Positions 1-64,000 of a stretch of DNA of 64,000 nucleotides are shown here, piece after piece (within the stretch, counting starts at the first letter, position 1; the number at the start of each line of letters is the position of its first letter). Below the pieces are notes generated by a model. The model did not search any database, had not been told where the DNA came from, and worked only from the letters and a program-made list of their open reading frames with translations. Position numbers and translations under genes: made by a program. The stretch comes from Malus domestica (lineage: Eukaryota > Streptophyta > Magnoliopsida > Rosales > Rosaceae). The stretch spans positions 439,001 to 503,000 of the forward strand of contig NC_091662.1 in assembly GCF_042453785.1 (NCBI RefSeq), written 5' to 3'.

Positions 1-666
1 CGCCATCTTATCCGGCGGGAGCAAATCAATGTGCGGCGCAAACGCCGCCTTGTGCTTCTTCGTTTGCTGCACCTGCTGCTCCCTCGCAATCGCCTCCCTC
101 AGCGGCTCAAACCACCCCAAAAACAAGGTCTTCACGTACGGCAAGCTCGGAGCCAGCTTCTTCTCCCGCATTACTCGCTCCAAATCCTTGTACTCCTCCA
201 CCATTCTCTCCCACGCCTCCGTCTCCGCCTTTATCTGCCGCCGCCGAAGCAAATTATACTTCCGCCGGTCGATTTCCTTCGACTCCAATTTCAACTCCTG
301 GTTGGCCTTCTTGTACATGCCTTTCAGAAAGAGTGCGGCAATCCACGGCGGGTCCTGGATAAAAATCCTGGGCGCCGATTCCTCGGGCGTAATTAGGTGA
401 AATTCTCTGATGGGTAGCTGTAAATTCATCGAATTTTCGACGAGATTGTCTTGGACGGAGTCTCGGACCAGGTGGGAGAGGACCGGTTCGGGAGGGGGCT
501 TGAGGCTGAGGGGGAAAGGAGTGGAGGAAGAGAGCGAGGGCTTGAAGAAGAGGCGGTTGGAGGCTGAGCTGAAGAGGAACTTGTGGCTCAGCTTCGGCGG
601 TTTCCGCCATGTGGAGCTGTACGTTTGAGCCTGCGGGCTTGGAGAGAAGGAGGCTGTGGAAGCCAT
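1..666 (-). CDS. RPOTp: Phage-type plastid RNA polymerase, first exon (partial)
   Basis: Reading leftward from the ATG at 664-666, an open frame of 222 codons runs off the window edge. The first ~70 residues are rich in Ser, Pro and Thr (start [12 protein letters not shown]), as in a plastid transit peptide. They are followed by [16 protein letters not shown], then a charged helix-rich stretch ([22 protein letters not shown] is the core, split here as [10 protein letters not shown] and [12 protein letters not shown]) and [16 protein letters not shown] recognise this order from the N-terminal region of the single-subunit T7-like polymerase of chloroplasts (Arabidopsis At2g24120, SCA3). The enzyme transcribes plastid housekeeping genes. 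The catalytic C-terminal part is outside the window. The next gene to the right is the At2g24130-type receptor kinase, the same neighbour as in Arabidopsis. A paralogous mitochondrial RPOT is the main alternative; the linker matches the plastid form better. Confidence 0.88.
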
Positions 667-2480
667 TTTTGAGAGAGAGAGAGTGAGAGCGAGACGCTGC
701 TCTGGAAGAAGATGAAACCTCGCTTAAACCTTTCTGTTGTCCATTTTCGGGATATTTTACCCAACAAAAATAAAGTACGTTAATATTTTGGTGGCAAAAA
801 AAAAAAAAAAAGTCCGCCCAATACCTTTAGAAGCCCAAAAGGCCCACGCACCGATAATTTGAAAAGCTCAAAAGGCCCATATTCCATACATGCGGACTGG
901 GCCCAGACTTGAAGTCAACAAACATAATATGAGGACATGTTTGAGAAGCATTAGTTCGAACGAAGTTTCCCACGATTTAATGATTACTCTACTTAACCAT
1001 CTGTACAAAGATTAGTCGAGTAATTAACGTCTTAATCAAATCTGGCTTTGTCTAAAACCAGACCGAACTCCATTAACCAACTTGCTTGTGTGCCAACCAC
1101 CGAGACAGATTTGATGGTCGTTGCTACTTTCCGATCAGGTAAAGTTTGGAACTCGGGGTACTTGAGTTACAAGCTTTGTCTAAAACCTCATACTACAAAT
1201 GCTTCAAAGAATGTCTTTGATCACTCATAAAATCAGTAGGTCTAGCGACACTCGTCTTCGCTTGGTTTGAAGTACATGATTCAGCTCACATGAATGCGAG
1301 GATAATATATACATTGAGTTCGATATTAAGGTGTGGCTGAATTTATAAGCACATATCTTTGTATATATTTTGACACAAGAAGAGAGAGAGATATATATCA
1401 ACATAACTTTTTTATAAATTTTCAACAAAAAATTAAAAAAAATCACCAAAAAGACACTAGTTAAAACATGTTTTTATTGGCTGTTAAGTGGCGTTTTAGT
1501 CAAAATTGGTTAAGGTTGTTTGGACATGTAAATCGAAGACTTACAGATGCTCCGGTTAGAAAATGCGATTATGAGACAGAGGTCAAGGCAAAACGGGTAG
1601 AGGAAAAACTAGAAAGACTTAGAAAGAGACTTTAAGAAAAAACATGGAATTCTTGGAGCTAACAGAAGATCTGTCACAAAATTGAATGCGATGGCGTTCT
1701 AGGATTCATACAGTCGACCCCACTTAGTGAGAAAAGGCTTGTTGTTGTTGTACTAAAGTTATGTGTTTCTATGTATGTATTAATATCATATACCCTTTGA
1801 TGTCGTCGAACCAAGTGAAAAATATGCTTAAACAGGTAGTTTGTGTACGGCTTCTTGTCTGTTTAGTCTAGTTACCACGCTGGTTGCATATTTGTAGAAA
1901 CTTTTGAGTTGTTTATTTGTGTTGGTGGCATCCTGCTGCCTGCGTGTTAAATATGCTGTATAAATGCATCACCCAAACACGTACTTAACACATCAGCTTC
2001 CCTTGAGCGTGCTCATTAACCAATATTATCTTTCCCGCCACAGCACACAATCCACTAATCCAACAACATAATATATAATTAGTAGACAATTACCTGACCA
2101 AATTAAGCATAAAATAATATGGTTAGGCCTCCTGCTGCTGACATGGACTGCATTACTGCTCTAAGCGCGGCTTTAACGTTGCTTACTTGTCATGTTACAC
2201 GCTCGGCATTTGTATGAACGCGATTGGTGGGATCGAAAGTCAAAGATCGCCAGCGCCAAACGTACGTCCACGCCTTCAACGGCAGTTAGTTCAAAATTTC
2301 CTGGCATTTGCAAATTGCTTACTTATTGGCATTGGAAGTGTCCAAGCTTTTACATTATCTTGTTCTTAAGTTCATGCAGCTTGTGCATGCTTCTCTTGAT
2401 TTACTCTCTCTGTACTTTCTGATCACTTTGTTTTCTCCAATTTCTTCGAAACTTTTAGCTCGAAGAAGATTGACGTGATC
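667..2480. other. Intergenic spacer, RPOTp / receptor kinase
   Basis: Divergent promoter spacer between two outward-facing genes. It holds a short GA-rich leader (669-690), a poly-A run at 797-812, an RTE-type LINE tail (annotated separately) and otherwise AT-rich unique-looking sequence. I see no exon with a recognisable product here. Confidence 0.6.
1490..1758 (+). mobile_element. RTE-type LINE, 3' end remnant
   Basis: The stretch encodes RLFGHVNRRLTDAPVRKCDY and then a Lys/Arg-rich segment. This is the typical C-terminal end of plant RTE-clade reverse transcriptases (usual form WFGHVQRRPTDAPVRRCDY). After a stop the match continues in pieces (ELTEDL, then IHTVDPT-like), and the copy ends in the TTGTTGTTGT tail that RTE elements use in place of poly-A (1738-1752). 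Only the last ~250 bp are present, so it is a 5'-truncated and decayed insertion. Confidence 0.72.
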
Positions 2481-5400
2481 ATGATATGTTTTCAAAGATT
2501 TTCCGTGTTCAATCTTCTCTGTTTGATCATTTTGTTGGATGCGGTTTTATCCCAAGAAAATGCTCAAACAATGAGGGACAAGGCATCCTTGCTTTCTTTC
2601 AGGGAAGGGATTGTTTCAGACCCCCACCGCACTTTGGAGGACTGGAATTCTTGGGGTGTTCATGTTTGTAATTGGTCAGGCATCAAGTGTAACAAAGCTA
2701 GAGACCGCGTCGTGGAGCTTGATCTTAGTGGAAAGGCACTCGGAGGCACCATTTCCCCGTCTCTCGCTAATCTTTCTTCCTTGCACATTCTTGATTTGTC
2801 AAGCAACTTTTTTGAAGGTCGCATCCCACCCGAGTTGGGCTCTCTTTCCCTACTTGAACAACTCAGCTTATCTTCTAATCTTCTCGAAGGAAGAATTGCT
2901 GCTGAACTTGGTTTTCTTCGCAAAATAGTATATCTTGATTTGGGAAGCAACCGGCTCACTGGTGGAATCCCAATGCCGCTTTTCTGCAATCATTCTTCGT
3001 CCTCTCTGCAGTACATAGACCTCTCTAACAATTCTTTAAGCGGCGAAATTCCTTTGAAAGATGGATGTGAGCTTAAACAACTGAGGTTTCTTCTGTTGTG
3101 GTCCAACCGTCTAGTTGGACAGGTTCCTGCAGCCATGTCGAACTCCTCAAAACTTAAATGGATCGATTTGGAGTCTAACATGCTGAGTGGGGAGTTGCCA
3201 TCGGAGATTATACAAAAACTGCCTAAACTGCAGTACCTCTACTTGTCCTACAATCGCTTTATGAGCCATGACGGTAACACTAACCTTGAACCTTTTTTCT
3301 CCTCTTTGGTTAATGCCTCTAACTTTCAAGAGCTTGAATTAGCTGGAAATAATCTTGGAGGAGATTTACCTCCTATTATTGGTAATCTTTCTACCAATCT
3401 TGTACAGCTCCACTTAGATGCTAATCGCATTTATGGTTCAATTCCTCCTCACATTTCAAATCTTGTCAACCTCACCCTGTTGAATTTGTCTAGTAACCTT
3501 CTAAATGGAACCATCCCGCCCAAACTGTGCCGAATGACAATGCTAGAGAGGGTGTTTTTGTCAAACAATTCACTCTCCGGTGAGATTCCATCCGCCTTTG
3601 GTGACATTCCCCATCTAGGCCTTCTAGATTTATCGAAAAATAAGCTTTCCGGTTCCATTCCAGATAGTTTTGCAAATCTTTTCCAGTTAAGAAGGCTCCT
3701 GCTTTATGAAAACCAACTCTCGGGGACTATACCACCGAGCCTAGGGAAGTGCATCAATTTAGAGATTCTAGACCTTTCTCACAACCAAATTTCTGGAGTG
3801 ATTCCGAGTGAAGTTGCAGGGCTGAGGAGCTTGAAGTTGTACTTGAACCTGTCTAGCAATCACTTGCATGGATTGTTACCGATGGAGTTGAGCAAAATGG
3901 ACATGGTGCTAGCAGTTGACCTATCTTCCAACAATCTTTCCGGCACAATCCCATCACAACTTGGGAGCTGCATTGCCCTTGAGTACCTCAACCTTTCTGC
4001 GAATTCCTTAGAAGGCTCTCTACCGGATTCAATAGGAAAGTTGCCTTATCTTCAAAGTCTTGATGTATCCTCGAACCAACTAAATGGAGAAATACCAGAA
4101 TCTCTGCAGGAATCATTAACTCTGAAGAAACTCAACTTCTCTTTCAACAACTTCTCTGGGAATGTATCAAGCAATGGGGCCTTTTCTTCGCTGACTATAG
4201 ACTCTTTCCTCGGAAATCCTGGTCTCTGTGGATCAATAAAGGGCATGTCACACTGCCGGAAGAAGCGTACTCATCATTTGGCTATTCTGTCAATTATCTT
4301 GTCATTACTTATCACCCCCATATTTTGTGTATTCGGGTACCCCCTCATGCACAGGTCGAAATTCCAAAGGCACCAGGCAGTTTTCGATCAAGAGGAATTG
4401 GGGGATGATGAAGAAGAAGGGAAGAAAGAACACAAGTACCCGAGAATCTCTTACGACCAGCTCATTGAAGCCACTGGCGGTTTCAGCCCTTCGAGCCTGA
4501 TTGGTTCAGGCCGGTTTGGGCATGTCTATAAGGGTGTCCTCCAAGACAACTCAGTAATTGCTGTGAAGGTATTGGATTTGAAAACGGATGAAGAGATCTT
4601 AGGAAGCTTCAAAAGGGAATGCAGAGTTCTGAAGAGGACTAGGCACAGAAATTTGATCAGAATCATCACGGCGTGTAGTAGGCCGGACTTTAAGGCTCTT
4701 GTTCTGCCATTGATGTCAAATGGGAGCCTCGAGAGGCATCTATACTCAAACCATGGACTGAGCGTTCGGTTGAATTTGATTCAGTTGGTAAGCATCTGCA
4801 GTGACGTAGCTGAAGCCATGTCCTATTTACATCACCATTCTCCTGTTAGAGTTGTACACTGTGATCTCAAACCGAGCAACATTCTACTAGATGAGGACAT
4901 GACGGCGTTGGTAACTGATTTTGGAATTGCGAGATTGGTGAAGGGCGATGATGGGAATGTTCCAACGAATGATTCAGCATCCTTCAGTTCAGCAGATGGC
5001 TTTTTATGCGGATCCATTGGCTACATTGCTCCTGGTACGTATTTTCTAATATGTACAAATTTGAAAGTGATTTCCGCACACTTTTTTTAATACGTACTAA
5101 TTTCCTTCATTTACTTGATGAAATGCAGAGTATGCATTGGGAAAAACCATTTCTACTGAGGGAGACGTGTTCAGCTTCGGGGTCCTTTTGCTAGAAATCG
5201 TTACAGGAAGGCGACCAACGGATGTCCTTGCTCACGAAGGTTCAACTCTTCATGAATGGGTGAAAAGGCAGTACCTGCACAGGCTCGATCCAATAGTTCA
5301 ACAAGCGCTCGATAGGTGCGCTGCTGATTCGATGCCTAAACAGTACAACAAAGTCTGGAGGGATGTTGTTTTGGAACTGATTGAGCTTGGTCTGATGTGC

Positions 5401-5532
5401 ACTCGGTACACTCCTTCATTGAGACCTAATATGCAGGACGTAGCTCACGAAATCGGTCGGTTGAAGGATTACATCTCCAATCCTTCATCGTTTCTGATTG
5501 AAGAAATTGATCTTAAAGTTGAAGCACCCTAG
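2481..5532 (+). CDS. LRR receptor-like kinase, non-RD (At2g24130 type)
   Basis: Two exons, 2481-5034 and 5129-5532. The 94-bp GT-AG intron splits the Glu codon of the APE motif (IAP|EYALG). The product is 985 aa. The open frame extends upstream to a GTG at 2475, but the first ATG is 2481, directly before the signal peptide (ICFQRFSVFNLLCLIILLDAV). Domains in order: LRR N-cap with CNWSGIKCN, about twenty LRRs of the LxxLDLSxNxLxGxIP type (residues ~70-580), a transmembrane helix (~598-620), an acidic juxtamembrane stretch, and a kinase domain with GSGRFGHVYKG (~674), the VAK-type lysine in IAVKVL, HCDLKPSN (~792) and TDFG (~813). The catalytic loop has Cys before the Asp, so it is a non-RD kinase, the class that includes pattern-recognition receptors such as FLS2 and EFR. 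All core catalytic residues are present. The ligand cannot be read from sequence. Confidence 0.93.
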
Positions 5533-8500
5533 TTTTGATCTTTCATCATATGTGATTATTGAAGTCATTTGTTTAAATTTTTTTGGTAAAACGCAGGCAG
5601 CAAACGGCAAAAAGATGTGTGCAGAAATCACTTCCTTATTATGAAACAAGCTCTTCTTAGGGGGAATCCCTTTTAACTGAAACGCTCCAGCTATATTTCT
5701 TGATATTATTCTCGTTAGAGTAGAGTGGAATTCATATATTTGCAATGTATTAACAACGTATCAACGGCTATATGAATGACATATGTATAGTTGATATATT
5801 TTTATATTTTTATTTTGTTCTGAATATGTTGTCGATATGAATCCCGCTCCAAGTGGTGTCATGAGAGTTAGGGTTTAGGCGGAATCCCTTCAACTGAAGC
5901 GCTCCAGCTATAGTTGTCAATACAATTCTTGTTAGAGTGGAGTGGAATTCATATGTCAGCAATGTATCATCAACATATCAATATATATATTTTTACAGTT
6001 TTGTTTCGTTCTAAATATATTGTCGATATGACTTTCGCTCTAAGCGATGTCATGAGAGTCAGCAAAAAGTAACAATCCGCTAAAGCAAAGCTTCTTTTCA
6101 CTAGTGAACAGATTAATGATGAGCATCCTAGCTACCTTTTTATTGATGGCTAATCTCTGAAGTGAGAACCAACCAAAGACAGCCTTTGTTGCTTATCACT
6201 TTAATGGAGTTTAGTTCATCAAATCAATAATTATGATTGCGTATCATGGATCATAATTCTTTTTTTCTTTTTTTTCAAAATATAATCTTCTTCTTGTGGC
6301 AACCAACGCAGACAGATTTTGATATCCACAGTCCAAAAAGGCATATCCTTCTCTTTCTCCCTACCCTTCGTATGCAATTTGCCCACTTAACACAAGAGTT
6401 TTACTATTTAAACACGGAATTTCATTTATGTTTACCCCGTTACTTGGGAACCACATTTAGAGATGGAGCCATGAAGGGACTATGGTTTCAAGCTCACCTG
6501 ACATTTTTTCACGCATAAAAGTTTAGTGTTATTCTTATGATGTTCAAGGTTTTTTCTTAAGCTCATGGTTCTAATCTGACGTTTTTAGTTTAATTTCTTT
6601 CGTCGAGTTTGATTTGAGGTTAGTGGCTCTTATAGAGTTCGAGCAAGTAAGAGAATCAGAGAGGCTTGGGGTTTAGGTTTAAAGAAGAGGATGATGAGGA
6701 TGACATTAAAGCAGACTCAAACTATAGTGGTCGGTTGCTCATCACACGGCAAAGTAATTTTTGTAAGATTATAAGAGTTTCAAATTGAGACTTTTGGGCT
6801 TCTTCTAGCCTAAAATTCTAGCTCCGCCACTGACCACAGCCCGCATGGTAATATTACAATCGGCAACTTCTTGCCGAACAAAAGTTATTAAATCAACCAA
6901 ACAGGGCCGAATGATTAATTATATTTATCAGTAGCGTTTTCGTTGCTGCATTTTGTCCCTCGAAATGTTACTGATAAAACTATGAACTGATCAGTTATTA
7001 ATTGAAAACTCAAGATTAACAGCGTTGCATCGAGCATCATCTTGTTCGAGAATTGACCACTCTGCGTTTTCCTTCGATGATCTTCCCCGTCCCAATCGAG
7101 AAAAGTTTAGGTAACAGTCCATGAGAGAGCCTACATCATACTCTCATCATCACTTCAAAATATTTCATATATAAAACTTTGCTGAGTCTGAGTCGATATG
7201 CACTTCATTTGTGCTCTATTCAATTGTATCACGTACTCTGCGGCACAATTTCTACATAAAATGTACCAGGTAAGGACTTCAATCGTTTTCCTTCGATCAG
7301 AACTGCACTAACTTTTCACCTGATTACAGATACTGTTGCGGAAAGCAAGAACTTCAGTCGCTTTCTTTTCGCTAGCTACTCTTTTGGTCGATTTTCGCTA
7401 ACTAGTTAATAGCTCTATATATTCAAAAGAAGCTTTAGGGGGTAGGGACAAAGGATGATAAAACACAGTGCTCGTTCCACTTGCAATAAAGAATTAAAAG
7501 AGGAAGGGCATCAGTATGGTGCTCCAAGATTATGACTTCCATAGCCAAAACCTTACTTCAAGTATCGCTCTGTTTTCGTGTGACATCCAAAGATACCTAC
7601 CCTCACTATCTGCAAGTGAAACTCCTGTCTATCTTTCAATAACTTAACTCTGCAGTCGCTATAACACTGTCACATTAGAACTTAAAAATGCATTTTGGAC
7701 TTAAATATGCAATACGTAATCTAGTAAACAAGAACGTGAAATTCTGCACTTATTAGCAAAACTGTGAATCAATATAATGCCAGAGTATGCGTCTTATTCT
7801 TCTTTTGACTACTCGTAAACTCGAAAACTCTGCTCCAGAATCCATCTTCCCTAATGTATATACTGCTTCAAACAATAGGAAGTTACGGAGTACTAACTAG
7901 TAACTACTATATTAGCAAAGAATTTACATGATATGCCATGCTGCGAGGAGCTATTTCGAATCTTTGCCACGTGATATAATTTAAGGGAAGCCCCTCCCAA
8001 TTATTAGCAAGAGACCGAATTTAAGGACCCCAAAAATCATGAAATTCAACTTCTAAATCAAATCGTTCTTTGAGATGCTTAACGATTCACGGAGGAACAA
8101 GATAACAGACTGGAGTAACCTTTTTCCCTGAGTTCTTGGTCCTCATGAGAAAGCACCTCCTGCATTAGATTTCTCCAAATATAGTAGATTTAAATACCTT
8201 TCGGTCATATCCTTCCACTGTGGATGGGAAATGTCATAAGGTTTATGATAATACAGAAGTTTAATGTAGTTATGCTCAAAATTTTAAAATGTCATATACT
8301 TTTCTATATGGACGGAAAATGTAGAACACTGTATGTTTAGAAAGTACTCCTTCCGTATGTATATCACTTACAACCGGCATCTCAATTTCAAAATTATAAA
8401 TGTACACGAAAGCATTCCGCTTACAATCCTACTAAGATGACAGTTTTTTTTCTTTTTTTGGGTGGTGGGGGGACAAGCTTAACCTTAATGTACAGATTGA

Positions 8501-8621
8501 AAACTTTACGTTGTGTATGTTATATGTACTTATGTCAAATCTAAGAATCTATCCACACAAACCACTGGAGAGTCAAGATAACCTTACGGAACAAGTTCAT
8601 CAGCATCACCGGATTGCTTGA
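5533..8621. other. Intergenic, receptor kinase / DUF593 gene (convergent)
   Basis: About 3.1 kb between two convergent 3' ends. It contains a two-unit tandem duplication (5661-6062, listed separately). The rest is AT-rich with scattered short open frames that lack family resemblance or exon-like borders. I see no gene in it. Confidence 0.6.
5661..6062. repeat. Two-unit tandem duplication of ~200 bp
   Basis: Units at 5661-5873 and 5880-6062. Both start GGAATCCC, share GCGCTCCAGCTATA (first unit with ACGC), GTTAGAGT-GAGTGGAATTCATAT and TGTCGATATGA, and end GATGTCATGAGAGT or its one-base variant. They differ by scattered substitutions and small indels. The array lies just after the receptor-kinase stop codon, so one unit may be transcribed as 3' UTR. 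Confidence 0.8.
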
Positions 8622-10239
8622 TCAAAGCCAAAAGTGCAGCATTGCCTGTTCAATGAATTAGAGAAATGGAAACAAGTCATCAATCTCTGCAATCAAGGTG
8701 AAACAAGGTTCATGCCGAAAGGAAAATGCAAGAAAATCATACCTCCATAACATTGTGCAAGGGCTCATCATCCTGTGGAGAGGGTTTCTTAGGCTTCCAA
8801 CTACGCATGTCACACTGTATTAAATTAAGATGCTCATGTATCTCCCGGAACAGCTTCAACTCCTGTTCTCCCGCATGACTAATTTCTTGCCTTATATTAT
8901 TCCTCTCTCCCTCCAGACGCTCTATCCTCCTCCACAACTGTTGAAATTTTGCTTGCTGAGATTCAGTAACGCCACCACTCACCCCTCTCTCTCTCAGATT
9001 CGAGTCAACACTACTTATCCCATCTCTTGGTGTAGGTATTTTGTTCTCCTGCTTCTTGATATGCAACATTTTCTTTACCCTATCTGTTTCATCTCTAACA
9101 TATGCTTCACTCTTCTCATCCATCACCAGATGCGGCTTACCAAGCCTGTTCTCGACTTCCAGAGTCAATGTATTAAGTTCTTTCTTCTCTCCTTCACCGG
9201 CTTTATGATTCTCATAACTTTGTGGGACTTCGAAAACATCATGGACTCTTGAGGAGCATGAAGGGCCATCCCTTCCCGGTAGATTCTCACTCTGCTTAAG
9301 TTGATCCAAACTAGCAATCATTTCTTCACTGGCTGGCTCATTTTTTGGGCTTATGCTTATCTTTGGAATTGGAGGCAATGAACAAGTCCTGGATGGAGGA
9401 CCCTTCCAGAGTGCAGATTTGCCATAATCCTTACAATCGGATATCTCCTTCACTCGTGCGTCTAACTTCTTAATCTGCTCCCAGATAATATTCATGTTCC
9501 CACCTGCATAATTTGGTGATTTCTTCTCGACATCTACGCTCTGGACATTGACTTCCTGATCCACCTTCTTCTCCTGTTTTTTTGTTGCAGGTTCGGGTTT
9601 GGGGATCATTGGTCTGTCTCTTTCTCGTTCTCTTTCTTTATCTCTGTCTTTATCTCTATCTCTTTCCACAGTGCTTTTGAGCAATTCCTTGAGCTCAAGT
9701 GGAGGTAGAGAGTTGATTCTTCTAATAGCCTCGCTAACACCCGTTTCCCCATTGCCAAAATCACCTCGAGAGTTGATTCTTCTAATCGTCCCACTAACAC
9801 CCCCTTCCCCACTTCCGTAATCATTTCTTTGAAACAACAAATTCTCCGGATATACATTTTCACCAGCGCCTAGCTCCGTGCTGCAGCCCATGCTTAAAAG
9901 CTTGTACCTATAAGCCTGAAGTTGGAACTCAAGCGAAGCAGTTTCCATTTCTTTCTGATAAATGAGGTCTTCGAAAATGGCAAGAGCTTCCTCGGCATGG
10001 CAGATCTTTTCCTCCGCCAATCTCTTGTATTGATTTGCTTCCATCTTCATAGCGGACTTTTCTCCTTGCAAACGCAGTATCATGGATAGAGCTTCATCAG
10101 CTGCAGTAGATGATGCTTCTCTTTCCTTATCCAGATCAGAGTAAAGCTTTTGCAGTAGTTGTTGTTGTGCTCTAAGCGCTTCGGTTAGCGTTATCATATC
10201 AGTTTCAGGCATTCCACAAGGCACACCACCCTCCGCCAT
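8622..10239 (-). CDS. GTD-binding (DUF593) protein, myosin-adaptor-like
   Basis: The main exon is 8743-10239, with the start ATG at 10237-10239. The N-terminal ~120 residues form the GTD-binding/DUF593 coiled-coil (ALRAQQQLLQKLYSDLDKER, then RLAEEKICHAEEALAIFEDL), which in plant MYOB proteins binds the globular tail of class XI myosins. The middle is low-complexity, including an Arg/Asp/Glu repeat (about residues 190-215) encoded by a CTTTAT/CTCT microsatellite at 9610-9665. The C-terminal third is again coiled coil. The frame reads into a stop at the sequence GAG|GTATGA, which is a good splice donor. A 97-bp intron to 8646 would join an 8-codon last exon (8622-8645) giving MEAMLHFWL and a stop, for 506 aa in total. 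I prefer that ending but it is inferred. At least one intron probably lies in the 5' UTR (about 10266-10420). Neighbours match At2g24140; At5g57830 and At4g30830 are paralogues. Confidence 0.85.
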
Positions 10240-12144
10240 CTCGGTTATATGGCAAAATTCGGACTTCTAGAAAGAACAGAGCTATGCAAAATTATCAGTG
10301 TTTACTTCAAATTCACATATGCAGTAACAAACTTAAACTCCACTTGATATTCCTAATCTAAGAACTTGAAAACCGCAGAAACAACACACACAAAGGAACC
10401 AAGAAGCAAAGACGGATTACCTGATGCTGCGCAAAAGGCGAAAACTTGATCTTCACAAAACCCAGTTGAGAAAAATCACTGCGGAAAGATTCAACCATGT
10501 CAGAATTTCTTCTTTTACAACGTCAAAAAAGGAAAATAAATAAATAAAATCAAATTAAAACTTACAAGAAACCTGTTTCTGCAGAACAACGAATTAAAAT
10601 GAAGCCAGAAACGAAGAATTCTCTATGGTTTGACGAAATGACATGAAACCTATCCGCGCTTTTCGTTAAGGAACAAGCGCAGAAACAAATCCACCTTCTT
10701 TTACTCTGCAATCAAGGAGAAAACGCGGAACATCAACAAAACGCCGCGAGTGATTAATTCGAATCTTCCCAAGTTCAATTAGGTTCTTCATTCGTCCAGA
10801 CTAGAAGCATGTACGCGTTTAGGATTGAATGCAAGCACAAAAAAATGGCTAACGTAAAAAAACACCTACCAAAAATCGAATCTTTGTTATTTTCCTTCCT
10901 TATAAAGCAGGAGCATCAGCAGCTGAAGCATTCATTTGGACGTGTTCTGAAACAGAAAGCATTGATTAAGGTTAAACAAAACTGTCGTTACCTTTGTTTC
11001 CACGAAGGGTGAATCGTACGACAACATCGGCAAACACAAAATCTATATCCTTTCCTACCAACCAAATAGATCAAACCAGAAACGATGTCGTCTTACCTTC
11101 TCTCCCGGCGATTAGAGCTTCCCACCAATTTCGATCACTGTCTCAAAAGACTAGTAATCTAAATCTTAATCCAAATTAATTTCTTCTTAATCATTACGAA
11201 GTGGGGCCGCTTCTCTTCCTTTTCTCCCGCTACCGTTATTGAAGGGTCCTTCAATATTTCAAAAGTCGTTAGTAACTGGTTCAACGGCTATAAATTATAC
11301 AAGATGGCAGCAGGGTCCTAGATATTGCCAGACACACCGACCACCTGAAATATTTATATAGCAACTCGGGACGGGAATTGGGAATCCGGATCCTCGTCGG
11401 ATCCTCTTTGTGAGGATTCAAGAATCAGATAATCATATATGTTCATCGTACATCGTGCAGTCAGAAATCATATTAAATATTTTTATTTAAAATTAAACAG
11501 AAACAGTACTTGATAAAAAATGATCACACGATGTACGATGAACGAACACGATTCACGAATTCTCATGATCCTCGTTAAAATGATCCGGAAATGATTCTGT
11601 TGGGGAAATTGGGACGTCAAGGTGGCAGTATCCAAGCCAAGCTGGCTTGTTAACTCTATTTCTTCTTTTTTCCCCTTTTGGCTAATTCCTTATCCTTGTG
11701 GATGGGTCAACCATACTGATATACTATTTTAGCAATCATGATTTATGAAGAATCCAATGGGCATGATGATAGTAAACCCAGCCTGGAACACACCCCGGAA
11801 TTTTAGTACACATTACATTTAATAAATCTTCAGTGTTTTTTAGAGAAATGACTTACATGTAATCGATCACAATGACATTCAAAATATAATAAAATAACTT
11901 CATAGCATGAAATTGTGCGAAAATTTCCGCTGAGTGCATGTAAGTCTCTTTTCCGGTTTGCATTTGGTTTAAAATCATTGAAAGGGAAATTAATGATATA
12001 AGAAAAAGCTAGCAGGTGGTCCATTTATTTGCTTGTGATTTTGAATTTGTTAGTTATCCACATGATACATCACCTCCTTATTAAAGATGGCAGGATGGGA
12101 TCATAAAGAGAGAAAAGGATGCACGAGCAGAAATAATTAAGAAT

Positions 12145-12612
12145 AGAGTAAATTGTAGCAATAGTCCCTCAGCTTTAATTAAATTGGAGCAATGGTCCCT
12201 CAACTAAAAATTCATTACCATTGGTCCCTCAACTTATCAAAATGTGTAGCTATAGTCATTTTCATCAATTTCGTCAAAATTTTGTCAAAATAAGTTGTGT
12301 TGGAATAACCATTTATATAATTAGGATCCTTCAACTCATCAAAGTGTGTAATTATGGTCATTTTCGTCAACTAAGTCAAATTTTTTGTCAAAACGAGTTA
12401 TGTTAGAAGGACCATTGCAACAATTGGGTTAAAGTTAAAGGACTATTTCTCCAGTTGAATTAAAGTTGAGAGACCAATGTTAATAAATTTTTAATTGATG
12501 GACCATAGCTACACATTTTGATGAGTTGAGGGACCAATGATAATGGATTTTTAGTTGAGGGACCATTGCTTCAATTGAGTTAAAGTTATGAGACCATAGC
12601 TACAATTTACTC
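12145..12612. mobile_element. MITE with long inverted arms (element A)
   Basis: The ends are inverted copies: AGAGTAAATTGTAGC on the left and its reverse complement (GCTACAATTTACTCT) on the right. The similarity runs inward over most of the element through repeated GGTCCCTCAACT and AGTTGAGGGACC blocks. The 7-bp TTAAGAA stands at both edges, consistent with a target-site duplication. There is no coding capacity. The long-arm foldback structure is typical of Mutator-like non-autonomous elements. Confidence 0.75.
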
Positions 12613-12670
12613 TTAAGAACAATAACATCTGAAAGGACACTTGAACTAATGTCAAACACAAATGAAAATA

Positions 12671-13013
12671 GCTTTTTAGCCAAAATAGTATTTGAGATTG
12701 GCATAACTCCTCATTTTGATCCATGACAATGAAAATCTATAGAAGTGGTTGTCCGCTGGAAATTATTTTGGTCATTCTGTGAAAATTTTGTCAATATCCT
12801 TGTTAAGTGGAAGGGTTTGTTTGACAACAATACCCTTAAAAGTTGGACACTCATCGTTCAATTGACATTTAACGAGGATATTGACATTATTTTCATGAAA
12901 GGACCAAAGTGATTTAAAGTGGTCAAACTCATGGCCCAACTTCTATCAATTGTCATTGTCAGGGACCAAAGTAAAGTTATGTCAATCTTAATGACCATTT
13001 TAGATAAAAAGCC
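12671..13013. mobile_element. MITE with long inverted arms (element B)
   Basis: The left end GCTTTTTAGCCAAAATAGT pairs with the right end ACCATTTTAGATAAAAAGC. Both arms continue inward for ~80 bp (GGCATAACT..TTTTGATCCATGACAATG against CATTGTCAGGGACCAAAGTA..). Flanks AATGAAAATA and AACGAAAATT give an imperfect 9-10 bp target duplication, the length Mutator-like elements make. It lies only 58 bp from element A and has different termini. No coding capacity. Confidence 0.72.
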
Positions 13014-13442
13014 AACGAAAATTGATGAAAGAAGACGAAGAATATAAGCATGGTTAGCTAGTTATAATGAATGGTGGACATGGATGATGGATTTGAATAC
13101 CGGTGCCATGCAAGATGCATCTGGAAAAAGATAACACACAGATACGATCATTAGCCCTGGTATTCTCAGACACTCACAAGAACCAAATACTCCAATGGTG
13201 AAGTTGATAACATTCGTATATGAAGCGAAGCTGTCTATAAATTACGTTATTCAACAAGCAGAAGGCTCAAAGCCATGTAATAGATAACTTCTAAGAAATA
13301 CATTGTGCTACTGTTCAACAAATCAGTTGGCAAAATGAGCAATGCCACTCCACTTAGACACTACTTACAAGGAAACAAAGAGCGTGTTGTGCCTCTGCTT
13401 TTGGCCCCGAGAAACCTAGCTCTGAGATCCATCAATGTCATT

Positions 13443-15465
13443 TCAATCCACAGGAACCTCGACCTCCATCTTCAATTCAGAGTTGCCAAGAGTCTGTACA
13501 CAACGCGGAACAAAGTTTGACATCATTTTCTTATTTTCGGCATTCATATTATGCTTTCTACAAATTTTATTGCTTAAACTGAATTTCAATGCACGTAATG
13601 TTTGCAAAAGTATTAACTATTCTGATTAGAGAAGAACCAGGAACGAATGGACAATTAATTTACTTTACACTCTTCGGTATGTCCCAGAGTATAGGAGTAT
13701 CAAGAAGAATACAACGTGTTCAAAGAAAAGCAAACCAGAATGAAAACAAAACATCTCAACTTCTTGAGATATTAAACCTTCAAGCCATTCTATCACAGCG
13801 CTAACCTTTATCACATGTATGCTGGACCCAACAAAAGTGTGATTTTTAGTGAAGATAACTTACGAACTTGGGAAAAAATTCTGGGGGCATCCATCCCCAT
13901 GAGGAAAATGAAGCTATGGTTACATGAAAATAGTAAAATATTGTTTCCAAAAGGCAAACAAAATCATACTAACCAGACCAGTTTTATATCTATAATAATG
14001 TGCACCAACTACAACAGAGAACTCATTATGTTGCGGTACCTTCACAAAGTCCGATATGCTTAACAATGAATCCTTTGTATAGCCTGATTCCTCTAGGACA
14101 TGCGTCAATACTTGCTGTAGAAAAATAAACCGAATAAGCACAATATCGAACACACAAATACTCACAGTTCCAGAACAGATAATTCCATTAATCTTGTACA
14201 AAGAAAAGCTGAAGTCGAGTTTTCAATCAAAAGTCCTCTTTTTTAATAAGAAAACCAATACATGGTCATTTGAAAAACTAGGTCTCAAAGAACATACTTT
14301 CATGAAGGTAATACAAAGAGCACATTCCGATTTATGATTATAAGCATTTTCCCCCTTTTTTTGCCTACAAACCAAGTGTCACGTCCGTTTGAAATGAGAA
14401 ATCCTAGATTAAAACCCAGATTATGTTTTAATTGGTAACTTTAAAACAGATGGTGAATGGCTCTATACCAGGTTACTGAACATAGTCGAGATAAACATAT
14501 CTGTGATGGGAAAATCTTGTTTGAGACGCTTCACAAAGATAATTTTTTGAACATGAACTAAAGTGCCCCAAGCCTCATTCCAAAGCCCGAAGGAAAGCAT
14601 TCCAGAGTTTACAAAGAAAGGTTTATAATGTTGCATAATGCACTTTTGAGAAATGTGCTTAAGCACCCGTGCAATTACCAAGAACTCAATGTAAACATGA
14701 ATAGTGAAAAGTTAGTAATTTTCCATTCAAAGGTTCTAACTTTAACATGGATTGTGAGAGAACCAACCTCCCTCTGTTGCTCAGATATGAACTGCCCCGT
14801 CAAATCCCGCAAAACATCCAACATGTCGCTGAATGCGACTTTCCCATTACCGTCTGAATCATATACCTTAAAAATAACTGCAAAACAGATATACACCCCA
14901 AACTGCAACTCAGAAATAAGACAACAAATCAAGCAAGCTCATAGCAGCCAATATACTCCTAATACCGAAATTACTAATGAAGAAATTATTACACTCGATT
15001 TTTTGCTGCAAGCTTGCACGAGAACTGAATGCTGATAAGAACAATACGAACTCCTTAAAGTTCAATCCATCCAATATCTTCAGCAATCTCTGAAATATGA
15101 ATTTTAATAAATTTACATTAAAAAATGTGAAAAGAAAGCTTCAATCTTAGAGGGAGAGAGAGAGAAAGAGAGATTACCTGAGAGAGAGGATTGACGGCGA
15201 ATTCGGGAACGGACAAGAACTCATCGGCGGAGATAAAACCTCCGCCGCTGCGATCGAGCTGACAGAACCGCTGGTACAGAGAAACTATCTCCTGCTGGGA
15301 AACTTGAAACACGAGACGCACAAATCGAATCGAATCAAAACGAATCAAATCAAACCAAACAGCTCACAAACATAAAAGAGTTAAGAAACGTTTACATGTG
15401 TTGTTACAGTGCTCCTGGACTTCTTCGATGTCGTACTGCGTGAGCATCGAGGATGTGTTGCCCAT
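13443..15465 (-). CDS. Calcineurin B-like EF-hand protein (At3g18430 type)
   Basis: Six exons on the minus strand: 15396-15465, 15178-15302, 14993-15089, 14768-14877, 14040-14114 and 13443-13493. All introns are GT-AG and phases are consistent, giving 175 aa. The start MGNTSSML has the Gly-2 and Ser/Thr-6 expected for N-myristoylation. Four EF-hand regions are spaced as in calcineurin subunit B. The first is degenerate (DRSGGGFISADE). The third, DSDGNGKVAFSD, keeps the Ca2+-ligand positions except that position 12 is Asp rather than Glu. The C-terminus is MEVEVPVD. I recognise it as the plant relative of calcineurin B (Arabidopsis At3g18430, also 175 aa) rather than a CBL-family sensor, which would be longer. 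It probably acts as a membrane-tethered Ca2+-binding regulatory subunit; its partner is not evident. Confidence 0.9.
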
Positions 15466-15803
15466 GTCGGCGGTGGCGAGGACGAGACGAGATCAGGTGG
15501 GGTATTGTCTACGGGAAACTGAGGAAAGAAAGCCCTAACGAGCAGCGGAGATAACAAGGCGCTTGTAAAGCCGCCGCCTTTGCAGGGAGGGACAGGCTAC
15601 AAAGGTTGTTGGAGCTAACTCTTCGCTCGCACGCAGCGTGTTTGAATAAGATGTAGTTAAATATGACGACACGGGAGAAACTGAAAAGTTATAAAAGTTA
15701 AGGGGAAAATTGATTAAAATAAAGTTTGTAGGGGCCAAGTCGCCAATTCGTTACAAGTTCGGCGGCAAATCGCGGAATATATTTTGTTTTGCGGTCAAGA
15801 AAG

Positions 15804-15997
15804 GAACCGGATCCCTCCGGACCAAAGGAACTGAGCCACCGGATTAAATGATCCGGACCATTGAAATTTGATCTAACAGTTACAAATAAAGAATCATTCT
15901 AAAAGTTATAATAATTGTAACAATTTGATCAAATTTCAATGGTTCGGATCATTTGATCCTTGAGCTCTGTTCTTTGGATTTGGAGGGGATCCGGTTT
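15804..15997. mobile_element. Palindromic MITE, AACCGGATCC ends
   Basis: Left end GAACCGGATCCCTCC and right end GGAGGGGATCCGGTTTC are inverted copies. The arms continue through GATCCGGACCATTGAAATTTGATC and its near reverse complement, so the whole ~195 bp can fold on itself. It lies between the calcineurin-B-like and elongin-B-like genes, near both promoters. The target duplication is not clear. Confidence 0.65.
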
Positions 15998-15999
15998 CG

Positions 16000-16150
16000 T
16001 CAACGAATATTTGTTAAGAATTTTAACGAAAAACTCACGTTATTATTTATTTTAACGAAAAACTACATTTTTATACTAAAAAATCAAACCTACTACTATT
16101 CACTTTACCCCCTATCTTATTATCTTATTGTTAAAACTCAAGATTTTTAT
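16000..16150 (-). repeat. Dispersed ~150-bp repeat, copy 1
   Basis: Reverse-oriented, diverged copy of a repeat with the landmarks TTTTAACGAAAAACT, TTTTTATACTAAAAA, TATTCACTTTA and TTGTTAAAACTCAAG. Three further copies lie at 18580-18722, 54171-54325 and 54646-54815. The last two are absent from the parallel duplicated copy on the right, so this is a mobile repeat. Confidence 0.6.
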
Positions 16151-16164
16151 TAGCGTTCTTACTT

Positions 16165-17549
16165 TGTTTTCTCCAGCCCGTGAGCTAGCACCTGCCGCTA
16201 CCACTCCCTCATAACTCAGCCGCTCTCAACCCGAGAATCGCCCTGAACGGCGGATAAGTCTGAGCCAGCATCCAAACACACAAAACAGTCGCCAGACGTT
16301 GTAGCAGGACCTGATTCGCGCGCAGGGACGGCGGAAGAAAGAGGCTCAGGTTGATTTCCGCGCGCAGATTTTGGCCGGCAAATCAACTCACCGCTCCCAG
16401 GTGGCTTATATCTGAATTGCAAACAATTCATAGGTTAAATCTCATGTTCATAGTAAATGCAGATGCCCAGATTAATTTTTCGATAAATAAAAAGGAAAAC
16501 TTTGGTGTTTGTGTAGCCTGTTGGGTAAAATTAAATGCTGCCCAGTTTCGAATTTTCTGGAAAACAAGTAGGATTCAATTGCAATTGAAGAATTATGAAA
16601 TAAAGTAGCTACCTTTGTTGTTGAATTGTTCAATTTGTGATTGATGCATATGGATTTTCTAGCATGTACACCGGAGCATGGTAGAATTTTCCCGATGCTA
16701 ACATCGACATATCATATATTTAACTGGATTTTTTGGGCAGGTTAGTAACGAGAGAAATACTGATTCCTGCGTGTGTTCGGTTCGGAGTTGAAGAATGGTG
16801 TGTACATACATGATCCACTCTGTCTCCTTTTTATCATTACATTGTAATTGTTGGCATATATGGATGAGAACATTAAGTTAACGAAGGAATGAATAAATCC
16901 TGCAAACATAATCGCTATATTGTAAGGAGATCGTGGTTAAAGGAAACTCAGGGGTTCGTTTTGATCATCTAGTCGAAATTCATTTGGTTATTATCATATC
17001 AATATAGGTTGGAACAATGACAATTTGCAAAAGAACCTGTGACCATGACTCCTCCGAGTGGAGGAAGCAAAAGTAGGCGACTTATGGAACATGATATAGT
17101 GTGTCCTCCTTTAAGTAGTTTCTTGTGTAAAGCCATGTCATGTTGTCGGGTGCTCGTTGCACATATGAACTTCTTGAAACTGCCTTGGGTGTATATTGAA
17201 GCTTCCGTTTCATAAATGACCAAATTGAGAACATAATCTGAGGTTTTAGGACACAATTCGGATTATGACTGCCAAAACTGTAAGTGTGTATATCTGAAAC
17301 CTTGAAGCCTTTGAGATATGGGTTCGATGCTAAGTTGCGTTTTGGTCATATTTGTGCACGGAGATTCAACCTATCTATTGTGATTTCTTTGATCAAAGTG
17401 CATCTAGAACTTGAAAAAAAGGGATTGTTGAAATTGTGTGTGGCCTTTATATGGTGTTCATTTTAGCTGTTCCATAGGTTTGATATTAAGAAATTTGTAT
17501 GGAATACAAGACTAAGAAATGCGCTATTTGTTTGTTTGTGTTTCAGGCC
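16165..17549 (+). other. Probable 5' leader and leader intron of elongin-B-like gene
   Basis: A GC-rich block at 16165-16400 without a long frame ends near CTCCCAG|GTGGCT (16399), which could be a splice donor. The next clear acceptor is TTTCAG at 17541-17546, four bases before the elongin-B-like start. A long leader intron is therefore likely but inferred. I see no other gene in this stretch. Confidence 0.4.
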
Positions 17550-18151
17550 ATGTATATTCGTGTTAAGCGTAGTAAGACAACTTACTTTATCCAGTGTGAA
17601 CCAACTGAAACAAGTTTAGATATAAAGCAGAAATTACATGATCTTATTGATCGACCGGTAAATGACCAGCGCTTGATCTTAGTCAGTACTGGGGAAGTAT
17701 TGGAGGATTCAAAGGCGTTGGCGGATCAGAAGGTATGAAACAAAAATTATTGCAGTTCTCTCCCTTTTACTTGAACATAGAGATTACTACAATTAATTTC
17801 ATCAGATAGATACTGATCCGTTGAGCTACAATTATTTGATATCTGCAATTATGTTTTCATGTCTGTTCAGGTTGAAAATGACGCCGTTGTTGCACTGGCT
17901 TTCAGAAAAGGCGAGTCTCTTATCCTGTTGTTTTTCAGTTCTCACCTTACGTTTAAGCTTATATTTGGCATTTCTATTTTGTTCGCGGGGTTGTTAGCAG
18001 TTGATATGGATTTATCTTACGCTTGCTTTGGGCCAGCCTGATAAAAAAAATTCTTCGATTTCCTCCAGATGACAATGAGTTTGAAGAGGTCAACATTGTT
18101 CGGCCAGACGACTTCTATCCGTCTCGTGATGCAGATGCAGGCAGTTGGTGA
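17550..18151 (+). CDS. Elongin-B-like ubiquitin-fold protein (At5g57860 type)
   Basis: Three exons, 17550-17732, 17871-17910 and 18069-18151, encode 101 aa. The product starts MYIRVKRSKTTYFIQCEPTE, continues with LIDRPVNDQRLILVSTGEVL and ends DADAGSW. This is a ubiquitin-like beta-grasp fold most similar to elongin B, and I recall a close Arabidopsis relative at At5g57860. The second intron (17911-18068) begins with GC: AAAAG|GCGAGT. Joining there restores the conserved RKDDNEFEEV; the nearest GT would bring in an immediate stop. The ATG lies four bases into the exon, directly after an acceptor, so a 5' UTR intron is expected. Elongin-B-type proteins serve as adaptor subunits in cullin ligases or transcription elongation complexes; the plant role is less clear. 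Confidence 0.87.
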
Positions 18152-19021
18152 AGCCGGAAGTTTTCCTCCAGAAAAGCTAACCAGCTGCAATCCAGCCTGC
18201 AACATTTCGAGTGTAGGTCTAGCTATCGACATCAATGGAGGCCGAAGTCCATCTGCTTCGATCGTTTCCTACTCGTGCTCAGATCTTTAGGACAATAATA
18301 TTTAGGGGTACTTTGATCTAGGTCCAAAAATTCGATTTGTTATTGGATTTAGTCCAGTGTTCCATTTTTCTACTTTAATTAAACTTCTTGATTTATCCAT
18401 CTCTATTCGCATTTTTAATTTGAATATTTAAATATAAAAGATTTAACTGCTTTATGAAAAATAGTTAAAAGTCTTTACGTCTTTCATATGTGATACTTAC
18501 ACCATAGATTGAATAAATACATTCAACATGTGATGGAGATAGAATATACAAAAATAAATAAAATTTAAGGAAAACTAATGAAAAAGATTTGAAAACTTTA
18601 AGTTTAAACGATAAGGGCAAAATAAAGGGTAAAGTAAATAATACCATGATTGACATTTTAGTGTAAAAATCTGGTTTTTCGTTAAAATAAACAGTGCCGA
18701 GAGTTTTTCGTTAAAATTTCCTAAAATTAATCTGCCTGCCGTCCATGAAAATTGGTCCAAAAAAATTTAGTCTTCATACATTTATAAATCCTTATATTTA
18801 ATTCAAAATTAAGTTAAAGATTATTCTATAAATAAGAGTTAATTTTCATCAACGACTTTTTTGGGCTTGGCCCTTTTTCCCATTGGGCCCTGAGACAAAG
18901 ATTTGCGACCCAAACGGCATGTCGCATCACGGGAAATTTGCCTCCTTATCCCAAACCAGAAGCTCGCTCACTGGTCAGGAAGCGCGAAACACTCCGGCCT
19001 CCACAGCTGAGTCGAAAAGCC
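18152..19021. other. Intergenic, elongin-B-like / FAD oxidoreductase
   Basis: 3' UTR-like sequence followed by an AT-rich spacer with copy 2 of the ~150-bp dispersed repeat. 18860-19021 is the promoter and 5' UTR of the oxidoreductase; its frame is open upstream of the ATG to a TTG at 18938 but has no earlier ATG. Confidence 0.55.
18580..18722 (+). repeat. Dispersed ~150-bp repeat, copy 2
   Basis: Forward copy: GAAAACTTTAAGTTTAAACG, AAATAAAGGGTAAAGTAAAT, ACCATGATTGACATTTTAGT, TTTTTCGTTAAAATAAACAG and TTTTTCGTTAAAATTTCC. It matches the copies near 54.2 and 54.7 kb almost base for base in the landmark blocks. Confidence 0.75.
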
Positions 19022-22000
19022 ATGTCCCTCCTTCCCTCCACCTCCAAGCTTTGCTCTTTCCACCCTCCAAACTCTATCCCTACCCGCGTACTCCCTTATC
19101 CTCGTCCCCAAACACTCCGAATCCTCGGCGCCAAGAGGGCCGGCAAGCGGAGGTACCCGTCGGAGAAGAAGGAGCTGAAACTGAAGCATAAGGAAATCGC
19201 AGGGGACGTCAAGAACAAGTACGAGGGCATCTGGAGGCTGTCCAAGCTCGGCGTCTCCGTCGACAAGGACCCGGGAAAGGACTTTCTCGGCGTCTCCGAT
19301 GGCTTGCTCGAACAGATTGCCAAAGTACTCGAATTTCCGGTAATTTTATCCGGCGGCACTTTATGTCAAGCATTTTTGTTCAAGTTTTCACATTTTTTTA
19401 ATCTTCGTCTCTTGTTTTTCGTTTCAGGTTCCTTCGATGCTGCCGACGGAGGCGTTCACGGTGGTTCGGAAATCTTTTGATGCAAGGAAGGTATGTTATG
19501 TTGTTTTGAATTTTGGTTTATCGTTGAAAGTTAGAGTCTTGGAAAAATGGCGATTCGCATCGCGTCTGTTCCATCTGTGAAATTGTTTCAAATGGTTATG
19601 GAAGAGTTGGGATCATTTCGATTTTGTTGCCGAGCAAGTAATCTGATTTTTTTGTTTATGTTCCCCCTGATTAATTTTTGTGTAGAGGCTGAAAGAACCG
19701 AAATTCGTATACATTGTGGAAATGGATGTCGACAAACTTCTGAGTCTCGAGCCTCGTGCTTGGGACTTCATTTCTGAGTTGGAGCCGAAAGTTGGGCTAG
19801 TAGAACACATGCCTGAAGCTAGAAAATCTGGAGATTTGATCAATATAATACAGGACTTTAAGAAAGTCCATCAAGGTATAGTTTCAAGAGGAAGTGGCAA
19901 TAACAGGAGCAATGGGTCTGAAGGATCACACACGCATCCCACAGCTAAAAAACCAAAAATTGCGGTGGTGGGTAGTGGACCATCAGGGCTGTTTGCCGCC
20001 CTTGTTCTTGCAGAATTTGGTGCAGATGTTACGTTACTAGAAAGAGGTCAGCCCGTTGAACAGAGGGGCCGCGACATTGGCGCTCTGGTTGTCCGCCGGA
20101 TGTTACAAACAGAAAGCAATTTTTGCTTTGGGGAGGTTATACTTATAACTTGATTCACATTGTTTTCCTGCTCGATAACTGCATGTGCCATTATGTTTTA
20201 AACACACACACCTCCCTCTGTATATATACGTCTATGTTTTACCATTGAGCCATTTATCGAGGACTTATTCATGGCAGGGTGGTGCAGGTACCTGGAGTGA
20301 TGGAAAGCTGGTGACAAGGATTGGAAGAAACAGTGGCAGTGTTTTGGCGGTCAGAACCATTCTCTATCCTTTTGTTTGTCTTCTCTTTGTGTAATTTGGA
20401 CAATGAAATACTGAGCTGTCACGGCATAAATAATAGACTACGTAGCATCTCTTTTCTTTTCTTCTAGGTGATTAGTATCATTTAAGCTATTACCTGACCT
20501 TATGTGAGTTGATTCAGATTTATTTACTTTTCAGGTTATGGAAACGTTAGTTCATTTTGGGGCTCCCGAAGGAATCTTGGTTGACGGAAAGCCTCATCTG
20601 GGAACAGATAGATTGGTTCCATTACTTCGCAATTTTCGGCAACATCTGCAACAGCTGGGTGTGAGTCACACATCTATTTTCTAGCTAAATCAAATGCATA
20701 TTATTACATTTATGTTGCTTACCACTTCCATTTTGTATGTTCTTAGTAATTCTTTTTTTGGCATGTTCAGGTTACCATAAAGTTTGGGACTAGGGTAGAC
20801 GATCTCCTTGTAGATAACGCACAAGTTGTAGGTGTCAGAGTTTCTGATTCGGCTGACAATAGTCAGAAATGGGGATATGATGCTGTTGTTCTAGCTGTTG
20901 GGCATTCTGCACGCGATTTTTATCAAACACTTCTATCTCATAACATAGACTTGATCCCGAAAGATTTTGCTGTGAGTTACTTTTCCTCCTCTTTCATATG
21001 GATCAATGGAACTTTGTTGTCCAGCTCTGTACGTATATATGGAGGCATAAATCCTCCGCATCAACGGGCCACTGTAGCCTTCTTACCCACATCATTTCCA
21101 ATACTTTACCTTCCAGATTTCTGGCACTATTACCGTATGTAAAGATCACAGGAGATAAGCATGTGCACAGAAATAGTTTATATCATTAAATATTGTGTAG
21201 TTGGAGACTTGGGAGCAGCCTCTCCATAAAATGGGGGTAAGGCTAGCCGACAATCACCTCTCCCAGACCCTGCGTAAAGCGGGAGCCTTGTGCACTGGGT
21301 ACGACCTTTTTATTAAATATTGTGTAGTTGGAGGAGTTACGTTCCTTGTTGCCAGAAGAATGTATCCATCTTTCCATATTTGTTTTCGAAATTATGTATG
21401 TCGTCTTTTTGGGTGAATAAAATGGCATGAATTACTGTGAAGCCACATTCCTTGGTATTAGTTGTAGTGCTAGAATCAATTCTTTGGTAGCTTGATAAAA
21501 ACTTAACTTGGCTAACAGGTTGGCTTGCGTATTGAGCATCCTCAAGAAGTAGTAAACAGCTTACAGGTTAGTTACTTCTTAGCGTCATTTAAAAAAAAAA
21601 ATTGGACGTGTTGTTATTAGGTTAAGTAAATTCTTTTATCACTCTTTATACCTATTTATTTATTTATTTTTTTCCTTATTACAAAAATGTAGTATTCTGG
21701 ATTGGCAACTGAGGTTCGCAGAGGACGTGGTAAAGTGCCAGTGGCAGATTACAAGGTTGCCAAATATGTTAGTGGAAAGGATGGGGAAGAACCTTCAGGG
21801 GCAACAAGTCGTAGTTGCTATTCCTTTTGTATGTGTCCTGGTGGTCAGGTGCGTATTCTGTTTTCAAATTTCTTGATTTTTATTTCACCTGACTGAAAGT
21901 ATTAGCTTCTTAGTGCACCAAGGGTGCAAAGTTTCGTATGTTTATTATCAACCAACAATTGGCTTCTTCTGGGTGGGGAATTATATAAACTTCAGAACCA

Positions 22001-23281
22001 TGTTTGAATTTTAAATACCTAGTGAAGAATGATTGTCTATATTAGACTTAGAATCGCTAAAATGGTATTTTTCAGGTTGTTCTCACTAGTACAAATCCAT
22101 CTGAAATCTGTATCAATGGCATGTCATTTTCTAAACGTGCGTCGAAGTGGGCAAATGCTGCACTTGTTGTAACAGTCTCAGCGAAAGATTTTGATGTTTT
22201 GAATCTCTGTGGACCTCTTGCTGGGGTTGAGTTTCAGGTAACTTTTTCTTTTGATTATATCTAGTGTTCCTTTTTCTGCAGTATCATATTTCTTTATTTA
22301 CCTACCAACTGAATACAACTTTAAGATCGGCAATAGGATTCTCTAAGATAAAATACTAAAGCATTGTCGGACCAAAAAAATCCAAAAATCAGCTTATGAT
22401 GTTATAATATTTTAGAGGGAATTTGAGCAAAGAGCAGCTAGAATGGGCGGGGGGAATTTTGTGGTGCCAGTGCAGACAGTTACGGATTTTATGGACAATA
22501 AGTTGTCAGGTAGAATTGTTATGCCATTTCTGGATTAGTTTTGCAATCATATGTTCAGCAAGCTAAGGTTTTGATTGTTTCTTCACTAGTGACTTCTGTG
22601 CCACCATCAAGTTATCGATTAGGAGTGAAGGCAGCAAATCTCCATGAGATTTTCCCCATTCATATAACAGAGACGTTGCAGCATTCACTCTCTGTGTTTG
22701 ACAAAGAGGTGTTGCTTTTCTACTCTTGTTGTAACTTACCTTTATATTTATGATTAATGACAAACAATTACTGATCACAATTACTTGTCTCGGACTTTGG
22801 AGCTTTCAGTTACCAGGTTTTATATCCAAGGAGGCCCTTCTTCACGGAGTGGAGGTAATCCCAGTATTTAATATTTGTTTTAACTTTTAGTTTCTTTTTA
22901 TATTAACTGGATATTGATCGTGTTACATAACAAATAATCTGGTTGTATCTCAATTCGGTATAGGTTGATCATATATCTATACAACCACCAAAGTTCTTTA
23001 TGTTATTGATGTCAGTATCTTATCAATTGTTGTAAAATTGCTTCCAGACTAGGACTAGTTCACCCATCCAGATTCCCCGCGACAATGATACTTATGAGAG
23101 CACATCGTTGAAAGGTCTCTACCCTGTTGGTGAAGGAGCAGGTTATGCTGGAGGGATTGTGAGTGCAGCTGTGGATGGCATGTACGCTGGTTTTGCAGTG
23201 GCAAAGAATTTTGGTTTGTGTAATGAAGGCATCGAGTCAATTTTGGGCAAGGCTCGGAGTGCTGGATTTTTGGAGTACTAG
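19022..23281 (+). CDS. Plastid FAD/NAD(P)-dependent oxidoreductase (PDE327 type)
   Basis: Thirteen exons: 19022-19339, 19428-19490, 19686-20135, 20278-20349, 20535-20660, 20771-20971, 21519-21566, 21693-21848, 22076-22237, 22416-22509, 22590-22708, 22810-22854 and 23048-23281. All introns are GT-AG and phases match, giving 695 aa. The N-terminus is Ser/Pro/Arg-rich, as in a plastid transit peptide. At about residue 216 stands the dinucleotide-binding motif KIAVVGSGPSGLFAALVL with an acidic strand end (LLERG), followed by GGAGTWSDGKL and VGHSARD. Near the C-terminus YPVGEGAGYAGGIVSAA closes the FAD site. The family was described from bacteria and plastids; Arabidopsis At4g30720 (PIGMENT DEFECTIVE 327) is the relative I recall, and its mutants are pale. 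The substrate is unknown. Intron 6 carries a SINE. Confidence 0.92.
21185..21333 (+). mobile_element. Au-type SINE, 5'-truncated, in intron 6 of the oxidoreductase
   Basis: The element body (21207-21311) reads GGTAAGGCTAGCCGACA, CCTCTCCCAGACCCTGCGTA, GCGGGAGCCTTGTGCACTGG and GTACGACCTTTTT. This is the widely shared 3' part of the plant Au SINE. It is flanked by perfect 22-bp direct repeats (21185-21206 and 21312-21333, starting ATTAAATATTG), so it is a genuine insertion with its target duplication intact. The tRNA-derived 5' part is missing. Confidence 0.85.
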
Positions 23282-24179
23282 AAGCATGGTTGATGTTTCT
23301 TAAAGTTGGTTCGGAGTGCCCAACAACACAAGCTCAATCATCCACATTGGAGGGCTGAGGTTAGATAATAACTAATTGGTTTCACATCCACCAACTCAAA
23401 CTTCAATGAAATAATTAGTACGTTATCGACGATCAGTTTTAAGATTTGCTCCTGTTCTTATGCTTATGCAGCTCGATAAGATTTCCTGTTCCGTCGATGA
23501 TTCAAACTCCGCAGTAGAGTAATCCAGTTGATGGGTTTGGATGAAGATTGTTGGAAGAACGCAGTTTTGACATTTGCATCCCATCAGAGACTGGTTTATA
23601 TATGATTTAATTTGGATATATTGCTAACTTGACATTAACATAGCTCGATCTCTAGCCACGAGGCACATTTCAATCAAGCAACATGAACTCGGGAAGATTC
23701 CTGTAAGATTTTGTAGATCTGACTATATCAGATTACTTGATCAGAAAGCTAACTATTTGTTGTTTATCATGCTATACATTGTTTGCACACCCCCAGCAAA
23801 GTTTTAGTGTGGACTGTGGAGTTTGTTTTCTTGTTTTTTTACTTTTAGTATGAACTGAACTTTAAGAGTATCTCCAGTGGAAGATGCAAAATGCCTTGAA
23901 ATGGGGCATTTTGCATATTTTGTTGGGCGGACAACTCTTCAATGGGAGAGATGTAAAACACCCATCTTGGCCGGGAGATGTAAATGAAAATGTAAATTTA
24001 CATATTATTTTACATCTTTTAAAGATGGATCCCGTCAGTTAAAAGAGAGAAAAAAAACGGTATCTCAAATTTGCCTCTCTCCTTTCGAAAATATAAAATA
24101 AAATGTAAATTTGGCTCTTATGTTTCATATTTGTATCTTTACGTTTACCTACTGTACTGTTTCTAAAAGGATTCCTAAC

Positions 24180-24545
24180 GGAACCTTACGAGAGCTCGTT
24201 CCACTAAATGCAGAGGCTCGGGATCACGTATTAAACTTGTACAGTAATGTGAGAAAGGCAATAGCATGAACGAAGTAACTTTTATTTGTGTATTTCTGTT
24301 AGTTCCTTTTTACGTACGATTCATGCCCTATCAAATTGGTATCAGAAGCCTCTCGACCCTACGAGCAAAAAGGATCCAGGCGCCGCTCGCTGAGGCCAAC
24401 CGTTTCTGACGAACCACCGATCGCCTCCATCAGCGCTTGCAATGACTCCCTTCAATCCAACTTCAACGACATTCACTGAATTCAGCCAAATTTTCACGTC
24501 CAGTTTCGTTTCTGGCGAACCTCGGATCCTCATTTTTCAAGTGGA
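24180..24545 (+). mobile_element. LTR-retrotransposon remnant (LTR end plus primer-binding site)
   Basis: TTGGTATCAGA at 24338-24348 is the usual plant primer-binding site complementary to initiator Met-tRNA. It follows sequence that looks like the 3' end of an LTR (ending ...CTATCA at about 24334) and is followed by ~190 bp resembling an internal leader. No second LTR or coding domain is visible nearby. It is a broken, old, truncated fossil, and its outer borders are uncertain. Confidence 0.5.
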
Positions 24546-24698
24546 TTAATTAGAGCATGTGCATGCGCAGTATACTACAATTGCTTAGTGGATTAATTAG
24601 AGCATTGGACAAGCTCAACCAATCTCCACCAATCATCTTAGTTACTTGTATATACATGCATGCGGGCGGGGGTCTCTTTATTCTATATAAACAGCGTT

Positions 24699-24729
<31 letters not shown>

Positions 24730-25074
24730 ATACATACCTAGCTTCGCATAATCTACGTACGGTTCATCAAAGTATAGTACGTACGTGCTAGTATATATAC
24801 ACACACACACACACACACAGCTACAGCTCCTTAAGCTGCTTGTTTGCATGGTGACGTACGGTTGTGGTGGTGGCTGGTGCGGCCGTGGCGGCGGCAGAGC
24901 CAAAAGGCTTGCGGCCAAACATGGACCCCATCTTTGGAGGTGGGGGCGTTGACTCAAGCTTGCCGCAATGGGAGGTCAAAGACCATTTACAAAGACGCTG
25001 GAAATTAGAGACTACAGTTGACCGTCGAAATTAAGGGTTGCGGATTAAAAGATAATTTGCTATCGTTAATTAAT

Positions 25075-25230
25075 GGTTTGTTTGGAAGTGTTTTTAAAAT
25101 GATTGAAAGCGTTTTTAGTAAAATTATTTTTTAAACTAATCCTTAAAAAAACATTTAAAGTGTTTTTGAAACTCATAAATATTTTATCTAAAAACACTTT
25201 TAATCATTTTAAAATTACTTTTAAACGAAT
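25075..25230. mobile_element. Small hAT-like MITE, GTTTGGAAGTG family, copy
   Basis: Ends GTTTGTTTGGAAGTGTTTTT and AAAATTACTTTTAAACGAAT are inverted. Internal blocks AAATGATTGAAAGCGTTTTT and CACTTTTAATCATTTTAAAA pair with each other. Same family as 29112-29324 and 44704-44935 and the copies near 53.6, 54.0, 62.8 and 63.3 kb. Confidence 0.6.
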
Positions 25231-26011
25231 TCTAAACTAAATAAAAATAAACGGATAGAACAAGTCAGTCTAAACCCTAAAATAAAACAAGTTAGCCAGT
25301 CAGAATTTGACCCCATTATACATGGCATGAACATGTTGGAAAGAAAACATATGAATATATTAATTAATACAAGCTGAAAATACAAATACCATGTACTCAG
25401 ACTCGAGAGCATTTCGGTGAATATAATATCAAATTATAATATGAACACGACAAACACATAAATTTTAATTATTTATATTCTCAAAATAATAAACCTTTGT
25501 GTCTCATATTAATTAATTATTGAACTAACTAATAAAATAAAAGCTACTACCCACATGGGAGCACAAAAGTGACAATTAAGTTTGTCTATTTAGAAGATTT
25601 TTCTTTTTCCAATAAGTGGCTTTGACGGTATGAATCTTAGAACATGATTGTGTACGATTTTGCATAAAGTTTTATGTTAGATTCAAGTACTACATTTTTA
25701 TTTTTAAAGTATCTTTTTAAGCTTTCTATTTTTTTTGCGCTAAGCATCTGTCTCATTATCTTATCTTCCAACTATAGTATCTAGTTAGAAGAAAGTGGCA
25801 AGGACATAAAAAAAGATGTGTTGGAATTGCACTAGTAGCCAGGACATGGAAAAAGTAGCATGCCATTGGCATATGCATCATGGGTTTTGATGATTCTCCG
25901 TGATTTTATACTTTGCTATTATAAATTTATAATTCCATCACATGAGCACCCATCATTTGGTCTTTTGTCTGCTTTAATTCATGAATAAAATTTGTATAGA
26001 TCACTTAGTAC

Positions 26012-26168
26012 TACGGTTTAGTGTTATTCTTTTTTACTTATAATTGAGAAGTCTTAGGTTCGATTCTCGCTAAAGGCAAATTTGAACCATATTATTGCTA
26101 CCCCATTGTAAAGCTAAGCTCACCCTCATTTTCTTTAGTATAGATAATATTGTTTGTTCAGAAAAAAA
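26012..26168 (+). mobile_element. SINE-like dispersed repeat
   Basis: GGTTTAGTGTTATTC is followed by a B-box-like GGTTCGATTCTCGC (26059-26072), then TTTGAACCATATTATTGCTA and GCTAAGCTCACCCTC, and an A-rich tail at about 26161-26168. The B-box-like motif and tail suggest a tRNA-derived SINE. I recall this arrangement as common in rosaceous genomes but cannot confirm it here. Confidence 0.45.
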
Positions 26169-29068
26169 ATCGGTGTAGTTAAAAAAATGAATAAAATGAG
26201 GATAAATCTGCAACACAAAATGGCATTATTTAGTTTAACTTCATAATCTATGCATTATTATATGTAATATTTTTATTTTGGATAAATAAATCTTGTATAA
26301 TATATTTGCATTCTACACTTCAACTATCTGAATTATGGAAGGATAATCTAACTTAGGAAGATAGGATGACTACAGTGCTTTGGCCAACTTGATTTTTGTA
26401 AAATCTCACATGAATTAATATCAATCATTGATGACTAGTTGTGTAAGCATGTAGATTAACAAATAATGATCACTAAATTGAAAAAGTAATTCAATCTCAT
26501 CAATAAAAACAAAAGGATAATTAATTTGGGAGAAATTAGGTTCACGTCATTCTTTTTGCTACTCCATTAATTAAAATCATATTCATTTTCAATTTTTGAT
26601 CAAAGTTCTTGGGTATTAATAACATCATTAATTATTTGAATAATAAAATATATTCCTTTAATGTTAAAAATGTTACAATTAGTATATTTATATTTATGGC
26701 TAAATTTTTTATCATATATTTTTATTTTTAGTTTGTACCAATTTTTTTTTCATTTTATATTTGTACCCATATATTAGTTTTTTTTGTGCCCATATTTTTT
26801 AAAGTTTTATTTGTGTTTGTACCCATGTGTATACCATCATGTGAAATTGTATATTTAATCAATGATAGAAAAATTACAACATTTTTAAAAATTTGTAGAA
26901 TTTTCTTTTAAGTTTTGTTTTGTACCCATGTATTAATTTATTTTAGCATCTATATTTTTTTAAAATTCATTTGTTCTCATAATTTTTTAATCTTTTATCT
27001 GTACCCTAATTTATTTATAATGTACCAATTCTTCTTTATTAATGTACCACTTTGTTATATGTGAAATGTACTAATTTTTTTTGTAAAATGTACCAATTTT
27101 TTTAACACTGTGGACACATTCTTTTGCCATTTATTATTTCTTATTTTTACATAGTTTTTATCCATTTATTCAATCAAAATGTTTGAATTTTTTTATTGTA
27201 ACCATTTCTAATAGTATTATAATGAGGGATTTTAAATTTATAGGATTATAAATCTCATAAAATATCAAACAATTAATGTCAAAACTATAAAAATATAAAT
27301 ATTAATTGTAATATAATGAGGTGTACAAAGTTAAGGGACTTTGATCAAACTTTGAATACCATTAAGGTTTTAGTCAAAGAATGTTAAAGATTAGAGACCG
27401 CATCCAAAATATCCCATTAATTTGATTGCTTCTGAATTCATGACAAACAATAATAAGATTGCATATTCTCTGCAGCTGCATGATAAGAAATTATTGTCTT
27501 GTATGCATCCTCTGAGCATTGTTTCTCACCAACTGTTCCAATTTGCAGGTGAAAAGAAAAAAAAAGAATAATATTAATTAAAGTCAGAAAACCCAAAGCA
27601 ATATGAACCAAGACAGACAACAAGGGAAGAAAACTGTAGGCCCTGAAAGATATGGGACAAAGGTTAGGGTTTTCAAACTTTTTAGCAGACATGTTATTTC
27701 ATATCATATTATGTGTCCACATCTCCACACGTCGCACAGCTATTAGAAGAAAACTCTTCAAAGAAAAAGCAAAAGATTGCATCAAACCTCATAATTTTCA
27801 AGTTTTTTTTTTTTTTTTTTTTTTAAAGAATCGAGATCTTCTCTGGATCTTTGTGTTCGAAACTTAAGGACTCGGAGGCTAGAGATCCATGCCATTGAAG
27901 AGTGAGAGAGAGATTCAGACTCTTGGCTTGTGTGAAGTAGATCAGTGAAATGGGCTAATGAGACTGTAAAATTAAAAATAAGTAGACCGGATCTTCGGGT
28001 TCGTCTACTCCAGATACAAAAATCCAAAAATGATCTTAATTCTCTTTTCCGGATTATTGCACCTAATTGCAGATTAAATGATTAGTCTTTTTCAAGATCT
28101 GGTGATTATATGCAGGGCAATTTGGCTCCCACTGCTTTCGAGAGAGACTTAACCTTATACCCACGCCACCTCGGCATTTTGCTCTAAGAACAAATGGCAC
28201 CGCGTTATTTAGTCTAGAATGTCACTGTGGTGTACACAGTTATAGATAAGTCTCTCTTTAACGCTTGAAATGATTAATGTGTGACCAACTTTTACTTTTC
28301 CTGGGTTCTTCCAAGCTGTAAATGGGCCTTCCAGCTTTCGGCCAAAAGCAGCTTATGCTGCCAATGCCATATATGTAATAATATAATATACTGGCAAGCT
28401 GTTTAAGTGGTTCATTAGTGTCTAGCTTATGGTTAAAACAATATCATAAGGATAGTTTGTATTATTAATTATCTTGCTGCTGTCATGGCCCTTGTAGACT
28501 GGTAGTTGCCTAACAAAGACTCAAAGAGGGAAAAATATTGGTGGCAAACATGAGGAATTAGGGAAGAATTAGCAAACAAGAAAGGATTAATTAACAATAG
28601 AGTAAAAAATATGGAAAAAGGAAGAGCAAGGAGAAGTTGCTTTGGGATGATTACTATGCGAGTTTGTTATTATTTTTATATAAGTGATATAGGGGAGGAT
28701 GATTCAAACTCAAAACTTCAAGTACACATGTAAATACTCGTAATGAATTGAGCTATAAATTTTAACATTAATTAATTATGCAGATTTAATATAAAATTTT
28801 GAAGTGGAGGGAGAGGGAAAATAAAGATGAGGGTAGTTTGTGATCATCGCCCTTCTTTGTTTTCCTTTTTCTTTTACTTTTCTTCATTCATTTTTTAATA
28901 ATATAATAAAACTTAGAACTCACACATGCATTGCTGATGATTATATTGCTAGCAATTAGGTAAAAACGTTACTTTTGGTCTGCTTACATGTGATATATAT
29001 ATACACACACACAATTTTTTTCTTTGTAATGCACTTGATCCTATTGGGTCCAATCATATTAATAAAAT

Positions 29069-29073
<5 letters not shown>

Positions 29074-29113
<40 letters not shown>

Positions 29114-29324
29114 CATTTAGAAGTGTTTTTAAAAGAATTAAAAGAATTTTTAGAATCAATATTTAATAAAAATGTAAGTGCATTTTGGAAAAACATTTGA
29201 AGTGTTTTCTGCACGAAGCATGTGTTTTTTTTTTTGCATAAAGCATTTTGAGTGCTTTTGAAAGCAAAAATACTTTCATCAAAAATATATTCAATCATTT
29301 TAAAATTATTTGCAAACAAACTCG
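29074..29324. repeat. (TA)n microsatellite beside a MITE copy
   Basis: An almost pure TA run (29074-29110) directly adjoins a copy of the GTTTGGAAGTG-type MITE (29112-29324), recognisable by AAGTGTTTTTAAAAGAATTA at the left and TTCAATCATTTTAAAATTAT at the right. MITEs of this type often sit in TA-rich targets. Confidence 0.6.
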
Positions 29325-31426
29325 TAGAATAAAAGTAATTGTAAGATCCTTTCAGTCTGGATCATCTAGCAGCCTGTTTTGGCTTGTCGATTCTATTTTT
29401 AAAGTGATGAAAGAGTAAAACTCTTTCTGAACGATGGTGATTTTTACCATTAAACTAACCACATTGAAGTATAAAAAATTCAACAAAATTTAGTGGGTGT
29501 GGATTTCAACATTGTCAAGATCCAAATTAATCCTAAATAATTACAGTTTCAAGCATATATGTTTCTTTGAGAGTAATCAACCATGCATCAATGCTTCATT
29601 TATAGATGAAACATCTTAATCCCAACTAATTAAAACTAATCTTATATTTCACTTATTTTGTTGGTTTAACATTCTTTCTTTTTCAAGAAAAAAAAGGATA
29701 AACCTCAAAGTTGGTATTGCATCAATTTCCATCCTCGTACACTATTGTTTAATTGACACTTGAACTGCATCTATCAAGTTAGAATCAGCAGACTCAAAAA
29801 ACAAATAGCTGTGCAGAGAAAATAAATATGCGGATATTATTTTTTGTAACAAATTAGTATGCAGATTTGAGCGAAACGAAGTTGATTAAAACAATATACT
29901 CTGAAGTACACTCTCGTAATTTAGGTTGAATTAAAATATTGGTCTTGAAAAAAATGTAAACTAGTTTGAAATTTTTCTTAGTATATATATATATATATAT
30001 ATATAACTATAAAAGCATCAATGGAAAACAAGTTTGACATTTTTTTCTCAGTAAATGCAATTTAATACATTGATTTGGATCATGATGTTCTACTGCATGG
30101 AACTGGACGCAGGAGATAGGGGCCCATATTTAACTTTGTCAAAGGACTTATCAAGTAGGTGGCGCGAAATCAACGTCATCTCGGAGTGCCTCCCTCCAAA
30201 TTGTAACCGTTTCTTCGCAATTTATATATTTAAAAAAATTCCAAAAACCCTTTTTTCAAATTAAAATACCCAGAAAATAATATTAAATTATTTCCTCAAA
30301 TATATACCTTTTCCTTTCTCCATTTCCATCTCGGCACCTCTCCTTCAAACTCCGCCTCCCGCCGGAAATCTTTGACTTCCCGCCGGGAATACTTGACTCT
30401 CCGATCACCGCGAGGCGAATCCCCTCCGTTTCCGGCGACGCCTCCCAGCCACCGTCGCGTGACCTCCTGATTCGAATTCTCAAAGAGATTAAAGCAACTT
30501 CCTTCCGTTTTCGGTGAGTCTCAAATATCTCTTGGGATGCGAGTTTAGGGTTTTGATGATATGAGGAATTCTTGCAACGTTTTTTTTTTTTTTTTTAAAT
30601 TTTATATTATTTGTTGTTAACTTTCGAGATAAACCGTAGTTACCAACGGCTAAATTATTTCCTTTTAAGTTGCAGGAAATTAATTGATTTATCATATGTT
30701 TTATTTTTTTTGGGAATTCTCGAGAGTTCTATTGAGATTCAATGAACTCTCTCTCTCTACAAAGACTGAAGCTTTGGCGTTTAGAGAGAGAAATTGCATG
30801 AGCAGTGAAGCAGTAAACGTGTCTTGGATTTGAGGGACACTGCCCTGTCGGCTGCAGACATATGTCATGGATCCCTCGTTGGGAATCCTTTTCATTTTTC
30901 TCTTCCGAATTTTTAACAAATGTTTCGACTTCGGTTCCTAAATCTGTGAAACAAAAACAAATGAACAACGATGGTCAAAACAAAAAGAACCACCTTATTT
31001 TTATCGACTTTCCGATTAACGATGTGTTTGCATTGCTTAATTTTATGTGTGTATGATTCTAACTGCTGTCCCAAAAATTCATGGGGATGGACAATGATCC
31101 TTCGTCCACGTGGACCTCCATGTCTTTTTCTCATTTGCCAAAGAACATTAGCACCTGCAAGTTTCAACCTTGGAATAATTGGAGATTTTAATATTGTGGA
31201 TACAGACAAAACACCGCAGAAGCAAACCCTTAAGCATCATTTTAGTAAAGTAAGTAAATTTCTGGCAGTTGATCCCAGGTTTAGTCTGTATATTAGTTGG
31301 AAAAAAGTTAGAGAGAGAGGGGGTAGAGAGAGAAAGCTAAAAGCTTTGGATTGTTTTTGCAAGTTTTGTGATCGCTTTCATTGAATTCCCTTTCAGACAA
31401 AGAGTTGTGAGAGAAGGGAAAGCTGG

Positions 31427-31429
<3 letters not shown>

Positions 31430-31472
<43 letters not shown>

Positions 31473-31490
31473 TGTGTGTGTAGGTGGTTT
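31430..31490. repeat. (GA)n(TG)n microsatellite in probable QWRF 5' leader
   Basis: A run of GA about 40 bp long, then TGTGTGTGTG, about 750 bp upstream of the QWRF start. GA runs in this position are common in plant 5' UTRs and are prone to length polymorphism. Confidence 0.7.
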
Positions 31491-32223
31491 TTCTGAGTGA
31501 GAGTTGAGTTGAGTTGACCCATTGTCCAGCCCAACCGACCATGGCACTCCCGTGAGAGGGACCAGAGCAAAATTAAAGGCAGGGCGCTTATCCAGCACAT
31601 ACAGTACAACCCTTCAGTTTCTCTTATCCTGCACCCTCACCACTGTCCACTCCCTCTTCCCAGTCTCCCCAATGTTCCTAGGGTACCCTACCAGGCTGCC
31701 CTTGCATTCAGTTTTGTGGGTTATCAAAACCAACCTCTAACCATAACCGTCTTTGGCACCAGATGTTGTTTCCCCCCCTGCATAATTTCACTGCCGTGGC
31801 CTAATCTGATTGGATTTGCGGTTGTTTCTGTGAAAACAAATTACCCTTTTGAGATTATTTGCTGTAATTCTCAGATTGATTCTCAATTGGATCTGAGTCT
31901 CTGTAAAGATGTATGCTTTTTTGGGTTTTCAATGTTCCTTTTTCTTTTTCTTTTTTTTTTATGGGTTGTTTATTCTTTGCTTTGCTTAGCCCCTCACTCT
32001 GCTGCTGTCTCTTACTTTTGATTTGTGCGTTTTGTGGCAGATTTATTGCAGAGAAAAGTATCTTCTTTTCAAGCAACAGGTTGTGTTATTCCATTGAGTG
32101 TTGGTATATGAATGTGGTGGGATTATATGAAATGCAAAGGCTGTCAAATATGTAAATTTGGTTCGATGAAGTGAAAGAACCAAATTCCATCTATGTGGTC
32201 TGAATTGGATTTGGATAGTGTGG

Positions 32224-35200
32224 ATGGATGTGCGTGAATCAGCTCTAGCAGCGCTGAAGAAGAAAACAGCCGTGGAGACCCCAAGACCGCCGTTGGTTCC
32301 GGCGGAGAGGAACAACAATGCAGTCACCACCCGCCGCCCTCGAACGAGGGAAGTTAGTTCTAGGTACAAGTCTCACACTCCATCCTCAACAACTCCCTCA
32401 TCACCTTCTGGTGCTCGGCGTTGCCCATCTCCAACCCTTACTAGCACCTCACGTCCAACATCGCCATTGGTGTCCAAGAGATCCCAATCTGTTGACAGAA
32501 GGCGACCTTCGACACCCACTTCCCCGCCAAGTCCATCAACACCGGTCCGCGATGCAGATGTGCAATTTTCGTTCAGAAGACTAGCAAATGGTCGAATGCC
32601 AGAGGGTTTATGGCCTTCCACTATGAGAAGTTTGAGTGTTTCCTTTCAGTCTGATAGCATTTCAATTCCTGTTAGTAGGAAGGAAAAACCAGTGTCGAGT
32701 GCTCTGTCTGACCGCACTTTGAGGTCATCTTCGAATGTGGCTCATAGGCAGGCCGAAACACCTGCTGCTCCAAGAAAGCTTACAACGGAGAGAAAAAGGA
32801 GCCCTCTTAAAGGCAAAACTGCTCCTGATCAATCAGAGAATTCTAAGCCGGTTGATGGCTTGCATTCCCGATTGATAGATCAGCATCGATGGCCAAGTAG
32901 AATAAGTGGGAAAGTATCTTCGAATTCATTAAATAGAAGTGTGGATCTTGGTGCTAAAATTGTCAGGCTTGCTGCGCCAACTCCCGGAGTTGGGTTGTCT
33001 ACGCTGAGGAGAACGCCACCATCTGATTCTTTGGGCAAATCTTTACAAAAATCCGCCAGTGATACTGCTGCATTATTACCGCTTCATCAAAGCTGTAAAG
33101 CAGGACTAGGAGCAAATTCAGTTGATGGTAATTCCCTGCAGGTATCCAGACCTCACAAGCTTGCCTCCACAAGTTTATCGGACAGGTTGTCATTAACATC
33201 TCATTCACTGAAATCTCAATCTTCGCTTAGTACTCCATCACAATCACGACCATCCTCGCCTAGTAAGAGCTCAATGTTTTCATCTTCTGTTACAAGAGGT
33301 TTAAGCCCGTCTCGATCAAGACCATCTACTCCTCCTTCTAGAGGAGTTAGTCCATCTAAGGCAAGGCCGTCCGGTACTTCTAGTCAATCAAGCAGTTCAA
33401 CATCTGTGCTTAGTTTCATTGCAGATTTTAAGGGGAAAAAGGGTGCAAGTTACATTGAAGATGCTCATCAGTTGCGTTTACTTTACAATAGATGTTTGCA
33501 ATGGCGATTTGCCAATGCAAGGGCAGAGGTTGTACTTTATGTTCAGAAAGTAAATGCAGAGGTGGGTGTTTGTTCTCTTTGAACTATAAAACTTTTAGGC
33601 ATATTTCTTTGCTCTACTAATTTCTTAATTATTTCCTACTATTATTTATCATGTCCCGTCTTACTAACTTCCTAGTGCTGAATAGTTTGTTCAATGATAT
33701 TGATTTGTTGCATGGTCAGGGTTGTGCAAACTTATTCTAAGTGACGAATATTATGTCAACTTACATCGGAATTTAATTGATCTTGCAGAGAACTTTATTG
33801 AATGTGTGGAACAGTACAATAAGCTTGTGGGATTCAGTAATCAAGAAACGAATCGATCTCCAGCAGTTGAAGCTTGAACTTAAGCTGAAGTCAGTATTGA
33901 ATGATCAAGTAATGCATCTTTTCCACGACAGTGATGTCATGTTATCTGCAATGTTTTCAGTGATTGCATTAATCCTTTAAGGATTCCTGTAAGTCAAAGA
34001 CTAGGTTATGATGCAGAAAATATGTAAAACTTTAGTGTGGTCGTCAAATTATTTTGCACCAAGCAGTTAGGATGCATTCTAAGATTTCATCCGTGTGAAC
34101 CTTTGGAAATGTTTGGAATAGCTTATAACCGGCCTTGTTATCAAGGAATAGGAACTATATAGTAGAAGAGAGTTGATGATGAAGGCAAAAGTTCATCATG
34201 TTCTGTTTGTAATCATATTCAGTTTGAAAACCCGAGCAAATTAGTGCCAAGAGTGACATTTGTTGGAAATAATAAATCATTGTTAGGCATGTCTTAGTTC
34301 AGAGGCTTTCCTGTTAAATTTTGGTCCCATATTGTATCTTACTCGTACCCTTTCTAATGATTGGTCAGATGGCCTACCTTGACGACTGGGGTTTACTTGA
34401 AACCGAGCATATTGCTGCATTCTCTGGGGCTATGGAAGATTTGGAGGCAAGCACTCTACGTCTTCCAGTGACTGGAGGGGCAAGGGTATGTTAAGTTGTA
34501 AAAGATCATTAATTTGATTTGTGGAAAGAGACTTTTTCTCATCACTATACTTACACTTTTACAGGCAGATTTGGATTCTTTGAAGGTAGCTATCTGCTCA
34601 GCGGTTGATGTGATGCAGGCAATGGCATCCTCCATATGCTGTTTGCTCTCACGGGTGAGATTCATGCATCCATAGTTTAGGTTGACCATGTTGTGATAGC
34701 TTTCAACCTCCGTCCTTTTACTACATTCTTTATGACATACACCGGGTAGCACTAACGATCAATGATGTAGAGGTTGCATATATTGTGCACACAAAGTTTG
34801 TGTTTGGAGGATTTATCTTTCAGAAAAGACAGACATAATAACACAGAACTTTACGTTCATGTGATGTAGGTGGAGGGCGTGAACAGTTTGGCTTCTGAAC
34901 TTGCTGTTGTAGCAGCACAGGAGAAAGCCATGATTGACGAGTGCGAGGTGCTGTTGGCTTCAGCAGCAGCTATGCAGGTAAAACAATGAGACCATTTATT
35001 TTTAATGAACAGAATGTAATTAGGAAAAGCAAATCCTCGTGGCTTTCTGTCACATTTGTTCTGTCGTAGTATTGAATGTTCTTCAGTTTGATGAACGCTT
35101 ATTTCTGTTCAGCCGAGCGTGTCTTCAGTTTGATAAATCATGTTCCAACATTAACTGCTTATAAACACTGTACTTAATTAACTTTTGATTACTGGCTGCT

Positions 35201-35313
35201 CAAAACAGGTAGAGGAATACAGCCTGAGGACCCATCTCATGCAAACGAAACAAGACTTTGGAAAAGCGAGCGCCCAATTTTGGCAACCAAGACTTGTTCT
35301 TGATCCTGACTAG
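32224..35313 (+). CDS. QWRF-motif (DUF566) protein
   Basis: Six exons, 32224-33561, 33789-33908, 34369-34485, 34565-34654, 34870-34977 and 35209-35313, each in phase 0, for 625 aa. The frame is open upstream to a GTG at 32218; the first ATG is 32224. The first ~390 residues are basic and Ser/Pro/Arg-rich (many SPS, SRPS and TPP blocks), typical of microtubule-binding AUG8/QWRF proteins. The QWRF motif itself is in [14 protein letters not shown] (residues ~426-429). The C-terminal domain includes [34 protein letters not shown] and a final [12 protein letters not shown]. Family members are subunits of plant augmin or act with it on microtubules in cell division and growth. At2g24070 and At4g30710 are the relatives I recall, and both lie in the Arabidopsis segments that match the neighbours. 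Confidence 0.92.
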
Positions 35314-36892
35314 CTTCAAAGCCAACAATATAAGCTCGCGTTGTCAATTCCGAAGGGATAAATACATACCGGGGCAGAGATAAATGTCTCCGTCGGTTCT
35401 CCGTGAATGTAAATTGATTTTTCTTTTTTCCTTGGAATGTCATCTTGCTCTTTTCGAAATTTTTCCTTTTTTTTCTGAGCAGAGGGCCGTCGGCTCCATG
35501 CTTTCCGGTGTAATTTTTGGTGCTACGCAGATGAAAAGGAAATGCAAAGGAAGCAAAGGATTGGAATTCAGTGTAGAAGCAAAAGTTTCAAAGGAAATGA
35601 AATAGGAAATCGTCGTAATTACCAATGTTCTATTTATGCTGCCTTGGATTTGAGTTTTACTTGTTTTATGCCTCGTTTGAAACTGCTTTTAAAATGACTG
35701 AAAGCGTTTTTAAACTCCTTAACCATTGTTTTATGTCTTTACTGCTGAACAAGTGTATGTTATTGGTCTAACAACCGTTAGGCCTCAACTAGCCGGTCTG
35801 TATATACCCGACCTGTTAATCTGGCCCAACCTACCCGTTGATCCGTCGAGTTTCACCTCAAGTCCGAAAGACTCTTAGGCTGACTGCTTGACCCCATCAC
35901 CTGTTCGACACACCACATCCAAAGATCTTGCAACGTTTATCTTAGTTCTCATGCAAAATATTTTCTAAAACTAAATTTTTTTAATTTTTTCACAAAAACT
36001 GTGAGTAATAACCACCATTTTCAAATCAATTTTGGCAATTTTTACAAGATTAATTATAAGCCAAAATTCGAGTCATTCTCGTCGCACTACATGTTTCCTA
36101 AAATCAATTTAGAAAATTTCGAATATTTTGGAAAAATTTGGGGGCCTACTATTAGTTTATATTATTTTTTTTTAATTTTCAACTTTAAATTTGGAACCTA
36201 ATAACTAGTATGATCACATTAAAAAATCTTGCAACATTTTCTTAGTGCCGACGCAAGATATTTCCTAAAACTAAAAATTTTAATTTCTTTTACAAAATTG
36301 TGAGTTACAACCCACATTTCAAATGGATTTTAGGAATTTTTACAATATACAATATAAGCAAAATTTCGAGTTATTCTCATCGCACCACATGTTTCTAAAA
36401 TTAATTTAAGACATTCTAAAGATTTTTTTACACATAAAAAAAAAATTTGGTGGCCCACTATTAGTTTATATATAGTTTTTCTATTTTGCATCGTTAAAAA
36501 TCAATAAATAATAGTTTAGGGAGCTAATAAATGGTTGGATCACATCGAAAGATCTTGCAACATTTCCCTTAGCTCCCGCTCAAAATATTTCATAAAACTA
36601 AAATTTTCAATTTTTTTACAAAAACTGTGAGTTATAACTCATGTTTTCATATCGATTTTGGAAATTTTTACAATACACATTATAAGCCAAAATTCGATCC
36701 ATTTTCATCGCTACGCATGTTTGTTAAATTTAACTTATGACATTCTAAAGATTTTCAACCCATAACAAAATATTTAGTTTTTTCCAATTTACCCTAATTG
36801 ATTTTGTTTATCAAGAGAGAAAGAGGAATTCCCGCCAAAATAAAAAAACATCCTCAAACGCTCCGTGGAGACGCAAAACAAAACACAAACAC
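35314..36892. other. Intergenic spacer with tandem repeat, QWRF / PPR
   Basis: 3' UTR of the QWRF gene, a short MITE fragment (35668-35715, ACTGCTTTTAAAATGACTGA), then a three-unit AT-rich tandem array (35921-36780) that ends about 110 bp before the PPR start codon. No coding exon seen. Confidence 0.6.
35921..36780. repeat. Three-unit ~300-bp tandem array
   Basis: Units begin at 35921 (AAAGATCTTGCAAC), 36221 (AAAAAATCTTGCAAC) and 36548 (AAAGATCTTGCAAC). Each then shows AATATTT-CTAAAACTAAA, ACAAAA-TGTGAGTTATAAC, TTTTACAATA-A-TATAAGC, AAAATTCGA-TCATTCTC and TCGCAC-ACATGTTT. The second unit is ~327 bp and the third is cut short at ~233 bp. Divergence between units is clear but moderate. Confidence 0.85.
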
Positions 36893-39262
36893 ATGATTAG
36901 CAGGAACATAAGCAGCTGCCGTGCGCCACAACTTGATCGGAACTTCTTCCTCGGACTCCTCAACAAGGCGACCTGTCTCTCTCACCTGACCCAGACCCAC
37001 GCGCAGATCATCCTCAATGGCTACCAAAACGACCTCGCCACCGTCACCAAGCTCACCCACAAGTTCTCCGACCTCAAGGCCATGCGCCACGCACGTGACC
37101 TCTTCCTTTCCATCGCAAGACCCGACCTTTTCCTCTTCAACGTCGTCATCCGAGGCTTCGCCGCCAACGCCGCACCTTTCTCTGCGATTTCTCTCTACAC
37201 CCATTTGCGGAAGAACACTAATCTTAAACCCGACAAGTTCACTTACGCTTTCGCCGTGTCGGCCGCTTCGGGTTTTAAGGACGAGAAATATGGGGTTTTG
37301 CTGCACGCGCACTCGATTGTTGATGGGTTAGGATTGAATTTGTATGTTGGGTCGATTGTTGTTGACTTTTACTTCAAGTTTTCCCGGGTTGAGTTAGCAC
37401 AGAAGGTGTTTGATGGATTGCCCGAGAAGGACACGGTTTTGTGGAATACGATGATATCTGGGTTGGTGAGGAATTGTTATTACTCTGATTCGATGCGGGT
37501 TTTTGGAGATATGGTTGTGGGTGGGATGGGTTTTGATTCGACGACAGTGGCAACCGTGCTTCCTGCAGTGGCAGAGTTGCAGGAGTTGAAAGCAGGGATG
37601 GGAGTTCATTGTTTGGCTCTGAAGGCTGGATATCATTCAGATGTTCATGTGCTTACCGGCTTGGTTTCGTTGTATTCAAAATGTAAGGAGCTAGAGACGG
37701 CAAGGTTGTTATTTGGGCACATTAGTCGAACCGATTTGATATGTTATAATGCAATGATTGCCGGATACACTTGCAACAATGAAACTGAATCATCGGTTAG
37801 TCTTTTCAGGGATTTGCTTGCTTCTGGGGAGAAAGTCAATTCGAGTACAATTGTTGGGTTGATTCCTGTGTCTTCTCCTTTCGGTCATCTGCATCTCACT
37901 GGCTCTCTTCAAACTTTCTGTGTGAAATCTGGTATTGTTTCTCATCCTTCAGTTTCGACTGCATTTGTTACTGTTTACTGTAGACTGAATGAGATTGAAT
38001 CGGCAAGACAGCTTTTTGATCAGTCTAAGGAGAAAACTTTGGCATCTTGGAATGCCATGATCTCGGGATATACCCAAAATGGGCTGACGGAGACTGCAAT
38101 ATCTCTTTTCCGTGAAATGATGTCTGAATTCAGTCCAAACCCTGTTACAGTTACAAGTATTCTTTCGGCATGTGCTCAGCTCGGAGCTATAAGTCTTGGG
38201 AAATGGGTCCATGGTTTGATTAAGAGCAAAAATCTTGAGTCTAACATCTATGTATTGACTTCTCTAGTTGACATGTATGCAAAGTGTGGGAGCATTGTGG
38301 AAGCTCGGAAGTTATTCGACTCGATGACAGAGAAAAATGTGGTCACTTGGAATGCCATGATATCTGCTTATGGCCTTCATGGTGATGGGCACGAAGCACT
38401 AAAACTCTTTACCGAGATGTTGCATTCTGGGATTTCCCCAAGCGCGGTTACTTTTCTATCCATCTTGTATGCTTGTAGCCATGCTGGCTTGGTGAGAGAA
38501 GGTGAAGAAATCTTCGATCATATGGTTCACAACCATGGCTTTGAGCCCTTGCCCGAGCATTATGCCTGCATGGTTGACATCCTTGGCAGAGCTGGAAAGT
38601 TAGAGAAGGCGTTGGAATTTATAAAGGAACTGCCAGGTGAGCCAGGTCCTCCCGTTTGGGGCGCATTGCTTGGTGCTTGCATGATTCACAAGAACACCGA
38701 ACTGGCGTGTGTGGCTTCCGAAAGGCTATTTGAATTGGACCCAGATAATACAGGATATTATGTCTTGCTCTCCAATGTGTACTCAGCTGACAGGAACTTT
38801 CCGAAGGCTGCTTCAGTACGACAGGTAGTTAAGAATAGAAATTTGGCAAAGACTCCGGGATGCACTCTCGTTGAGATTGGTGAGACCCCACATGTTTTTA
38901 TATGTGGTGATCAATCTCATCCTCAAGCAAAGGCAATCTATAGGATGCTGGATAAGTTAATGGGAAAAATGGCTGAGGCTGGATTTCAGACTGAAACTGT
39001 GACTGCTTTGCATGACGTTGAGGAGGAAGAGAAGGAGTTAATGATGAAGGTTCATAGTGAGAAGCTGGCCATTGCTTTTGCCCTGATTGAAACTGCACCA
39101 GGGACAGAAATTAGAATCTTTAAGAATCTCCGGGTTTGTTTGGATTGCCATAATGCAACTAAATTTATATCCAAGATCACAGAAAGAGTTATCGTAGTTA
39201 GGGATGCTAATAGATTCCATCATTTCAAAGACGGCGTTTGTTCTTGTGGAGACTATTGGTGA
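36893..39262 (+). CDS. DYW-class pentatricopeptide repeat protein (At4g30700 type)
   Basis: Intronless frame of 789 aa. After a short basic leader come about fifteen PLS-type PPR repeats (for example LWNTMISGLVRNCYYSDSMR, SWNAMISGYTQNGLTETAIS and TWNAMISAYGLHGDGHEALK). The E/E+ region follows (ACMVDILGRAGKLEKALEFI, then NVYSADRNFPKAASVRQ), and then the DYW deaminase-like domain. The zinc and catalytic signature is present: HSEKLAIAF (~720), CLDCHNATKFISK (~748), HHFKDGVCSCGDYW at the very end. Such proteins bind organelle transcripts and carry out C-to-U editing. I recall the Arabidopsis relative as MEF29/DYW9 (At4g30700), next to a QWRF gene and the PDE327 gene, as here. The edited site cannot be read from sequence. 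Confidence 0.94.
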   Translation: MISRNISSCRAPQLDRNFFLGLLNKATCLSHLTQTHAQIILNGYQNDLATVTKLTHKFSDLKAMRHARDLFLSIARPDLFLFNVVIRGFAANAAPFSAISLYTHLRKNTNLKPDKFTYAFAVSAASGFKDEKYGVLLHAHSIVDGLGLNLYVGSIVVDFYFKFSRVELAQKVFDGLPEKDTVLWNTMISGLVRNCYYSDSMRVFGDMVVGGMGFDSTTVATVLPAVAELQELKAGMGVHCLALKAGYHSDVHVLTGLVSLYSKCKELETARLLFGHISRTDLICYNAMIAGYTCNNETESSVSLFRDLLASGEKVNSSTIVGLIPVSSPFGHLHLTGSLQTFCVKSGIVSHPSVSTAFVTVYCRLNEIESARQLFDQSKEKTLASWNAMISGYTQNGLTETAISLFREMMSEFSPNPVTVTSILSACAQLGAISLGKWVHGLIKSKNLESNIYVLTSLVDMYAKCGSIVEARKLFDSMTEKNVVTWNAMISAYGLHGDGHEALKLFTEMLHSGISPSAVTFLSILYACSHAGLVREGEEIFDHMVHNHGFEPLPEHYACMVDILGRAGKLEKALEFIKELPGEPGPPVWGALLGACMIHKNTELACVASERLFELDPDNTGYYVLLSNVYSADRNFPKAASVRQVVKNRNLAKTPGCTLVEIGETPHVFICGDQSHPQAKAIYRMLDKLMGKMAEAGFQTETVTALHDVEEEEKELMMKVHSEKLAIAFALIETAPGTEIRIFKNLRVCLDCHNATKFISKITERVIVVRDANRFHHFKDGVCSCGDYW

Positions 39263-40205
39263 CAAAAAGTTTTCTGCACCAGTATGCAAGCATCTACTTC
39301 TGCAGTTTCACATTGCTTCCATGGTAAAAAGTGGACAGTCACTTCATCACTAACTTTCACATCTTCACAAGGACACTGAGCATTTTTCACCGGAAATAGA
39401 TGAAGCTGAACCCCGTCCAGTACTCTGGCATGGAATGACAATTGTTTCGACGCTCTCTTTCTGGTATACTCCCGGCAAGCACTTATAGCATATATCCTGT
39501 TTGCATTGTATTCTGATTCATCAAGCTATTCAAATACAAGCCTCAGACGATTTTCGAAATTACATTACTGATCTAGTACCCTTTTTCTCCAGTAGGAAAT
39601 CATCTTTGTAATTTATTTGGTTTTAACATTTTTAACCTCAAAATAGAAGAAATTGTTCAAATAAGCACATCAAACTGCTTCGATTCTTCGATGCTTATGT
39701 TTCATGCACCCTTCTTCTGCTTCGATTCTTCGATGCTTATGTTTCATGCACCCTTCTTCAATAATTTTTCTGAGAATTTTTTTCTTTCTTCTGTGCTAAA
39801 CCCTAAATCAGGAGAAAAACTAGTGGTGCACCTGGTGCATCCGACATCCCTCACATTTGCAACATCATGTGAGCAGCACGTAACTATAAGCGTGAGATAG
39901 ATGTGTTGAAAAACCCGCACACCTAACAAGATGTATGTAAGTTTTTCTTGTAAATCAGACATAAGGTAGATGTGATGGCACAACATAAGAACAGAATAAT
40001 AAACTGAGACTCCATTGAGCTCCCTTGTGAGGTAGTGCCAAAGGCATTACAAACAACACTTTTCCAATTCACTTACAAAACTTGGTACATTGATTGCACT
40101 TCAAAGCTACACAAAAATTCTTAATCTACCTTTATTCGTTCTTGTGCTGCATATATATCTTCAGCATGCACATTTCAGAAAAGGATGAAAGGAATGCAAG
40201 TATTT
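39263..40205. other. Intergenic between convergent PPR and CESA7 genes
   Basis: The 3' ends of both genes and ordinary AT-rich DNA. A perfect 42-bp unit is tandemly duplicated at 39675-39716 and 39717-39758 (each starts CTGCTTCGATTCTTCGATGC). Nothing else stands out. Confidence 0.6.
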
Positions 40206-43200
40206 TCAGCAGTTGATTCCGCATTGCTTCGTGTTGGGTCCCTTGGTTTTCATCACAAATGGATCGATTCGGACCCAGAGTAAAGAGAAGATGGAAGCCA
40301 GGAGAATTGACCAAATGACAACAATGGTTGGCGTCCGGTTCTGCCTCCCCATGAGACCTTTAAGGAAGGGATAGAGATGGACAATCACCCAAAATGCAAA
40401 GAAGAGCTTCCCAAACAGAGGCCCCCATGATTGGTACCCGTTGTTTATGGCGTCCGAAACCCCAGCAACGACTCCAACAAGGTTGATGACTAAGATTGTG
40501 GTTGGAGGGATAAGGAGGGTTGTCCATTTAAACGCGTATAATTCCCCGAAATCCTCATCGTCTGATGACTTGGCTGTGACTGTGAAGTTGGTGTCAATGC
40601 CGGCTAAAACCTTGAGAAGACCTTGCACAACGGCGAAGAGGTGAGCTGAGACACCACCAATCACCCAGAACTGCTCGTTTCTCCACCATTCTTCAATGCT
40701 CACTCCGCTCCACCTCAGCTCAAGAATGCCGGTTCCAAAGATTGAGAGAAACAGCGCAATGAAGAAGAGACTTGCAAAAGTGCTTATCTGCAATTTAAAA
40801 AAGAAAACACAAAAAAGTACAACTTTGATAAAAATGGACGCTTTCATTTGTTATTTATCAACTCCTATGATTCAATGTAATGCAAACCTGTGGCATGATG
40901 AATTTATCGGTGAGCAAGCAGACGGCAGGGAGGATACAATAGGCAAGAAGAGGGAGGGAGGTGAAAGGGTAGACAGTAGTGTTGACATAAGCAAAACGCT
41001 CTAGCCACTTGAGTTTCCCTCCCTTGTAGCCATACCAGAGTGGACTATGGCGACTGAAAAAGATCTCAATCGAACCAAGTGCCCAACGAAGAACCTGGTT
41101 GAGCCGATCTGACAAGTTGATGGGAGCTGTACCCTTGAATGCAGGTCTATCCGGCATGCAGTAAATTGATCTCCAACCACGGCAATGCATCTTGAATCCC
41201 GTTAGGATATCCTCTGTGATAGATCCGTAAATCCAACCTAGCTGCATATATCCAAAAGTAGCAACATATTCCACAATGAATCAACAAAATCTGCACTAAC
41301 TTGACTCATAAGGTACCGAATTTAACAGCGGATAATAGAAGAAAATTGTTGAAAATTTTACCTCTAAACCCCACTCGGTTTTGTCTTCATAACCGCAACT
41401 GATCACATGAATGGCTTCTTTAAGCATCGCTGCTGGGCTTGAGGAAGGAGGGACACCGCCTTGTTCCATCAAAGTTGAAGTCACGAAAATTGCAGACTGT
41501 CCGAATTTCTTTTCAAAATTCATATGGGACATCAGTAGCTCTTTGTCATCATCCCTTCCTGCTCAATATTATGTAACTTTTAAGTTTTACTTAAGCCAGA
41601 ATAAAAAAAGTATCATTGAAAATGATTGCTTTTGATAAATCACCTTGTAGGTTTGTACCATCTCCATTTGCATCATGCTTGGAGTACTTTGGAAGCTTCT
41701 TGCGCCGTCCAAAGCACGGGCAGCAGTCACAGCTTATCATCTTCGGGCGCTTAGGAGCCTTCGGAGGATCGTAGCCATATAAAGCTTGCCTTCTGAACAC
41801 ACATCCTGTTCCCACATACACAGGACCTTGAATTCCATCCAGACCTTTCATGTTAATCTGAAAATCAATGAGAATAAATTGTCGTCTCAGTTCATTTTAT
41901 TAGCACATCTTAAGAAACAACTGATCTCCGTGTTTCCTGTGATATCACTTACATCGAAGAAGACTGTATTTCTGTTCGCATAACGATCATTTCTGTCAAT
42001 GCCATCGAATCTTTGAGGGAACTGGACATAGCAAACCTTCCTTCCGATTTGGGGGTCCATCAAGAAACACATTGCCTCTCTTGCAGCCTTGCTGTTGTTT
42101 ACGTAATGGTCACAATCCAAGTTGAGCATGAAAGGAGCATTTGTAAGTACTCCGGAGACACGAACCTGATCATATACATATACATGAGTAGAATTTGTTA
42201 CTTGGTAATCAAGAAAAAGAAGAAAAGGAATATGTTTGAATTGATAGTTTTGTTTAGTTACCAGGGCATTCATGGCACCGGCCTTCTTGTGATGTTGAAA
42301 TCCCGGTCTCTTCTCACGAGACACGTAGACAAGACGGGGAAGCTCATTTCCTTCAGTATCAAGACCTCCGCTGTGACCAAGAAAGACTTGAATCATGCCG
42401 GGGTGATCCTTGGTGTTGTTTCCGGGCCACGGTGTCCCATCTTGCATAATCCACCCTTCTGGCGGAACCTTTGTGGCTTTTGCAACAAGCGCATTTATCC
42501 TAACCTTGAATTCCTCATACTCTCTCTGCATGTCATCCGTACACAAAAATTACGGTCAGTCAGCCTTCATCTTAATCAAGCAGGTTCTAGTACTGATATG
42601 AATGTGATTATATACGCACACATACCTTCATAGCTCGGCGTTCCTTGACAAATGTTGGCTGCACTTTGTCCTTGAGATAATCAATCTTCTCGCAGAAGTA
42701 GAACTCGGGCGCTCGAGGCTCAATCGCAAACTTCTTGCAGAAAGGTACCCATTTGCGCGCAAACTCTGCAGTTTCTGACAAGGCTTCGAAGGTCAGCATG
42801 GAAGCTCCATCATCAGAGATGTAGCATGAGATCTTATCGACAGGGTAATCCATGGACAAAATTGAAAGAACTGTGTTGGCTGTATTAAGTGGAGGTTCCT
42901 TCATGGGATCCACAGTACTCACAAACACATCTACCGGACAAAGCATGTTCGGTTCACCTTCCCTCTCATACCTGCATCAGTTGATAGCATCGTATTAACT
43001 TACTAACTAGTTATCGCTCGGGTGCTACTGTACTCATATTTCACAAATGTGTGTGTGTGTATGTATATACCTGAGGGAAAGGCGATCGAGGTAGGTCTCG
43101 CGATCAATGGGGTACCACTTTGGGAACTGATCAAGGATCCATGAAACTGCAAACCATATTTCACATGTGACAGACACTAACCAGAGACCGAATGCGTCAG

Positions 43201-45173
43201 TGACCGGATTCAAAAGCCTGTATCGAAGGAAGAAGGCCAAAATGAAAAGCCGAGCCACAATGATCATCCGATAAGGGTTGATCTTGCTTGAAGCAATTGG
43301 TACTTTCCTTGAGAGTGGCTGCCTAGCTTCATCTATCCTGCATTATGCAGTACAAATACACAACATTATATATGTTGGTAAATGAAATTAAGGACTTAAT
43401 TACTGGGTTGAATTGAGTTAATTAGCTTAAAGATCATATAAATACATGGCCATGTCGGCATCATTCAAATCATCGGGTTGATCATTGCCACCGAGGTTGC
43501 CTTGCTGCATTTTCCAGTCGTCCATTCTTTCTTTCCATCCACCTCCCTCTCTCTTCTCAGCGTCCCACCTTTCACTTCCTGTATGAATGCAAGGCACGCG
43601 TATATGTAAAAGAAAGTTTGGATAGATTAATAGGAGAACAAGTGAATGAACGAAGTATACCAGTCTCAGAAGCCGGATATGGATGCACTCGTTTATGCAA
43701 CGAAGATGATAACATCTGTGGATCTCCGTGAGCGTGCGATGAGTATGTGAGCTCACCGCTTACCTGCACGAAATTAAGAATGCACGTATGTGCATGAATG
43801 AAAAATAGTACTAGAGTGATCCTTATGCATGGATCACAATTTATCGAGAGAGCTACTATTGGTACTCCAAAAAAGTCATTTTGCACTCAGCCTTACAGGG
43901 CGGGATCTGCCTCCGGCGATTACAGGTGGTGGGAAATGTGACTCCTGATCAGGATCATCGGGGCCTCTTCCGTAGCTCATCTTTCCATGGAGCATGGCTT
44001 CAGCCATCTGCTCATTATTAGGCTTGTAATACGGCGATCTGGCAGCAGCGTTGCTGATAGTTTGATCATGGTCATCTTCCGGATGATCGTGATTCATGTT
44101 GAATTCGTGTTCAATGTCATCAAGGTCCTCTTCGTCATCGTCTCCTTCGACACGGGGACTGCCTTTGAGACGCTTGTATCGGGTTTTGCACTGAGGGCAG
44201 TTCTGGGAGCCTTCCCTGCGCTCGTACTCGTAGCATGGCCTGCACACTGGGAAGCCACACTCGTTGCACGCCACGAACAAGTCTCCGTCCACCGTCAACC
44301 CCACGTCGTCGCCGCATATCTCGCAGACCTGTCCGTCCAAGTTCCTTAATGGCTTGTGCTGCACCCATTAAAAACAAAAAATATAACTTCAAACCAATTC
44401 ACAAAACAAACTGAAAGCAAAGCGTAGTTGCTCAAGAACACAAAAATCCCATGTCAAAATAATTGACAAAATTAAATACGACGTATATTGAATGAATCCA
44501 CTTGTATAATTACACGAGGGTTTTGCGACAAAATTACTCCATACATGAAATATTGTGCAGATGAAGATGCAAGTGTGAGGAAAAATATAAGATCGGCGTG
44601 ATTAGTAGTAAGTTTTTGACCTATTGTACATATAGTCACACGTACCAACATGCAAAGTCATAGGACATACTAGTCGTTTTTTTTTTTCAAATTGCAGAAT
44701 TATGGCTCGTTTGGATGTGCTTTTAAAATGACTGAAAGTGTTTTTGATGAAATTGATTTTGAGTTCTAAAAGCACTTAAAGTGTTTTTTGGAAGAAGCAC
44801 CAGATATGCGCTTCTTGCAGGAATCACTTAAAAGTGTTTTTTCAAGATTCACTTGGATTTTTGCTAAGAATTGGTTTCAAAAGCATTTTCACCAAAAGCG
44901 TTTTCAGTCATTTTAAAAACATATCCAAACGAGCCCTTAATCGAGATAAGCTCTTTGGTACTGGTCAAAGGCATAAGGTGCCTTTATCAACATCGACCAT
45001 CCCCTATTTGTATTAAACCAAACCCCGCAGAGAAAGAGAACCAACTAAAGAAAATCCAACACCATCAAAACAAACATGGTGATGAATGTATTAGCTACCT
45101 CTTCATGGCCACGAATGACGACGAGTTCATTGCGGTTGTGAGACCCGGCAACAAGTCCGGCGCTGGCTTCCAT
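40206..45173 (-). CDS. CESA7: Secondary-wall cellulose synthase catalytic subunit, CESA7 type
   Basis: Twelve exons on the minus strand: 45099-45173, 43897-44358, 43661-43763, 43446-43578, 43071-43337, 42626-42971, 42262-42525, 41953-42165, 41644-41857, 41362-41558, 40888-41241 and 40206-40787. Phases match and the product is 1069 aa. It starts [20 protein letters not shown], followed by the RING-type zinc finger ([20 protein letters not shown], then [19 protein letters not shown]). Two transmembrane helices at ~270-325 precede the cytosolic GT2 domain, with DDG (~399), DCDHY (~567), TED (~768) and QVLRW (~807). Six more helices follow, and the end is CGINC. The N-terminus, [21 protein letters not shown] and the CGINC end identify the CESA7/IRX3 class, which makes xylem secondary-wall cellulose with CESA4 and CESA8. 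The variable region after the zinc finger is about 40 residues longer than I recall for Arabidopsis. Intron 1 (740 bp) holds a MITE. Confidence 0.95.
44704..44935. mobile_element. MITE in intron 1 of CESA7
   Basis: Ends GGCTCGTTTGGATGTGCTTT and its inverted partner ACATATCCAAACGAGCC. Arms continue through AAAATGACTGAAAGTGTTTT and AAAAGCGTTTTCAGTCATTT. Total 232 bp, non-coding. It has the best preserved ends in the window for this family, whose other copies are at 25.1, 29.1, 53.6, 54.0, 62.8 and 63.3 kb. Confidence 0.8.
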
Positions 45174-45324
45174 GTCGGCCGCCTGTGTCGATTCGAGGTT
45201 CGATAGCGATCAATAATGCTGATGGTCAAATACGGTGAGGGTTCTATTTTATGATGAAGGATGGAAGAAGTAGTTCGTAGCTAGGTGGGGAGGGTAGCTT
45301 GGGAGAGGTCTTTCTCTTACCTAA

Positions 45325-45368
<44 letters not shown>

Positions 45369-47255
45369 AGGGAGTCCACGTAACCATCGAGGTGGCTGAT
45401 GGTGGTTGTTAGTTGCAGGGTCTCCGTTGCCTTGAAGCTAAGCTTTCCTTCCATTCTTCAAATATACTCCACAACCGTCCTTCTCGTTTTTGCGCTGTCG
45501 CTCTTCATATTTTTGTTGTTGTAAGTTGTAACTATTAAATTGTTGGTGCCTCTAGCTACAAATTTTAGTGCTCAATACACGAAAAAATCTTTAGTTTTTA
45601 TATATGTCAATCATACAACCCCACATACAAATTTTTTTTTTACGTATTGTTATAAAATTGATACGCGATGTTAACAATTATTAACAAAGTGAAATTCCAC
45701 TTTCATTTGGCAGAGAGTGCTGTTTGAGAAGCGTGGTGGAAATCCAAAGTTCCTCTTTTCGTTGCAATTAGAAAATCCTAAATGTCTTCACAAATTTTTA
45801 TTTTTATTTATTTATTTTTTTAATTTGACTTATTTTTGGTAAGGATAAGTGTGATGGTTGATAACGTGTTGAAGAAATCATTGCCATTTGAAGATCCTCT
45901 TTGGTCCTAGGCCGTGACATTGTAAATAAGATATGAGGTATCTTAAAATCTTAGGTCAGCCAGCCCAAATCACGTCTGTTGCTCGACCATTAAATAAAAT
46001 AGTCATGTTGTCATTTACTTTTCACCTAAATATCCATTGACAAATATATGTAATCATACATACATGATCATCAGTAACGTAATAATATACTTGTCGATAT
46101 TTAATGGATGAACATATGCCACGCAACCAAAAATTCTCTCTAGGTAAAGATGTTCCTTGGTTACGTTGTTAATTTGTTATCAACTTTGATCACAAATTCA
46201 AGATAGATTCTTTGAGCCTTGACAAGAGCACACTTCCATTTTGAGAAAATGTTAGTTTGTGTTAGATATACTTGAGAAAGAGTGGGCCCCATATCGGGAT
46301 ACGAGAGATCTTTTATTGTGCCGGGAACACGGCCAATGCATCAAATGTAATAATACAATTAGTTGAAAACTTGAAAAACAAATTACAACCAATTGTATTA
46401 TTACACTTAGTATACCAGTATATGTTCTCGACACACTAAAAAATTTCTCGATAACAAATTCTAATACGCAAACAGCCGCCAACAGAAAATACTTAAAATA
46501 CTGTAGCAGTTGCCCAACATACCAAGGAAATATATAAGAAAACAAAAATATGGGAGATCCAGAGAATACTTGGGTTCTAAGCCAACTTTTGAATCAGTTA
46601 GGTAGGTGAGTTGAAGCCTCCCCATCTCACACACACAGAAATCAGCAAAATACCCGAATTTTCTATATAAAATCGACCAGCAAAATACATTACAGCTTAC
46701 CAGAACATGACTCGATCCCAAATTCCGAGCACATGCTCTGGAAGCTTTTCTTCGTTGAATAACGCAGGCGTAACCAGGTTTGACCACTCCGTCTGCTTCA
46801 GCAGCAACCATCCAGCACCAGGCCAAATAAGCGATTAAGACTATTTGATGATGCATTGCAATCGCCTACACTTTCCTTTGGCCATATTCGTTTCCTCCTA
46901 CCGAGAAAACAACTAGAAATACGAGAATTTATATCAAACACAGTTACAACATTGTTTGATCAGACGTCCACACAAGATGAGTTGCTTTTGTGGGACTGTT
47001 TGGGTCCTGACCAAAATACAATGTTCATCTGTGGACCGGAAATGTTTCTTAATTGACATTAAGAGTACGTTGTAAGAAATTCTGCTAGTTTCTTGATTGA
47101 TATTAAAATCTAATCTACATGTGTTCTTCTCGTACAATCATATTACACTAGTGCTGTACACAACCTCAGAGATTCCCAACGTAGTTGAAAAAACAAAATG
47201 AAAATACAAATGATTTACCTATATATAAAACCTGCGGTTGAAACTTGGAGTCCAC
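45174..47255. other. Promoter of CESA7 and spacer to IF-3
   Basis: 45174-45500 is the CESA7 5' leader/promoter side and includes (GA)n at 45327-45362. The rest is AT-rich. An inverted repeat (ATGTAATAATACAATTAGTT against its complement) spans about 46346-46408. On the minus strand near 46719-46855 a short frame ends LPEHVLGIWDRVMFW and looks exon-like, but I cannot assign it. Confidence 0.5.
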
Positions 47256-50063
47256 TCAGACACCAGCTGATATTTCATTCGCGGCCGGGCTTTCTTTTTT
47301 CTTTGGCGGTTCTTGAGGTTTCTGCAGAACAGCCTTGTTGGGAACTAAAACCATAGTCATCATCTTTTCGGTGAAGTGTCTAGATTCTTCTGTTGCAAGC
47401 TGCAACCCACATAAACAATCATACAATTGAAGATCAAAAACATGAGCAGCCGAATAACCCTAATGAAAATAACCAGAACTTAAACGGGGTGCAGACTGCA
47501 AGCAGTTTATTTTTTAGATCAATCTGACCAATCTGAAGCATTTCAGAAATTTGAAAAACAAGAACTTTGGATTCATTTGTGAATCAAGACATAAAGAAGA
47601 TAGACTTAAACTCAGGCAACAATTTCAGGTGGTGGATTCGTGTAACTCTGTTTATGATTCTAAGTGCAAATACACATTAGTACCTCCCCGACATCACTCT
47701 GGAATTTTTGGATAAGCTCAACAGCAATATTACGGAACCATTTTTCACGGCCTTTCAAGTTGACTATAACCTTGACCTGCAAAAATTGGTAGCAGCTCTC
47801 AATACAGAAAAACATAAGAACAATATACGAAGGCAAACTCTGACAGCAATGAGAAATGTAAGCAAACCTTATCACCATCTTTCAAAAACTTCTGGGCAGC
47901 TCTCAAACGCACAGCGTAATCATGTTGGTCAATGTTGTAACTGTAAACACAATGACAATGGTAAAAAAAATTATGCATATAAAATTTTTTGGCAGCTATC
48001 TATCTGAGTATATCGAACATTTTTTTCATAAGCATCTAATCTATGCAATTCAGGCATTAATTAACTTATATGTCAAACAAACACGTTAATAATAGGGATT
48101 TGAAATAAGACTAAATGCAAATAAACAAGGGAAGATTAGTGTTTTACCCCATTTTGAGCTCCTTCAAATCCATGCGGCTCGCTAGCATTCAAGAAAAGAC
48201 TGATCAGTTCAGTGTCTTTCCTCAAATCAAAGAATTATGCATGAGGGAAAGCCAGCGGAGTCAAGACAGAAAACACTCACCTGCACTTTTCTTCTGCTGG
48301 TCTCTTTTCTTCTTTTGCTGTTCGTACCTATATTTACTGACAATGAGAAAAGGTACAGGTAATTAGATCTACTTGTTATAGGATTCAAGAAAAAAAGTAC
48401 ATAATATTTAGGGCGATAGGTTTCTGTACATACATATGTATAAAACAGGATATATAGGTAAAAACACCGACATCCCAATTTTTCATTAAAACTCAACATA
48501 CTGGTCAATGTGCTACCACAGTTTGTCATTAATGCACAAAGCATTTAACAATGTCATCCTAAGCTACCGAATATGAAATTAAACCTCTTGCTATCTATGA
48601 TTAATTACTTCAATAAACTAACATAAACTATGAGGGGATGTATTTGTAAAGTTTGAGCATTTATCGCAAATAAGAAACGGGAACCAGAAAAACAAAGAGA
48701 ATTGTGAACTCTTCTAACATCGTATAAAATACATACTTGTAATCCATTATCCTGAGAACTGGAGGATCGGCCTCTGCAGATAATATTACCTGCAACAATG
48801 CAGAAGATATTAGTCTTCAAACCATGTCATAAAAGCATTCTCCTAACATCAGAAACTAAAAAATAATGATTGATTCTCAAAGAAACGAGATTTCATACAG
48901 CATGATACACTAAATGCAGGTGCTTCGCTGCCACTAATTCAAAACACATCGTTTCAAAACAATAAACTGAATGGAACCAAGTTCATTGGCACCACCAATG
49001 GCAGCCAACATGATCCAATGCATGCACTGTATAGGTGAAGGTTGGATTCACCGTTGGCAGATGAGATTTCTGGAACTGATTTCCTCCTACACTAATCTCC
49101 CTACACATGCCGTATAATATTATGTGCGGTATGTATATGCACACAAATTTAAGATAAGTATATATATATATATAGGAGCCCTTTCTTAAGAGAGAGAGTT
49201 ATGGGATAGTGTCCTCATATAAACTGTTTCTTGACAATGTTTTCAAGTTCAGTGTTTTTGCCCCACAATGTGGCCAAAACATGGTCACGAAGCAGTTAAT
49301 GCGAGGGCACTAACCTATTCCGCTCCATGAACGGAGGAGCGGAGTCCCCCTTATGAAGTTCTGCTAGTATGTATATACATATACATACACATATACATAT
49401 AATCTTAAATTGTATGTAAAACAAAACCAAAATTAGTGGCAAAATGCATACCAAATCGAGTTCAGCTTCGTCAGCGAGCCGAATAGCCTCACTTTTACTC
49501 ACCACTCCAACCTACGCAGAACAACAAACGATCCCACAATTCATCCACAACCGAAAAGAGCACATTTCGACCATAATATTAGCGAAAATTAACAAAACAA
49601 AAACACAAACCATGTTCTGCTTGGCGTCGATTAGCCGCACAGTATCCGACCTGTTTCAAAAACATCCAACAAGGAACCACCTCAAAATTCGATTTTGATT
49701 AACGTGATCACAAAAACATAAAAACGCACATTAAGCACTTAATAAATTGATTAACTTGACACTGGAGATATCGAGGGCCTCGTCCTCGTCGGAGGAGTCG
49801 CCTTTCCGTGAGCGCCGGGAGTCATTGCTGGAGTTGTTGTATCGGGGCCCGGCGCCGAAACGGGCGGTGATTCGGCTGCTGGTGGATGAGAAGGAGCTGA
49901 AAGAGCTTGAATTTATGAAACAGGAGCTGTTGAAACGGAGGAGGCCGCCGAAGTGTTTGGAGTCAGCGGAGGAAAGTGAGAGCGGAGACGGCGTCGTTTT
50001 GGAAGTGGTGGTTCGGGATGACAGCATGGGCTGCGATGCGAAGCTGGTGGTGATCCCAGCCAT
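47256..50063 (-). CDS. Organellar translation initiation factor IF-3 (SVR9 type)
   Basis: Nine exons on the minus strand: 49756-50063, 49611-49650, 49452-49511, 48737-48789, 48281-48336, 48148-48181, 47868-47940, 47684-47776 and 47256-47399. Phases match and the product is 286 aa. The first ~95 residues are Ser/Thr-rich with few acids, as in a plastid transit peptide. Then comes the IF3 N-domain (TVRLIDAKQNMVGVVSKSEA, ILSAEADPPVLRIMDYNKYR), the basic linker (YEQQKKKRDQQKK) and the IF3 C-domain (LKELKMGYNIDQHDYAVRL, KVKVIVNLKGREKWFR). IF-3 keeps the 30S subunit free and checks start-codon selection. I recall At2g24060 (SVR9) as the chloroplast relative; its neighbour At2g24050 is eIF(iso)4G2, matching the gene order here. 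Confidence 0.92.
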
Positions 50064-51050
50064 GGCTAATCCAATCAGTCAAAAAGCAACTACAGCTCGT
50101 GTGCTGCACTGAGATTTTTCTTCTCCTTATCCATAATCCTATGTTTGGTTGAAGACGAGTGAATCAGAGTGGACTCCGTGGGCCTTGGACCTTATTGGGC
50201 CACAATTGTTTGGGCCTATTACTCCTACAATAAGACCCAGACCCAGAGTTCGTTCGAGACTTCGAGTTTCTACCATGATGGCGTGTTTGCTACCCATAAT
50301 CGGAATCAAAATACGAAACCAGACTCCGCTACAGTTGAAAAATCTAAGGTTATAAATAAAAAAGCCACTATTACATAAATCAAATTGCAACATCAATCAC
50401 AAATGTGATACATCTAACTCAGATTTGTTTTGTTATCTTGAATTTGTGGCACGAAGCTAACAAAAATACTCTTTCGATTCTATCAGTCCTACTCTTTTGT
50501 TGCAAAATACCTTACTTTGGAAAAAAATAACTGATAAATCTATCAATTAATCATCAAGTATAGACATGTCACCAGAATTATATAAATCTAAGTGTGCGTT
50601 GATAAATGATCACTTAAGCGGATAGAACGTCTTATCTCCCTCTGGAGGTTTGTCTAGAAGCAGTCACCCTTAAAAAAGTGCGTAATAACTCACTGATCGA
50701 ATGTCCTTGCGCTAAAGATGAATGGAACTAAGCAATCTACCAAAGTTGTGAGAAGTAAAAATGCTACGGTAAGAAAACATTCCGGTTAAAGATAAGCACC
50801 CGCTCGAGCAGCGATGGATAAAGCAAAAGCGAGAATGTCGACTTAAATAACGCAAATATTGGTGAGAATCTAACAAAAGTAAATTGCTGACTTCTTATTG
50901 AATTCACATAAACATACTATTTAACAGAGGTTTTAGTATAAAAACAACTAAAACCAAAAACATGTCTACAAGCTATGAACTCGAATAACACAACATTAAA
51001 CACACAAACAAAAACAGAGCACCCCAAACCCCATTCCAACTTCAAATAAC
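50064..51050. other. Spacer, IF-3 promoter to HSP70 3' end
   Basis: IF-3 promoter side, then AT-rich spacer, the organellar 23S rRNA insert (50597-50875, separate entry) and the HSP70 3' UTR region (about 50880-51050). No further gene seen. Confidence 0.6.
50597..50875 (+). pseudogene. Nuclear insert of organellar (probably plastid) 23S rRNA
   Basis: GAAGCAGTCACCC, GTGCGTAATAACTCACTGAT, AAGATGAATGGAACTAAGCA, AGCACCCGCTCGAGCAGCG, AAGCGAGAATGTCGACTTAA and AACGCAAATATTGGTGAGAA follow in order the strongly conserved middle of bacterial-type 23S rRNA (the usual forms are GCAGCCACCC, GTAATAGCTCACTGATCG and GAGAATGTCGGCTTGAGTAA). Most differences are C-to-T or G-to-A, the pattern expected for a methylated nuclear copy of organelle DNA. 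Only ~280 bp are present, so it cannot function as rRNA. Plastid origin fits best; mitochondrial 26S is similar enough in this region to be an alternative. Confidence 0.82.
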
Positions 51051-53012
51051 TCAATCAACCTCCTCAATCTTGGGGCCGGGTCCACTGGCGGAGCCAGTGG
51101 AAGCGCCACCAGGCATGTCATCACCCATCGGCATGCCACCTCCAGCGCCGCCGGCACCCTGGTACATCTTTGCAATAATAGGATTGCACAGCCCTTCCAG
51201 CTCCTTCAACTTGTCCTCCAACTCATCAACTTCTGCCAACTGGTTCCCCTCCAGCCAATTAATCGCGTCGTCCACCGCCTTCTCGATCTTCTCCTTGTCC
51301 GCCGGGTCCAATTTCCCGGCAAATTTATCATCCCTCACGGTGTTCCTCATGTTGTACGCATAATTCTCCAACGCATTCTTTGCCTCCACCTTCTTCTTCA
51401 CCTCCTCGTCTTCCGCCCTGTACTTCTCCGCATCCTGTACCATCTTCTCTATCTCCTCCTTGCTCAGCCGGCCCTTGTCATTCGTAATCGTGATTTTATT
51501 CTTCACCCCCGCCGTCTTGTCCTCCGCCGACACGTTCAAGATCCCATTCGCATCAATGTCGAAACACACATTGATCTGAGGCACGCCCCTGGGAGCAGGA
51601 GGGATTCCGGTGAGCTCGAATTTCCCCAACAGATTATTATCCTTCGTCCTCGCCCGCTCTCCTTCATAAACCTGAATCAAAACTCCCGGCTGATTATCCG
51701 AGTAAGTCGAGAAGATCTGCTCTTTCTTCGTCGGAATAGTCGTGTTCCTCGGAATCAGCACCGTCATAACACCGCCGGCAGTCTCCAGCCCGAGACTGAG
51801 TGGCGTGACATCGAGCAGCAGCAAGTCCTGCACTTTCTCATCCCCATCGCCGCTCAAAATCGCCGCTTGTACCGCCGCGCCGTAAGCGACAGCCTCATCG
51901 GGGTTTATACTCTTACAGAGCTCCTTCCCGTTAAAAAAATCCTGCAAAAGCTGCTGGACTTTCGGGATCCTCGTCGACCCGCCGACGAGAACAACTTCAT
52001 GAACCAGCGACTTGTCGATCTTCGCGTCCCTCAAACATTTCTCTACCGGCTCCATACACTTCCTGAACAAATCCATGTTCATTTCCTCGAACCTCGCCCG
52101 GGTAATCGTCGCGTAGAAGTCGATCCCTTCGTACAGAGAATCAATTTCGATTGTTGTCTGGGAAGTGGAAGACAGAGTCCTCTTCGCCCGCTCGCACGCC
52201 GTCCTCAGCCGCCGCAACGCCCTGGCGTTTCCGCTAATATCCTTCTTATGCTTCCGCCGGAACTCCGACACGAAGTGATTCACCATCCTATTGTCGAAGT
52301 CCTCTCCACCCAGATGGGTGTCTCCGGCGGTGGCCTTCACCTCGAAAATCCCCTCCTCGATCGTCAGAAGCGAGACATCGAAAGTCCCTCCGCCAAGGTC
52401 GAAAATCAGGACGTTCTGCTCCCCCTTTCTGGACGCCTTCTTATCAAGCCCGTAGGCGATGGCGGCGGCAGTCGGCTCGTTGATGATCCGCATGACGTTG
52501 AGCCCGGAAATCGCACCAGCGTCCTTGGTGGCCTGCCGCTGAGAGTCGTTGAAGTAGGCAGGGACAGTCACGACAGCGTTCTTCACCGTCTGACCCAGAT
52601 ACGCCTCCGCGATCTCCCTCATCTTCGTCAGCACCATCGACGAAATCTCCTCCGCCGAGAACTTCTTCTCCTCTCCCTTATAGTTCACGACGATCAAGGG
52701 CTTGTCTCCGGGGCCCGGAATAACCTTAAAAGGCCAGAGCTTCATGTCGCTCTGCACCGACGCGTCGGAGAACTTCCTCCCGATGAGCCGTTTCGCGTCA
52801 AATACTGTGTTATGCGGGTTCATCGCCACTTGGTTCTTCGCAGCGTCACCGATAAGCCGCTCGGTGTCGGTGAACGCCACGTAGGACGGGGTTGTCCGGT
52901 TGCCCTGATCATTGGCGATGATCTCGACTCGGTCGTTCTGCCAGACCCCAACGCAGCTGTAAGTTGTGCCGAGGTCGATGCCGATAGCCTTTCCTTCGGT
53001 CTTGGCCGCCAT
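51051..53012 (-). CDS. HSP70: Cytosolic HSP70, intronless
   Basis: A single frame of 653 aa without introns. The nucleotide-binding domain has [15 protein letters not shown] (~10), [20 protein letters not shown] (~145), [14 protein letters not shown] (~200) and [17 protein letters not shown] (~335). The substrate-binding domain begins after the DVTPLSLG linker, and the lid ends in a Gly/Met-rich tail and IEEVD, the cytosolic signature that binds TPR co-chaperones. Lack of an intron is typical of the strongly stress-inducible plant HSP70s; many constitutive HSC70 genes have one. A heat-shock element and TATA box lie upstream (separate entries). Codon third positions are very rich in C and G, unlike most neighbours. 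The 5' end and promoter are duplicated at 61.9 kb. Confidence 0.96.
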
Positions 53013-53170
53013 TGAAACTGCTTAAACAAACAGACCGCTTATAAAACAGAGCTCGAAATTTACAGACAAAATTTGGACAAACGTAAAAGATTTCTGAGAA
53101 TTTGAAAGCTTTCTAAGATTTTTTCTGATCAAATCTGAAATTGGATTAGGAAAAGAAGTAGGGGTTCATC

Positions 53171-53180
53171 AATTTATAGT
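53171..53180 (-). promoter_or_regulatory. TATA box of HSP70
   Basis: Reads ACTATAAATT on the minus strand, about 160 bp before the ATG. The corresponding site in the duplicated copy (near 62172-62181) has changed to ACTAAAAATT. Confidence 0.55.
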
Positions 53181-53257
53181 GAATTGAAAGATTATTCGAG
53201 AGAAATGGAGAAGAATGTAAAGGGGAGGCGGTGGAAAGCTTAGGTGGTTCAGGAGGG

Positions 53258-53265
53258 TTCTGGAA
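53258..53265 (-). promoter_or_regulatory. Heat-shock element core
   Basis: TTCTGGAA, a TTCnnGAA core, lies about 80 bp upstream of the TATA box with a further TTC at 53248-53250 and partial repeats beyond. The position and inverted pentamers fit heat-shock factor binding. It is conserved in the duplicate at 62256-62263. Confidence 0.55.
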
Positions 53266-54170
53266 TTTTTGGAGGGAAGGTTCGGCTCAGGAAGGTGGGC
53301 TTGGATTGTGTATAATCCACGTGGGTGCCATCGCTTTTGTTGGGTTAAATTGGCGGGTGAGTGAGTGGCATTTTGGGAATTTGAGGATGTTTTGGTCGTA
53401 ACGGTGGGGTAAACTGGTGATGCGGTGGCAGGTTGGCTGCCGTGTCTGTGTACGTAGCGTTGGTGATTTTTGGTGGGTATTGTTTGGGCCAGATATGTGT
53501 CGTTGGTGTTTGTTATTTTGTTCTGGTCCCACCCTGTGAGTATGGGCTAATCTTTATCAATAGCCCAACATAAATTTAAAAATAAATTGATGGCTGGTTT
53601 CGAAAATGCTTTTAAAGGCAGAAATTGCTTTTAGATAAAATATTTTGAAATTAATTTTTAATACAAATTTAAGTTAATTTTTAAAAAGAATTTAGTTAAC
53701 TTTTAAAATCCAAAACTATTTTATTTAAAAGTGATTCTAATCATTGAAAAACACTTTCCAAACGACCTGAAAATTAGGAGAAATTGTGGGTGAATTTATT
53801 TACTCAATTTCTTGGGTTTTCTAATTTATTTTTGAAAAATTCTCAAACTTCTTAAGCAGAAATATAAAATCAATAGTCCAATTAGAAAGATGCAATTGAT
53901 GATGAATTAATTTAGAAAATAATAGGTGTTTAATTATATTGTTTGTTCTTAAATTTTGTTTTATAAATCGATAGCAGTAGGGGCATTGAAACATTTTTTA
54001 TGAAAATGTTTTTAAAATCAATTTATAGTAAAAATACAAGTGACTCCTGAAAAAAAAAACACTTAGTTTTTGAAATTCAAAAACAATTTAACCGAAAACG
54101 CTTTCAGTCAAATTGAAAATACTTCCCAACTACCATATGAAATGATGTGTAATTTGGTGGAAAAAAAAAA

Positions 54171-54325
54171 GCTAAAGAAAAATGCTTGAAAACTTTGAGT
54201 TTCAACGATAACGGCAAAATAAAGGGTAAACTGAATAGTATCATGATTGACTTTTTAATGTAAAAATATGATTTTTTTTGTTAAAGTAAACATTACTAGA
54301 AACTTTTCGTTAAAGTTTCAAAAAA
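54171..54325 (+). repeat. Dispersed ~150-bp repeat, copy 3 (with empty site)
   Basis: Landmarks GAAAACTTTGAGTTTCAACG, AAATAAAGGGTAAACTGAAT, ATCATGATTGACTTTTTAAT and CTTTTCGTTAAAGTTTC. It is bordered by A-runs on both sides. The right duplicate reads straight through (GTAATTTTGGCAAAAAAATT, near 63400-63420) without it, so it was inserted after the duplication or lost cleanly from the right copy. Confidence 0.75.
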
Positions 54326-54645
54326 AAAATTCAGTTGGTTAACTTTTACACAAAATGAGAATCACTTGCGATTCACGAATGATCTAGTCGGACATCCTCT
54401 AGTTTTAGGTATGTTAAGTAAATTTGATCTGACCTTTATATGGATCATGATGAGTAATTTTGCGGTTATACAAAAAGAAGCAAAGCCCCCAAAAGCCGAA
54501 AGTACACGAGAAAGTATTCGACACAAGTAGTTGGGCAAAAGGACACGTTCGTCATTTCAAGAAAAGTGCACGCAACTCTGCATCCTACCGACGGCACGAC
54601 AAGCGGACAACAACGTAATCACACTCGCCCGACATTACCCAAACC

Positions 54646-54815
54646 AAAAAAAAAAAAAAAAAATAATGAAAAAGACTTGAAAATTTTGAATTTTAATGAT
54701 AAGGACAAAATAAAGGATAAAGTGAATAGTACCATGATTGACTTTTTAGTATAAAAATGTGATTTTTCGTTAAAGTGAACAGTACCGGATACTTTTCGTT
54801 AAAGTTCAAAAATAA
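54646..54815 (+). repeat. Dispersed ~150-bp repeat, copy 4 (with empty site)
   Basis: Starts in an A-run and continues TAATGAAAAAGACTTGAAAA, AAATAAAGGATAAAGTGAAT, ACCATGATTGACTTTTTAGT, TTTTTCGTTAAAGTGAACAG and CTTTTCGTTAAAGTTC. At the matching place in the right copy (63748-63770) only a short A-run joins ACCAAACC to CTCGAACC. Confidence 0.78.
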
Positions 54816-54923
54816 AACTCGAACCAAAAATCTGAGGTCGCAAAAACAAAAGAAAAAAAAAAGGCAAATCCAACTCTGACGCGCACACTCTCTCACTTCA
54901 CCAACGAAAGGAAGGGTTCTTAG

Positions 54924-55296
54924 GGCTGGTTTGGTATTGCTGTGCTTTGAAAAAAAACTGCTGTGAGAATAAGCGGCTGTGCTGTGAGAATAAGCGGCTG
55001 TGAAATAAAGCCAGTAGAGTGTTTGATAAACTTTTTTGTGAAAGTACTTTTGGAAAAAAAATCAGGATGATAGTGTGTCTTTTCATTAAAGGAGCACTGT
55101 AGCTCCGTGTGCTTTGAAAAAACTGGTTTTTTTTCAAAGCAGCAAATAGCAGCTTCAACTTTTCCTTTGATTTTCAGCTTATTCTCACAGCAGCTTCCAA
55201 AATAAGCTATTTTTTTTCAGTTTATCAAACACAAAAATTACCCTCAACTTTTTTTCTGACTTTTTTTAAAATCACCTCAATGCCAAACGGGCAAAG
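54924..55296. mobile_element. hAT-like non-autonomous element (with empty site)
   Basis: The ends GGCTGGTTTGGTATTG and CAATGCCAAACGGGC are inverted copies. Internal arms pair (GCTGTGAGAATAAGC against GCTTATTCTCACAGC). The right duplicate joins GGTTTTTAG directly to CCTGTCC (63860-63875), so the ~370 bp here is an insertion. A target duplication is expected at 8 bp but is too diverged to call. Confidence 0.72.
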
Positions 55297-55542
55297 CCTG
55301 TCCACCGCCCCACTTGACCCTTCTCTCTCTCTCTCTCTCTTTTCTGAGTTTCTCTCTCTTACCCCCCGAAGAGAGAAAACCAAACCAGACCAAGAAATCC
55401 GAATCAGCGTCTGTTTTCGCTGTTGTTGTTGTTGTTCTTTGATCGGACGGCTGAGATTCTTCAGGAGATTAAGATCAAGGTATGCAGCAGGGTGATCAAC
55501 CGGTGTTGAACTTGAGGCCTGGTGGCGGTCGCTGTAGACTCC

Positions 55543-56246
55543 GGCTCAGGTCTGCTGTCCCGTATTTCATGTCTCATTTGTGTCTCCTGTTTAATTCACG
55601 CCTAACACTGTTAAGTTAACTTAACAAAAATACTGTTACCTTTTTATAAAAAAAATTAAAAAAAAAAATTAAAGAAAGCAACTTTGGAGACCCACCCCAA
55701 GACTTTTCATCTCTTTTTCTCTCTCACCTGGGAATTCTAATTCTTGTGTTGGACTGTGATTATTCAAACGACGGTTCCGATGAGGGGTGTCGTCAAGCAC
55801 AAATTCTCCAAAAAAATCAAACAACTGCATACCATTGCTATCATGATTGATCAGATCTGGAAAAAAATCGCAGCGTATGGGCTCCGGCCCTCTTGGCCGA
55901 CCGATCTCGCCGGTCTCTTTATTCAGCAACCCATCGTCGTCATCTTCTTCTTCTTCTTTAGCTTGATTTTCTAGTTTTTCTGCGATGAGTTCAGTTTGCT
56001 CCTTGCTGGGTTTGCTATTGCGAGGCGGACGAGCACAGAAGCCGAATGCTCTCTCTTTCTGCTGGATTTGCCATTATTCGAAGAGAATAGAATAGACGCT
56101 CCAGATTAACCCGTTTGGTTTAACTTTGGTTTTTATTTATTTTTTAATTAGTTTTATTAAAACTTTAACAATGTTAGATATGGATGTAAAATATGAGACA
56201 AGAGACACAATCGGGGCATGAAATCCGGGACAGCAGACCTCAAGCC
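55543..56246 (-). mobile_element. Pack-MULE carrying an SDHAF4-like gene fragment
   Basis: A 704-bp element with inverted ends: GGCTCAGGTCTGCTGTCCCG at the left, and at the right the reverse complement of GGCTTGAGGTCTGCTGTCCC. Similarity continues inward for ~80 bp (ATTTCATG..GTGTCTC). It is flanked by a perfect 9-bp direct repeat, GTAGACTCC (55534-55542 and 56247-56255), the target length of Mutator-like elements. Inside, on the minus strand (about 56070-55876), a frame contains KPSKEQTELIAEKLENQAK, an acidic run and NKETGEIGRPRGPEPIR. That last piece is the C-terminal signature of the succinate dehydrogenase assembly factor SDHAF4 (DUF1674; usual form NKETGE-GGPKGPEPTRYGDW). After GPEPIR the similarity stops. 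No transposase is present, so it is non-autonomous and carries captured host sequence. Confidence 0.8.
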
Positions 56247-56270
56247 GTAGACTCCTTGGTCCTCGTTGTA

Positions 56271-56590
56271 TAAACCAATAAACACTTGTCAGTTGTCTAT
56301 TGGTAATTACTATCACTCAATCAGTTGAGACTGTTAGAAAGTTCGTTATAAAGGGTATTACTGTAAAAATCCATGTATTTGGATACCATATAACATGTAA
56401 AGGTTTGTAATAAATCATTGAGAAGTACAAAGAGACTCCTTCGTTTCTAAGTTTTCATTTGGATACTATATAACACAAAGTACAGGTTTGTGATAAATCA
56501 TTGAGAAATACAAAAGTCTTCTGAGATTCCTTCGTTTCTAAGTTTACATTCTTCTCTCTTCTTTTCTTCAAAGCTCAATTCCTCAGTGTT
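56271..56590. repeat. Second insertion in eIF(iso)4G exon 1, LTR-promoter-like
   Basis: Between GGTCCTCGT (end of the GPR codons) and TTCGACTCCTCATCC (DSSSA codons) about 320 bp break the expected N-terminal coding sequence. The insert holds an internal tandem duplication (56377-56455 and 56456-56548, each with TTTGGATAC and TCCTTCGTTTCTAAGTTT). The layout resembles a short LTR, but no clean 5-bp target repeat was found, so identity is left open. Confidence 0.45.
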
Positions 56591-59500
56591 GTGAGCTTCG
56601 ACTCCTCATCCGCCGCTTCCAGCCCGTCGTCTTCATCGTCTTTGGCTTTCGGTTCCTTTCTTCTGATCTCCCTCTCCTCCGTCCCCATGGCGGCGCTCCC
56701 CCACAATTTCTCTATCAAGGTATACTCATCAAGCCTGTAAAGTTTGCGTCTTTGGATTCAATTGTGTCCAAACAAAGATGGGTTCCCAGGGATAATTAGT
56801 GTTTTAATGCGTTGTTTAGACTATTTTGTATCGATTTTGAATGTAATTTGAGCAACCCTTTAATGATTTTAACTCCCCCTACCGACCCCCTTGAGACTCG
56901 TTTGAGTAGATGAAAATTTTTGTTTATATCATAGGAGGTTTTGTTGCAAGTAATTTTAAGGAGCCAATGTCCTAATTCTTGGTGGGAGTTTGTGTGCCTG
57001 CTTTAAATATGGATGAACATCTATATGTAGGCTTTAGGTGGGCAAGCATTGAGTTGTAGGCTGCCCATAAGGGACCTACAAACATCTGATTCATCCAATG
57101 CTGCATAATTGGGAGTTGGTTACTTTGCAATTTGAAGCTTCTGTTTGCACTGTAATGTGGCCAGACTTTCTGAATTCTTTTTTCTTGACAGGCTGGAGAC
57201 GCACGGTTTGAGGATTGTGACACCAGAGACCAGATCTTACAGCTTAGAGAGGTATTCAATCTTGGAATGCACTTCATGTTGAACAGAACAGTATTATTTG
57301 TGAACAAAAATGATAAGACATTCTCATAAAAACTTCACCAATCTGCGTAATATTATACCGCTTCTTTGTAGGCTGTTGAGGTCCCTGATGGAATTCTAAA
57401 GGTGAAACAAGAAGTTGACGCTGAAATTTTCGGCAGTGAAGATCAGAGCTGGGGTCGTGCAGACACCAATGTGAGTTTTCGTCCGTCTAATATTACTTGT
57501 ATTTTCAATGTTTAAGTGTTGAAGTTGATGGAACTGTATATTCGATATCATCATTTTCAAATATCTTTTGGTTGCATTCGATTTTATAATGCTCATATTC
57601 TTTTTATTGGTGTGATTTGTTATGCAACCTTGAAGTTATTGATCTCCATATTTATGATATTAAGTGTGTACTTTATAAAAGACTTATAATTTTTTTATTT
57701 ACCTCTTCAGCTTCCAGCTCAAACTCCAACTCCAGCACCAGCTCAAAATCGTTATTCTGAGCCAGACAGCCAGGATTGGCGTGGCCGTTCTGCACCAGTT
57801 CCTACCACTGGAGAGGAACGGTCTTGGGATACTCTTCGGGAGAATAAAGAGTCTGGTAATCGGTTTGATTACAGACAGCAAGAAGCAAATCAGTCTCAAT
57901 TTTCAAGGACACAGAGCCAAGGGGTAATATATTTTAAGAACTGTGTAATTTGATCCATATAGTTTTTCCTCTCTGTAGTTTTGGTTTGTATTTGTCTCCC
58001 GATTATCTTTTGTATTGAGTTTTGCCAGAGGGAATAGGTTAGAGTTTATTCTCATGCAGTTATATCCAGTGGGAGTAGGTTGAATGTGCACCTTTGTTTG
58101 GTTCTGGTGTATTCTACTGTTCTTTTTAACTTCTGTACTTGTACATGAGGACAATATCGACTCAGATTCTTTTCTGATATCATTGGTTTCTCGTCATTTC
58201 AGGGAGGGCCTGCTCCCACTTTAATCAAAGCTGAGGTGCCATGGTCAGCTAGAAGGGGTACTCTATCTGATAAGGATCGCGTGTTGAAGACTGTGAAGGG
58301 GTAATATATCATGAAACATCAGCATATTCTCTTACATCTTGATTATTTGCTCACTATATCCCAACACGAATAATCATGGGATTACCCTTCTGTCCCAAGT
58401 TGTCATTGTTTGGTGATCTTTTGGTCTACCATATAGTTTTATGTGAGAACATTATGCTTAATGGCTTTCGCTTTATGTTTTCTATGCAGGATTCTAAACA
58501 AGTTGACTCCGGAGAAGTTCGATCTCCTGAAAGGACAACTTATAGACTCTGGCATTACGTCAGCTGATATCTTAAAGGTTTGTATTGATATACCCTTAAT
58601 CCTTAATTATAATGTTCTCTTCGGTTTTGTTTTATTACTTCTGGCAACTCTACTCACATTTTTCCTTGCATTCCAGGGTGTTATTTCACTGATATTTGCT
58701 AAGGCCGTGCTAGAACCTACATATTTCCCCGTGTATGCTCGTCTCTGTTTTGATCTTAGTGAAAAGATTCCCCGGTTCCCCTCAAACGAACCAGATGGTA
58801 AAGAAATCACTTTCAAGCGGATCCTCTTGAATAACTGCCAGGAGGCTTTTGAAGGCGCTGACAAATTGTGGGAAGAAGTGAGACAGTTGACTGCCCCTGA
58901 ACAAGAGATGGAGCGTAGGGATAAAGAAAGATTGGCCAAGATTCGTACACTGGGAAACATCCGTTTAATTGGAGAGCTTCTGAAGCAGAAGATGGTACCT
59001 GAAAAGATTGTACATCACATTGTTAAGGTACGTCGTGGGTTTCCTCCTTCACCCCTTTACTTGCTCAGCAATTACCCTTCAATATGTTGTTCATGGTTGT
59101 TTTTTATGTGAAACAGGAGCTCTTAGGATCTGCTAACAAAGTTTGTCCTGCTGAGGAAAACGTGGAAGCAATATGTCATTTTTTTAGCACTGTTGGAAAG
59201 CAGCTTGATGAGAAGCCAAAATCACGCCTTATAAACGACATGTACTTCAGCCGAATGAAGGAACTGACAACAAACCCTCAATTGGCTCCAAGGTTGAGGT
59301 TCATGGTTCGTGATGTAATTGACTTGCGTTCCAACAACTGGGTTCCCAGACGTGAAGATGTAGGCTATTGTAATATGTGCTCGACTTGTATATTAAATTG
59401 CTAATATTATTTTTAAAACTAATTGTCATCTTATTTTGAAATTGGATTGCAGATAACAAGCCAAAACCATCACTGAAAATACGTACGGAGGCCGAAAAAA

Positions 59501-59648
59501 TTCTTGGATTGCGTCCGGGTGCTACTGCAAGCATCCGAAGTGGTCGTAACAATGTTTCTGGTGCTCAAGGGAGTACCAGCCCTGGAGGATATCCCAACAA
59601 CCGACCTGGTTCAGGGGGCATGATGCCTGTAATGCCAGGAACAAGGAA

Positions 59649-61857
59649 TGTGAAACCCCGTCTTTATTTTTACGTATTTTTGTAATATTATCGAACGTGT
59701 GAATTACCAAATTACCCTTGAAGCGTGAACATTGACTTTGTGTTTTCGAAACGTCGAACGTTTTCTTGGATATTTTCATGTTTCGTCTTAAGTAGCCTTA
59801 ATTTATGAGCCAATGAGAACCACTTTGGATCCTCATCCCCTTGTTCTTCCCCCTTACCCGTGAGTCCTTCCCCCTTTTTTCTTTTACTTTCTGTCAACTT
59901 TTTCCCTTGCTAACTCTCACTTCTTTCTACACTCTCCCTCTCTTCCTCTCGGCTTGCTTTAGAACCACCATCTCCGAGGGTTTTACACACACAAACAACA
60001 ACACACAGCAACGCACAACAATCTTGGCACCACCACCATCACCCCTGTGAACTCAGAAACGAAGAAAAACCCTCTAAACCCTTCCAAACTCGCTGCACAA
60101 TGCACTCACTATTCACTGAGCTTTTCTGATGAATTTTCATGTTCTCCGGCGATGGTAAGCCTCGAACCTCGTCCAAAAGTTGTAGATCGTGTCTTGGTGT
60201 ATGTTTAGAAGAAGTTTTGAGAAGTTTTGGTGATGTCTGGACGTAGGAAACTCACGGGGAAAACTTTCTCAGTTTTCAGGAGAGGACCACCACTTTCGAG
60301 GCATTTTCAGCCAAACCACGACGAGTTAGCCATCGAGAAATGTGCCATTCTCTTCATCTCGTTGAGAAGTATGATTTTTTTTTTGAATCACTTGATTTCG
60401 TTGAGTATTGATGAAGTTATAAACGTTTAAAATTTACCCATAATCCGACGAGTTTCGCAGATTCTCAATAACCAACCAACTTTCAAGCCATTTTCCAATC
60501 AACTTTGGCCACTACTTGGTCCCCACTTGGTATGAATTTCTTCTCCACATTCCTAACAATATTTTGGCTTTGATCACTCGATTTGGACATGTATTGAGCT
60601 TGGACTGGGCTCTTGAAGTTGGGGGAAATATCTGGGATTTTTCCACTTTTGAAGGGTCGCGCATAGGTGCCTGCCATGGCCAGCGTGTGGAGCACACGCG
60701 CCTCCGTCGAAGCTATTGTGCTCCGCCGTTGTCCACGACAGCGTCGACAACTTTTCCGGTTGCCTTTCCGACAACCAATCCCAGCGTGTGGGGGAACCCG
60801 AGGTCACTCCTTAGGTTTTTCGACGTCTTGAATCCATTTACGACGTCTATTTTCAAAAATTCAATCATTTTGGTAGAGTTTTATTAATTTGTCCCCTTAT
60901 GTGCTTAGGTGCATTTGATAATGACGTTTCCGTCCTCCCTAATTCGAAGGGCTCTTTGACAACAGAGTATCTGTGAGTGAACCTCTTCTAAAATGTATGA
61001 TTTTATTATTAGAAATGCATGATTTTATGACTACGTTTTATGAAACGTTTATGAGTAAATCGGATTTACGCTTTAATAATTATCATGCTTTATTGAATTT
61101 ATGTTTACTGAGATATTTATGTATATGAATTATGATATGATTTTGAGTTATTGAGCTTCGATAAGACATATTTTGGAAAAATTATGTTTATAGTTTTCTA
61201 TGCTTACATATGGATAATGATATTTATATATGTCTTCGGGCGGGTAATGAAGGGCCTACGAATGAATCATAATTATATATGGCTTCGACTGAGCGATGTA
61301 GTGGCTTAAGTCGGAAGATATTTATATATGGCTTCGATCGGGAGATATAGGGCCTTTGAGCGATTATGATACCACTACTAAACACACTATATACGATATA
61401 TGTTTTAAAAAGGTTTTATGACATGCTAAGTTTTCGAAAAACCTATTCCTTATTGGTATGTTGAAAAATAACTATTTTAGTATTATACATATATCACCAC
61501 TCATGTTTTATTTTATGCCCCTTCATGACCTAAGAACGAGGCATTCGACCTGAGATACGAGGCATTCCCATATCAGTTTCTCTTGTAATAACACTTTCTA
61601 ATATTCTTTATGCTTGTACTTTGAATTAGTAGTATGCTCTGAATATATTATGCATTATCACTTCTAAATTATTGGCAGTTAAATATTATATTTTATTAAG
61701 ACTTGTACTTGATTGTTATATTACATTGTTACGCGCAAAATTTATATGCATGTTTTACATGTACTTAATATATGTATTTATGAAATAGCTTGCATCATCT
61801 TCGGATGTCGGCCAACATATCATGTTGTCCTTAAGACACGGGGATCGGGGTGTGTCA
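59649..61857. mobile_element. Solo LTR, ~2.2 kb, in eIF(iso)4G pseudogene
   Basis: Begins TGTGAAACCCCGTC and ends GGGGATCGGGGTGTGTCA, so it has TG..CA ends with short inverted termini. It is bounded by a perfect 5-bp target repeat, AGGAA (59644-59648 and 61858-61862). Host exon sequence continues directly on each side (PGTR, then KMPGMPGMDNDNWEVQR). No internal region, second LTR or coding domain is present, as expected after LTR-LTR recombination. It is a fossil; the intact target repeat argues for a moderately recent insertion, after the gene copy had lost its constraint. The long LTR suggests a Ty3/gypsy-type parent, not proven. Confidence 0.82.
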
Positions 61858-61938
61858 AGGAAGATGCCTGGGATGCCTGGAATGGATAATGACAATTGGG
61901 AGGTTCAAAGGACACGGTCAATGCCAAAGGGTGATGCC

Positions 61939-62008
61939 AGACCCCAACGCAGCTGTAAGTTGTGCCGAGGTCGATGTCGACGGCCTTTCCTTCCGTCTTG
62001 GCCGCCAT
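61939..62008 (-). pseudogene. HSP70 5' stub (first 23 codons), right copy
   Basis: Reads [20 protein letters not shown] and three more residues, matching the first 23 codons of the HSP70 at 53012 with two substitutions (IG to VD at positions 10-11 region). It ends at a junction with eIF(iso)4G coding sequence at 61935-61938. Upstream, the leader, the heat-shock element and the rest of the promoter follow as in the left copy. It is a duplication breakpoint product, not a gene. Confidence 0.93.
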
Positions 62009-64000
62009 TGAAACTGCTTAAACAAAGAGACTGCTTATAAAACAGAGCTCGAAACTTACAAACAAAATTTGGACAAAAATAAAAGATTTCTGAGAATTTG
62101 AACGCTTTCTAAGATTTTTTCTGATCAAATCTGAGATTGGATTAGGAAAAGAGGTAGGGGTTCGTCAATTTTTAGTGTTTTGAAAGATTATTCGAGAGAA
62201 ATGGACAAGAATGTAAAGGAGAGGCGGTGGAAAGCTTACAGGTGGTTCGGGAGTGTTCTGGAATTTTTTGAGGGAAGGTTTGGCTCGGGAAGGTGGGCTT
62301 GACTTGTGTGGAATATACGTGGGTGCCATCGTTTTCGGTAAATTGGCGGGTGAGTGGGTGCTATTTTGGGAATTGGATCATCTTCGAGACAAACCGTTGG
62401 AATTCTTAGAATCATTTTACACAGATTGTTGATTCAACTGCTACAATTATTATAATTTTGAAAAAAAAATCTTTGTTCGTTGAGTTGAATTTCGATACAA
62501 CGATCATGTTAATGAATTCCGAGGGTATGCCTCGAAGAGGATCCAATTCCGTAACGGTGGGGCAAACTAGTGATGCGGTGGCAGGTTGGCTGCCGTGTCT
62601 GTGTGCACGTAGCGTGGGTGATTTTTTAGTGGGTATTGTTTGGGCCAGCTATGTGTCGTTTGTGTTTGTTATTTTGTTCTGGTCCCACCTTGTGAGTATG
62701 GGCTAATCTTTATCAATAGCCCAACATAAATTTAAAAATAAATTGATGGCTTGTTTAGAAAATACTTTAAAAGACTGAAATTATTTTTAGAGAAAATATT
62801 TTAAATTTAATTGTTGGTAAAAATATAATTTTATTCTTTAAAAGTACTTGAAGTGTTTCTTGTAAGAATTACCAATTATGTGTTTATTACATAAAGTACT
62901 TTAAATATTTTTGAAACCCAAAACCAATTTATTTAAAAGCGATTCTAATCATTTAAAACACTTTCCAAACGACCTGAAAATCAGAGAAAACCTATTGTTA
63001 TATAGAAGGTGTATTGGGGGTGAATTTATTTACTCAATTTCTTGGATTTTCTGATTTATTTTTTAAAAATTCTCAAACTTCTATGCTTAAGCAGAAATAT
63101 AAAATCAATACTCCAATTAGAAAGATGCAATTGATGATGAATTAGGTTAGAAAAGAATAAGAGTTTAATTATATTGTTTATTCTTAAATTTTGTTTTTTA
63201 AATCGATCACAGTAGACGTTATAGGGCTCGTTTGGTAGTGCTTTTAAAATTATTGAAACATTTTTTAAAAATCAATCAATAGTAAAAATGCAAGTGACTC
63301 CTGAAAACACTTCAGGTGTTATTGAAATCCAAAAACAAATTAGCCGAAAATGCTTTCAATTAAATTCAATGCACTTCCAAACTACCATATGAAATGATGT
63401 GTAATTTTGGCAAAAAAATTTCAATTGGGCAGTTCTTCTAGCTTAATTTTTTACACAAAATGAGAATCACTCGCGATTCACGAATGATCTGGTCGGACAT
63501 CCTCCACTTTTAGGTATGTTAAGTAAATTTGATCCGACCTTTATATGAATCATGATGAGTAATTTTGTGGTTATACAAAAAGAAGCAAAGCACCCAAAAA
63601 GCCGAAAGTACACGAGAGAGAGAGTATTCGACGCAAGTAATTAGGCGAAAGGACACATCCGTCATTTCACGAAAAGTGCACGCCACTCTACATCCTAGCG
63701 ACGACACGACAAGTGAACAACAACGTAATCACAGTCGCCCGACATTACCAAACCAAAAAAAAAACTCGAACCAAAAATCTGCGGCTGCAAAAATAAAAAA
63801 TAAAAATGGCAAATGCAACTGCGACGCGCACACTCTCTCACTTCACCAACGAAAGGAAGGGTTTTTAGCCTGTCCACCGCCCCCACGGACCCTTTTCTCT
63901 CTCTCTCTTTTCTGAGTTTCTCTCTCTTAGCCTCCGAAGAGAGAAAACCAAACCCGACCAGGAAATCCGAATCCGAATATTTGGATCCGTTTTTTCGTTC
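62009..64000. repeat. Right copy of HSP70 / eIF(iso)4G upstream region
   Basis: Collinear with 53013 to about 55415, minus the insertions private to the left copy and plus one private element (62375-62544). Shared landmarks include AGATTTTTTCTGATCAAATC, TGATGCGGTGGCAGGTTGGC, GGTCCCACC-TGTGAGTATGG, GAATGATCT-GTCGGACATCC and GAAGAGAGAAAACCAAAC. The last ~160 bp (63840-64000) are the CT-rich 5' leader of the next eIF(iso)4G copy, whose start codon should lie roughly 70-90 bp beyond the window edge. Confidence 0.88.
62375..62544. mobile_element. 170-bp MITE private to the right copy
   Basis: Ends GGATCATCTTCGAGACAAAC and, inverted, GGATCCTCTTCGAGGCATAC. Arms run ~31 bp to GGAATTC on each side. 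AATT flanks both ends (62371-62374, 62545-62548). The left copy reads GGGAATTTGAGGATGTTTTGG across this place without the element. Confidence 0.75.

Follow-up and report, generated by a model that had tools for sequence, protein, structure and literature searches.

A very probable Pack-MULE with an SDHAF4 fragment in the first exon of a truncated Malus domestica eIF(iso)4G duplicate

In the stretch of Malus domestica DNA analysed here (the window, 64,000 nucleotides), a 704-bp element lies at 55543-56246 between two identical 9-bp target repeats and carries a fragment of an SDHAF4 gene on the minus strand, antisense to the eIF(iso)4G copy in which it sits. The element is very probably a Pack-MULE, a non-autonomous type of Mutator-like element (MULE), because related termini recur elsewhere, around both the same and other cargo as well as on a 4.9-kb transposase-bearing element on contig C17. 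The explanation as a whole, by which a Pack-MULE mobilised in trans would have inserted after the duplication of its host gene and now carries decaying cargo, is given a probability of roughly 0.95. Genome-wide searches covered the 651-Mb assembly (19 contigs).

The target repeats, each reading GTAGACTCC, occupy 55534-55542 and 56247-56255 and are identical at 9/9 positions. Inside them lie the terminal inverted repeats (TIRs), the left at 55543-55667 (plus strand), with a strong outer part of ~54 bp and weaker similarity to ~125 bp, and the right, which pairs with it, at 56122-56246 (minus strand). Without gaps, the termini are 83% complementary over 48 nt, while a gapped alignment reaches ~125 bp. 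The end-to-end local alignment scored 45, and none of 2000 control stretches of 704 bp drawn at random from the window scored as high (control maximum 25); the matched termini and the perfect 9-bp repeat described in an earlier sequence-only reading of this DNA were thus confirmed. The scan for a transposase covered the longest open stretch of the 704-bp element (134 residues, 55672-56073, minus strand), which matched DUF1674 alone at E-values up to 10. The internal stretch at 55668-55800 (minus strand) has no donor match, since an assembly search with 55672-55812 returned five places, all of which were the window element or one of four sisters of its own group (group 1, see below).

The sequence-only reading had proposed a search of the genome for a parent locus, and this search yielded two intact SDHAF4 genes without introns, one on C1 and one on C7. 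Each consists of one continuous frame, of 108 codons on C1 and of 111 on C7. The SDHAF4 label holds because PF07896 (DUF1674) is matched above its cut-off by both (2.7e-20 and 4e-18) and because, among solved structures, the protein of the C1 gene matched chain 8dyd_C, named 'Succinate dehydrogenase assembly factor 4, mitochondrial' (E=2.4e-12); NCBIfam gave no credible match for either gene. Of the six places found by a PF07896 search of the assembly, two are these genes and four are element copies, on C11, C10, C12 and C3. The open stretch of the window element itself (55672-56073, minus strand) reached 23.3 bits (E=8.7e-5), just under the cut-off of 23.5, so the SDHAF4 identity of this copy rests on the similarity of its DNA to the two intact genes (E=2.4e-45 and 1.3e-36). 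Internal similarity to SDHAF4, which had been set beforehand as a test, was found by DNA, PF07896 and 8dyd_C.

The captured span extends from about codon 4 into the 3'UTR, leaving out the start codon. On the minus strand, alignments placed a remnant of the start region, from about codon 4 and with an internal deletion, at 56046-56110; a coding piece at 55869-56045, which includes NKETGEIGRPRGPEPIR and matches the C1 gene at 80% and the C7 gene at 75%; and a 3'UTR piece at 55801-55867 (element positions 259-325), which matches the C7 locus past its stop codon at 75%. The number and strand of the roughly 60 antisense codons read earlier were borne out (~59 codons, minus strand), but the reading frame is broken by a frameshift, the parental C-terminus (YGDWERNGRCSDF in the C1 gene) is deleted, and some 3'UTR was also captured. 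Divergence of the cargo from the C1 and C7 genes amounts to 11-12% in the 169 columns that align best and to 20-21% when 233 columns are compared; being about equally distant from both, the cargo does not single out either gene as the donor.

The insertion site is located in the first exon of an eIF(iso)4G copy, where the host reads MQQGDQPVLNLRPGGGR; the first part of this exon (55482-55542, plus strand) matches two paralogues, L039 (start C2:503118) and L040 on C15. Both paralogues carry GTAGACTCC once, and the element is absent from them. L039, an intact-looking copy with MIF4G and MA3 domains, lies directly downstream of the window copy, whose K2P distance is 0.043 to L039 and 0.103 to the C15 copy (~2.9 kb). 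Since the element is absent from both paralogue sites, its insertion most simply appears to be younger than the tandem eIF(iso)4G duplication. The remainder of the window copy spans 56596-61936 (plus strand), where similarity to L039 ends ahead of the MA3 part, which lies further downstream in L039; the window copy has no MA3 part. The location in exon 1 of an eIF(iso)4G pseudogene, as proposed earlier, was upheld. Because the host is a truncated tandem duplicate holding three inserts, little was disrupted by the element. The paired gene loci in the assembly are C1/C7 for SDHAF4 and C2/C15 for eIF(iso)4G.

A second, unclassified insert of ~330 bp in exon 1 (56266-56595, limits set by eye) is also absent from both paralogues. 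It has an internal repeat and partial relatives on C5, C1 and C11, and is perhaps a small retroelement. The 2.2-kb insert in the last exon part (~59648-61856) begins with TGTGAAACC, terminates with GTGTCA and, by visual inspection, probably has a 5-bp repeat (AGGAA); it is perhaps a solo LTR. A high-copy repeat (54919-55291) closely precedes the eIF(iso)4G duplicate and is matched at 95-96% in 37 of the best 40 places, which were scored from 2697 first-look candidates for the whole query containing it.

Sisters of the element fall into several groups; since the best candidates were the ones scored in the search, the numbers of loci given here are minima. Group 1, with the same cargo and layout, comprises at least six loci (the window, C3, C11, C10, C12 and C15), of which the C10 copy has lost its right end, the C12 copy is rearranged and the C15 copy has lost its coding part. 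Group 2 was found in at least seven places (C5, two on C3, C7, C17 and two on C10), and six of these were read. Both groups share an internal deletion junction within the SDHAF4 coding part, and it is this junction, not the tree, that argues for their origin from one capture. In the unrooted tree (13 rows, groups 3 and 4 left out), the two genes, group 1 and group 2 form three separate starred sets and the order among them is not told; the coding alignment was made without the C15 copy (L015) and L027, which has lost most of its coding part. Target repeats, read by eye in the printed flanks, were identical at 9/9 positions in the C11 copy, L016, L017, L020 and L027, at 8/9 in the C3 copy and L018, and at ~6/9 at the rearranged C12 locus, in a tally made without the C10 and C15 copies and L019, each of which has lost one end.

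In group 3, all five loci read (L021, L022, L025, L026 and L028) carry a short SDHAF4 piece beside other gene-like sequence, and these elements are chimeric. Group 4 (L023, L024) contains a 5' part of SDHAF4 that is missing from groups 1 and 2, and at least ~7 places in the genome are similar across much of the query. The L023 element (1050-2183) has ends different from those of the window element; they are 78% alike to each other over 102 columns, gave no BLAST match to the outer 54 bp of the window element, and are accompanied by no target repeat that could be found by eye. The distances computed for group 4 were set aside because of a misaligned 3' part. Groups 1 and 2 on the one hand and group 4 on the other each lack SDHAF4 parts present in the other. 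Judged by these sequences, SDHAF4 was most simply captured at least twice, group 4 being a separate capture; one larger capture that split later is a possible alternative.

The termini recur beyond the SDHAF4 family, as well as within it, in agreement with what the sequence-only reading had expected. The TIR pattern with up to two mismatches occurs 38 times (20 forward, 18 reverse) and not at all in the control. L047 (2.6 kb) and L048 (0.6 kb) have the same type of TIR with other contents, and target repeats of 8/9 and 9/9, respectively, by eye. A MULE transposase search of the assembly gave at least 151 matches (the best 150 of 482 candidates were scored), and the match at C17:32498310, the one place examined for kinship of its ends with the window element, lies near a TIR match. 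The 4.9-kb element there (C17:32496934-32501864, L060 1435-6365) is a structurally complete MULE with the target repeat ATGACCAGG (9/9), two ends with 80% similarity across 585 columns, and an open frame of 682 aa that contains MULE (PF10551, E=6.1e-27) and SWIM domains, the FAR1 match being under the cut-off. We take autonomous MULEs of this type, with a FAR1/SWIM-type transposase, to be Jittery-like. The window element resembles it in its related outer TIRs and 9-bp target repeat and differs from it in the transposase frame, which is present there and was not found in the window element. The outer TIRs of the two are only 68-69% alike (136 columns), so the C17 element is a candidate mobilising relative of the family by no more than a guess. 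The Pack-MULE identity assigned to the element earlier is sustained by the TIRs, the target repeat, the gene-derived cargo, the elements with other cargo and the transposase-related ends on C17.

An SDHAF4 pseudogene could also have arisen by other routes, and an inverted repeat might have come to surround it by chance, without any transposon. The likelihood of this explanation is practically negligible, as it is opposed by the exact target repeat, the empty sites, the dispersed copies with target repeats of their own, and a TIR score unmatched in 2000 random stretches.

Within the Pack-MULE reading, the state of the cargo was assessed from codon positions. Between the C1 and C7 genes, 4, 2 and 15 changes fall on codon positions 1, 2 and 3 (74 columns each), whereas variable columns number 12/15/16 of 71 each in group 1 and 5/8/9 of 60/59/59 in group 2. 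These near-even changes in the elements, unlike those in the genes, suggest, within what so few sites can show, clear constraint on the genes and little or none on the cargo. The pairwise-summed changes lean mildly to third positions (55/68/84 in group 1, 22/34/42 in group 2), hence a little past constraint on the cargo may have existed. The same lean is one of two observations consistent with a retained, translated SDHAF4-like peptide under selection, the other being that two of the four element copies over the Pfam cut-off (C10 and C3) have no stop within the match, while the C11 copy has two and the C12 copy one. Against such a peptide, the open frame holds no ATG ahead of the motif in 9/11 copies, the window copy included (C12b and L020 do have one), group 1 copies have in common an additional base that separates presequence and domain, the window copy has lost the C-terminal residues, and the variable columns are spread nearly evenly over codon positions. 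We therefore rejected the peptide, which is extremely improbable, on the missing ATG, the shared extra base and the near-even changes, the mild third-position lean speaking the other way.

Alternatively, antisense or small RNA made from the element might tune the SDHAF4 genes; transcripts reading through from the host eIF(iso)4G promoter would be antisense to SDHAF4. The orientation of the cargo fits this proposal, which had been raised from the sequence at the outset, and exact matches to the C1 gene are 23 nt long in the C11 copy and 24 nt in 4/4 group 2 copies tested (10 copies were tested in all). However, the longest exact match of the window copy is 19 nt to the C1 gene and 18 nt to the C7 gene, and the host exon is closely preceded by the high-copy repeat. 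Small-RNA targeting of SDHAF4 from the window copy seems unlikely because its longest exact match is 19 nt; the earlier proposal kept its support from orientation and was weakened for this copy by that match and by the divergence of its cargo, and such tuning as a whole would be very unlikely. The copies with perfect C1 matches of 23-24 nt also form part of a broader idea, in which SDHAF4 would be a recurrent capture target of at least two families with unrelated ends, whose copies jointly feed small RNAs that damp complex II assembly; this, too, is to be regarded as highly doubtful.

The preferred reading is that of a Pack-MULE with decaying cargo. An ancestor of the family took up an intronless SDHAF4 stretch between its TIRs, as the alignment shows, the mode of copying being conjectural. 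Transposase supplied in trans would have moved the element, with the related C17 element as a candidate source, and the family has spread to several loci, with 9-bp target repeats where both ends survive. The window copy probably entered exon 1 of the tandem duplicate after the duplication, to judge from the empty sites, and its cargo now appears to decay near-neutrally, most likely with no function.

Non-autonomous MULEs with gene fragments are called Pack-MULEs, and MULE target repeats usually measure 8-11 bp, according to the part of the Oryza study used here (PMC4858842). The window element agrees with the Oryza Pack-MULEs described in that part in being non-autonomous, in its target repeat within this range, in its captured gene fragment and in the lack of a transposase in its longest open stretch, but the TIRs of Oryza Pack-MULEs and genic MULEs are usually 100-500 bp long (PMC4858842), compared with ~54 bp strong and ~125 bp in total here. 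A closer parallel in family structure is tomato PM-ZIBP, given in the sections drawn on here (PMC3310237) as a Pack-MULE family whose 14 copies bear a fragment of a single nuclear gene and occupy distinct loci; three table rows give target repeats of 9-10 bp and sizes of 0.9-1.4 kb. Like the SDHAF4 family, it is a multi-copy Pack-MULE family bearing a fragment of one gene; its donor, however, is a zinc-ion binding protein gene instead of SDHAF4, tandem TIRs occur in 13/14 of its copies and were not seen in the SDHAF4 element, and in apple a second element family with different ends bears the same gene (comparison within the same sections, PMC3310237). Among the matches listed in the literature on Pack-MULEs in apple or Malus and on SDHAF4 in Arabidopsis, no description of an SDHAF4-bearing Pack-MULE was found.

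Though clear-cut, the window element is an ordinary representative of a plant transposon type already known, and it leaves the understanding of that type unchanged. It provides a well-documented dicot Pack-MULE, in which an empty site, intact candidate donors, sisters, a candidate autonomous relative and a decay test come together in one genome. The presence of the same small intronless gene in different element families is a mild curiosity, which could help ask why some genes are recaptured.
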